DNA of 40,602 bases, taken from Alphaproteobacteria bacterium (GTDB lineage Bacteria; Pseudomonadota; Alphaproteobacteria; Micropepsales; Micropepsaceae). A program made the translations under genes and the position numbers. The notes beneath the pieces are model-generated. The model made no database searches, was not told the origin of the DNA, and was given only the letters and a program-made list of their open reading frames with translations. The stretch lies in contig CANJBZ010000036.1 in the NCBI GenBank assembly GCA_947473475.1, positions 1 to 40,602 on the forward strand. Reading direction: 5' to 3'. This document shows positions 1 through 40,602 of the stretch, one piece after another. Within the stretch, counting starts at the first letter, position 1; every line of letters begins with the position of its first letter.

Positions 1-410
1 AAGAAACCCGGAACCGACAGCTGCGCAGCGATGCCAGCCTGACCTCACAGACCGGGGCGCCAACCGCTTGCTCCCCGATAACCCGTCAACAAAAAAGCGG
101 ACACATCACGAGCTACATAAACCGGACAACTTGATTAGCTAGCAACAGCACGCTGAATCGAACACCGTGATTGCCTTCAAGGCTATAAGATCCGCCGTCT
201 GTTCCGCCTGGATATCCGCCTACAGTAAACGCACACAGCTGCCAGGAGATTCTCACAATGGGGATAGGCGCAGTCGGGCCGCGCCTGCAAATGTCGGCTT
301 AGCAGCGCCACTCGGTCACTTGCGTTGGCCGGCACGAAGGTCGCATTTTCGCCATCTCCGGACTCTCCCGCGAGCCTTCGACGGCGAGAATTCCGTCGCC
401 TTGCCCTGAT
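1..410. other. Gene-poor stretch with possible insertion-sequence end
   Basis: No convincing gene is seen here; short open frames have low-complexity, arginine-rich translations typical of non-coding GC-rich DNA. The only structure noticed is a pair of imperfect direct repeats, each starting with CGGACA, at 98 and 123 (25 bp apart), both continuing into an AGCTA core. Short direct repeats with CGGACA are typical of the ends of IS21-family elements, so this may be the right end of such an element lying mostly outside the window. No istA or istB coding sequence is visible to confirm it. Confidence 0.3.
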
Positions 411-830
411 CTATGGCGGAGTATTCCGTCTACTGCGTTTACGCGTCTTGATACCATGGTTTTCGCGAGCCATTAGTAAGGACAGGGCAAGTACTTCGCT
501 CCTGCCGCCCCCCTGAGGTATTCGAACCTTTCCCGAATAACGATCACTGATTTCCATCAACTTCTTCTCAGAATCCGGGAATTGATTTTTCCACCCGTCA
601 AGACCATCAAATGTCCAATCACCTGATTCGGCAATCTCGGTCGCGATTTGACATGCTTCGTTGTCACCCGCTACCAGCCAGCATACGAGATGACCGCTAC
701 CAAGATGGTAAAGGCCCCACAATGGCTTCATCATCGAATGCAGACCGAGCCCGCGATACTTGAAGCCCTCGCGCCGTCTCACCTTGTAAAAAATGACGAT
801 CGATAGTTTGGCTGGCTTCCAGGGCGTCAT
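411..830 (-). CDS. Hypothetical protein, 139 aa
   Basis: The function is not recognised. The translation has a protein-like composition over residues 1-110, with a hydrophobic, aromatic stretch around residues 33-55 (LWGLYHLGSGHLVCWLVAG) and an acidic, tryptophan-rich middle (residues 66-85). The C-terminal 25 residues are basic and low in complexity, so the true end may have been altered by rearrangement. There is no signal peptide and no known catalytic motif. It sits alone between a possible insertion-sequence end and a membrane protein gene on the same strand, 148 bp away. It could be a remnant in a variable region; the coding call rests on composition and length only. Confidence 0.45.
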   Translation of the reverse strand: MTPWKPAKLSIVIFYKVRRREGFKYRGLGLHSMMKPLWGLYHLGSGHLVCWLVAGDNEACQIATEIAESGDWTFDGLDGWKNQFPDSEKKLMEISDRYSGKVRIPQGGGRSEVLALSLLMARENHGIKTRKRSRRNTPP

Positions 831-978
831 GTCGCAAATATCCTAATACTCCCGATGCCTGTATTTTTGTCCCCAATATCAAGTTTATCTAACCCCGCAG
901 CGCCACCCGATACCTGCATGCGAAGTTGTCGGTGCCGAGGGGAGGTCAAATCGGACCAGCCGATTTGACCAAACCGAT

Positions 979-2175
979 TCAGGGTTGGGACGCAAAACGG
1001 CTCCGGAGAAATTCCGTTTCATCGCCGCTTAGCGCAGCAAGTTTATTATGCGAGTTCTTATACAATTTTTCGGAAAGACTTCTCATAGCCGAGTCCTCGG
1101 TTGAATCCCGAAATGGCTGAAGGTCTGCTTTCCCAAGCGGCGCTATGGGGCGGCAGCGAAGGAGGACCGTAAGGTGATTTGCTGTTTCGACCTTTTCCAC
1201 TGTGCCTTGCCACGCCAACCCTGGCCCACCCTGTGTCTCGGAGAACCACAAGAAGATTTCATCTCCAATGGAAACGGTTTCGCCGCCATACATGACGCGC
1301 GAAGAATCAATGGGCACTGTGTCATTCTCAGTGCCAGGACGCGGTCGAATCTTTGCTATGTACGCCGTGCGCTGCAATGAAAACGAATTTTCCGGACGAT
1401 CTTGGCGTATCGGCAACGACGCGTCTGCTTCGTCACGTTCCAGACTAGCAGACATAGATTGCTCCATACCTTCACTTGTTGCGAGGGTCCGCTGACCGCT
1501 CGACTGAATTGGTCTGCCGAGAATCTTCTCAAACATTGCTTCCAAAAGGATAGATGGACAATGATTTACGATAAACGGCTGACCGCTTGACTTGTCGATT
1601 CTCAATGAACCGTCTTCAAAACACACTATACTAACGGCCTGACTGAACCGTATTGAGGAGTTCGTTTTCGAACCTTGATAGATCACACGCTTGTTCGTTA
1701 CGTACAAAGTACCATATTCAACAGTGGTCCATGCAGATTCCGGCGGGCTCGCAACCCTGAAACTACCAGCGCGGTAGTACACCCCTTTAGCAAGGGGTGC
1801 GCGGACAGAAACGCCACTATAGCGAAATCGGGAGCGAGAAGACCTCAGCCGAACGAGGCCGGCAATGCCACGGTAAAAGCACTGTTCGTCCGTTTCTAAA
1901 CTAAGTGCGACTGGAACTGGGATTAACGGCTTTCCCCGCAAATCGTCAGCCAATTTGTATTGCTCAGCGCGTCGGCGTTCTGCGCCCGGGTCCCACAGAA
2001 CCAATAACGTCAATGTGCCGAGGACAACAATAATGATAGCGCATACCGTTCCGGCACCAGGATCACCGACGACCGCGAAAGCTCCGTATCCCAGTGCGGC
2101 GAGCGGCAAGAATATCAGAGCGACGAACGTAACAGCACAGCCGCGCCCAAGTTTCGTATCAGCAGCTTTTGCCAA
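979..2175 (-). CDS. Membrane protein with PH/GRAM-like domain and EVE-like C-terminus
   Basis: A 398-aa protein. Two hydrophobic segments (about residues 13-36 and 42-61) would anchor it in the inner membrane. Residues about 92-215 look like a PH/GRAM-type fold: the core GTLYVTNKRVIYQG (155-168) is the usual strand pair of bacterial PH/GRAM modules. A polar linker (220-265) leads to a second module (269-395) beginning RTAYIAKIRP, with GDEIFLWFSE (304-313) and GLAWQGTVEKV (319-329). This resembles the PUA-like EVE fold, and the tail HNKLAALSGDETEFL is a conserved-looking end. EVE domains bind modified bases and often occur near defence genes; that role is inference here. There is no operon partner. 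The architecture assignment is by eye and moderately secure for the PH part, weaker for EVE. Confidence 0.6.
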   Translation of the reverse strand: MAKAADTKLGRGCAVTFVALIFLPLAALGYGAFAVVGDPGAGTVCAIIIVVLGTLTLLVLWDPGAERRRAEQYKLADDLRGKPLIPVPVALSLETDEQCFYRGIAGLVRLRSSRSRFRYSGVSVRAPLAKGVYYRAGSFRVASPPESAWTTVEYGTLYVTNKRVIYQGSKTNSSIRFSQAVSIVCFEDGSLRIDKSSGQPFIVNHCPSILLEAMFEKILGRPIQSSGQRTLATSEGMEQSMSASLERDEADASLPIRQDRPENSFSLQRTAYIAKIRPRPGTENDTVPIDSSRVMYGGETVSIGDEIFLWFSETQGGPGLAWQGTVEKVETANHLTVLLRCRPIAPLGKADLQPFRDSTEDSAMRSLSEKLYKNSHNKLAALSGDETEFLRSRFASQP

Positions 2176-2572
2176 TTCTTTGTCCCCGTGGTAGCAGCTT
2201 GAGGGTTGTTCAGTCGAAATTTGTCAGATGAGTAGCCAATCCGCCCCTCTTGTGAATGGTGTAGTACTGACGGCGGTCTCAGAAAAGCGTTGGGTGCCGT
2301 CTCCCGTGACGGCGTAAGTCCAACGGGTAAGTCCAATTGGTGGATGACCGCGAGCGCAGGACGGTCGCCGCATATTTCCGATTTGGGTCAAAAGTGCTCG
2401 GATTGAGCGACGGATGGCAATGGCGGGGCTGCTCGTAAGCGGACATTCAGACCTTGCATTCAAGCGACACCCCCTTCGACCGAACGTGGTAGCGTCGCCT
2501 AAATTATGATCCGCACCACTTCATCCAGCATGATTTTCGTCGCCTGTACGGTAGTAGAGCTTTATCGGTATT
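2176..2572. other. Intergenic stretch without a clear gene
   Basis: This stretch of about 400 bp separates the membrane protein from the antitoxin-like gene. Open frames within it give arginine- and serine-rich translations with no recognisable family. A tiny frame on the minus strand downstream of the antitoxin gene stops after ten codons, so no toxin partner is present where one would be expected. It may be scar DNA from past insertions or deletions. Confidence 0.4.
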
Positions 2573-2824
2573 TCAGCGAATCTCATCTTTCGCACGAGGC
2601 GCTTCGCCGCCTTTGCGGCGCATGAGGTAGTCGAACCCGGTGAAATCGGCCCGCTCCCGGCGCTCGGCAAAGAACGCGGCGGTGTTCATGGTCGCATGCT
2701 TTTCGGAAACCGCGGTTGCCACGAACTGGCTCAGGCTGATGCCGTCGGCCTTGGCGCGGCGCTCGACTTCGGCCTTCACCGAGCGGGGGAGGCGTAGCGG
2801 ATAGGTGCTTTGTGGACTTTTCAT
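2573..2824 (-). CDS. Ribbon-helix-helix antitoxin-like protein
   Basis: An 83-aa protein whose first 50 residues match the ribbon-helix-helix (CopG/HicB-type) pattern: a short beta strand (STYPLRLPRSV) followed by two helices, with the ISLSQFVATAVSEK segment forming the second. Such proteins bind operator DNA as dimers and are usually antitoxins; the C-terminal part (AAFFAERRERADF to RRKGGE) would contact a toxin. In relatives the next gene usually encodes a PIN-type or similar toxin, but none is visible downstream here. It is therefore probably an orphan antitoxin or a stand-alone repressor. The family call is fairly sure; the role is inferred. Confidence 0.7.
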   Translation of the reverse strand: MKSPQSTYPLRLPRSVKAEVERRAKADGISLSQFVATAVSEKHATMNTAAFFAERRERADFTGFDYLMRRKGGEAPRAKDEIR

Positions 2825-2967
2825 CCCCTAATCCTCTTGAACATTTCGGACCGTAACAACACCAATACGTCGCGACCACCCTTCTATACCGCCTCTGGCG
2901 GCTCTATTCTTGCGCGAGCCGTGGCGGACTATTGGCCATGCAGCGAATACCTGAAGGAGCTGTTGCT

Positions 2968-3939
2968 GTGATTCGACAAGCGCTTTTGACGTTGACCATT
3001 GCGTTGGCTGCGGGCCTGGGCGTCTCGCCGGCGTTTGCGCAAACGCCGCCCAACACTGTTGCGCTGCAACCGTCTCCCGCCATACCGGGCGTCATTGCGG
3101 GCGGTACGATGCCGGAAGTGGTGATCAAGGGGTTGACCAGTTCGGACGATCCGCTTTGGGTGCCGGGCGTTGGGCTCCTGTTCTCGGAGTCGCAGGCCAA
3201 TCGCATTGTGAGGCTGGACGAGCACGACCAGCCCGTCACCTTCCTAGGCGATCTGCTAAATCCGCTCGGCATGACCTTCGATTCGGAGGGGCAGCTCATT
3301 TCGATCCAGACGAAGCCCGGTTCGATGGGGCCTCGCGTCGTGTGGCCGAAAGGCAAAGAGAGAATTATCGCGGACAACTATCAGGGGAAGGCCTTCGGCC
3401 GTCCGAACGACATCGTCGCGGACCTGAAAGGCGGCGTCTACTTCACCGACCCCATGGGCTCCGCCGTGTACTACGTGCCCCGTGGCGGCGCGATCGTTCG
3501 CGTGGTGGGGGAGGGGATCAAGTCTCCCAACGGCCTGCAGCTCAGCCACGACGAAAAGACGCTCTATATAAACGACACGCAGGGTCTCAATATCTATGCG
3601 TTCGATGTGCAGCCGGACGGGCGGCTCGCCAATCGCCGGGTGTTCGCCACCTATACGGGGCGGGACATGTCTCTCCCGCCGGGGGCGCCGCCGGTGTCGC
3701 GGGCCGATGGGCTGGTCACCGATAATGACGGCCGGCTGTATGCGTTGACGGATTCGGGTATCGAAGTGTTGAGCCCAACCGGGCAGCACCTTGGCGCCAT
3801 TCCTGTTTGGTGCATCACGCGGCGCTGCCAGAATCTGGCGTTCGGCGGTCCCGACAAGAACATAATGTACGTGGCGGGTGGTGGGACGCTTATTCGGATT
3901 CCGATGCTCTCACGCGGATTCAGCGGCCGCGCAAAATAG
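2968..3939 (+). CDS. Exported SMP-30/gluconolactonase-like beta-propeller
   Basis: A 323-aa protein read from GTG 2968, chosen because AAGGAG lies 8 nt upstream and a clean signal peptide (about residues 1-24, ending AFA) follows; TTG 2932 would add 12 residues. The mature part is a six-bladed propeller of the SMP-30/gluconolactonase/LRE family. Conserved metal-site motifs are RPNDIV (N147), SPNGL (N188) and ADGL (D247). The usual N-terminal EGP glutamate is replaced by an aspartate in DDPLW. Family members are lactonases acting on sugar or other lactones, in this case in the periplasm. It starts a three-gene run with an unknown exported protein and a CoA-transferase. The family is confident; the substrate is unknown. 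Confidence 0.85.
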   Translation: MIRQALLTLTIALAAGLGVSPAFAQTPPNTVALQPSPAIPGVIAGGTMPEVVIKGLTSSDDPLWVPGVGLLFSESQANRIVRLDEHDQPVTFLGDLLNPLGMTFDSEGQLISIQTKPGSMGPRVVWPKGKERIIADNYQGKAFGRPNDIVADLKGGVYFTDPMGSAVYYVPRGGAIVRVVGEGIKSPNGLQLSHDEKTLYINDTQGLNIYAFDVQPDGRLANRRVFATYTGRDMSLPPGAPPVSRADGLVTDNDGRLYALTDSGIEVLSPTGQHLGAIPVWCITRRCQNLAFGGPDKNIMYVAGGGTLIRIPMLSRGFSGRAK

Positions 3940-3966
3940 GCAGGCGCAATTTCAGGTAAGAGCCAA

Positions 3967-4866
3967 ATGAGCGGACGGCCCATATCCGGATTTGCGCTGA
4001 AAGGCAGCACCGCAACGCGGGCGATTTTCGTTGCGCTGTTTTGTGCACTTTCTGCACTCGCAACGGCGGGGGCCTACGCGCAAAACACTGCCGCCCCCAA
4101 TTTCGCGCCGTCGGGCGCGATGGGGTGGCTGAAAGCTGGGAACGGGGATGAGTTTCTTCCGCCGGACGCCGGGCCCGGCCCCGTGATGTTCGATGAGCAC
4201 CATGACTTCGGCAAAAACATCATGGTTACGCCGGGCAACAATCGGCCCGCCAAGATTGCGGATTTATCCAATCCGATTCTACAGCCCTGGGCCGTGGAGC
4301 AGATGAGAAAAGACAATGCCGAGGTGCTCGCCGGCAAAGTCGCGTTTTCGGCGCGGGCGCGGTGCTGGCCTCACGGCGTCCCCGGCTTTCTTCTCTACCC
4401 GGTCCACCCGATCTTCTTTATTCAGTCGCCGAAAGAGGTCGTGATGACGTGGGGGCAGGATTTTCAGACGCGTCATGTCTTCCTGAATGTGCCGCACAGT
4501 GCGCGTCCCAAGCCGTCCTGGTATGGCGAATCCGTCGGGCACTATGAGAACGGCGACACACTGGTTGTCGATACGATCGGGATGAATGACAAAACGTTCA
4601 TCGACAATTTCCGCACGCCGCACACCGACAAGCTCCATGTGGTCGAGCGTTTCACCCTGTCCAAAGACGGCCAGCAGTTGCAAGCGAAAGTTCACGTCGA
4701 AGACCCCGGCGCCTTCACGACGCCGTGGAATGCCGTCACGCGTTACCGGGTCGATACGCGCCCCGTGGAAGTGCCTTTGCACGAAATGCTATGCGCTGAG
4801 AACAATGACGACCACTTCCACCAAAACCTCGTTCCGATCCCGCAAGCAGTCACCCCAGATTTTTGA
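3967..4866 (+). CDS. Exported conserved hypothetical protein
   Basis: A 299-aa protein with an N-terminal signal peptide (hydrophobic residues about 18-36, cleavage near AYA-QN). The body carries blocks such as ARCWPHGVPGF, RHVFLNVPHS, PSWYGESVGHYE, DTLVVDTIGMND and NFRTPHTDKLHVVERF. The author recognises this as a widespread family in soil proteobacteria and acidobacteria, but no biochemical function is known to me. The many His, Trp and Asp residues in conserved positions suggest a binding or catalytic role in the periplasm. It begins 27 nt after the propeller gene and ends 9 nt before the CoA-transferase, so the three are probably co-transcribed. The ribosome-binding site is weak (AGGTAAG). 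Confidence 0.8.
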   Translation: MSGRPISGFALKGSTATRAIFVALFCALSALATAGAYAQNTAAPNFAPSGAMGWLKAGNGDEFLPPDAGPGPVMFDEHHDFGKNIMVTPGNNRPAKIADLSNPILQPWAVEQMRKDNAEVLAGKVAFSARARCWPHGVPGFLLYPVHPIFFIQSPKEVVMTWGQDFQTRHVFLNVPHSARPKPSWYGESVGHYENGDTLVVDTIGMNDKTFIDNFRTPHTDKLHVVERFTLSKDGQQLQAKVHVEDPGAFTTPWNAVTRYRVDTRPVEVPLHEMLCAENNDDHFHQNLVPIPQAVTPDF

Positions 4867-4875
4867 GCGGCCATC

Positions 4876-6036
4876 ATGATTCCCGGTGAACAACCTCTTA
4901 CGGGCCTTGTGGTCGCGGAGTTCTGCAACGTGGCGGCGGGGCCGTTCTGCGGCATGCTGCTTGCCGATGCCGGCGCGGATGTCATCAAGATCGAGCCGCC
5001 CGGCGGCGATATGCTGCGCGCGTGGCCGCCGCATACCGATGGCTTCAGCGAAAACTTCGCTTCGCTTAATCGGGGCAAGCGGTCGATTCAGCTGGATCTG
5101 AAAAATCCGGCGGATCGCGACATTGCCTTCCGTATCATGTCTAGGGCGGATGTGGTGCTGGAGAACAACCGGCCGGGCGTGATGGAACGCCTCGGTCTGG
5201 GTTGGGCACGCCTTCGCGCGGAGAACCCCAAACTCGTCTACTGCTCAATATCCGCCTACGGACAAATGGGGCCGCGCGCCGAAGAAGGCGGCTTCGACGT
5301 GACGCTGCAAGCGGGCTCCGGCGTGATGAGCATCACGGGTGAGCCGGGCGGCGCACCCGTCAAATGCGGCGTGCCCATCGCCGATTTTACCGCGGGTCTC
5401 TACGGCGCGTTCGCCGTTTCCTCCGCCATCGCGCGCGTGCGTGCCGGCGGAGAGGGCGTTCATATCGACGTGCCCATGCTGGGGACAACGCTGGCGATTG
5501 CCGCGCTGCAGACCAGCGAATATTTTGGCACCGGAAGAAATCCGCAGGCGCTGGGCTCGGCCCACCCGCGCAACGCGCCGTATCAAGCTTATCCTGCGCG
5601 TGACCGCTATTTCGTCATTGCCGCGGGCAACGACAAATTATGGGGAAGCGTGTGCGAGGTGGTGGACAAGCGCGAGCTGGCCGCCGATCCGCGGTTTGTC
5701 TCGGTACGTGACCGCGCCAAGAACCAAACGGAACTTGCAGAGATATTAAGCGCTGTTTTCCGCGAACGTGATGCCGGGGATTGGCTGACCGCGTTTCAGA
5801 ACGCTGGTGTGCCGTGCAGCCTGATTAATTCGTACGCCGAGGCGGTGGCCGATCCGCAAGTGGATGCCTATGGCTGGGTTCAACCGCTCACGCTTCCGGG
5901 TGGTGCGGAAACGCGGACGTTTGGTTCACCCATCGCGGTTGACGGGAAAATTGCTCCGCTCCAGCGCCGCCCACCGCTGCTTGATGAAGACCGCGCGGCG
6001 ATTCTGGCGATGATCGCGAACTCATCCTCCCCTTGA
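4876..6036 (+). CDS. CaiB/BaiF family (class III) CoA-transferase
   Basis: A 386-aa cytosolic enzyme of the formyl-CoA transferase/CaiB family, which moves CoA between carboxylic acids. The N-terminal block runs GADVIKIEPPGGD and then FASLNRGKRSIQLDLK; the region around the catalytic aspartate reads GGFDVTLQAGSGVMSITGEP, with D141 the likely nucleophile that forms the aspartyl-CoA intermediate. Length is typical (380-420 aa). It is the last gene of a three-gene run with two exported proteins, suggesting that it activates an acid released outside the cytoplasm. The last codons (SSSP and stop) lie inside a palindromic intergenic repeat. The substrate acid cannot be told from sequence. Confidence 0.9.
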   Translation: MIPGEQPLTGLVVAEFCNVAAGPFCGMLLADAGADVIKIEPPGGDMLRAWPPHTDGFSENFASLNRGKRSIQLDLKNPADRDIAFRIMSRADVVLENNRPGVMERLGLGWARLRAENPKLVYCSISAYGQMGPRAEEGGFDVTLQAGSGVMSITGEPGGAPVKCGVPIADFTAGLYGAFAVSSAIARVRAGGEGVHIDVPMLGTTLAIAALQTSEYFGTGRNPQALGSAHPRNAPYQAYPARDRYFVIAAGNDKLWGSVCEVVDKRELAADPRFVSVRDRAKNQTELAEILSAVFRERDAGDWLTAFQNAGVPCSLINSYAEAVADPQVDAYGWVQPLTLPGGAETRTFGSPIAVDGKIAPLQRRPPLLDEDRAAILAMIANSSSP

Positions 6037-6141
6037 GGGAGGCGAATTGCGAGAGCGCAAGCAATTTCAGGGAGGGGTTATGCCGGCCCAATGTCCCCTC
6101 CTCGAAGCGGCTTACGCCGCTTCGACCCTCCCTCAAGGGGA
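6028..6141. repeat. Palindromic intergenic repeat between convergent genes
   Basis: Inverted arms TCCCCTTGAGGGAGG (6028-6042) and its exact complement (6127-6141) enclose about 84 bp, with smaller internal hairpins (GCTTACGCCGC area, 6109-6121). Each arm supplies the TGA stop codon of one of the two convergent genes: the CoA-transferase stop is at 6034-6036 and the hydrolase stop at 6133-6135. It probably folds into a stem that terminates both transcripts. Related sequence recurs at 17839-17902. Confidence 0.75.
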
Positions 6142-7569
6142 TGGTGGGTTTGGCCGCACCAGCCAGCGGACGACGCTGTAATGGGCGGCGGCGAGCTGCT
6201 TGGGCAATTCCAGGTGGCCGTAATGTGTCATCGGCGGGTCCCAATTGATCAGCCGGATTTCGGCCGACGGATTTTTCTCGCGGTACTCATTGGCGACGAA
6301 CACCTCGATGCTCTTCATCGGGTCTTCGGGGTTCCAGTGATTGCGGTCGAAATGCGCCGTCGTCCACACCATGCGCGAAAAGCCGTCGAGGCGTGTGAAG
6401 TGTGTGGCGTAAAGGTCCTTCTCCACGTCTTCGGCTGAGATGTGCCAGGGGTTGCCGCTGCGCTTCAGCGTGGCTTCGATTTCCGTCTCGATCCAGCCTT
6501 TCGAGGCAATGTCCTCGCCGTGCTCATAGTTCTGAAGCTGTTGCTTGAAATTGGGGCGGCGGCGGGCTTCGGCGGCAAGCCAGGCTTGCGCAATCTGCAG
6601 ATGCGACATGCCCGATTCGTAAAGCGGATTCAAAAATCCGCTGTAGCCGCGTGCATAGCTGAGTGCATCGCGCCTTTCCAAAACGGTCAGCGGTGTGCGT
6701 GCGCCCGCGGCGGAAGCACCGGCACGTTGCGCGACCTCTTTGCCTTTGACCGTGCGCAGCAGTTCAAGCCGGGCCGCACCGCCGCTGCCCCAGCCGAGAT
6801 AACGCCCCTTCAGACGCGCGCGCAGGTCCGGGTCTTCATAGGCCATCATCGACAGCTCGCCGGATGTCGAATGGCCGATCAGGAGAATGTCCCCGCTGGT
6901 GTTCTTCATCACCAACTGCTTCAGCCCCTGCATGATCAGGCTGTTGGTGTAGATGGCGTTGCGGACCTCGGATTCGTTCAGGGGAAGTTCGCGGTCGAGC
7001 AGATAGGCGGGTTGACGCTTGACGTCGGCAATCGCGTCCGGCCAGCCGCCATATCTGAAATTGCCGGGTATGGTAACGATCATCACGTTCAGCTTTTGCG
7101 CCAGAAATTGCGCGTAGCCTGGGCGATTTTTCAGATCGACGAAGAATTCATACAGGTTCGCCGCGCCCCCGTTCATCACGATGAACCAGGGATAGTTCTT
7201 GGCGTTGGGATCGTTGCTCGTCAGCTTCAGCGCGCCGATGTCCCAATCCACATTGTAACGGCGGAAGCGTTCCACCACCCAATCGGCCTTGTAGCCGAGC
7301 TGCGCCGCAGGAATTTTCGCGACGTCACGCGGATCGAACGCCCCGCCGGGCGCGGCCTGTGCCAGAGCGGTCACGGCGCGCCCGCCGTCGGGCAGGTCGA
7401 AGCCCTCGCCCATCCCGCGGAAATCCGGCTCGGCCAGCGAGACGTAAACCGATTTGGCATCGTTCAGGAGAGGCCAGATTTTGTTGTCGTTCGCTTGCGG
7501 TTGCGCCATGGCCGCTCCAAGGGTGAAAAACGCCGCAAAGCCTATGCCGGCAAGATTGGAAAGACGCAT
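6133..7569 (-). CDS. Exported alpha/beta-hydrolase-fold protein, 478 aa
   Basis: The protein begins with a signal peptide (residues 1-22, ending AMA). The alpha/beta-hydrolase core is shown by the oxyanion-region strand PWFIVMNGG (127-135) and the nucleophile elbow LLIGHSTSGEL, with S234 the likely nucleophile. The elbow reads GHSTSG, so the last glycine of GxSxG is serine, followed directly by glycine. A block YLGWGSGG follows, shared with the hydrolase at 16411-17727. A late WDPPMTHYGHL segment may hold the catalytic histidine. It is divergent from the PVA-dehydrogenase-like gene, 106 bp apart, which suggests joint regulation. Its final residues and stop lie in a palindromic repeat. Hydrolase fold is likely; the substrate is unknown. 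Confidence 0.75.
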   Translation of the reverse strand: MRLSNLAGIGFAAFFTLGAAMAQPQANDNKIWPLLNDAKSVYVSLAEPDFRGMGEGFDLPDGGRAVTALAQAAPGGAFDPRDVAKIPAAQLGYKADWVVERFRRYNVDWDIGALKLTSNDPNAKNYPWFIVMNGGAANLYEFFVDLKNRPGYAQFLAQKLNVMIVTIPGNFRYGGWPDAIADVKRQPAYLLDRELPLNESEVRNAIYTNSLIMQGLKQLVMKNTSGDILLIGHSTSGELSMMAYEDPDLRARLKGRYLGWGSGGAARLELLRTVKGKEVAQRAGASAAGARTPLTVLERRDALSYARGYSGFLNPLYESGMSHLQIAQAWLAAEARRRPNFKQQLQNYEHGEDIASKGWIETEIEATLKRSGNPWHISAEDVEKDLYATHFTRLDGFSRMVWTTAHFDRNHWNPEDPMKSIEVFVANEYREKNPSAEIRLINWDPPMTHYGHLELPKQLAAAHYSVVRWLVRPNPPSP

Positions 7570-7675
7570 AGTGCCCTACCGTGAGATTCGAAATCACGGG
7601 AACTGTAGCACGACGCAAAAGGCGCGCATCTGTCCGGTTCGTGGTAAGAAAGCCCGCTCGCTTTCGGGGGATAAT

Positions 7676-9547
7676 ATGACGCGCATGGGACGTTTGGCAC
7701 TTTCGTCGGCTTGGACACTTGGCTGCATGGTGGTGGCATCCGGCGTATCCGCCGCCCCTGCCGCGCCGCCAAACGGCGAGGCCACCTACGCGAAATATTG
7801 CGCCTCCTGCCACGAACAGGTCGGGGCGCGCATTCCCACGCGTTCGGCGCTGGAGCAGATGTCGCCCGGGCGCATTCTCCGCACGCTCGATTTTGGCGCG
7901 ATGATGAGCATCGCCTATCCGATCCGCCGCGATGAGCGGGACGCGGTCGCGCGCTATCTCGGCCACGGCTCCGACGATCCGCCGCCGCTGGCCAGTGCGT
8001 TCTGCAAAGCGGACCGTGCGATCATGGCGGGACCGGCGCGCGACTCCTGGCAAGGCTGGTCCCCCGCCGCCGATAACGTCCGCTACCAAAACGCGCAAAG
8101 CGCCGGGCTCATGGCGGCCGATGTCCCGAAGCTGCAACTGAAATGGGCCTATGGCTTTGCCGGTGACGTCACCGCCTTCGGCGCGCCGACCATCATCAAC
8201 GGCACCATCTTCACCGGCAGCGCCGGGGGCGCGGTGCAAGCCATCGATGCCAAGACGGGCTGTCTGCACTGGCTGTACCAATCAAATGGTCCGGTGCGCA
8301 GTGCGATGAGCGTCACGGCCGAAGGCGGCAAAACCACGCTCGTCTTCAGCGATCAGAACGGCTGGGTCCATGCGCTGGATGCGAAGACCGGCAAGATGCT
8401 CTGGCGCAAACGGCCCGAAGAGCATGAAGGAACGCGTCTCACGGGTTCGCCGGCGGAATATCAGGGCGTTGTCTACGTGCCCGCCGCCTCCTGGGAAGAG
8501 ACACGCTCCATCGATCCAAATTATCAATGCTGCACGTTCCGCGGCAGCATCACCGCCATGCGGGCGCGCGATGGCGCTGTCGTGTGGAAAACCTTCCTGG
8601 TCGATCCGCCGAAGCAGACCGGAAAGACAGCGGCGGGGACGCCGACCTTTGGTCCCTCCGGTGCGGGCGTCTGGGCGCGTCCGACTGTCGATGCGAAACG
8701 GGGGCTGCTCTACATCACCACGGGGGATAATTATTCCCATCCCGCGACGTCCATGAGCGATGCCATTGTCGCGCTCGACATCAAGACCGGCAAAATCGTC
8801 TGGGCGACGCAGGTGACGCCGAAAGACGTCTATAACTCCTCGTGCGGCGCCAAGGGCGCGAATTGCCCCGAAGATGCGGGTCCCGATTATGATTTCGGCT
8901 CCTCCGCGATTCTGGTGAAGACGGCGGCGGGTAAGGATGTCGTCGCTGCGGGACAAAAATCCGGCATGGTCTACGCAGTCGATCCCGACCAGAACGGCAA
9001 GATGCTGTGGCAGGCGCGCGTCGGGAAAGGCGGCACCAATGGCGGCGTGCAGTGGGGCATGGCGAGCGATGGCCGTAATATCTACGCATCCGTGTCCGAC
9101 GTGGTGCGTCCGCCCGGCGGCATCGGCGGGCCAGGGCCGGTTGGAAACGCCAATCTCGATCCCAACCTTGGCGGTGGAATCACCGCGCTGCGCATCGAAG
9201 ACGGCAGCAAAGTCTGGACGACTCCCGGCGTGCCCTGTGCCCCTCCGCGCGCCGGTTGCAGCCCCGCGCAGCCCGGCGCCGTAACGGTCATCGACGGTGC
9301 GGTATTCTCCGGTTCCATGGACGGGCACATCCGCGCCTATTCCACGGCCGACGGCAAGATCGTGTGGGATTTCGATACGCGCAAGACCTACACCACCGTG
9401 AACGGCGCGCAGGCCAAGGGCGGCTCGCTTGACGGCGCAGGACCCGTCATTGCCGGTGGGATGGTGCTCGTGAACTCCGGCTACCCCCGCTTCGGCGGCG
9501 AACCGGGCAACGCGCTGCTCGCGTTCGGGCTGCCGGGTGGAAACTAA
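7676..9547 (+). CDS. PVA-dehydrogenase-like PQQ quinohemoprotein
   Basis: A 623-aa protein from ATG 7676, preceded by GGGGGA at a short spacing; an upstream extension lacks a ribosome-binding site. A signal peptide (1-26) leads to a cytochrome c motif CASCH (C42, C45, H46), then a PQQ-type propeller with repeated blocks of the kind AIDAKTGCLHW and ALDAKTGKMLW. An adjacent cysteine pair sits at 285-286 in YQCCTFRGS, and the blocks GPSGAGVWARPTVD, TTGDNYS, GPDYDFGSSA and FSGSMDGHIRAYS follow. This order (heme domain first, then propeller) and these motifs fit cytochrome-type polyvinyl-alcohol dehydrogenase, which oxidises secondary alcohols in the periplasm and passes electrons to cytochrome c. 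The true substrate could be another alcohol. A divergent hydrolase gene lies upstream. Confidence 0.85.
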   Translation: MTRMGRLALSSAWTLGCMVVASGVSAAPAAPPNGEATYAKYCASCHEQVGARIPTRSALEQMSPGRILRTLDFGAMMSIAYPIRRDERDAVARYLGHGSDDPPPLASAFCKADRAIMAGPARDSWQGWSPAADNVRYQNAQSAGLMAADVPKLQLKWAYGFAGDVTAFGAPTIINGTIFTGSAGGAVQAIDAKTGCLHWLYQSNGPVRSAMSVTAEGGKTTLVFSDQNGWVHALDAKTGKMLWRKRPEEHEGTRLTGSPAEYQGVVYVPAASWEETRSIDPNYQCCTFRGSITAMRARDGAVVWKTFLVDPPKQTGKTAAGTPTFGPSGAGVWARPTVDAKRGLLYITTGDNYSHPATSMSDAIVALDIKTGKIVWATQVTPKDVYNSSCGAKGANCPEDAGPDYDFGSSAILVKTAAGKDVVAAGQKSGMVYAVDPDQNGKMLWQARVGKGGTNGGVQWGMASDGRNIYASVSDVVRPPGGIGGPGPVGNANLDPNLGGGITALRIEDGSKVWTTPGVPCAPPRAGCSPAQPGAVTVIDGAVFSGSMDGHIRAYSTADGKIVWDFDTRKTYTTVNGAQAKGGSLDGAGPVIAGGMVLVNSGYPRFGGEPGNALLAFGLPGGN

Positions 9548-9610
9548 GCCGGTGCAGTAACGCAGCACGCCGAGCGGAGTTTTCGCTTGTAGCGGACGGT
9601 AAGTTCTGCT

Positions 9611-9641
9611 CGTTTCAATCCGCTGCCCGCGGGTTGAAACG
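9611..9641 (+). promoter_or_regulatory. Hairpin just upstream of the ABC exporter start codon
   Basis: A 13-bp inverted repeat (CGTTTCAATCCGC against GCGGGTTGAAACG, one mismatch, 5-nt loop) ends 5 nt before the ATG at 9647. No T-run follows, so it is not a classical terminator of the upstream dehydrogenase gene. Its position would place it in the leader of the ABC transporter message, where no Shine-Dalgarno sequence is obvious. It could be an operator or an RNA control element. Confidence 0.5.
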
Positions 9642-9646
9642 CTTTC

Positions 9647-10573
9647 ATGGAATCCATCCTCTCCGTTTCCAATCTCTCCAAGACCTATGCCTCGGGCTTC
9701 AAGGCGCTGAAGGGCATCAACCTCGAAATCCGCAAGGGCGAAATTCTTGCGCTTCTTGGTCCGAACGGCGCCGGCAAGACCACGTTGATCAGCATCATCT
9801 GCGGGATCGTCAATGCGGGCGAGGGAACCGTCACCGTTGCCGGACACGACATCCGGAAGGATTTCCGCGTCACGCGCGCCATGATCGGGCTGGTGCCGCA
9901 GGAATTGACGACGGATGCCTTTGAGACCGTGTGGGCGACAGTGAATTTCAGCCGCGGGCTTTTCGGCCTGCCGGCCAATCCCGAACATGTCACGCGTGTG
10001 CTCAAGGATCTTTCGCTTTGGGAAAAGAAGGACAGCAAGATTCGCACCCTGTCCGGGGGCATGAAGCGCCGCGTGCTGATTGCCAAGGCGCTGGCGCATG
10101 AACCCCAGATTCTGTTTCTCGATGAACCCACGGCGGGGGTCGATGTGCAGCTGCGCCAGGATATGTGGAACATCGTTCGGCGGCTGCGCGAAGCAGGTGT
10201 GACGATTATTCTGACGACGCACTACATCGAAGAAGCCGAGGAGATGGCCGACCGTATCGGCATCATCAATCACGGCGAGCTGATCCTGGTCGAAGACAAG
10301 CACGAGCTGATGCGTAAACTCGGCAAGAAGCAGCTGACGCTGCATCTGCACGACCGGCTGGAAGAGATGCCCGCATCGCTGAGCGCCTATCGCTTAGAGC
10401 GCACCAATGGCGGGAACGATCTCGTCTATACCTACGATACGCAAAGTGAGCGCACCGGCATTACGGCGCTGCTACGCGACCTGAACGACGCGGGCATCCG
10501 CTTCAAAGACCTTCAAACGAAGCAAAGCTCACTCGAAGATATTTTCGTCAATCTGGTGAAACGGCCCCAATGA
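9647..10573 (+). CDS. ABC-2 type transporter, ATP-binding subunit
   Basis: A 308-aa ATPase. Walker A is GPNGAGKTT (38-46), the signature is LSGGMKRRV (135-143), Walker [11 protein letters not shown] (155-164) and the switch histidine H192 lies in [14 protein letters not shown]. The C-terminal 100 residues form the accessory domain usual in DrrA/YadG/NodI-type exporters. The stop overlaps the start of the permease gene by 4 nt (ATGA), so the two are translationally coupled. Together they should form a dimeric inner-membrane exporter; the resemblance is closest to the YadG-YadH pair. The substrate (lipid, drug or polysaccharide) cannot be told. Confidence 0.93.
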
Positions 10574-11331
10574 ACCTCTACGCGGTCAAGGCAATCTACA
10601 CATTCGAGATGGCGCGCGCCTGGCGCACGGTCGCGCAGAGCATCGTCTCGCCCGTGATCTCCACCTCGCTGTATTTCATCGTGTTCGGCGCGGCGATCGG
10701 TTCGCGAATCAGCCAGATCGAGGGCGTAAGCTACGGCGCGTTCATTGTGCCTGGGCTGGTCATGCTGTCTCTGCTGACGCAGAGCGTGATGAACGCCTCG
10801 TTCGGAATCTATTTCCCGAAGTTCACAGGGACCATTTTCGAGGTCCTGTCGGCGCCGGTATCCGTTGGAGAAATTTTGCTCGGCTATGTCGGCGCCGCGG
10901 CCAGCAAATCGATCATCCTGGGCGCCATCATCCTGCTGACGGCCGGTCTGTTCGTGCCTTTGCGCATTGCCCACCCGTTTTGGATGGTGGCTTTTCTGCT
11001 TTTGACGGCGACGAGCTTCAGCTTGTTTGGATTTATCCTGGGAGTCTGGGCCGACGGCTTCGAGAAGCTGCAAATCGTGCCGTTGCTGATCATTACGCCG
11101 CTGACATTCCTGGGCGGCAGTTTCTATTCCATCAAAGTGCTGCCGCCGTTTTGGCAGACCGTCAGTCTGTTCAATCCGGTGGTGTATCTCGTCAGCGGCT
11201 TCCGCTGGAGCTTTTATGAAATCTCCGATGTCAGTGTGGGCATCAGTCTGGCGATGACGGCGGTGTTCTTGACGGCCTGTCTCGTAATCATCTGGTGGAT
11301 ATTTAAGACCGGATACAAGCTGAAGAGCTGA
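10570..11331 (+). CDS. ABC-2 type transporter, permease subunit
   Basis: A 253-aa membrane protein with about six transmembrane helices (roughly residues 20-45, 55-80, 105-130, 138-160, 170-190 and 225-247). The segment [20 protein letters not shown] (178-197) and the following [14 protein letters not shown] are the conserved ABC-2 permease signature of the YadH/NodJ group. Its start codon overlaps the stop of the ATPase gene, so the two are made together as an exporter. A short perfect hairpin lies 47 nt after its stop. Confidence 0.92.
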
Positions 11332-11378
11332 TTTCTATTCCTCGGCGGAACCGGCGGATCGACCGGCCCCTCAGCCAA

Positions 11379-11395
11379 CCCTCTCCCCGAGAGGG
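11379..11395. repeat. Short perfect hairpin after the ABC exporter
   Basis: CCCTCTC and GAGAGGG form a 7-bp stem with a CCC loop, 47 nt after the permease stop. Strings of this type (CTCTCCCCGAGAGGGG) recur between genes in many alphaproteobacteria. No T-run follows, so termination is possible but unproven. Confidence 0.5.
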
Positions 11396-11490
11396 GCTTG
11401 AGGTAAGCACATTCCCGTATTTTCGCGGTGGCCGGACGTTTCTATTGTCCAGGCGTTATCTGACAGACCATTTCAACCAGCGGAAATTCC

Positions 11491-11889
11491 ATGACCAACC
11501 ATGCCCACGCGATCGTTTGGATCGACCACCGCGAAGCCCGCATTTTCCACTTCAATCGGATTGAATCGGAGAAGCTGGTCGTGAGACCGCATAACCCCAC
11601 GACGCATATTCACCACAAGGCGAATTCCGTCGGCAGCGGCCACGCGTCGGAAGATCAGGCCTATTTTCATGCGGTTACGCAGGCGATCAAAGACGCGCAG
11701 TTCATCCTGATCGTCGGCCCGGCAGGCGCCAAGACGGAATTGGTGAAGCACGTCCACCGCCACGATCCGGCTGTTGTCGAGAAGATTGTCGGGATTGAGA
11801 CCGTCGATCACCCTTCGGACGGGGCGCTTGTCGATCACGGCCGGCGCTATTTCAAAGCCGCCGATCTGATGACCCCGCAAATGTCCTAA
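11491..11889 (+). CDS. eRF1-domain-like small protein
   Basis: A 132-aa cytosolic protein. It opens with HAIVWIDHREARIFHFN, then HIHHKANSVGSGH, VTQAIKDAQFILIVGPAGAK and IVGIETVDHPSDGALVDHGR. This pattern matches the family usually annotated as 'translational machinery protein', which has the fold of release-factor eRF1 domain 2. The GPAGAKTEL segment and following histidines are the most conserved part. The cellular role is not established; relatives are often stress-associated. It stands alone between the ABC exporter and the HU gene, and a strong hairpin lies 51 nt downstream. Confidence 0.8.
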   Translation: MTNHAHAIVWIDHREARIFHFNRIESEKLVVRPHNPTTHIHHKANSVGSGHASEDQAYFHAVTQAIKDAQFILIVGPAGAKTELVKHVHRHDPAVVEKIVGIETVDHPSDGALVDHGRRYFKAADLMTPQMS

Positions 11890-11940
11890 CCGGCCGTCAC
11901 GGCACAGGTTTTCGCATCGCAATGTTTGTCGCGGGTTACA

Positions 11941-11978
11941 GCGCATGACACCGCCGTTCAGAAGGCGGTGTCATGCGC
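11941..11978 (+). terminator. Perfect 15-bp hairpin after the eRF1-like gene
   Basis: Arms GCGCATGACACCGCC and its exact complement enclose an 8-nt loop (GTTCAGAA). The stem is long and GC-rich, but the following bases (GTACAATCGTTCTGTT) are only partly T-rich. It probably ends the transcript of the eRF1-like gene and shields it from the convergent HU transcript. Confidence 0.6.
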
Positions 11979-12021
11979 GTACAATCGTTCTGTTGAGATG
12001 CAGGCAAGTATAAGAACGAAC

Positions 12022-12056
12022 GAGGGCGGATGACGCTGCGTGCGTCAACCGCCCTC
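12022..12056 (-). terminator. Rho-independent terminator of the HU gene
   Basis: Arms of 15 bp with one mismatch (GAGGGCGGATGACGC on the plus strand) and a 5-nt loop begin 12 nt after the HU stop. On the minus strand the stem is followed by GTTCGTTCTTATA, a T-rich tail as expected for intrinsic termination. Confidence 0.75.
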
Positions 12057-12068
12057 AAGAAACGCCGG

Positions 12069-12377
12069 TTAGACGGACGTCTTCAGTTCTTTGGCAACGC
12101 GGAACGCAACTTTCTTGCTGGCTTTGATTTTGATCGCTTCGCCAGTCGCGGGATTGCGGCCCATGCGTGCCGCGCGCTTGCGGACCTGCAGGATGCCGAG
12201 CCCGTTCAGGCGGATGCGGATGCCCTTTTTGAGGTGCTTGGTGATCAAGCCAGTGAGATCCTCCATGATCGCATTCGCTTGCTTTTTGGTCAGCTCGTGC
12301 TTCTCGGCCAATTGTGTGGCGAGTTGCTTGGTGCTGACGGTTTCGACCTTTGCCTTAGGCGCGGCTTTTTCTGCCAT
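12069..12377 (-). CDS. HU family DNA-binding protein
   Basis: A 102-aa histone-like protein. After a short lysine/alanine-rich N-terminal tail (AEKAAPKAK) absent from the 90-aa standard form, it has the two-helix dimer base (STKQLATQLAEKHELTKKQA) and the DNA-binding beta arm signature GRNPATGEAIKIKASK, ending in VAFRVAKELK. HU dimers bend and compact DNA. The gene is monocistronic, preceded by AGAAGGAAC as ribosome-binding site and followed by an intrinsic terminator. The arm reads GRNPATGE as in ordinary HU, so an IHF subunit is less likely. Confidence 0.92.
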   Translation of the reverse strand: MAEKAAPKAKVETVSTKQLATQLAEKHELTKKQANAIMEDLTGLITKHLKKGIRIRLNGLGILQVRKRAARMGRNPATGEAIKIKASKKVAFRVAKELKTSV

Positions 12378-12814
12378 GGGAGTTCCTTCTACGAATCAGT
12401 GAGCAACGATACAAAATAGCCGCGTTTCATTCGACTTTTTTCGCCTTAGAGCGGTTTTTTAGGCGATTTCCTGTGTATTTCTGCATTTGGAGCCGTTTCT
12501 GGCTTGTTTTTCGGGGTCGCCGGCGGTTCCGCCTCAGATCATTCGAACCGTCTTCTTGTTCGCCGCCGATAATTAGGGCCCAGCTGGGCTTGATGCGCAT
12601 TTGAAGCACGGCCAAGCGTTGCCCGTGGAAACCCGCGCCTATATCAAGGGCGCCATGCGCGCCGTCACCGAGATCTGCGCAAAAAAGAAGGGCGTCGTGC
12701 TTGTTGCCTTATCGAAGCTCTCGCCCATACAGCCGCCCATGGCCGCCGAAGGGTACATCAAGGCCTAGTACGGATTTGCCGTTACGCCGCGCGGCGCGGC
12801 CGAGCGTGTAACCC
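12378..12814. other. Intergenic region: HU leader and possible aldolase remnant
   Basis: Positions 12378-12570 are relatively T-rich and lie upstream of the HU gene on the minus strand, so they probably hold its promoter; no exact -35/-10 pair is claimed. A basic 62-codon minus frame at 12427-12615 is not convincing. Positions 12577-12768 hold a possible gene remnant described separately. The ABC-F gene begins at 12815 without a visible ribosome-binding site. Confidence 0.5.
12577..12768 (+). pseudogene. Possible C-terminal remnant of class II fructose-bisphosphate aldolase
   Basis: A reading frame open from 12577 (just after TAG) to TAG 12768 has no proper start codon. Its translation contains ETRAYIKGAMRAVTEIC and then ALSKLSPIQPPMAAEGYIKA. 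The order DPRxYLKPAMxAMxxLC ... ASKIxPI ... MAxxY is the known C-terminal pattern of class II (Calvin-cycle-type) aldolases, with a garbled patch (KKKGVVLV) where F-x-FGTAG would be. This suggests a decayed gene end. The match is by eye over about 50 residues and could be chance. Confidence 0.35.
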
Positions 12815-14623
12815 ATGGCGCCGCCGCTTCTTCTCCTGAACAACGTCCGCTTACAATTGGGCCGCAACATGCTGCTCGATGGGGCGGAGTTTTCCGTCGG
12901 CGAAGGCGAGCGTCTGTGTCTGGTGGGCCGGAACGGCTCGGGCAAGTCGACGCTGCTTAAGATTGCCGCAGGGTTGATGCAGCCCGATTCCGGGACGCGG
13001 TTTGCGCAGCCCGGCGCCACCATCCGTTATTTGCCGCAGGAGCCGTTGCTTGCGGGCTTCCCCACGACACGCGCCTATGTGGAAGCAGGGCTTGCGCCGG
13101 GCGATGATCCGTACCGCGCGTATTACCTGTTGGGTAAGCTAGGACTATCGGGCGAGGAGTCCACGGACACGCTCTCCGGCGGCGAAGCGCGCCGTGCCGC
13201 ATTGGCGCGTGTATTGGCGCCGGCGCCGGACATTCTTTTGCTGGACGAACCGACCAACCATCTGGACCTGCCCGCGATCGAGTGGCTGGAAGCCGAGTTG
13301 CGCGGCATGCGGTCCGGACTGGTGCTGATCAGCCACGACCGCCGCTTTATGGAAAATCTTGGGCGCGCGGTGGTGTGGCTCGATCGCGGTATTACACGGC
13401 GCTTGGAGCGCGGCTTTGCTGAATATGAGACGTGGCGCGACGAAGTGCTGGAGCAGGAAGAGCGCGAACGCCACAAGTTCGATCGCAAGATCGCCATGGA
13501 ATTGGATTGGGTGCGCTACGGCGTCACCGCGCGGCGCAAACGCAATGTCCGCCGCATGGCCGAATTGGGCGCCATGCGAAAGGAGAGGCGCGAACAGCGC
13601 CACGTCGTGGGTAATGTAAAACTCGGCGCGGAAGAGGCAGGCCAATCGGGAGCCGCCGTGATCGAAGCAAAGCAGGTTTCGAAATCCTATGGCGCGCAGG
13701 CCATCGTGCGCGACTTTTCCATCCGCATTATGCGCAAGGACCGGCTGGGCCTTGTCGGGCCGAACGGCGCCGGCAAGACGACGTTGCTCAATATGATGAC
13801 GGGGCGGTTGCCGCCGGACGAAGGCGTGGTGAAACTTGGCGCCAATGTCGCGATCGTGTCGCTCGATCAGAGCCGCGCGCTGCTCGATCCGAAGCTGACC
13901 CTCGCCGAAGTGTTGACGGGCGGCGTGGGCGATCTTGTGCATGTCGGAGACAAAGCGCGCCACGTGATCAGCTATATGAAGGACTTCTTGTTTCAGGCCG
14001 AGCAGGCGCGTACGCCGGTCGAGGTCTTGTCGGGCGGCGAGCGTGCGCGGTTGCTGCTGGCAAAGTTGCTGGCGACGCCCTCGAACTTGCTGGTGCTGGA
14101 CGAACCGACCAACGATCTCGATCTCGAAACGCTCGATTTGCTCGAAGAGATGGTTGCCGACTATCCCGGCACGGTGCTGGCCGTCAGCCATGACCGCGAT
14201 TTTCTGGACCGCATCGCGACCTCCGTTCTTGTTGCCGAAGGCGAAGGACGGTTTGTCGAATATGCCGGCGGCTACTCCGATATGATGGCCCAACGCGGCA
14301 GCGGGGTGGCGGCCAAAGCGCAAGCAAAGGCAGCATCGTCTGCCGCTGCGCCTAAGGCGCGTAAAGCCGTTGCGCCGTCGAAGCGAAAACTGAATTTTTC
14401 CGAAAAACATGCACTGGACACGCTGCCGCAGAAGATGGCGGCGCTGACGGCGAAAATCGCCACGCTGAAAGCGCAGCTTTCCGACGGCAGTCTTTATGCA
14501 CGCGACCAGAAACGGTTTCTCGCGCTCACCTCGGAGTTGGAGCAAGCCGAAAGCGAACTCGCCGCGTCCGAAGAACGCTGGCTGGAGCTGGAAATTCTAC
14601 GCGAGGGGCTTGAGGGCAGTTAG
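12815..14623 (+). CDS. uup: ABC-F family ATPase, Uup type
   Basis: A 602-aa soluble protein with two ABC domains. First domain: Walker A GRNGSGKST (38-46), signature LSGGE (120-124), Walker B LLLDEPTNHLD (141-151). The linker contains the Uup hallmark ARRKRNVRRMAEL (239-251). Second domain: GPNGAGKTT (315-323), LSGGE (405-409), LDEPTNDLD (428-436). A basic spacer and a C-terminal coiled coil (about 545-600) follow, as in Uup. ABC-F proteins act on ribosomes rather than in membranes; Uup also affects transposon excision and DNA branch handling in E. coli. The gene ends 3 nt before the convergent DUF445 gene. Start at ATG 12815, without a good ribosome-binding site. Confidence 0.92.
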   Translation: MAPPLLLLNNVRLQLGRNMLLDGAEFSVGEGERLCLVGRNGSGKSTLLKIAAGLMQPDSGTRFAQPGATIRYLPQEPLLAGFPTTRAYVEAGLAPGDDPYRAYYLLGKLGLSGEESTDTLSGGEARRAALARVLAPAPDILLLDEPTNHLDLPAIEWLEAELRGMRSGLVLISHDRRFMENLGRAVVWLDRGITRRLERGFAEYETWRDEVLEQEERERHKFDRKIAMELDWVRYGVTARRKRNVRRMAELGAMRKERREQRHVVGNVKLGAEEAGQSGAAVIEAKQVSKSYGAQAIVRDFSIRIMRKDRLGLVGPNGAGKTTLLNMMTGRLPPDEGVVKLGANVAIVSLDQSRALLDPKLTLAEVLTGGVGDLVHVGDKARHVISYMKDFLFQAEQARTPVEVLSGGERARLLLAKLLATPSNLLVLDEPTNDLDLETLDLLEEMVADYPGTVLAVSHDRDFLDRIATSVLVAEGEGRFVEYAGGYSDMMAQRGSGVAAKAQAKAASSAAAPKARKAVAPSKRKLNFSEKHALDTLPQKMAALTAKIATLKAQLSDGSLYARDQKRFLALTSELEQAESELAASEERWLELEILREGLEGS

Positions 14624-14626
14624 CCC

Positions 14627-15895
14627 TTACGAGCCCAACGCCGCGCTGATCAGGAACAACACCGCACCGATGATGGCGCCCACCAGGGTGCCGTTGATGC
14701 GGATGTATTGCAGGTCGGCGCCGACTTGCAGCTCGATGGTGGCGGCGACTTTCGGTCCGTCCCAACTCGCGATCACGTCCGCGATGTAGTGGCCGATCTG
14801 GTCGCGCCACGGCGTGATATAGTCGACGACCACACGTTCGATCGCGGCGTTCAGGTAATTCTGAACAACCGGGCTCTGCTGCATCAACCGCCCGAATGTA
14901 CGAACGATTTCGCCAACGACGATCGCAGTCTTGGGCGATGGCGACGCCGTATCGGCCAGCCATCCGCGTTTGACCTCATCCCAGATGCTGCCGAGCGCAT
15001 CGAGCACGGCGGGATTGGACGCGAGCGCCGTCTGTGTCTCGGTAAGAATGTTGGAATAATCCGGCGAAGCACGGAATTCCGCGAGCGATTGGCGCAGCCA
15101 AGTGTCGAGCCGCGTGCGTTCCTCGTTGCCGGGCGTGCCGATGGCGTCAAGCCAGCCTTCCGCGCCATCGACGATGCCTTGCGCGATTTTTCGGTCGAAA
15201 AAGCGCGGGAAGAACTTGCCTGTACGCTCGCTCACGCGTTGCACAATAGCTCCTTTCAGCACCAGCATTGACGGACGCAGAGCGGCAGTCGTGGCGTCCA
15301 GCAATTGCATGTGACGGCCGGCGCGTACGAACTCATCCAGCAACGCATCGGTGATGGGCACAAAATCCAGGCGCATGAGCCCGCTGTGCGCGAGACGTGC
15401 CACGAAAGCGCGCACCTCCGAATCGTTCAAACTGTCCAGCAGCGGCGGCACCATGATGACGGCGCGCTCGGCAAAGAAATCGGCCGCGTCCTGTGTGTCC
15501 AGCCATTGGGCAATCTGCAGCGCGCGGTTGGAACGGCGCAGACGCTCGGTCAAAAGCGCAGGATCGAGAAATTGGTCCCGCACGAAATTACCCAGCGAGC
15601 GGCCGATCTCATCCTTCCGCGATGGCACAAGCGCCGTATGCGGAATAGGCAGTCCGAGCGGGCGGCGGAACAGTGCGGTTATGGCAAACCAATCGGCAAG
15701 GCCGCCGACAATTGCCGCCTCCGCGGCCGCATTCAGCAGGCCGCCGAAAAACCCGGCATTGGGAAAAAAGCGCATGCCAAAGAAGATCGCGACCGCAACG
15801 AGCAGCAGCCCGGTTGCTACCGCCGATTTGGCTGCGCGCTGTCTGCGCTTGTGTTCAATATCCTCTAGGCGGTGGTCCCGGATGCGTTCGAGCAT
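14627..15895 (-). CDS. DUF445 family inner-membrane protein
   Basis: A 422-aa protein of the DUF445/YjiN family. One transmembrane helix lies near the N-terminus (about 25-42), followed by the family signature AAIVGGLADWFAITALFR and then GLPIPHTALVPSRKDEIG; a second helix lies at the C-terminus (about 397-420). The long middle is helical and probably cytoplasmic or periplasmic. No biochemical function is established for the family. It follows the PilZ gene on the same strand with 31 bp between them and is convergent with the Uup gene. Confidence 0.9.
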   Translation of the reverse strand: MLERIRDHRLEDIEHKRRQRAAKSAVATGLLLVAVAIFFGMRFFPNAGFFGGLLNAAAEAAIVGGLADWFAITALFRRPLGLPIPHTALVPSRKDEIGRSLGNFVRDQFLDPALLTERLRRSNRALQIAQWLDTQDAADFFAERAVIMVPPLLDSLNDSEVRAFVARLAHSGLMRLDFVPITDALLDEFVRAGRHMQLLDATTAALRPSMLVLKGAIVQRVSERTGKFFPRFFDRKIAQGIVDGAEGWLDAIGTPGNEERTRLDTWLRQSLAEFRASPDYSNILTETQTALASNPAVLDALGSIWDEVKRGWLADTASPSPKTAIVVGEIVRTFGRLMQQSPVVQNYLNAAIERVVVDYITPWRDQIGHYIADVIASWDGPKVAATIELQVGADLQYIRINGTLVGAIIGAVLFLISAALGS

Positions 15896-15926
15896 GTCCG
15901 GGCCAGCATAACACGAGACGCCTGGT

Positions 15927-16289
15927 CTAGCGTGCTGCTTCCATCCAGATGCGTTTGAGATAGCGGAGTTCCGGCGCCGAGATGTCGGCCAGCTTGTGCG
16001 AAGCCTGGAACTTCAAGCCAAATCCGCCGGCGCGCTCGGACACCACGGTGGCTTGATGCGCCATGCGATTGGCTATGTCCAAAAGAATGATCTTCTCCGG
16101 CATGACTTTGCTTTGGCTGAGCGTAATGCGAGCACCTGTCGCGGAGAGATCCAGAATGCTGCAATCCAGGATGTGAGCGCCACCGTCCCAGATGACTTTT
16201 CCAGTCAGCAAGACCTTTTTGCGCACTGCCTTGCGTAGTTCTATGCCGCCGCTTGGTGCGGCTGCCTTGGGATTCGGTACGTAACTCAT
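15927..16289 (-). CDS. PilZ domain protein
   Basis: A 120-aa stand-alone PilZ protein. The N-terminal motif ELRKAVRKKV provides the RxxxR loop that wraps cyclic di-GMP, and the second motif DLSATGARI (D/NxSxxG) follows at about residues 47-55. Such single-domain proteins act as cyclic di-GMP receptors that change the behaviour of a partner controlling motility, polysaccharide or cell shape. The partner is not obvious here; the co-oriented DUF445 gene downstream is the nearest candidate. A very short hairpin (CCCC/GGGG, 16298-16312) overlaps the ribosome-binding region. Confidence 0.85.
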   Translation of the reverse strand: MSYVPNPKAAAPSGGIELRKAVRKKVLLTGKVIWDGGAHILDCSILDLSATGARITLSQSKVMPEKIILLDIANRMAHQATVVSERAGGFGLKFQASHKLADISAPELRYLKRIWMEAAR

Positions 16290-16410
16290 CGTAAGGTCCC
16301 CAGCATGCGGGGGATTATGGTCAGGCGGTCCTAATGCACTGTTAAGAGATACAATGCTTGGTTAGCTGTCCCGGTTACGCTTGGATAACCCAAGCGGAGT
16401 GTCGATAAGG

Positions 16411-17727
16411 TTAATCGAAATAGCCGGAATCGATGTAGCGCATCCATGTACTGCCGACGGTTTTGATGGCGTCCTGCGTGAAGAGATAGTGATGCAGTCC
16501 TTCGATGCGGCCAACGCGATATTTCTTGGCATAGGGCTCCATCACCTTGCGCGTGGCGTCCACGGTCTTAGGCGGTTGCGCCTCATCGGCCGTGCCGTTG
16601 AGGACGAGCACGGGCACCGTTTTCAACTCCGGCGGCGGCAATGATGGCTCGAACATATCGCGCATGAAGGCGGCCAAGCCTTTGCTACGCGCGGCTTCGG
16701 GCAGGAAATCCGATTGCCATAGGCGCAGTGCGTGTTCGGTCATCGCCGCGGAGCCGAACTGCATCGCTTCGTCCTCCGCGCTTTTGAAGCGGGGGGCTTT
16801 TTGCGCCGCTTTCCACCAGAGGCTTCGCGTCTGCGGGTCGATGTTCCTCGTGTAAAATTCGAAATCATCCAGCCCGCGTTCGCGCACGCGCAACGCCGAA
16901 TGGTCGTATACGTCACGAAAGTCGCCGCGCGACGCCTTGTCCACCACATAGGCAAGCCCGGTCGAACTCGTACCCCAGCCGAGATAGCCATCGGGACGAT
17001 AGAACTTCGCGAGCGGATACAGCGTGGCGCCGCCTGTCGACATACCCCAGAAAAGTACGGTGGCGTTCGCGCGGTCCGGGATGGCCTTCTTCAGCGCCAG
17101 CGCGTAGCCGTCGATGTAGACCTGCGGCGTCAGCGCCAGCATCAATCTTTCCAGTTGCGTTCCCTTCTTGGGGAATCGAAACGCACCGCTGATCGATGCG
17201 GTCGCGCCGGCCGATGCGTCGGCGCGTTTCACCTCGAAATCGGTATCCGTCCAATGGGTTTTTTGCGCACGGTTCAACATCGGCATGCGCTTGTTCATCG
17301 GCACGCTGCCCCAATTACCGTCCCGCTCCAGGAAATTCCAACGGCCGACGCGCGTCAGGGCGACAAACGTCACGCCGCGCTTTGCCAGCCAGATCGCCGG
17401 ACCGTCCTTGCCTTCGACCGTCGTGACAAAGTCCATGGCATATTCGCTGCCCGGCTCGCCACCAACGACGACCAGTTTCTTGCCGTTGCGTACACGCGGC
17501 TTGTCCGGTGTCAGCGTGACGGCGACCTGCGTGAAGGTCTGGCCGTTCGCCGCAAAGTCGATGAAGTCGACCGACTGCTTGTAACCGCTGGTTTCGGGGT
17601 AGTCGTTCGCCCTGAGGAGTTCCTCCACGGCGGAACGAGGCATGGTTCCATTGTCTGCTGGGATGTCCCAGCCGAAGGCTGGCGTCGCCAACAAACTCGC
17701 AAGCAGGAAAACCGCTACGCTTTTCAT
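16411..17727 (-). CDS. Exported PhoPQ-regulated-type alpha/beta hydrolase
   Basis: A 438-aa protein with a signal peptide (1-19, ending AFG). The fold is of the PhoPQ-activated pathogenicity-related (PqaA) kind: strand KKLVVVGGEPG, nucleophile elbow FWGMSTGGAT (S230), acid in VLVLNGTADEAQ (D381) and histidine in EGLHHYLF (H412/H413). The block YLGWGTSS just after the elbow is shared with the 478-aa hydrolase at 6133-7569, so the two are distant paralogues. It likely acts in the periplasm or outside the cell as an esterase or peptidase-like enzyme. It stands alone, divergent from the TauD-type gene. Confidence 0.8.
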   Translation of the reverse strand: MKSVAVFLLASLLATPAFGWDIPADNGTMPRSAVEELLRANDYPETSGYKQSVDFIDFAANGQTFTQVAVTLTPDKPRVRNGKKLVVVGGEPGSEYAMDFVTTVEGKDGPAIWLAKRGVTFVALTRVGRWNFLERDGNWGSVPMNKRMPMLNRAQKTHWTDTDFEVKRADASAGATASISGAFRFPKKGTQLERLMLALTPQVYIDGYALALKKAIPDRANATVLFWGMSTGGATLYPLAKFYRPDGYLGWGTSSTGLAYVVDKASRGDFRDVYDHSALRVRERGLDDFEFYTRNIDPQTRSLWWKAAQKAPRFKSAEDEAMQFGSAAMTEHALRLWQSDFLPEAARSKGLAAFMRDMFEPSLPPPELKTVPVLVLNGTADEAQPPKTVDATRKVMEPYAKKYRVGRIEGLHHYLFTQDAIKTVGSTWMRYIDSGYFD

Positions 17728-17838
17728 TGTGCTCTCCAGTGGTGCTCATCGGTAAGCACCAAGTTACCAACCTCGCTCCGAATGGACGAGAGCGCATTTG
17801 TTGGCGTCCACCCATGCCGCTGGTAGGATTTTGTCCTC

Positions 17839-17902
17839 GCCCCTTCCTTGAGGGGGGCGATCCGGGGCGCCCATCGCGACGCGGCGGATTGGGGAGGGGA
17901 CC
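17839..17902 (+). repeat. Intergenic repeat that supplies the dioxygenase ribosome-binding site
   Basis: Sequence beginning CCCCTTCCTTGAGGGGGGCGA and ending GGGGAGGGGACC abuts the ATG at 17903. It resembles the element at 6028-6075 (CCCCTTGAGGGAGGCGA ... GGAGGGG). The terminal GGGGAGGGGA serves as the Shine-Dalgarno sequence of the dioxygenase gene. Confidence 0.6.
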
Positions 17903-18736
17903 ATGCAGCTATTGAATCTGTCCGATGCTATCGGCGTAAAGATCCGTGGGCTCGACTTGCGTGAGCCCGTTGATGAAGAGACGTTTTCGCGCATCCGGCG
18001 GGCATGGGAAGAAAACTGCATCGCGCTGTTTCGCGATCAGCATCTGGACGAAATGGATCAGGTGCGGTTCGCGGAGCGCTTCGGTGAACTCGGCAAAGCC
18101 GTCAACGATCTCGATCCACTGAAGGGCGGGTCGCATCCGGCCATTCTTTATGTGTCGAATGTGCGCGTGAACGGGAAGGAGACGGGCATTCTTCCCGACG
18201 GCGAAATGTTCTTCCATTCCGACACCTGCTACATGGAACGCCCTGCCATGGCCTCGATGCTCTATGCCATCGAGGTGCCGAAGTCGGGCGGCAATACGCT
18301 GTACGCGAACGGTTTCCGTGCTTACGACACCTTACCGGACAATGTGAAAACCAAGCTCGCGGGCAAGCGGGCGTTGAATGTTTACGACTATGCCGGGGCG
18401 CCGCTGACGCGCGCCTCAGTCCTTCCGCCGGACGTGAAATGTTACGCCCATCCGATTTTCCGCACGCATCCGCCGACCGGACGCAAGTCGCTCTATGTGA
18501 ACCGGCTGATGACGTGGTCGATTATCGATATGGATGCCGGCGAGAGCCGCGAAATCTTGGAGCAGCTGTTCGAACACCAGGAGAAGCCGGAGTTCGTGTA
18601 CGAGCACGTTTGGCGGCCGGGCGATGCGATTTTGTGGGACAACCGCTCGTGTCTGCACGCGCGGACGGATTTCGATCCCAAGGAGCGGCGGCGTCTGCGC
18701 CGCGTCACGATGCTGGGTGACAAGCCGTACGAATAG
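17903..18736 (+). CDS. TauD/TfdA family 2-oxoglutarate-dependent dioxygenase
   Basis: A 277-aa cytosolic enzyme. The iron-binding triad is H105 and D107 in FFHSDTCY and H252 in SCLHARTDF; the 2-oxoglutarate-binding arginine is at R266/R267 in RRLRRVTM. The usual TauD features GDAILWDNRSC and HPIFRTHPPTGRKSLYVN are present. Members hydroxylate taurine, sulfate esters, chlorophenoxy acids and other small acids, coupled to decarboxylation of 2-oxoglutarate. The length is typical. It is monocistronic, with a repeat-derived ribosome-binding site, and converges with a hydrolase gene. The substrate is unknown; absence of tauABC nearby argues against a dedicated taurine role. Confidence 0.9.
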   Translation: MQLLNLSDAIGVKIRGLDLREPVDEETFSRIRRAWEENCIALFRDQHLDEMDQVRFAERFGELGKAVNDLDPLKGGSHPAILYVSNVRVNGKETGILPDGEMFFHSDTCYMERPAMASMLYAIEVPKSGGNTLYANGFRAYDTLPDNVKTKLAGKRALNVYDYAGAPLTRASVLPPDVKCYAHPIFRTHPPTGRKSLYVNRLMTWSIIDMDAGESREILEQLFEHQEKPEFVYEHVWRPGDAILWDNRSCLHARTDFDPKERRRLRRVTMLGDKPYE

Positions 18737-18747
18737 CCGTCACTCGC

Positions 18748-18799
18748 CGCCCCCTCCACCGCTTCGCGGTCCCCCTCCCCCGTGAAGGCACAGGGGAGG
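18748..18799. repeat. Intergenic hairpin repeat between convergent genes
   Basis: Two small stems lie in tandem: CCGC-TTC-GCGG at 18759-18769 and CTCCCC ... GGGGAG flanking CGTGAAGGCACA (18775-18798). This type of string is common between genes in GC-rich alphaproteobacteria. It separates the convergent dioxygenase and hydrolase genes and may terminate both. Confidence 0.55.
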
Positions 18800-18811
18800 A
18801 ATACACCGCGC

Positions 18812-19900
18812 CTACTTCATCGGCGGCAGGGTTTTCAGGAATTCCACGAAATAGGGTTTCCAGATTTCAGCGTGCATATGCGTGTAGTGCCCGTGAGTTT
18901 TTTCGCTTTGCGGGAGCAGCACGTATTTGGCGCCGGGAATTTTCGCGATGGCCGGCTCCATCACATGCAGCGCCGCGGGGTTGGCTTCGTCATCGGCGGA
19001 ATTGATCGCCAGCAACTTCGCCTTGATCTTATGCAGATCGGGGCCGGGGTTGTAATCCATCACCGACTCGATGCCGTAGAGCGAATTGTTGGCGTCGGCC
19101 TTGGATGCTTCTTCCACCAGCTTCTTATAATAGGCTTCTGCCGCTTCAAAGGTCGGCGCTGTCTGCTGAATTTGATAGTCGGCTTCCGTTCCCATCGGTC
19201 CGGATGGCGCTGTCCAAATCCAATGCGTCGGCTGCTTGTCGTACATGCCGTTGTTGAAATCTGGGTCGTGCTTGATCGCTTCGATACGGATACGGCGGTT
19301 GATCCAATTGCGTCCGGAAATCTGAATCGGCTGGCTCGCCAGCGGGACCAGCCCGTCCATCAGATCGGGATATTTCTCGCCCCACATCCACGTCTGCATG
19401 CCGCCCATAGAGCTGCCCATCACAAGCCGCAAATGCTTGATGCCGAGTTCCTCGGTAACGAGCTTATGTTCGGCTTCGACGATGTCGTTGTACCGATAGT
19501 GGGGAAATTTCGCTTTCAGGCCGTCGCTGGGCTTGCTGGAACCGCCCACGCCAATGGCGTCTGCCAGGATCACATAATATTCGCCGAGATCGAGCGGCTG
19601 GCCTGGCTTGAAGAGTTCGTTTGCCAGCGTCGGCAGCAGCCAGTTGCGGCTGGAACCGCTGGTGCCGTGCAGCAGGATGACGCCATTGATGATCTCACCC
19701 GCGGCGTTGCGCTTGGGCGTACCCAGCGTCGTGTAGTGGATGCGCAGTTCGGGGATGGTTTCGCCGCTCGCGAAATGGAAACCCTTGATGATGTAGTCGG
19801 TCTGCTTCTCGTTGGGCCAGGGCCCGGTAAGCCCGCTCTGAGCCAGCGCCGGACCTGCGCAAAACGCCATGGCGGCAGCAATCAAACAATGGCTCTTCAT
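18812..19900 (-). CDS. Exported MetX-like alpha/beta hydrolase
   Basis: A 362-aa protein with a signal peptide (1-20, ending ALA). The core resembles homoserine O-acetyltransferase (MetX): GVILLHGTSGSS, DAIGVGGSSKPSD, nucleophile elbow MGSSMGGMQTW (S164), acid in INSADDEANP (D303/D304) and histidine in KTHGHYTH (H338). MetX itself is cytosolic, whereas this protein is exported, so a hydrolase role on an extracellular or periplasmic ester is more likely than methionine synthesis. It is divergent from the HEPN/MNT pair, with 150 bp between the starts. Confidence 0.85.
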   Translation of the reverse strand: MKSHCLIAAAMAFCAGPALAQSGLTGPWPNEKQTDYIIKGFHFASGETIPELRIHYTTLGTPKRNAAGEIINGVILLHGTSGSSRNWLLPTLANELFKPGQPLDLGEYYVILADAIGVGGSSKPSDGLKAKFPHYRYNDIVEAEHKLVTEELGIKHLRLVMGSSMGGMQTWMWGEKYPDLMDGLVPLASQPIQISGRNWINRRIRIEAIKHDPDFNNGMYDKQPTHWIWTAPSGPMGTEADYQIQQTAPTFEAAEAYYKKLVEEASKADANNSLYGIESVMDYNPGPDLHKIKAKLLAINSADDEANPAALHVMEPAIAKIPGAKYVLLPQSEKTHGHYTHMHAEIWKPYFVEFLKTLPPMK

Positions 19901-20050
19901 GAAACACTCCGGAAAGGCATCGATTTTCTAAATAACAAGGTAATATGTCTCGGGAAGAAGGAAAAGGTGCGGGTGGCCTGCGGATACTGTCACTGAGCCC
20001 TGCCGTCTTGGCAACTGACAACGCTGACATTTTTTGCTATCGCTAACAGA

Positions 20051-20347
20051 ATGAATAAGCAGCAGATTCTTGATCGGCTTCGAGAGAACGAGCGCGTCCT
20101 GCGCGAGCGGGGAATAATACACGCTGCTTTGTTCGGTTCGCGCGCTCGCGGCGACAATCGTCCGGACAGCGACACGGATATTATGATTGAGGTCGATCCC
20201 GACGCTCACATCACGGTTTACGACTATGTGGGCTTGAAGGAATTCATAGCGAGCCTGTTTGATGGGCCTGTCGATGTCGTCAGTCGTGATGGCTTGAAAC
20301 CTTATGTCCGTCCCGCCGCGACCGCGGATGCCATATATGCCTTCTAA
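20051..20347 (+). CDS. mntA: MNT-type nucleotidyltransferase antitoxin
   Basis: A 98-aa minimal nucleotidyltransferase. The motif is GSRARGDNRPDSDTDIMIE: G29-S30 bind the nucleotide phosphate, D41 and D43 are the metal ligands, and a third acid (D75) lies in GPVDVV. Known members (MntA) add AMP to a tyrosine of the partner HEPN toxin, which silences it. The gene overlaps the HEPN gene by 11 nt, as is usual for the pair. Two CTGACA repeats at 20015 and 20024, 9 bp apart, lie upstream and could be operator half-sites; this is only a suggestion. Confidence 0.88.
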   Translation: MNKQQILDRLRENERVLRERGIIHAALFGSRARGDNRPDSDTDIMIEVDPDAHITVYDYVGLKEFIASLFDGPVDVVSRDGLKPYVRPAATADAIYAF

Positions 20348-20684
20348 GGCTGCCGAATTGGCGCTGCGGGACATTCTCGATCACCTCAATCTTGCGGAGC
20401 ATTTTGTCGCCGGGTTCGATTACGTCACGTTTCGTGATGATGCGCGTACGGTGTATGCGGTAACACGCTGCCTTGAAATCATTTCCGAGGCTTCGCGCCG
20501 CTTACCCGATGCGTTGAAGGCAAGGCAGCCGTCGATTGAATGGAAGCACATGGCCGCTGCAGGTAACATTTATCGGCACGATTACGAGGATGTGGCAGCT
20601 CACTATGTTTGGGACACGGTGCGGATCAGCTTGCCTCCGCTTCGAGCTGTCATCGACCAAGAACTCTCCAAACTGGTTGATTAA
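20337..20684 (+). CDS. hepT: HEPN (DUF86, HepT-like) toxin
   Basis: A 115-aa helical protein from ATG 20337 (ATG 20328 would add three residues). The HEPN helix RCLEIISEASRRLP (44-57) and the active-site region GNIYRHDYEDV are clear. The classical RNase motif is RX4-6H; here position 76 is glycine (G-N-I-Y-R-H), so the arginine four to six residues before H81 is missing, though this variant occurs in a common alphaproteobacterial DUF86 subgroup. Y83 in HDY is the expected AMPylation target of the partner. The stop codon shares bases with the stop of the convergent hydrolase gene (TTAA at 20681-20684). Confidence 0.85.
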   Translation: MPSKAAELALRDILDHLNLAEHFVAGFDYVTFRDDARTVYAVTRCLEIISEASRRLPDALKARQPSIEWKHMAAAGNIYRHDYEDVAAHYVWDTVRISLPPLRAVIDQELSKLVD

Positions 20685-22018
20685 AACCGCTTGTTCGTCC
20701 AGGCGGCCATGTAGTCGAACAGGTTCTTCACCGTGTTCGCATACTGCCCAGGCGTCTTTTCGCAGGCTTTGCAGGGCGTATATCCGTGCAGGGCGCCTTC
20801 GATGACGACGTAGTCCTTATCGGCGCTGGCCGATTTGTCGTAGATGATCTCCTGGTCGCGCACGAAATGATAGCCGCCCATCGCCGCGACAAGAACCGGC
20901 ACATGGATCGACTGCACCGCGCACACCGTCGAATTGTTGGATGAGCATTCCTCGATCCCATCCATCGCGTTGGTGGAGCGCGTTGCATTGGCGCTGAGGA
21001 AGGATCGGAAGGTGAAAACCTTCGTGCCGGTGTCGAAGCGCCGGTTGGTCCTGGCGTTTTCCGGATCGGCGACCGCGACGCTCTTCACGATCTGTGTTAC
21101 GATGGTGCCGTCATTCTTCAGCAGCTTGCGCGGCTGCACAGTCTGCATCAGTTCGGCGATGTCCGGGTCCATGGCGATCAGCTTGCCATCGCCGCCCGCG
21201 CCCGCGCCGGGATTGCCGCCACCGGGAACGACCACGATGTCGTCGTCGCTGTAGCGGTACTCGCCCTTTTTGATTTGTTCCTGCGCCGCCAGAACCTTGG
21301 CCAGCCGGTCGTTCATGGCCTTCGATTGCGCGGCGTAATAGCGGGTGATGAATTCCTTGGAATAATGCGAGGTTCCGTTCGGGTTGAAGCCATTGGCGGT
21401 GCTGAACGGATCGAGCTGCGGGATAACGGTGATCTTGCCGTCGTCGCCCATCACGACGGATGGGTTCAGATCGCGCAACGCCTGCACCGGATTGCCGGGA
21501 TGGGCATCTGGAAACACGATGCCATCCACCGGCGTAAGCCCGCCAACATTGTCGGCGCACTTCACGATACGCTCGGGCTTCTGGCAGTAGGCGACACCAT
21601 TTTCGGCGATGGCTTCATACAGACTCATCAGTGGCGAACCGCCGGAATGGCCGAGCAGAACCACCTTCGTGATGCCCGGCTGCTTGCGGACGAATTCGAC
21701 CGCCGCCTTCACATCCAACGGCGTCTCTTCCCAACGCACCTGCGCTTCATTGTTGATGAAGCGGGTGTTGAAGCACAGCGCCATGAAGCCGCGTTTGGCC
21801 AGCTCGGTGCAGGCGATGTTGTTGAGATTGTTCGCGGTACGGTGCGCCACCAGAAACGCGACATGCGGCGTCTGCCCGGAATCAGGCTTATAGAGCGCGG
21901 CCTGCACGCGGCCTAAAGGGACATACTCCGGATGGCTCTGTGCGAAAGACGCCGCCGTGTAGGCGCAAAGAAGCGCAAGCGCACCTGCGCTGGCGGCGAG
22001 AATGGTCCTAAAGCGCAT
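20681..22018 (-). CDS. Exported alpha/beta hydrolase, tandem paralogue A
   Basis: A 445-aa protein from the ATG at 22018, preceded by GAGGG; a longer frame to 22123 would run into the neighbouring gene and lacks a signal peptide. Residues 1-26 form a signal peptide ending SFA. The alpha/beta core has FLVAHRTANN, nucleophile elbow LLGHSGGSPLM (S125) and a late histidine in EGALHGYTPC (H411), followed by a CxxC pair (C416, C419) in PCKACEK. It lies 20 bp after paralogue B and is probably co-transcribed. A glycine-rich insertion (GGGNPGAGAGGDG) distinguishes it from B. The substrate is unknown. Confidence 0.82.
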   Translation of the reverse strand: MRFRTILAASAGALALLCAYTAASFAQSHPEYVPLGRVQAALYKPDSGQTPHVAFLVAHRTANNLNNIACTELAKRGFMALCFNTRFINNEAQVRWEETPLDVKAAVEFVRKQPGITKVVLLGHSGGSPLMSLYEAIAENGVAYCQKPERIVKCADNVGGLTPVDGIVFPDAHPGNPVQALRDLNPSVVMGDDGKITVIPQLDPFSTANGFNPNGTSHYSKEFITRYYAAQSKAMNDRLAKVLAAQEQIKKGEYRYSDDDIVVVPGGGNPGAGAGGDGKLIAMDPDIAELMQTVQPRKLLKNDGTIVTQIVKSVAVADPENARTNRRFDTGTKVFTFRSFLSANATRSTNAMDGIEECSSNNSTVCAVQSIHVPVLVAAMGGYHFVRDQEIIYDKSASADKDYVVIEGALHGYTPCKACEKTPGQYANTVKNLFDYMAAWTNKRF

Positions 22019-22038
22019 CAGTCCCTCGCGTCTTTCCG

Positions 22039-23355
22039 TTAGAAGCGTTTGTTCGCCCAGGCGGCGATATAGTCGAACAGGTTTTTCACCGTGTTCGAAT
22101 ATTGCCCCGGTGTTTTCTCGCATTTGGTGCAGGGCGTATAGCCGTGAACGGCGCCTTCGATGACGACGAAGTCCTTATCGGCCGCCGGCGACAGCTCGTA
22201 CATCTGTTCCTGATCGCCGATGAAGCGCCACCCGCCCATCGCCGCGACCATGGTCGGCGCTTTGATGGATTGAATGTTGCAGATCGTCGAAATATTCGTC
22301 GAGCAATGTTCAATGCCGCTCAGCGAATTCGTTGAGCGCGTGGCGTTGGCGGACAGATAAGACGTGAACGTCAGCACTTTCACGCCCGCGTTGAATTCGC
22401 GATTGGCCTTCGCCTGTCCCAACTCCGGCACCGCCACGCTGTGTACGATCTCAGTCACAACGGAGCCGTCGTTCTTCAGCAGTTTGCGCGGCGCCTTGGT
22501 ACTCATGAATTCCGGGATGGACGGATCCATCAGCATCAAACCGGCCGAGCCGTCCTGATCGGAAAACGGCACCAGAACGATGTCGTTGTCGGGGAACGTG
22601 TAATCGCCCTTGGACATGCGCTCCTTGGCGGCGAGCACCTTGGTCATTTGCTCGTTCATCACCTTGGATTGCGCGGCGTAATAGCGGGTTTGGAAGTCCT
22701 TGGAATAGTGCGATGCCCCTTCCGGATTGTAGCCATTCTTCGGATCGAACGGGTCGAGCGAGGGATCGACGGCCACTTTGCCGTTGGCGATGGACAAGGA
22801 CGGATTAATGCCGCGCAGCGCCTGCGCCGGGTTGCCGGGATGGGCGTCGGGAAAAACGAGACCATCGGCCGGCGTCAGCGTGCCGATATTGTTTGCGCAC
22901 TTCACCATGCGCTCGGGCTTTTGGCAGAAGCCGGCGCCGTTTTCCGCAATCGCCTGATACAGGCTCATCAGCGGCGAGCCGCCGGAATGGCCCAGCAGCA
23001 CCACCTTGGTAATGCCCGGCTGCTTGCGAACGAAATCCATCGCCGCCTTCACGTCCAGCGGCGTCTGCTCCCAATCGACGATCGTCTCGTTGTTGATGAA
23101 GCGGGTGTTGAAGCACAGCACCATGAAGCCGCGCTTGGACAATTCCGGGCAGGCGTTCGTCGATAAATTGTTGGCGGTGCGATGGGCGACCAGAAACGCG
23201 ATATGCGGCGCCGGGCCGGAATCGGGCTTGTAGAGCGCAGCCTGTATCCGGCCGAGGGGCACATATTCCGGATGGCTTTGGGCAAGAAGGGGCGATGCCG
23301 CCAACAGGCCGGCAAGCGTCAGCGCGCAGGCGCCGAGATAGCGCGAAATTTTCAT
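22039..23355 (-). CDS. Exported alpha/beta hydrolase, tandem paralogue B
   Basis: A 438-aa protein, colinear with and very similar to paralogue A along its whole length, for example QSHPEYVPLGR, FLVAHRTANN and SGGSPLMSLY. The signal peptide is residues 1-25 (ending LLA). The likely nucleophile is S124 in LLGHSGGSPLM and the histidine H404 in EGAVHGYTPC, with CxxC at 409/412. It is the first gene of the pair. The CxxC next to the active-site histidine is conserved in both copies and may form a disulfide after export. The pair arose by tandem duplication; retention of both suggests different substrates. Confidence 0.82.
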   Translation of the reverse strand: MKISRYLGACALTLAGLLAASPLLAQSHPEYVPLGRIQAALYKPDSGPAPHIAFLVAHRTANNLSTNACPELSKRGFMVLCFNTRFINNETIVDWEQTPLDVKAAMDFVRKQPGITKVVLLGHSGGSPLMSLYQAIAENGAGFCQKPERMVKCANNIGTLTPADGLVFPDAHPGNPAQALRGINPSLSIANGKVAVDPSLDPFDPKNGYNPEGASHYSKDFQTRYYAAQSKVMNEQMTKVLAAKERMSKGDYTFPDNDIVLVPFSDQDGSAGLMLMDPSIPEFMSTKAPRKLLKNDGSVVTEIVHSVAVPELGQAKANREFNAGVKVLTFTSYLSANATRSTNSLSGIEHCSTNISTICNIQSIKAPTMVAAMGGWRFIGDQEQMYELSPAADKDFVVIEGAVHGYTPCTKCEKTPGQYSNTVKNLFDYIAAWANKRF

Positions 23356-23685
23356 CGTTTCCTCCTCCGGGCGGCCATGGGCCGTACTATGTCTAATCGG
23401 CAGCTAGAGTATTGGTTTTCCAGCGGGGCGAAAAGCGTCCTTCCACGTGGCTCGCCAAGCCGTAAATCGCCACGGCCACGGACAGCCAAGCTTTCAGTCC
23501 TGGCCAAGATTTTGGTGTAGGAGCGGGAACCGAGACGGGACAACGCTGTTTTTTACCCAAGGGAACTTAGACCTCGCCATAGCTGAGCACGTGGTACTTA
23601 TTTTGTGAGGAATCGTCGCCGCCTGTAAATTTGGGGAACTATTTGGGCCGAAGCACGTATAGCCCGGCAGCAGGGGGGCTTTTCG
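23356..23685. other. Divergent promoter region with possible stress-sigma promoter
   Basis: This 330-bp region has no gene; it separates the hydrolase pair (minus) from the sensor kinase (plus). At 23635-23659 the sequence GGAAC, 16 bases, then CGTA is close to the GGAAC-N16/17-CGTT pattern of EcfG-type general stress promoters of alphaproteobacteria, with one mismatch in the second box. It would start transcription shortly before the kinase TTG at 23686. A T-run (CTGTTTTTTACC, 23548-23559) is also present. Confidence 0.35.
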
Positions 23686-25533
23686 TTGACACGGTTGGAA
23701 GCGCTTACGAATCCCGATTTGCTGCTCGGCGAGCTGCAGCGCGAAAACGATTACCTGCGTTCGATTTTGGACGCCCTGCCGGCGGGCATCTATGCCACGG
23801 ACGCCGAGGGCCGTATCACCTATTTCAATAAGGCCGCCGCCGAACTCGCGGGGGCGCCGCCGGTGCTCGGGACGGCAAAATGGTCCATCCTGAAGCAGCT
23901 CTACGATTGCGACGGCAATCCGCTGGCCGCCGATGAGTTCCCCATCGCGAAAGCCCTGAAGAGCCATGAGCCGGTCAGGGGGCAGGACGTTCTGGCCGAG
24001 CGCCCCGACGGGGTTCGCGTTCCCTTGTTGCCGTTTCCAACCCCGCTCTTCGATGCTTCGGGCAAGCTTTCGGGTGCGGTGGACATGCTGGTCGACATCA
24101 CCGACCGAAAGCGCGCGGAAGAAGCGTTGCGGCACAACGAAGAACGCCTCCGTCTCGCGACACAGACGGGCAAGGTTGGCTTATGGGAGTGGGACATCCA
24201 GGCCAATCGTATATCCTGGACCGATTCCCTCTATGCCTTACACGGTCTGAAGAGAGACGAGTTCGCGGCCACCGTTGAAAGTTTCAGCTCGCTCGTTCAT
24301 CCGGACGACCGCGAACGGGTTGCCGCGGCTCTCAAGCGCACGTTGAGCGATGACGCGCCGTATGAGCTGGAATTCCGCGCCGTTCGGCCGGACGGCGAAA
24401 TTGTGTGGCTGTATTCGAATGCGATTGTGGTGAGGGACGGTGGTACGCCCGCGCGGCTCGTCGGTGCAACGTTCGACATCACGGATCGCGTGCTTGCCGA
24501 GCAGGCGCTGAAGGAGAGCGAAGCGCGCGAGCGCGCCCACGCAGCACAAGTCGAAGCGATTATGGAAGCCGTGCCGGCCGCACTGTGGATCGCGCACGAT
24601 CCGGATTGCCGTACCATCACCGGCAACCGGATGTCCTATGAATTTTTGCGCATGAAGCCCTTCTCCAATGTGTCACTGACGGCAGATGCAGACGAGCGCC
24701 CGGAGCACTTTGAGGTAATTTGCGGCGGGCGTCCGTTGCCGGCGGAAGAACTGCCGGTCCAGCGCGCAGCGCGTGGCGATACTATTCGCGACTTCGAGGA
24801 GGAAATCCGGTTTTCCGACGGCGCCTCTCGCTACCTCTTCGGCAACGCCACCCCGCTCCGCGATGGGAGCGGCAAACTTTGGGGCGCCGTATCGGCTTTC
24901 GTCGACATTACCGAACGCAAGCATGCGGAAGCGCAACGCGATCTGTTGCTCGCGGAATTGAGCCATCGCGTCAAGAACACCTTGGCAACCGTCATCTCGA
25001 TCGCGCATCAGTCCTTTGCCAAGGGGCCGTCCTTTGACGAATCGCGCCGCTCTTTTGAACTCCGCATCCGAGCGCTCGCGCAAACGCATGTGCGGCTATC
25101 GGATTCGAATTGGTCCGGCGTTTCGATCGATCGCATCCTGCAAGAGGAAACAGCGCCCTATCGCCGGGACGACGGCTCAAATGTACACATCTCGGGGCCC
25201 GATATCGTGCTCAACGCGAAATCCGCCGTCACGCTGGGCATGGCCTTTCACGAACTGGCGACCAATGCCGCAAAATACGGCGCATTGTCGGTCAAGGAGG
25301 GCATGGTGAATGCGCATTGGGAAATCGATGCGGATCGCCAAGTGCTGATTTCCTGGACCGAGACAAACGGCCCGCCGGTGGCGCTCCCGACGCGCAGCGG
25401 CTTTGGACGGCTGTTGCTGGAACGCGTACTGACATCCGATCTTAACGGCACGGTTGATCTGGACTTTCTCCCGGAGGGATTCCGATGCGCCATTACCTTC
25501 TCGTTAGACCGATACGTGGCGCGCCTTGCTTGA
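23686..25533 (+). CDS. Multi-PAS HWE-family sensor histidine kinase
   Basis: A 615-aa protein from TTG 23686, chosen because AGGGGGG lies 7 nt upstream. No membrane helices are seen, so it is a cytosolic sensor. Three PAS modules follow an N-terminal coil: about residues 22-140, 150-270 (ending GATFDITDR) and 280-412 (ending AFVDITERK). The kinase core has the phospho-acceptor H427 in LSHRVKNTLA, the HWE-defining histidine in FHELATNAAKYGALS (H522, E523, N527) and W557-T-E559. The HWE family is mainly alphaproteobacterial. It overlaps or abuts a single-domain response regulator, its probable partner. The signal (light, redox or other) is not readable; no flavin-binding NCR motif of LOV domains was noticed. 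Confidence 0.9.
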   Translation: MTRLEALTNPDLLLGELQRENDYLRSILDALPAGIYATDAEGRITYFNKAAAELAGAPPVLGTAKWSILKQLYDCDGNPLAADEFPIAKALKSHEPVRGQDVLAERPDGVRVPLLPFPTPLFDASGKLSGAVDMLVDITDRKRAEEALRHNEERLRLATQTGKVGLWEWDIQANRISWTDSLYALHGLKRDEFAATVESFSSLVHPDDRERVAAALKRTLSDDAPYELEFRAVRPDGEIVWLYSNAIVVRDGGTPARLVGATFDITDRVLAEQALKESEARERAHAAQVEAIMEAVPAALWIAHDPDCRTITGNRMSYEFLRMKPFSNVSLTADADERPEHFEVICGGRPLPAEELPVQRAARGDTIRDFEEEIRFSDGASRYLFGNATPLRDGSGKLWGAVSAFVDITERKHAEAQRDLLLAELSHRVKNTLATVISIAHQSFAKGPSFDESRRSFELRIRALAQTHVRLSDSNWSGVSIDRILQEETAPYRRDDGSNVHISGPDIVLNAKSAVTLGMAFHELATNAAKYGALSVKEGMVNAHWEIDADRQVLISWTETNGPPVALPTRSGFGRLLLERVLTSDLNGTVDLDFLPEGFRCAITFSLDRYVARLA

Positions 25534-25567
25534 GAGTTGCCGTGCGTCAGACATTGCAGGAAAAGCC

Positions 25568-25975
25568 GTGAACAGCGCCATGGAAGGGCCAAACGCAGCA
25601 GGGTCTTTGACAGGGGTTCGCGCCCTCATTGTGGAAGACGAATTTCTTCTGGCGCTCATGCTGGAAGAGGAGCTGAACGCGGCCGGCTGCATAATTGCGC
25701 ATACCGCCGGCGACCTTGCGAAGGCACGGGCGGCGGCGCATCGCGCCGATTTCGACGTGGCGCTTCTCGACATCAATCTCGCCGGCGAACTGGTGTACCC
25801 TTTCGCGGATGAACTGGCTCAAGCCGGCATACCGTTTGTTTTCATGAGCGGTTATGGGATTTCCAATTTTCCGGAACGCTTCCTCGATTCCCCTCGGGTC
25901 GCCAAACCCTACGAAGTCAGCGCGCTGATCCGGGAAATCTTCCGCAGCCTCGGAAAAACGATGGGCGGCTCTTGA
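25568..25975 (+). CDS. Single-domain response regulator
   Basis: A 135-aa receiver domain without an output domain. The acidic pair E23/D24 lies in IVEDEF, the phospho-acceptor is D68 in VALLDINL, and K113 is in RVAKPYE. GTG 25568 was chosen as start because AGGAAAAG lies just upstream; a TTG at 25526 would overlap the kinase stop but lacks a ribosome-binding site. Lone receivers next to HWE kinases usually take part in phospho-relay or act by protein contact, for example in the general stress response. The gene follows the kinase by 34 nt. Confidence 0.88.
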   Translation: MNSAMEGPNAAGSLTGVRALIVEDEFLLALMLEEELNAAGCIIAHTAGDLAKARAAAHRADFDVALLDINLAGELVYPFADELAQAGIPFVFMSGYGISNFPERFLDSPRVAKPYEVSALIREIFRSLGKTMGGS

Positions 25976-26124
25976 ACGAGCCTGCGACATATTTCGAGGC
26001 CGAGTTCCCAACTCTTGCCGGTGGCGCCAAAAGGACGCACTTTGCCCCTGACAAATGCGGCATCCGGGAGGATGTGTGAGCGCCGGCATAGGGAAAGCCC
26101 AGCCGGTCCAGTTCGGGGGATATC

Positions 26125-28389
26125 GTGCCGGCTCAGGAAAAGCGCGCCAGGAAGGGCGCCGCGTTACGGCGGTTTGCCCGTGCTCTCGCGCTCGCTCTGA
26201 TCGCGACTACGTCGTTCGGGGCTGCTTCACTAGCCGCGCCGGCGCCCGCGTCTCTGCCGCCACCGCCGCACGACTTTTCCACCTATCAGCCGTCCGGGGT
26301 CGCCACGCACATCATGGCCGGCGAAGCGCCAACCATTGACGGCGATCCGGCCGATCCCGTTTGGGCCAAGGCGCGTGTGATCGACGAATTCTACCAAGTC
26401 GATCCGAACGCCGGGCAAGCCGCGACACAGCGCACGGTCGCGCGCTTTCTCTATGACGACGACACGCTCTATGTTTCGATTTACGCCTACGACACCGAGC
26501 CGGATAAGATCGTTGCCACCGTGCGGGCGCGCGATGGCAATGTCGATGTCGACGACGGGGTGCGGATTTTCATCGATCCCGAACTGACGCGGCGCGATTC
26601 CTACTATTTTGAAATGAATGCGCTGGGTTCGCGCGTGGATGCGTTGATCCAGAACAATTCTGTGTACCTCGTGAAGTGGAATGCGATTTGGCAGGGCCGC
26701 TCCAAGCGTCAGGCGGACGGGTTCTCCGTCGAAATGGCGATTCCTTTCCGCGATCTGTCGTTCAACCCGGCGCAGAGCAATTGGGGGCTCGACATCCAAC
26801 GCCGTGTCCGCCGCACGGGCGAACGCATCCGCTGGTCGACCATCCGCGCCGGCGCGTATTACGCGGACATGTCGCGTGCCGGGACGCTGACCGGCATTTC
26901 GGGCATCAATCAAGGGCTCGGTCTGGACGTTCAGCTCTATGCCAAAAGCCAGTTTGCCCGCGAATGGGGCCCGCCCAGCGACAAAGACAGCCTGAAATTC
27001 GTGACGAGCGGCAACGCCTATTACAAAATCACCCCCGCGCTGACCGGCACGCTGACCGTCAATCCCGACTTTTCCGATTCGCCGCTCGATATAAGGCAGG
27101 TGAACACGACCCGCTTCGTGCTGTTTCAGCCCGAAACGCGGGATTTCTTTCTGCAGGATGCGGCGGCGTTCGAGTTCGGGGGGCGGGGGTTCGTCCGCAC
27201 CGACAATATCGGCCGGGACAACGGCCGGCCGTTCTTTTCGCGCAATATCGGCTTGGCCAATGCCAGGCCGGTAAGCATCACGGCCGGCGGAAAGATTTCG
27301 GGGCAGGCGGGCGGCGTCAGCATCGGCGCGCTGAGCGTGTTGACCGACGGCACAGGGACAACGCGCAATCGACAGGCGCTTTCGGTGGCGCGCGTGACCG
27401 CGCCCATCGGCGCCGAATCGAAAATGGGAATGATTTTCACCAATGGCGATCCGTCGGGCATCAGCAAGAACACCGTCGCGGGTACGGATTTCCAGCTTCG
27501 CGATTCAAATTTCCTGCCCGGAAAAGTCGTGCAAGCCGATCTGTATTATCAGCGAAGCTTTTCGGATACGAAAGGCGACGACGACGCCTTCGGTACGGCG
27601 CTCTATTTCCCGAACGAGCCTTTGTATGCCGATTTCTATTTCAAGCAGCTCGGCAGGAATTATTTTCCGGCGCTTGGTTTCGCCAATCGTACCGATGTCC
27701 GCGATTATGATGGGCGCGTTCTTTACCGGAAGCGCAACTTCGGCGGATTGCGCTTTGCCGAGGCGTCCACGACATGGAACGTCGTCACCGATCTCAGCAA
27801 TCGGGTAGAGTCACGTGAAAACATTGTGGAAGCCGGCGTCATCACGCCGTTCACTGACGAATTCCACGCCCGCGCCATCAATGATTTTGAGAATGTTCCG
27901 GCAGCCTTCAAGCTCGCGAGCACGGTGCCCGTTCCTGTCGGCCGGTACGAATGGACCAATGTAGGCGCAACCTTCTCTTCATCCGATGGAAGGCCGTATG
28001 CGGTCACGCTCGATGTCATTTGCTGCAGCTTCTACAACGGGCACTATCTGAACGTCGATTTTCAGGTGGATTTCCGCCCCTTCCCGCTTGTGCAATTCAT
28101 TCCGCATTACACCTATACGTCGATCGACCTGCCGGGGGGATCGGTTGCCATCCATCTGTATTCGTCCGATCTCGTCTTCAATTTCACGCCGGACATGCAG
28201 TTGTTCACGCAGGTGCAGTTCGACAATATCAGCCAGAAGTTCGCCTTCTCCGCGCGTTACCGCTGGGAATACGAGCCGGGCAACGAACTTTTCGCGTCCA
28301 TCGGGCAGGCCGCGCTCATTCCGGGGACGACATTCAAACCGCGGGCCTCGCAGGCGGTGATCCGCATCGGCCATACGTTCCGGTATTGA
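26125..28389 (+). CDS. CBM9-like / DUF5916 outer-membrane protein
   Basis: A 754-aa protein from GTG 26125, with GGGGGA upstream. A signal peptide (about 12-38) leads to a carbohydrate-binding family 9-like domain (about residues 55-240; IDGDPADPVWAKA, DDDTLYVSIYAYD, DGFSVEMAIPFRDL). The rest matches DUF5916, predicted to form an outer-membrane beta-barrel: RDFFLQDAAAFEFGG and RPFFSRNIGL are the family hallmarks, and the chain ends in an aromatic residue (HTFRY) as barrels do. It may bind a glycan or other polymer at the cell surface. It precedes an NHL propeller and a metallohydrolase on the same strand, so the three could form a surface-to-periplasm module. Confidence 0.85.
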   Translation: MPAQEKRARKGAALRRFARALALALIATTSFGAASLAAPAPASLPPPPHDFSTYQPSGVATHIMAGEAPTIDGDPADPVWAKARVIDEFYQVDPNAGQAATQRTVARFLYDDDTLYVSIYAYDTEPDKIVATVRARDGNVDVDDGVRIFIDPELTRRDSYYFEMNALGSRVDALIQNNSVYLVKWNAIWQGRSKRQADGFSVEMAIPFRDLSFNPAQSNWGLDIQRRVRRTGERIRWSTIRAGAYYADMSRAGTLTGISGINQGLGLDVQLYAKSQFAREWGPPSDKDSLKFVTSGNAYYKITPALTGTLTVNPDFSDSPLDIRQVNTTRFVLFQPETRDFFLQDAAAFEFGGRGFVRTDNIGRDNGRPFFSRNIGLANARPVSITAGGKISGQAGGVSIGALSVLTDGTGTTRNRQALSVARVTAPIGAESKMGMIFTNGDPSGISKNTVAGTDFQLRDSNFLPGKVVQADLYYQRSFSDTKGDDDAFGTALYFPNEPLYADFYFKQLGRNYFPALGFANRTDVRDYDGRVLYRKRNFGGLRFAEASTTWNVVTDLSNRVESRENIVEAGVITPFTDEFHARAINDFENVPAAFKLASTVPVPVGRYEWTNVGATFSSSDGRPYAVTLDVICCSFYNGHYLNVDFQVDFRPFPLVQFIPHYTYTSIDLPGGSVAIHLYSSDLVFNFTPDMQLFTQVQFDNISQKFAFSARYRWEYEPGNELFASIGQAALIPGTTFKPRASQAVIRIGHTFRY

Positions 28390-28461
28390 GCCTGCCCCGA
28401 TTTTGGCGTCACGAGAAAAGTGATAGCCTTACCGGGTTGGCTTTATGGGGGAGGGGTTTTC

Positions 28462-29550
28462 GTGAAGAATGGTTTGCTCGCGCTTGGCGCGCTTTCGCTT
28501 GTGATGTCCGCTGCATTGGTTGGGCCGGTCGCGGCGCAGCAGAGCGTGCCGCAGATCGCGTTTCAGTCCGTGCCGGATTATCCGAAACTTCCCGACGGGA
28601 TGAATTTCGGCGAAGTTCCGGGCGTTGCGGTGAATTCGAAAGGCCATGTCTTCGTCTTCACGCGCTCGAATAGCGCACAGGGACCAGCCTATGCGCCTGC
28701 CGCGGCACAATTGCTCGAATTCGATCAGAACGGAAAGTTCGTTCGCGAGATAGGCAAGGGCCTGTACGCGTGGTCGTTTGCCCATTCGGTGCGCATCGAT
28801 AAGGACGACAATATCTGGGCCATCGACAAAGGCTCGGACATGATTGTGAAGTTCAATCAGGCGGGGCGCGTTTCGTGGGTGTTCGGACGGCGCAAGGAAT
28901 CCGCCGAAGACGACACCAAGCCGTGGGAACATGTGAACCCGCCGCTTCCGGCCGAAGACGGCTTGTTCCGCCAGCCAACCGATGTTGCCTGGGATTCCCA
29001 GGGGAATACCTACATCACCGACGGCTACGTCAATTCGCGCGTCGCCAAGTTCGACAAGAACGGCGATTGGGTGAAGCAATGGGGCAGCAAGGGCAACGGT
29101 CCCGGCCAGTTCGTTATTCCGCATTCCATTGCCATCGACCGCAACGACAATGTCTATGTCGGCGATCGCTCCAATCGCCGCATTCAGGTGTTCGACACCG
29201 ACGGCAAATTCCTGCGCCAATTCACCATTGATGTTCCGCCCGATCCGGCCACACGCGCGGTGAACGGCGCCACGCCAACCGGCGCACGTTTGGCAGGTAT
29301 GATAGGCGCGCCCAATTCGCTCTGCATGACGCAAGGCCCAACGCAGGTTCTGTTTGTCGGCGAGACGACCTATCCGGGGCGCATCTTCAAGGTTTCGTTG
29401 GACGGAAAGGTGCTGGGCGTGATCGGCAAGTCCGGGCGCAATATAGGTCAGTTTTCCGGCGCCCATGCGCTGGCCTGTCCGTCGGAGACAGAGATTTACG
29501 CGGCAGAGACGTCGAATTGGCGCGTGCAGAAATTGCTGCTGAAGAAATAA
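28462..29550 (+). CDS. Exported NHL-repeat beta-propeller
   Basis: A 362-aa protein from GTG 28462, with GGGGGAGGGG 5 nt upstream; an earlier GTG (28420) lacks such a site. The signal peptide is residues 1-25 (ending VAA). NHL repeats are clear: GVAVNSKGHVFVFTR, DNIWAIDKGSDMIVKF, DVAWDSQGNTYITDGY, SIAIDRNDNVYVGDRSN and HALACPSETEIYAAE. The whole resembles the peptidyl-alpha-hydroxyglycine-amidating-lyase-like group, but that enzymatic role is unproven in bacteria. It probably acts in the periplasm, as a scaffold or enzyme. It lies 72 bp after the DUF5916 gene and 19 bp before the metallohydrolase gene. Confidence 0.85.
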   Translation: MKNGLLALGALSLVMSAALVGPVAAQQSVPQIAFQSVPDYPKLPDGMNFGEVPGVAVNSKGHVFVFTRSNSAQGPAYAPAAAQLLEFDQNGKFVREIGKGLYAWSFAHSVRIDKDDNIWAIDKGSDMIVKFNQAGRVSWVFGRRKESAEDDTKPWEHVNPPLPAEDGLFRQPTDVAWDSQGNTYITDGYVNSRVAKFDKNGDWVKQWGSKGNGPGQFVIPHSIAIDRNDNVYVGDRSNRRIQVFDTDGKFLRQFTIDVPPDPATRAVNGATPTGARLAGMIGAPNSLCMTQGPTQVLFVGETTYPGRIFKVSLDGKVLGVIGKSGRNIGQFSGAHALACPSETEIYAAETSNWRVQKLLLKK

Positions 29551-29569
29551 CAACGGGCGGGAGAGAACG

Positions 29570-30649
29570 ATGAAACGGACTTTACTGGGTGCGGCGCTGA
29601 CCGCGTTGCTGTTGAGCGGTTCGGCAGCGTTTGCGGCACAGAACAATGGCGGCTTGCAGATCTATTGGATCGACGTCGAAGGCGGCGCTTCGACGCTTTT
29701 CGTTGCGCCCACCGGCGAATCCTTGCTGTTCGATACCGGCAATCCCGGCAATGGCGACCGTGACGCCAAGCGGATATTCGCGGCCGCAAAGAAGGCGGGG
29801 CTCTCACGCATCGATCATGTCGTGATCAGCCATTGGCATGGCGATCATGTCGGCGGGATGGAAGCGTTGTCCAAAATGATTCCACTCGGAAAATTCTACG
29901 ATCATGGCGATGGCGTGGAAGCGGCGGACAAGGCGCGGCACGACAATTACGTTTCTATCGCCGGCAGCAACCGCAAAATTCTGAAAGCCGGCGACATGAT
30001 CGCGCTGGGGCCTGTGCAGTTTCGCGTGATGGTTTCGGAAGGGCCGGTGATTGCCAATGCGATCAATGGCGGGGCCGCAAATCCTCTGTGTACCAACGCG
30101 CCGCAGATGTCGCCGGGCGGTCCAGAGAACATCCGCATGGTTTCGCTTGCCGCCAATTACGGCACCTTCAAATTTGCCAGCCTCGCCGATCTCGATTGGT
30201 CGCGCGAGATGGAGCTCGTCTGCCCCATCAACAAGCTCGGTGCCATCAATCTGTACACGATCAATCGGCACGGGAGCCTGGACGATTCCGGCGCTCCTGC
30301 GCTACTCGGCGCAGTTAAGCCGCAAGTCGTGGTGATCAATAACGGCCCGCGCAAAGGGCTCGGCCAGAAGGACGACCGGGCGGCACCCATCAACGCGGCA
30401 ACCGCCACGCCATATGAACGGAACTCGTACCTTAGGCTGGTGAAGACGCCGGGCAATGAGGGCATCTGGCAAATTCATCGCTCGATGCTCGATACCGATC
30501 CTGCGCACAACACCGCGCCGGATATGATCGCCAATATGGAGCAGGAAGGCGACCAGGGCTTCGGTCTTAGCGCCGTCGTGACCGCGGACGGCAAGTTCAC
30601 CATCAGCAACGACCGCAACGGCTTCAGCAAAAACTACGTCTCGCACTAG
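29570..30649 (+). CDS. Exported metallo-beta-lactamase-fold hydrolase
   Basis: A 359-aa protein with GGGAGAGAACG before the ATG and a signal peptide (1-23). The zinc motif is SHWHGDHVGG (H88, H90, D92, H93), preceded by IDVEGGASTLF and LLFDTG. The opening WIDVEGGAS resembles the DVGQGD start of ComEC/Rec2-type enzymes, which act on nucleic acids or phosphodiesters; other members hydrolyse lactones or lactams. A late NGFSKNYVSH ends the protein. It follows the NHL propeller by 19 bp and is likely in the same transcript. A palindromic repeat follows its stop. Confidence 0.88.
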   Translation: MKRTLLGAALTALLLSGSAAFAAQNNGGLQIYWIDVEGGASTLFVAPTGESLLFDTGNPGNGDRDAKRIFAAAKKAGLSRIDHVVISHWHGDHVGGMEALSKMIPLGKFYDHGDGVEAADKARHDNYVSIAGSNRKILKAGDMIALGPVQFRVMVSEGPVIANAINGGAANPLCTNAPQMSPGGPENIRMVSLAANYGTFKFASLADLDWSREMELVCPINKLGAINLYTINRHGSLDDSGAPALLGAVKPQVVVINNGPRKGLGQKDDRAAPINAATATPYERNSYLRLVKTPGNEGIWQIHRSMLDTDPAHNTAPDMIANMEQEGDQGFGLSAVVTADGKFTISNDRNGFSKNYVSH

Positions 30650-30683
30650 GCCGTATCGTTTAGCGAGACTAGAGCCTATCTCA

Positions 30684-30794
30684 CCGTGGCCGGGCTTGAC
30701 TAGGCCATCCAGCAGGCGAGCGTCTGCGAGCCGATACTTCTATAGCGCCCGCAGACGCGGGCGCACTTGGTGGCCGGGTCAAGCCCGGCCATGG
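30684..30794. repeat. Large palindromic intergenic repeat
   Basis: Outer arms of 17 bp with one mismatch (CCGTGGCCGGGCTTGAC at 30684-30700 and its complement at 30778-30794) enclose a second inverted pair, GCGTCTGCG (30720-30728) and CGCAGACGC (30750-30758). This is a typical dispersed intergenic palindrome. It lies between the convergent metallohydrolase and small-subunit genes and may end both transcripts. Confidence 0.75.
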
Positions 30795-30850
30795 TGATGT
30801 TGAGATGGTGAGTAAACCCCACGAAGGGGATGCAGATAGCTGGCACAAGA

Positions 30851-31372
30851 CTATTTGGCGATGGGATTTTCCATCAAAGCCAGAAGCCCTTTCAGCAACG
30901 CGATCGGCTTGGGTGGGCAGCCTTTGATGTGTAAATCGACGGGCACCACCGCTGAAACGCCGCCAACAACGGCGTAGCTGCCGGCGAACATGCCTCCATC
31001 CAGCGCGCAGTCGCCGACGGCCACCACCCATTTCGGTGACGGGGTTGCGGTGTAGGTGCGCTCCAAGGCTTCGCGCATGTTCTTGGTCACGGGTCCCGTC
31101 ACGAACAGAACATCGGCGTGGCGCGGTGAGGCGACGAAGCGCAATCCGAAGCGCTCCAGATCGTAAAATGCATTCTGCAGCGCGTGGATTTCAAGTTCGC
31201 AGCCATTGCAGGAACCTGCATCCACCTCGCGGATGGAAAGGCTGCGTCCCAGCCGTTTCTTCGCAGCTGCATCGAGCCGTGCGCTTAGGGCGAGCAGCTC
31301 TGGATCGTCGGCCGCCGGGCGGGCTTCCGTCAGCGGCTTACGCGTGAGTCCTTGCAGAATCAGCCTGCGCAT
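30851..31372 (-). CDS. hyfI: Complex I/hydrogenase-4-like small subunit (HyfI/NuoB type)
   Basis: A 173-aa subunit read from the ATG at 31372; longer frames run into the upstream gene. Its four cysteines for one [4Fe-4S] cluster (N2-like) are all present: C55 and C58 in SCNGCE, C122 in GDCALDGG and C152 in KGCPPKP. In complex I and hydrogenases this subunit passes electrons to or from the site in the large subunit. The start overlaps the large-subunit stop by one base (TGATG), and it is the last gene of the operon. The symbol reflects homology only, since the complex is not expected to be a hydrogenase. Confidence 0.9.
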   Translation of the reverse strand: MRRLILQGLTRKPLTEARPAADDPELLALSARLDAAAKKRLGRSLSIREVDAGSCNGCELEIHALQNAFYDLERFGLRFVASPRHADVLFVTGPVTKNMREALERTYTATPSPKWVVAVGDCALDGGMFAGSYAVVGGVSAVVPVDLHIKGCPPKPIALLKGLLALMENPIAK

Positions 31373-32877
31373 CAGAGGTCGTGCCCCGAATAGGAGCAGT
31401 TGAACGATTTGTTGCACAGCGGAAAATCGGCGACGATGTTGCCCTCGATAACCCCTTCCAGCAGTGGCCATTGAAACCACGATGCGTCGCGCAAATGACA
31501 GCGAGCGATGCGGCCGCTTTCGTCCAACCGCAGCCAGACAAGCACATCGCCGCGGAATGCTTCGACCAGGGCTACGCCTTCGCCAGCGCGCAACGGTATA
31601 TCCGTTTGCGTCGACCCGCTTGGAAGCGTGGCCAGGATTTGTTCGATCAGCGATAGCGATTGCTCGATCTCCCGGATGCGAATCCAGACGCGCGCGTTGA
31701 CGTCGCCCTCTTGCAAGACCGGCACGTCGAACGTGAGCACATCATAAGGCGGATAGGCAAACGCGCGGCGCGCATCGAAATCGCGCCCCGAAGCGCGGCC
31801 CACATAGCCGCCGGCGCCGAACTGCCGGGCAAGTTCGGGTTTGAGGGTTCCCGTCGTCACCGTGCGGTCCTGCAGCGACGCTGTCTGGTCGTAAAGGGAA
31901 ACCAGCTGGGGGAATTGGTGGCGCACGTCCTTGATGAGCTCGCGCAAAGCATTGGCGCCCGTTGCGTCGAGGTCCACCGTAACGCCGCCCGGCACGACGC
32001 AGTCCCGCATGAGCCGATGACCAAAACACAGATCGGCCGCGCGCAGCACGCGTTCGCGCAAGACGCTGCAATGCGCGTGCATGATCGCAAAGGAGGCGTC
32101 GTTGCAGATGGCGCCGACGTCGCCGAGGTGATTGGCAAGGCGCTCGATTTCAGCCATCAGCGCCCGCAGATAATGCGCGCGCGCGGGCGCTTCACTTTGC
32201 GTTGCGGCTTCGACAGCGCGGGCGAAAGCGATTGTATAGGCGACCGTGCTGTCGCCGGAGGTGCGTCCGGCCAATTTTGCGCCGCGGGCAATATCCGCGC
32301 CGCACATCAGGCCTTCGATCCCCTTATGCACATAGCCGAGCCGCTCCTCCAGCCGCACCACAATCTCGCCATTCGCGGTGAAGCGGAAATGACCAGGTTC
32401 GATAATGCCCGCATGCACGGGGCCCACGGGAATCTGATGCAGCGCCTCGCCCTCATTCGCGAGAAAGGCATAGGGTGCGTGCGTCGTTTCGGGACTCGTG
32501 GCGCCAAGCGGATGACGCACGTCCCAGCGGCCATGATCGAGCCAGGGGCGCGAGTCCGGCGCATCCAGTGGCACAAAGCCGAAGAGGTCGGCAATTGTAC
32601 GCTCAAGACGAATGGCCGGCGGGTGAGACAGCGCGACGGACGGAAATGCGCCATTGGGACAGGGTAGCGTAAGAACGGCGGCGCCGCGGGTTTGCGTGTC
32701 GTACACGGCCATGTGGACCGCATCGTGTTCGCCCCACAAGCCCAGAAGCGAAAGGACGCCTTCGCGCAACGCGGCGGTGGCGCTGCGCCATGCGTCTTCA
32801 TCCACGATCGCGCGTGGCCAAGGCCGGTGCTCGGCCACCGCGAGTCCGTTAGCAAGCAGGGTGTCGAAGGCGTTCAT
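31372..32877 (-). CDS. hyfG: Hydrogenase-4-like large subunit lacking NiFe cysteines
   Basis: A 501-aa protein, with a NuoC-like domain (about 1-115) fused to a NuoD/HyfG-like domain (about 125-501), as in HyfG and HycE. Conserved stretches are PVGPVHAGIIEPGHFRF and RLGYVHKGIEGL. The first NiFe motif of true enzymes (RVCGIC) reads RTSGDS at residues 205-210, so both cysteines are serine; the second (DPCxxC) is replaced by SFNCSYSGHDL at the C-terminus, with C488 and C494 not forming CxxC. It therefore cannot hold a NiFe centre in the known way. This matches Ehr-type relatives of group 4 hydrogenases. ATGA overlaps the upstream hyfF-like gene. Confidence 0.9.
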   Translation of the reverse strand: MNAFDTLLANGLAVAEHRPWPRAIVDEDAWRSATAALREGVLSLLGLWGEHDAVHMAVYDTQTRGAAVLTLPCPNGAFPSVALSHPPAIRLERTIADLFGFVPLDAPDSRPWLDHGRWDVRHPLGATSPETTHAPYAFLANEGEALHQIPVGPVHAGIIEPGHFRFTANGEIVVRLEERLGYVHKGIEGLMCGADIARGAKLAGRTSGDSTVAYTIAFARAVEAATQSEAPARAHYLRALMAEIERLANHLGDVGAICNDASFAIMHAHCSVLRERVLRAADLCFGHRLMRDCVVPGGVTVDLDATGANALRELIKDVRHQFPQLVSLYDQTASLQDRTVTTGTLKPELARQFGAGGYVGRASGRDFDARRAFAYPPYDVLTFDVPVLQEGDVNARVWIRIREIEQSLSLIEQILATLPSGSTQTDIPLRAGEGVALVEAFRGDVLVWLRLDESGRIARCHLRDASWFQWPLLEGVIEGNIVADFPLCNKSFNCSYSGHDL

Positions 32878-34316
32878 CCGAGCATGCTTGCGACGTGCTG
32901 GAACCAAACGACCACCGCCGGTGGTAAATAGATTCCGGCAGCAAACACAATCGCCAGATGCGCGAACATCGGCACATAGGATATGCGCACGGGCGCCTGG
33001 GTGCCGACTGGTTCACCAAAGGCAAGCCCCGTCAGGCGCAGCATCAGCGCACCGAATGCGACCAGCAGACCAACGACCAGAGGAATGGCGAGGAGAGGCG
33101 CTCGCGAAAAGGTCGAACTGACCACCAGGAATTCGCTCATGAAAATGCCGAGCGGCGGCAGTCCGGCAATCGCGACCACGCCGAGCACAAGGCCCCACCC
33201 CAGACCAGGATGCGTCGCGGTAAGCCCGCCTATGTCCCCAATGCGCTGTGTGCCTTTGATTTGCGTGATGTGGCCGACCGCAAAAAAGATCGCGGACTTG
33301 GTGAGGCTGTGCATGGTCATTTGCAGAAGCCCGGCGAAATTGGCGAGCGGCCCGCCCATGCCGAAGGCAAAGACAATGATCCCCATGTGCTCAATGGACG
33401 AATACGCAAACAGCCGTTTGATGTCACGTCGGCGGTACAGCATGAAGGCCGCGAAAGCGAGAGAAACAAGCCCCATTGTCACCATCAGGGGGCCCGGCGC
33501 CATGGCGCGCGGATTTGCCGCCAGAAGAACCTTGAACCGCAGCACCGCATAAAGCGCCACGTTCAGAAGCAGTCCCGACAGTACCGCGGAAATCGGCGTG
33601 GGACCTTCCGCGTGGGCATCAGGCAGCCACGCATGCAGCGGCACGAGCCCCACTTTCGTGCCATATCCGAGCAGCAGGAAAATAAACGCGACGTTCAGCA
33701 GCGTGGGATCGAATTCTGCAACGCGGCTGTTCAGGACCGTCCAGATCATGCCGGGCAGGCCTTCGCCCACCACGGGCTCGGCCGCGATGTACACGAGGAT
33801 CGTACCGAACAGCGCGAACGCGATGCCGACGCTGCCCAGGATGAAATATTTCCACGCCGCTTCAAGCGACTGATGCGTGCGGTAGATGCCGACGATCAGA
33901 ACGGTCGCAAGCGTTGTCATTTCGATGGCGACCCACATCAGGCCGATATTGTTGGCGGTCAGCGCAACGTTCATGCCGAACATCATCAGCTGATACATCG
34001 CGTGATAGAATTGCACATAACCGGGCGTGAGATGCCCGGTTTCAATTTCGTGACCGATATAGGTGGCGCTGAACAGGCTCGTGGTGAAACCGACAAAGGT
34101 GTTGAGCACGATGAAGATGACGCTCAGCTCATCCACCAGAAAGTAGTCGTTCGGCTGCGGCGGCCGTACAACCAGCAACCCCGCCGAAAGCAGCGTCACC
34201 GCACTGGCAAGGACGTTGAACGCAGACGAGACGCGGTAGTTTGGCATCAGCGCGAGAAATCCGGCTGACAGCAACGGCATCAGCAGAACCAGCGTCAGCG
34301 GTTGGATGATCGTCAT
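32874..34316 (-). CDS. hyfF: Hydrogenase-4-like antiporter subunit (HyfF type)
   Basis: A 480-aa membrane protein with about 14 helices, of the NuoL/M/N Proton_antipo_M family. The residues expected for ion pumping are kept: E132 in WVAIEMTTLATV, K221 in GYGTKVGLVPLHAWLPDAH, and a later lysine in MHSLTKSAIFF. The pattern LPDAHAEGPTPISAVLSG is that of HyfF/NuoM-like proteins. It overlaps hyfE-like upstream and hyfG-like downstream by ATGA, so synthesis is coupled. It should form one of two ion channels in the complex. Confidence 0.92.
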   Translation of the reverse strand: MTIIQPLTLVLLMPLLSAGFLALMPNYRVSSAFNVLASAVTLLSAGLLVVRPPQPNDYFLVDELSVIFIVLNTFVGFTTSLFSATYIGHEIETGHLTPGYVQFYHAMYQLMMFGMNVALTANNIGLMWVAIEMTTLATVLIVGIYRTHQSLEAAWKYFILGSVGIAFALFGTILVYIAAEPVVGEGLPGMIWTVLNSRVAEFDPTLLNVAFIFLLLGYGTKVGLVPLHAWLPDAHAEGPTPISAVLSGLLLNVALYAVLRFKVLLAANPRAMAPGPLMVTMGLVSLAFAAFMLYRRRDIKRLFAYSSIEHMGIIVFAFGMGGPLANFAGLLQMTMHSLTKSAIFFAVGHITQIKGTQRIGDIGGLTATHPGLGWGLVLGVVAIAGLPPLGIFMSEFLVVSSTFSRAPLLAIPLVVGLLVAFGALMLRLTGLAFGEPVGTQAPVRISYVPMFAHLAIVFAAGIYLPPAVVVWFQHVASMLG

Positions 34317-34978
34317 GGTTGTTGCTCGCCCCGGAAGCGGTCGAGCGCCTGCATGTCCACGCTGTCAAAGCGCTCGCGTATACGGAACAGAAAGATGCCG
34401 ATGACGATGAAGGCGATCAGCACGGAAAACGCGACGCTGATTTCGACGACCAGCGGCATCCCCTTCGCGCCCGCTGCGGCGAGTATCAGGCCGTTTTCCA
34501 GCGACATGAAACCGATGACCTGACCGACGGCATTGCGCCGCGTCACCATCATCAACAGGCCAAGCAACAGCACCGACAGCGCGAAAGCCAAATCTTCGCG
34601 CGCCAGCGGATCGGCCATAGCGGTGATCCGCAGCATCACCACCATGGACAGGGCCACCAGAGCCATACCGGCAAGCATGGTCAGTCCGGTGCCGACAACC
34701 GTATCGATCTCCCGGTGAATGCCGAGCTGCACGATCATGCGCCGCAACGAAACCGGAATGACGAACGCCTTGAACAGCAGCGCGATCATCGCCGTCACAT
34801 AGAGCTCGGGCATGTTCTGGATCGTCGCCTGCCAGGCAACGGATGCGGCCAGCAGGATCGCGTGCAGCGCAAAGACATTGATGAGCGAGGGCAGGCGGTC
34901 CTGGTAAATCATCAGGAAGCTCACCAGCACCAGGCTGCCCGCCAGTAAATGTGCGATGTCGAAGGCCAGCCCCTGCAT
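34313..34978 (-). CDS. hyfE: Hydrogenase-4-like membrane subunit (HyfE type)
   Basis: A 221-aa protein with six or seven helices. The C-terminal half corresponds to NuoK, with membrane glutamates E161 in GFMSLENGLILAA and E179 in MPLVVEISVAF, which are important for proton transfer in complex I. The N-terminal half is the HyfE-specific extension. The start overlaps the hyfC-like stop by one base (TGATG), and the stop overlaps the next start (ATGA). Confidence 0.9.
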   Translation of the reverse strand: MQGLAFDIAHLLAGSLVLVSFLMIYQDRLPSLINVFALHAILLAASVAWQATIQNMPELYVTAMIALLFKAFVIPVSLRRMIVQLGIHREIDTVVGTGLTMLAGMALVALSMVVMLRITAMADPLAREDLAFALSVLLLGLLMMVTRRNAVGQVIGFMSLENGLILAAAGAKGMPLVVEISVAFSVLIAFIVIGIFLFRIRERFDSVDMQALDRFRGEQQP

Positions 34979-35934
34979 CAGAAGCTCCCCGATACAAAGC
35001 GCAACAGCGTGCCCAGCAGCCCGAGCATCAATGCAGCGCCGAGAAAGGCAGGAACGCGGAACACGCGCATTTTCGCAATACTCGTCTCGAAGGCGGCGAG
35101 CGCGATACCGCAGACAGCCAATTTGCCGACATAGGAGAGCAGACCAATGGCGTAGCCGCGCAAATCGCTATTTGGCGGCGCCAGTCCCCACGGCACGAAC
35201 ACGCAGCCGATCAGCGAGGCGTACAGCAGCAGCTTCAGAGACGCGGCCAGCTCGATCAGCGCGAGGGGCCGTCCCGAATATTCCAGCACCATGGCTTCAT
35301 GCACCATGGTCAGTTCCAGATGCGTGGCTGGATTGTCGACGGGAATGCGCCCGTTCTCCGCAATCGCCACCATGATCAACGCGAACAACGCCATCGCCAG
35401 CGTCACCCGCAAACCCTCTTGCAGCGACAGCAGATAGACGGCCATTGCCGAAAGCTGCGTCGAGCCCGCGACGAGCGCCAGCGAAAACACGATCATGATC
35501 ATCGCCGGTTCGGCCAAGGATGCGATCATCGCCTCGCGGCTGGAGCCGATCCCGCCAAAGCTGGTGCCGATATCCATGCCGGCAAGCGCCAGGAAAAATC
35601 GCCCGCTGCCGAGAAGCGCAACGATCGCGATCAAATCGCCGGACCAACTGAACAGCAGTCCCGTCGCGAAGGTCGGCACCAGTGCCGCCGCCACCCAGGT
35701 TAAGGCGAAAACCAAATACGGCACGGCGCAAAAAAGCCAGGACCCGTTCGTCGCGACAATGGATTCCTTGCCGAGCAGCCGCCGGAAATCGCGGTAGGGC
35801 TGAATCAGCGGCGGTCCCACGCGCCGCAGCAGGCGCGCTTTCACTTTGCGCACCAGCCCGGTGAGCAGCGGCGCCAGCAGCAGAACCAGCGCCATTTGGA
35901 CGCTTTGCACCGCAAGGTCGCGCAGCAGCGTCAT
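34978..35934 (-). CDS. hyfC: Hydrogenase-4-like membrane anchor (HyfC/NuoH type)
   Basis: A 318-aa protein with eight helices, of the NuoH/HyfC family that joins the membrane arm to the soluble subunits. The signature ENGRIPVDNP (193-202) is followed by the conserved acids E207, E213 and E218 in LELTMVHEAMVLEYSG, the region that lines the quinone-site side in complex I. An N-terminal cytoplasmic loop with RVGPPLIQPYRDFRRLL is standard. Genes before and after overlap it. All residues expected in a working NuoH-like subunit are present, so the complex is probably functional despite the altered large subunit. Confidence 0.93.
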   Translation of the reverse strand: MTLLRDLAVQSVQMALVLLLAPLLTGLVRKVKARLLRRVGPPLIQPYRDFRRLLGKESIVATNGSWLFCAVPYLVFALTWVAAALVPTFATGLLFSWSGDLIAIVALLGSGRFFLALAGMDIGTSFGGIGSSREAMIASLAEPAMIMIVFSLALVAGSTQLSAMAVYLLSLQEGLRVTLAMALFALIMVAIAENGRIPVDNPATHLELTMVHEAMVLEYSGRPLALIELAASLKLLLYASLIGCVFVPWGLAPPNSDLRGYAIGLLSYVGKLAVCGIALAAFETSIAKMRVFRVPAFLGAALMLGLLGTLLRFVSGSF

Positions 35935-37931
35935 AGCGCCACCACCAGCAGCAGGATGACGAGAGTCAGGAAAACGAGCGTGAGATAGCTACGGATAGTC
36001 AGGAATTGCAGTGTGTTCAGGCGTTCGGCAACGAAGGAGATGCCGCCTGCCAACGGCGCATAAAAATAATCCCAGACCGGATCGCGGATTTCGACGGTAA
36101 TACGGGCAGGCGCCGTGCTGCCCGGTGGAGGCATGACGACGCGATCATGCGCCTGAAACACTGTCGTGCCGAACACGCGGCGCAGCGGTTGTGCGAAGCT
36201 GCTCGCGCTGTATTGCGTGGCCGGATTTGAGTCGGGAAAGCCGCAGTCCCAGGCGGGCGCGCGACGCGTCGCTCTGGAGCCCAGGAGCCAGACAACAAGG
36301 GCGGCAAGGGACGCCGACGTCGCGATGAAGACGAGAATAAGAAATCCGTCATACGAACTTCGTTCAGCCGAAATTGGCACCAGGGCCAGCCACGGAACAT
36401 CGGCTTGGGGCGGCAGACGGACATCGAGAAACTCCAAAGTCACCGCCGAAAGCGCGTCCGTGGCGAAACCGGGAAAAGCCCCAAATGCGACGCAGAGAAA
36501 CGCGAAGGCCGCAAGCGCGGCCTGAGGCCATGCGTCTACCTCGCGCGCTCCTTCCGCGTTCGCGGTGCGCGGGCGTCCCAAAAAGCTCACGCCGAAAACG
36601 CGGATAAAACAGGCAGCAGCGAGCGCCGCCGCCAGCGCCAGCATTGCGCCGCAGGCGGGGACCAGGATTTTCAATCCCCATTGCGGCAATTGCGGACTGA
36701 GCAGAATGGCTTGCAGCGTCAGCCATTCCGACGCGAACCCGTTCAACGGCGGCAGCGCGGAAAGCGCCGCGCATCCCGTCAAGACGGCAGCGGCGGTCAC
36801 GGGCATACGGTGAATCAGCCCACCCATATGTTCCATGTTGCGCTCGCCCGTTGCCGTCAGCACAGCGCCTGCGCCGAAGAACAACAGACTTTTCATGATC
36901 GCGTGGTTGAACGCATGCAGCAGCGCCGCGACGAGCGCCAGCGCCGCGGCCGTGGCCAGTCCGTTTGCGTGAAAGGCGAGCGCCAGTCCAAGGCCGACAA
37001 AAATGAAGCCGATATTCTCGATCGTGCTGTAAGCGAGCACCCGCTTGAGATCGCTTTCCATCAAAGCGGAGAGCACGCCCCAAACGGCGCTTGCCGCGCC
37101 GGCGGTCAGCACGACCAAGCCCCACCATGGTTCGGGGAGCCCGTCCAAATCGAAAATAATGCGGATGAACGCGTAGACGGCGACCTTCGTCATCACGCCA
37201 CTCATCAGGGCCGATACATGGCTGGGCGCCGCAGGATGCGCGAGCGGAAGCCACACATGCAGCGGCACCAGACCGGCCTTGGATCCCGCGCCGATCAGCA
37301 CGAGCAACAGCACCGCGCTCGCGGTAACGGGCCCAGGCGTGGCGATGCGAATGAAGTTAAACGCATAGTTGCCCTGCTCGCCCGCCAGCAGGCTGAAGGC
37401 AAGAAGCAGCGCCAGCGTGCCGGCGCTTGCCATCACGATATAGATAAACGCCGCACGCCGGTTTTCCGGATCGCGATGGTGCGCCAGCACAAGCGCCCAG
37501 GATGCGAGCGACATGAACTCCCAAGAGACAAGAAATGTGAATGCGTCATCCGCCACGAGAACAAGATTCATTCCCGCGAGAAACAGCGGAAAGAACGGAA
37601 GCACCCGCCATGGCTCCTTTTCGTGCCGGCCGTAACCGAGCGCATAGAGGCTTGCTCCAGCAGCGCCCAAATTGACGATCACTTGAAACGCCGCCGCCAA
37701 CGGGTCGATCAAGAAATGGGCGCCAGCCCAGGGGAGGCCCAGCGGGAGCACCAGCGAGGTCTCCGCGCCCGACAAAAGTGCCTGTGCGCCCTGCACCAGA
37801 AGCGCGGCGCTCAAGATGAGACTGACGCCGTAGACGATCCAAGTCCCCGCGCGGGAGCGGGCAAGCGCGATGGCGGCAACGGAAAGTGCAAGCAAGCCGG
37901 CAATGCAGGGAAGCGTAGTGGCGATCCCCAT
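35931..37931 (-). CDS. hyfB: Hydrogenase-4-like antiporter subunit (HyfB type)
   Basis: A 666-aa membrane protein with about 16 helices. E138 in VSWEFMSLASWALV and K218 in GAGSKAGLVPLHVWLP are the pumping residues; a further lysine lies in FNHAIMKSLLFFGAG. The segment APSHVSALMSGVMTKVAVY is the HyfB signature, and the C-terminal CGFPDSNPATQYSASSFAQP tail is typical of HyfB. It is the first structural gene of the operon, 6 bp after the XRE regulator gene, and overlaps hyfC-like by ATGA. With hyfF-like it gives two antiporter-like subunits; a HyfD equivalent is absent. Confidence 0.92.
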   Translation of the reverse strand: MGIATTLPCIAGLLALSVAAIALARSRAGTWIVYGVSLILSAALLVQGAQALLSGAETSLVLPLGLPWAGAHFLIDPLAAAFQVIVNLGAAGASLYALGYGRHEKEPWRVLPFFPLFLAGMNLVLVADDAFTFLVSWEFMSLASWALVLAHHRDPENRRAAFIYIVMASAGTLALLLAFSLLAGEQGNYAFNFIRIATPGPVTASAVLLLVLIGAGSKAGLVPLHVWLPLAHPAAPSHVSALMSGVMTKVAVYAFIRIIFDLDGLPEPWWGLVVLTAGAASAVWGVLSALMESDLKRVLAYSTIENIGFIFVGLGLALAFHANGLATAAALALVAALLHAFNHAIMKSLLFFGAGAVLTATGERNMEHMGGLIHRMPVTAAAVLTGCAALSALPPLNGFASEWLTLQAILLSPQLPQWGLKILVPACGAMLALAAALAAACFIRVFGVSFLGRPRTANAEGAREVDAWPQAALAAFAFLCVAFGAFPGFATDALSAVTLEFLDVRLPPQADVPWLALVPISAERSSYDGFLILVFIATSASLAALVVWLLGSRATRRAPAWDCGFPDSNPATQYSASSFAQPLRRVFGTTVFQAHDRVVMPPPGSTAPARITVEIRDPVWDYFYAPLAGGISFVAERLNTLQFLTIRSYLTLVFLTLVILLLVVAL

Positions 37932-37937
37932 GCGTGA

Positions 37938-38213
37938 TCAGCCCGTTGCTCGGCCAGTTGACGATGGCGCGTTCTTCAGCCGGACTCCGCGGCCTTCGCC
38001 GCTGCTGGCGGCGCCTTCGCCAATAAGCTCCACGCCCGCGGCGTCCAGCGCCTGAACCAGCTTCATCAGGGAATCCACATTGCCGCGGATCACCCCTTCG
38101 CTCGCTTCCATGCGCTGAATCGTGGGAACGGAGAGGCTGGCGAGCTCTGCGAGCTTCCTCTGATCCAGGCCGGCTAACGCCCGGGCGGCACGGAGCTGTG
38201 CGGCACTTATCAT
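37938..38213 (-). CDS. Small XRE family transcriptional regulator
   Basis: A 91-aa protein. A helix-turn-helix covers about residues 5-60 (LRAARALAGLDQRKLAELAS, then SVPTIQRMEASEG as recognition helix region), followed by a short tail with LDAAGVELI and GRGVRLK that is common in this group of small regulators. It opens the six-gene hyf-like operon, only 6 bp before hyfB-like, and its start codon lies in the left arm of a 27-bp palindrome. This strongly suggests autoregulation. It is likely the dedicated repressor or activator of the operon. Confidence 0.85.
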   Translation of the reverse strand: MISAAQLRAARALAGLDQRKLAELASLSVPTIQRMEASEGVIRGNVDSLMKLVQALDAAGVELIGEGAASSGEGRGVRLKNAPSSTGRATG

Positions 38214-38255
38214 GTTTCAAACATCATAAGTAATATTTAGAACACTATAAGTGCC
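38202..38255 (-). promoter_or_regulatory. Probable operator of the XRE regulator
   Basis: A near-perfect palindrome, ACTTATCATGTTT and AAACATCATAAGT around a central C (38205-38231, one mismatched pair), overlaps the regulator's ATG. A third half-site, GAACACTATAAGT, follows at 38240-38252, its ATAAGT 21 bp from the previous one, two helical turns. GGCACTTAT (38202) and ATAAGTGCC (38247) form an outer perfect 9-bp inverted pair. The region is AT-rich and should contain the promoter; exact boxes are not assigned. Confidence 0.7.
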
Positions 38256-38289
38256 GTATGAGACAAGAGCCGTCAAGCGCTGCCGAAGG

Positions 38290-38416
38290 TCAGGCGGATG
38301 AAGAAGGCGCGACCGGAAGCCGGAAGTGGAACGCGGCGCCGCCGCCATCGCGCTTGGTGGGCCAGATGCGGCCCCCATGATTCTCGATGATGGACTGGCA
38401 AATGGTCAGCCCGCGA
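38290..38416 (-). pseudogene. C-terminal fragment of a sensor histidine kinase
   Basis: The minus-strand translation reads GLTICQSIIENHGG, then RIWPTKRDGGGAAFHFRLPV and a stop. This is the G2-box end of a HATPase domain as in FixL-type kinases (GLSICRTIVEAHGG...). An in-frame stop lies 9 nt upstream, and no start codon exists, so it is a broken piece. The matching N-terminal part of the kinase core lies at 38582-38695 on the same strand. Confidence 0.75.
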
Positions 38417-38514
38417 CGTTGTTATTCCGTGTGCGGACTCACACGTTGAGATAGAGCGCAATCCGACGAAGTGGACGCCGGTTCGTCGTTAGATCGCGCG
38501 CAAAACTAAGGAAT

Positions 38515-38556
38515 CTAGAGCATGATCCGATTCCTTTTGATCGGATCATGCTCTAG
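38515..38556. repeat. Perfect 17-bp palindromic repeat
   Basis: CTAGAGCATGATCCGAT (38515-38531) and its exact complement (38540-38556) flank an 8-nt loop, TCCTTTTG. The GAGCATGATCC motif is the hallmark of a dispersed palindromic element frequent in Rhizobiales and relatives. It lies between the two remnants of the histidine kinase. Confidence 0.85.
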
Positions 38557-38581
38557 TTGGCGTTAGCCCAAAGCGGCTGTC

Positions 38582-38695
38582 TCAATGTGTGCCCAGAACG
38601 GACGCCATCTGGATCATCGCGTCGAGGCGGGAGGTGTGCAGCAATCCGGACTGCAGCTCTTGCAGGCGCTGTCCGGTACTCTGGCGAACACCTCC
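38582..38695 (-). pseudogene. Dimerisation-helix fragment of a FixL-like histidine kinase
   Basis: The minus-strand translation contains QRLQELQSGLLHTSRLDAM and then IQMASVLGTH before a stop. In FixL and similar kinases this reads LQELQxELxHVSRLSAMG, then QMASALAHELNQPL, where the histidine is phosphorylated. Here the sequence breaks off exactly before the H-box. The N-terminal sensor part is not recognisable upstream. Together with the fragment at 38290-38416 it is the remains of one kinase gene that lost its catalytic middle. Confidence 0.7.
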
Positions 38696-38858
38696 GGCAA
38701 GCGGCGCGCAAACAGCATTGCTATCCGAGCACATATCGCTGATCGCCTGTGGTGATCGAGAAGCGGCGCCAGAAGAGGATTGGGTGTGCCGGACAGCCGT
38801 TGGTTCCCTGTGGGCTTCATGCTTCAATGGCCGCACTTGGAACTTTCACGAGATAGAA

Positions 38859-39932
38859 ATGACCCTCATTCTTTCCAATGCAGACGTCGAAGCCGTGCTT
38901 TCCATGCCGGAATGCATCGCGGTCCTTGAGGACGCCTATCGCGAACTGGCTTTCGGACGAGGCGTATCCCGGACGCGTTCCGATTCCTTTTCCGAAACGG
39001 CCCGTCCCGATGCGCTGTACAGCCTCAAATCGATGGACGGCATTGTGCCGAAGCTTGGCGTCGGCGCGGTGCGCATCAATTCCGATATCGTCACATGGCC
39101 CAAGGAGGGCGGCAACGAGCGCCGGGTGAAAGTGCCCGCTGCGCCCAACCAGCGCTATACGGGATTGGTGTTGTTGTTCTCCAGCGAGAATGGCGAGCCG
39201 CTCGCGATCTTTCCCGATGGCGTCATGCAGCGCATTCGGGTCGGGGCCGCCAACGCCCTTGGCGTCAAATATCTGGCGCGTGAGGACGCTGAGACGGTCG
39301 GCATTCTGGGTTCTGGCTGGCAGGCGGGCGCTCAACTGATGGGCGTTTGCGCGGTGCGCAACATTAGGACCATCCGCTGTTACAGCCCCAACGCGCAGAA
39401 CCGCTATGCCTTTGCGCGAGAATGGAGCGAAAAGCTGGGCGTGACGGTGACGCCGGTTTCGTCCGCCGAGGAGGCGCTGAAGGACGCAGACATTGCGATG
39501 TGCGCCACCAACACCATCGATGCGGTTTTCTTCGCCGATTGGGTGAAGCCGGGTCTGCACATCAGCTCCATCAAGCGCCCGGAAGTGGAGGGCGCCGCCG
39601 TTAAGCGCGCCGATGTTGTGGTTCTGCACAGCAATGACGGAACGCCGCTGCATCTTTCGACCAAGGGCGTCACCATTCCGGAAAAAGCGGAAAACAAGGG
39701 CTGGACGCTGGCCGGCGAACTCGATTTCGCAACGCTGCCGACGCTGCCACAACTGATCGCGGGGCTCGTACCGGGCCGCACGAGCCCAGATCAGGTGACG
39801 TGCTTTCTGAACAATATCGGCCTTGGCTATCAATTCGCCGCGGCGGGATCGCTCGTTTACAAGAAGGCGTGCGAGCAAAAGCTCGGCCGCGATCTGCCGA
39901 CGGACTGGTTCACGGAGGATGTTCACCCGTGA
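38859..39932 (+). CDS. Ornithine cyclodeaminase/mu-crystallin family protein
   Basis: A 357-aa protein from ATG 38859; the frame continues upstream to 38589, but that extension overlaps kinase remnants and has no family match. The Rossmann motif is GILGSGWQAGAQL (148-160), and the preceding QRIRVGAANALGVKYLA corresponds to the RTAA substrate region of the family (here RVGA). The family includes ornithine cyclodeaminase, alanine dehydrogenase and ketimine reductases, all NAD(P)-dependent enzymes acting on amino or imino acids. The RVGA variant makes true ornithine cyclodeaminase doubtful. It lies 9 bp before a cupin gene, probably in one operon. Confidence 0.85.
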   Translation: MTLILSNADVEAVLSMPECIAVLEDAYRELAFGRGVSRTRSDSFSETARPDALYSLKSMDGIVPKLGVGAVRINSDIVTWPKEGGNERRVKVPAAPNQRYTGLVLLFSSENGEPLAIFPDGVMQRIRVGAANALGVKYLAREDAETVGILGSGWQAGAQLMGVCAVRNIRTIRCYSPNAQNRYAFAREWSEKLGVTVTPVSSAEEALKDADIAMCATNTIDAVFFADWVKPGLHISSIKRPEVEGAAVKRADVVVLHSNDGTPLHLSTKGVTIPEKAENKGWTLAGELDFATLPTLPQLIAGLVPGRTSPDQVTCFLNNIGLGYQFAAAGSLVYKKACEQKLGRDLPTDWFTEDVHP

Positions 39933-39941
39933 GTTGGCGCC

Positions 39942-40454
39942 ATGTCTGACCTATTTCATGCGTTTACGGACGATTTGGTCTCGACCCTAAAGCAAAAAGG
40001 CGTCGCGGGGCTGCATGAGATTGCCTTGAAGCTTCAGCCCCTGCTGCGCGATCCACAGTTCGCCCGTCTGGCCTTTCCCGATGAAACCCAGCGCAAGCGG
40101 GTGCTGTTTCATGATGAAAACACCGGCGTCTATGTGCTCGCGCATCTGCAGCAGGCGGGCAAGAACGGCAAGCCGCACAGCCACGGCGCCTCGTGGGCGG
40201 TGTATGGGAATATCGCCGGTGCGACGGACATGACGGCGTGGCGGCGGATCAACGCCGATGGGGAAGACCACGCGATACTGGAGCCCGTCGAACGCTATCG
40301 CATCGGACCGGGAGATGCCCGCGCCTACCGGCCCCATGTGATCCATTCCACGGCGCATCCGGAAAACGCGCGCGTCATCCGTATCACCGGCACCGACCTT
40401 GATGCCATTGACCGCTATCATTTCGACGCAACGAAAGATCGGCTTTTGGATTAA
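39942..40454 (+). CDS. Cysteine-dioxygenase-like cupin protein
   Basis: A 170-aa protein. The cupin metal motif is H79 and H81 in KPHSHGASWAVYGN, with H135 in RPHVIHSTAH as third ligand, the three-histidine arrangement of cysteine-dioxygenase-type (thiol dioxygenase) enzymes. The GNIAGATDMTAWRR block is characteristic of this subgroup. It may oxidise or otherwise act on a small acid or thiol in the cytosol. It follows the ornithine-cyclodeaminase-like gene by 9 bp, suggesting a joint amino-acid pathway. The substrate is unknown. Confidence 0.78.
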   Translation: MSDLFHAFTDDLVSTLKQKGVAGLHEIALKLQPLLRDPQFARLAFPDETQRKRVLFHDENTGVYVLAHLQQAGKNGKPHSHGASWAVYGNIAGATDMTAWRRINADGEDHAILEPVERYRIGPGDARAYRPHVIHSTAHPENARVIRITGTDLDAIDRYHFDATKDRLLD

Positions 40455-40549
40455 GCCCGCATATCCCAGATGAACCGCAAATTCGTAGGGGCGTGAGCGC
40501 GTTTCAGCTATCGTAATCAGGCGGTTATTCAAACATCGAGGCTTCGATT

Positions 40550-40602
40550 ATGACACACCCAGCGGGTGAATCGGATTGCGGTGTTTTGAGGCTCGATTTC
40601 GA
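40550..40602 (+). mobile_element. Start of a probable IS1380-family transposase (cut by window end)
   Basis: Seventeen codons are visible: MTHPAGESDCGVLRLDF. Transposases of the IS1380 family in alphaproteobacteria often begin with a short leader ending in GVLRLDFDRR, so this looks like the N-terminus of one. The left end of the element would lie between 40455 and 40549; an inverted repeat cannot be proven because the other end is outside the window. The call depends on a short match. Confidence 0.5.

Follow-up and report, generated by a model that had tools for sequence, protein, structure and literature searches.

An alphaproteobacterial hyfBCEFGI operon that fits the Ehr class, with a predicted polar site in place of the hydrogenase Ni-Fe ligands

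The hyfBCEFGI operon of an alphaproteobacterium of the family Micropepsaceae encodes an intact membrane complex, similar in build to respiratory complex I and to formate hydrogenlyase, in which every Ni-binding cysteine is replaced by a conserved residue, and we conclude from its sequence that the complex is a selected machine. The operon lies in a 40,602-nucleotide stretch of DNA, the whole of which was analysed (hereafter, the window). Its product fits Ehr (energy-converting hydrogenase-related), an already known class that is reportedly the subject of a paper by Marreiros and others (2013). As the initial annotation of this DNA proposed, the large subunit is related to group 4 hydrogenases and NuoD, lacks the Ni-Fe ligands, and shares its operon with NuoH-like and antiporter subunits. 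Excerpts of two publications describe Ehr in like terms, as hydrogenase-related with antiporter subunits and no Ni-Fe ligands (PMC6349859, PMC10284858).

Results

Operon organisation

Six genes occupy positions 30851-37931 of the minus strand in the order hyfB-C-E-F-G-I, each with an ATG start, and neighbours from hyfB to the small subunit overlap by 1 or 4 bases. Pfam and NCBIfam agree with these assignments, which had first been read from the letters. In the direction of transcription, the features are:

37938..38213, minus strand: XRE-family helix-turn-helix gene (Pfam HTH_31/HTH_3), first gene of the unit
35931..37931, minus strand: HyfB-like antiporter subunit (NuoL/MbhH-like), 666 aa; NCBIfam hydrogenase 4 subunit B, 846.6 bits against a cut-off of 667
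34978..35934, minus strand: HyfC/NuoH-like membrane anchor, 318 aa; PF00146 (NADHdh), 131.8 bits
34313..34978, minus strand: HyfE-like (NuoJ/K-type) membrane subunit, 221 aa; NCBIfam NF008556, below cut-off
32874..34316, minus strand: HyfF-like antiporter subunit, 480 aa; NCBIfam hydrogenase 4 subunit F, 845.9 bits against a cut-off of 533
31372..32877, minus strand: HyfG-like large subunit with fused NuoC-like and NuoD-like domains, 501 aa; Complex1_49kDa
32248..32259, minus strand: SGDS, residues 207-210 of the large subunit, where the first Ni-Fe motif CGIC sits
31384..31416, minus strand: CNKSFNCSYSG, residues 488-498 of the large subunit, aligned with the C-terminal Ni-Fe motif
30851..31372, minus strand: HyfI/NuoB-like small subunit, 173 aa, with one N2-type [4Fe-4S] site; PF01058, 117.7 bits

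In Pfam, the large subunit scored above the cut-off for Complex1_49kDa and reached 24 bits for NiFeSe_Hases (cut-off 25.8), and other genes of the set matched NADHdh, Proton_antipo_M (twice), and Oxidored_q6. The HyfE-like protein scored 79.9 bits for the NCBIfam 'hydrogenase 4 membrane subunit' (NF008556; cut-off 136) and had no Pfam match and no PDB sequence match at E<=1. Mechanical open reading frames run further upstream than the starts used here, by 10 codons to a TTG for the large subunit and by 36 codons to a GTG for the small subunit.

The XRE-family gene lies 6 bases upstream of hyfB, and 65 of the 68 relatives with a near-full hyfB have a homologue directly upstream in the same orientation. 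The gene belongs to the unit as its seventh member, a regulator placed before hyfB. No other universal partner gene was found in the flanks of window-type loci. Two neighbours recur in a minority of the 81 window-type sources, across lineages: a spermidine-synthase/methyltransferase-like gene was matched in 15 (over 46 residues only in one case), and a DUF1275 (YoaK) gene in 6; both are absent from the window. Each of the four betaproteobacterial loci (L115, L117, L133, and L134) has the two next to its operon, and the gammaproteobacterial L116 does not. A substrate-binding-protein-like gene, named by eye, flanks 10 loci, all titled Bradyrhizobium, and the remaining flank families are clade-limited or antisense readings.

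Large subunit

The large-subunit alignment has 107 rows for 103 distinct genes (L123-L126 repeat L026, L005, L009, and L020). Homologue counts leave out L002-L004, which are the window itself, and the Ehr count leaves out L027-L033, which are partial copies or NuoD. We call the homologues window-type because the L095 record bears the title Steroidobacteraceae and other titles read just Proteobacteria. Alignment to HyfG, HycE, the Hyf of genome G062, and an Azospirillum group 4 protein places SGDS opposite CGIC, at exactly the residues numbered in the initial annotation. Opposite DPCYSC of E. coli HycE/HyfG stands NCSYSG, with SYSG in place of CYSC, and the reported loss of the C-terminal CxxC holds. 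CxxC pairs at equivalent positions were also sought, and none lies near either motif in the 107 rows, the sole CxxC in any row being at residue 431 of one sequence; a hydrogenase with shifted ligands is therefore rejected.

G208, D209, N493, C494, Y496, and G498 are invariant among the 103 distinct window-type homologues, and C488 is present in 101. At the first Ni-Fe position (C1), 101 have serine and two have cysteine, and none has cysteine at C2, C3, or C4. A looser signature, [S/A]GD[S/T] with NKSxNx[S/N]YxG, is also found in four betaproteobacterial homologues, one gammaproteobacterial, and one from Rhodococcus; L115, a Cupriavidus metallidurans CH34 copy, is 45% identical in the large subunit and has SGDS and NKSFNLSYAG. 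By sequence, the old Ni-Fe pocket is now a conserved polar site, made up of S207, G208, D209, and S210 together with N493, C494, S495, Y496, and G498. An AF2 model of the large subunit (pLDDT 78, pTM 0.85) has E. coli HycE as its best structural match (7z0s_E; Z 36.7, rmsd 3.5 over 467 residues); residues 478-501 have a pLDDT below 50, so pocket geometry was left unread from the model.

We take the quinone triad of complex I to be His38, Tyr87, and Asp139 of Thermus Nqo4. The large subunit has I159, G208, and D260 at these positions, with I159 and G208 in all 103 distinct homologues, so that the quinone-site His and Tyr are both gone. With the triad reduced to its Asp, ordinary quinone reduction is doubtful.

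A large-subunit tree with NuoD, HyfG, HycE, and known Ehr proteins had been put forward as a check. In our tree, all Ehr rows group together and are set off from HycE/HyfG, Mbh, and NuoD (100/100, the bootstrap not fully settled), and they do so again after removal of four long rows (100/99). Published Ehr references were not among the rows of either tree.

Across eight pairs of relatives, which exclude the window, dN/dS was 0.017-0.197 for all six genes. These low values and the invariant replacement residues in 103 homologues argue that the operon has not decayed, and a decaying operon is rejected on the intact overlaps in the window and on dN/dS in relatives. Among the Ehr copies of the order, an in-frame stop occurs in 1 of 23 (G051), and two further genomes hold partial copies.

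Small subunit and membrane arm

The four Fe-S cysteines claimed for the small subunit are all present (Cys55, Cys58, Cys122, and Cys152; 91, 94, 158, and 188 in ORF numbers), encoded on the minus strand at 31208-31210, 31199-31201, 31007-31009, and 30917-30919. They are kept in 79/80, 79/80, 79/80, and 78/79 window-type rows, respectively, and the best PDB relatives of the subunit are HycG and MbhJ. In two relatives, from Mycobacterium branderi and Allomeiothermus, none of the four N2 ligands is left and the NiFe ligands are missing too, with the rest kept, so related complexes seem to work without an N2 cluster. The M. branderi small subunit has a single-cluster ferredoxin domain (above the Pfam cut-off) and that of L118 a two-motif ferredoxin domain, and those complexes may therefore still carry clusters; the Allomeiothermus relative had no Fer4 match at E<=0.001.

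The presumed pumping residues of the membrane arm are likewise retained, as first noted, here and in nearly all relatives. HyfB-like E138, K218, K249, K347, and E402 are kept in 70/70, 70/70, 70/71, 71/71, and 71/71 sequences, and HyfF-like E132, K221, K300, K340, and E395 in 77/77, 78/78, 79/79, 79/79, and 79/79. In the NuoH-like loop, E193, D200, H205, E207, H212, E213, and E218 are present in 74/74; E. coli HyfC/HycD and the Hyf of G062 have E and Q in place of H205 and H212.

Missing partner genes

The initial annotation saw neither the ferredoxin-like HyfA/HyfH nor any maturation gene. HyfA, HyfH, HyfJ, HycB, HycF, HycI, and HypA-E were found in 0 of 81 sources (the window and 80 loci, 1.40 Mb) by tblastn searches in which HyfA, HyfH, HyfJ, HycB, HycF, HypA, and HypE were detected in control loci besides the query's own, and HypB, HypC, HypD, and HycI matched their own source only. 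The operon has two antiporter genes only; tblastn does not tell HyfD from HyfB/HyfF. HypD, the one Hyp protein sought genome-wide, was not found in the window's own genome (99% complete) by a search that was positive in 4 of 14 named control genomes. Neither end of the large subunit bears the CxxC pair of a group 4 [NiFe] hydrogenase either, which supports the claimed loss of the NiFe site: the complex lacks the requirements of such an enzyme.

Within the order, 15 of the 23 genomes with Ehr lack HypD, as do 11 when only the 16 genomes of 90% completeness or more are counted, and HypD is commoner with Ehr (8/23 versus 3/73 other genomes, p 0.0004, uncorrected for phylogeny). Fdh-alpha scored above cut-off in 13/23 Ehr-bearing and 13/73 other genomes (Fisher p 0.0008, uncorrected for phylogeny or genome size). 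The window's own genome has one such Fdh-alpha and also a separate NuoD. Ten of the 23 Ehr-bearing genomes, 6 of them from the 16 with a completeness of 90% or more, have no Fdh-alpha above cut-off, some of them with weaker Fdh-like matches. Near the operon, FdhF was matched in 1 of 81 sources, weakly (L079, 22.8%) and not in the window, and no Fe-S adaptor gene for a formate dehydrogenase link was found. cbb3 oxidase showed no association (8/23 versus 28/73, p 0.81), and CO dehydrogenase TIGR02416 had matches in 74 of 96 genomes, 0 of them above cut-off, which makes it uninformative as a marker.

G062 bears both Ehr and a true Hyf, the latter with CGIC and DPCYSC, HyfA/HyfH-like parts, and adjoining FDH and HypE. 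G263 (0.9 Mb, completeness 100) keeps Ehr genes I-G-F-E and a contig-end C, and no NuoD, COX1, or Fdh-alpha match was found in it; the complex thus seems useful without these.

Fluoride-linked relatives

A fluoride riboswitch, an element reportedly treated in a paper by Baker and others (2012), lies upstream of 4/4 related operons of order C-E-F-G-I-B and of one lone large-subunit gene. Rfam scans of the window, of 13 window-type loci out of 80, and of L115, L116, L117, L130, L131, and L133 gave no such riboswitch. The fluoride-linked group is a branch separate from the window clade in both trees. Operons of this kind appear as 'formate hydrogen lyase' in excerpts of two publications (PMC2864571, PMC11139923).

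Discussion

The most likely reading, to which we give an even chance, is an Ehr complex that moves ions and is driven by electrons passing from a donor through the single Fe-S cluster to an acceptor in the pocket. Protons (or sodium) would cross via HyfB and HyfF, and the NuoH-like loop would couple ion transfer to a reaction at the interface of the large and small subunits. Electron transfer is the most likely driver: a soluble donor may feed the cluster directly, since the operon has no NuoI-like subunit that would shield it, and from there the electron would pass to a small acceptor in the rebuilt Ni-Fe pocket. The operon encodes no donor subunit, which we count against an electron-driven pump.

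The same lack of a donor subunit, with no Ni-Fe site and two of three quinone residues lost, is consistent with a non-redox machine, the second option of the initial annotation. The coupling arm would then act as an antiporter or as a gated conduit for protons or other ions, and the cluster would be structural or a gating redox sensor. We regard this as a tentative possibility. The M. branderi and Allomeiothermus relatives without NiFe and N2 ligands, the latter also without a Fer4 match, point the same way, as do the riboswitches before the C-E-F-G-I-B operons and the lone gene: HF entry acidifies the cell, and a stress-linked proton task is therefore plausible. However, the window's clade keeps the four cluster ligands almost throughout, although a purely mechanical function could do without them; the small subunits of M. 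branderi and L118 retain ferredoxin domains and possibly clusters; and the fluoride-linked group is a separate branch whose riboswitch is missing from the window and the window-type loci scanned. A broader view, which we consider doubtful, is that the Ehr series records a stepwise loss of redox chemistry from a complex I machine whose arm is driven or gated by a non-electron input, such as ligand binding or a proton/HF load. A hydrogenase with NiFe and an Fe-S chain would have given rise to the window type, with one cluster (now perhaps a gate or sensor) and a polar site around D209/N493, and this to the Allomeiothermus type, with M. branderi between.

The emptied pocket might instead reduce sulfane sulfur or another small substrate, as in archaeal MBS. 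C488 and C494 could handle sulfur, and MBS, an archaeal sulfane-sulfur reductase, is a solved structural relative (rank 33, TM 0.75 by target and 0.57 by query) whose large subunit was also matched by sequence, but I and L replace these cysteines in the four betaproteobacterial homologues; they are thus not general to the Ehr class, and we hold this reading to be very unlikely. Electron donation by a formate dehydrogenase encoded elsewhere in the genome has been proposed for Margulisbacteria (in an excerpt of PMC6349859), Geobacter proteomics is suggestive of it (in an excerpt of PMC7894505), and the excess of Fdh-alpha in Ehr-bearing genomes, uncorrected for phylogeny, and the copy in the window's own genome are in line with it. 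It is nonetheless unlikely here, given the ten Ehr-bearing genomes without Fdh-alpha above cut-off, G263 without any match, the single weak FdhF-like neighbour, and no Fe-S adaptor gene found; an obligate partnership with formate dehydrogenase therefore seems improbable. It is scarcely credible that the complex is a working hydrogenase whose ligands are atypical, or that the operon is a hydrogenase operon in decay. The excess of HypD with Ehr (again uncorrected), the co-occurrence of Ehr and true Hyf in G062, and the two homologues with one Cys at C1 would fit such readings, yet 15 Ehr-bearing genomes, the window's own included, lack HypD, the true Hyf of G062 has by contrast both motifs, HyfA/HyfH-like parts, and FDH and HypE alongside, and purifying selection in relatives and intact frames oppose decay.

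The coupling of chemistry to pumping in complex I is a central question of bioenergetics, and a natural six-subunit version that has a single Fe-S cluster but neither a hydrogenase site nor a canonical quinone site offers a near-minimal test object. By implication, the labels 'hydrogenase 4' and 'formate hydrogenlyase', applied to these genes in rhizobia and relatives and in a fluoride-resistance review, suggest the wrong activity. Beyond the known Ehr class, we add a pocket signature common to four lineages, a complex I quinone triad of which two residues are gone, a 0.9-Mb genome in which Ehr is kept and no NuoD, COX1, or formate dehydrogenase shows, and related complexes behind fluoride riboswitches, with two relatives that lack the N2 cluster ligands.

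A partial literature search recognised no experiment on an alphaproteobacterial hyfBCEFGI operon. The Ehr complexes of Geobacter, Nitrospira, and Margulisbacteria, as described in excerpts (PMC7894505, PMC10284858, PMC6349859), share ligand-free soluble subunits and NuoH-like and antiporter-like membrane subunits with the window complex, whereas the window operon has only six subunits, none ferredoxin-like. The identical six genes in identical order occur in C. metallidurans CH34 and in H16; an excerpt of a 2010 paper describes this hyfBCEFGI operon as incomplete and as very unlikely to support growth by lithotrophy, and the term Ehr is not used there (PMC2864759). The CH34 copy differs in lacking C488 and C494. 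The fluoride-linked complexes have the same subunit kinds and lack the four Ni-Fe cysteines in the five large subunits compared, but they differ in gene order (C-E-F-G-I-B), in pocket residues, and in a small subunit that carries a fused ferredoxin domain (in L118 and L129, by Pfam). E. coli hydrogenase-4/formate hydrogenlyase (HyfA-J, HycB-G) provides the closest solved large-subunit fold (7z0s_E) and is 31-32% identical, and the B-C-E-F-G-I order of hydrogenase-4 is kept, whereas the window locus has no Ni-Fe ligands, HyfA/D/H/J, FDH, or Hyp genes. Unlike respiratory complex I, the window operon has no NADH module or NuoI, but it shares with NuoD, NuoB, NuoH, and NuoL-N the fold, the N2-type cluster ligands, the acids of the NuoH loop, and the antiporter Glu/Lys residues.

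Gene organization and selection

The window carries a single seven-gene unit on the minus strand (positions 30851-38213), in which an XRE-type regulator is followed by hyfB-, hyfC-, hyfE-, hyfF-, hyfG- and hyfI-like genes. The six hyf-like genes, whose number, order and overlap had been proposed in the initial annotation, are borne out by gene calls and family searches; they overlap by 1 or 4 bases, and family searches back the identity of every gene in the unit except HyfE, whose NCBIfam model match lies below cut-off. The large subunit is a HyfG/HycE-like NuoC-NuoD fusion (PF00346, 148 bits; NiFeSe_Hases marginally below cut-off). As far as contigs extend, the B-C-E-F-G-I order is repeated in 80 loci from named genomes, and an XRE gene lies directly upstream in 65 of the 68 that could be scored. 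All six hyf-like genes are under purifying selection, with dN/dS of 0.017-0.197 (48 comparisons, eight pairs of relatives).

A rebuilt Ni-Fe pocket

The large subunit was aligned to four hydrogenases: HyfG and HycE of E. coli, a group 4 enzyme of Azospirillum and a genuine Hyf from G062, a genome of the window's family. The four ligand columns (C1-C4) read S, S, S and G at residues 207, 210, 495 and 498, confirming that the Ni-Fe site is lost, as had been claimed. Of the 107 window-type rows, 103 are distinct homologues and four are repeats. In the 103, C1 is occupied by Ser (101) or Cys (2), C2 by Ser, Thr or Ala, C3 by Ser or Ala and C4 always by Gly; G208, D209, N493, C494 and Y496 are invariant. 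The invariant pocket residues and the purifying selection on the six genes show a rebuilt pocket rather than a ruin. A looser form, [S/A]GD[S/T] with NKSxNx[S/N]YxG, as a rule lacking the two alpha-specific cysteines, is shared by six homologues (four from betaproteobacteria, one from a gammaproteobacterium and one from Rhodococcus), and Allomeiothermus has a more divergent version.

Thermus Nqo4 His38, Tyr87 and Asp139 form the complex I quinone triad; His38 and Tyr87 align to I159 and G208, and Asp139 alone is conserved, as D260. E160 matches a Glu that all four hydrogenases compared have and NuoD lacks. The HyfC-like subunit (window 34978-35934) keeps the NuoH-like loop acids; in complex I, the counterpart of this loop faces the active-site chamber. 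Two histidines of the HyfC-like subunit, H205 and H212, take the place of the Glu and Gln of hydrogenase HyfC/HycD, and both are invariant in 74/74 window-type rows and in the beta, gamma, Rhodococcus and Allomeiothermus rows.

Candidate electron path and missing partners

The anatomy of the complex, its conservation and its missing partners are legible in the sequences themselves. Antiporter residues E138/K218/K249/K347/E402 of HyfB and E132/K221/K300/K340/E395 of HyfF are kept; together with the loop acids, they uphold the view that the membrane pumping residues remain. The four Fe-S cysteines of the small subunit remain as well, each N2-type ligand being present in 78-79 of the 79-80 rows. 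No NuoI/HyfH/HyfA-like ferredoxin subunit was found in the operon by family searches and HyfA/HyfH queries, and none of HyfA, HyfH, HyfJ, HycB, HycF, HycI or HypA-E in the window and 80 loci (1.40 Mb), the query's own locus being the sole positive control for HypB, HypC, HypD and HycI. FdhF gave a single weak match across the same 1.40 Mb. HypD is absent from the window's own genome (99.02% complete), which has one separate NuoD; in the window, the ferredoxin-like subunits and maturation genes that the initial annotation did not see were not found by these searches either.

For pumping, donor and acceptor of the window complex, we infer, at roughly even odds, an ion-translocating complex driven by electrons. 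Electrons would enter at the single exposed cluster and exit to an acceptor within the rebuilt pocket, and their transfer would drive ion translocation. A non-redox machine would fit the loss of the Ni-Fe ligands, with the near-universal N2 ligands speaking against it; we consider it unlikely. An MBS-like reductase seems very improbable.

A complex coupled to formate dehydrogenase is doubtful, ranking between these two. Full-length Ehr copies occur in 23/96 genomes of the order, and copies of at least 53% identity in 24/289 genomes of the class (two with two copies, one with a partial copy). In tests that take no account of phylogeny, genome size or incompleteness, Fdh-alpha above cut-off is commoner with Ehr (13/23 versus 13/73 other genomes of the order), as is HypD (8/23 versus 3/73), although Ehr has no Ni-Fe site; ccoN is not (8/23 versus 28/73). 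By hand count, 6 of the 16 Ehr-bearing genomes at least 90% complete lack Fdh-alpha above cut-off and 11 lack HypD, so neither looks obligate for Ehr. G062 itself (locus L122, G062:C100:10000-29000) holds both an Ehr and a genuine Hyf/formate hydrogenlyase cluster, which has CGIC, DPCYSC, ferredoxin subunits, formate dehydrogenase and HypE.

G263, a reduced alphaproteobacterial genome (0.9 Mb, completeness 100, 50 contigs, GC 34% near the operon), retains an Ehr with the pocket, cluster and loop signatures:

L145 (G263:C21:5000-17400), Ehr operon, I, G, F and E genes plus a contig-end C

Its hyfB is expected past the contig end, outside the sequence seen. G263 shows no NuoD (its PF00346 matches belong to the Ehr complex only), COX1 or Fdh-alpha, and its sole UbiA-family gene is MenA (NCBIfam TIGR00751). 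Its retention of Ehr without these three argues that Ehr does something valuable needing neither complex I, heme-copper oxidase nor formate dehydrogenase, in a single assembly where absences may be gaps.

Flanking genes

Flanking genes otherwise vary by lineage across the 80 loci. A spermidine-synthase/methyltransferase-like gene occurs in 15 and a DUF1275 (YoaK) gene in 6 of the 81 window-type sources; the window has neither. Both flank all four betaproteobacterial Ehr loci and are also found next to Ehr operons of some alphaproteobacteria, and a functional link to Ehr is possible.

Spermidine-synthase/methyltransferase-like and DUF1275 (YoaK) genes
L115:14636-16266, Cupriavidus metallidurans CH34
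L133:10544-12170, betaproteobacterial locus
L117:2436-4429, betaproteobacterial locus
L134:548-2379, betaproteobacterial locus
L036, L038 and L043, upstream of the operon

Fluoride-riboswitch-linked relatives and known systems

Related complexes of the order C-E-F-G-I-B, all plasmid-borne, have an RF01734 riboswitch upstream in Burkholderia cenocepacia, B. multivorans, Caballeronia and Mycobacterium branderi; in M. branderi a NUDIX gene lies between riboswitch and operon. In Alicyclobacillus the riboswitch is found upstream of a lone large-subunit gene.

Fluoride riboswitches
L118:6176-6246, Ehr-like operon
L127:4630-4700, Ehr-like operon
L128:4584-4654, Ehr-like operon
L129:4250-4323, Ehr-like operon (M. 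branderi)
L132:7732-7792, lone large-subunit gene

CrcB, enolase or pyrophosphatase genes lie nearby in the four annotated records. Earlier literature counts "formate hydrogen lyase" among fluoride riboswitch targets (PMC2864571), which a 2024 review accounts for by formate oxidation (PMC11139923). All five riboswitch-linked large subunits lack the four Ni-Fe cysteines, and such an activity is not supported by their sequences. In another member of the fluoride group, the small subunit (L118:11118-11918) carries a ferredoxin domain at its N terminus, scoring above cut-off for Pfam Fer4/Fer4_7, and so joins a NuoI-like part to a NuoB-like one. All four N2 ligands are replaced in the small subunits of M. 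branderi (L129:9498-10289; N, D, D, A) and Allomeiothermus (L131:9263-10135; T, D, E, S). The former has an N-terminal single-cluster ferredoxin domain above the Pfam cut-off; the latter has no Fer4 match at E<=0.001 and still contains a short CxxCxxC stretch. The fluoride group branches apart from the others, and both trees carry long-branch warnings.

By the published description (PMC6349859, PMC10284858, PMC7894505), the window complex is an Ehr, and its proposed membership of that class holds. The same set of six genes was described from Cupriavidus in 2010 as an incomplete hyf operon, and a role in lithotrophic growth was judged very unlikely (PMC2864759). Both by sequence and by fold, the nearest solved relative of the window large subunit is E. 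coli HycE.
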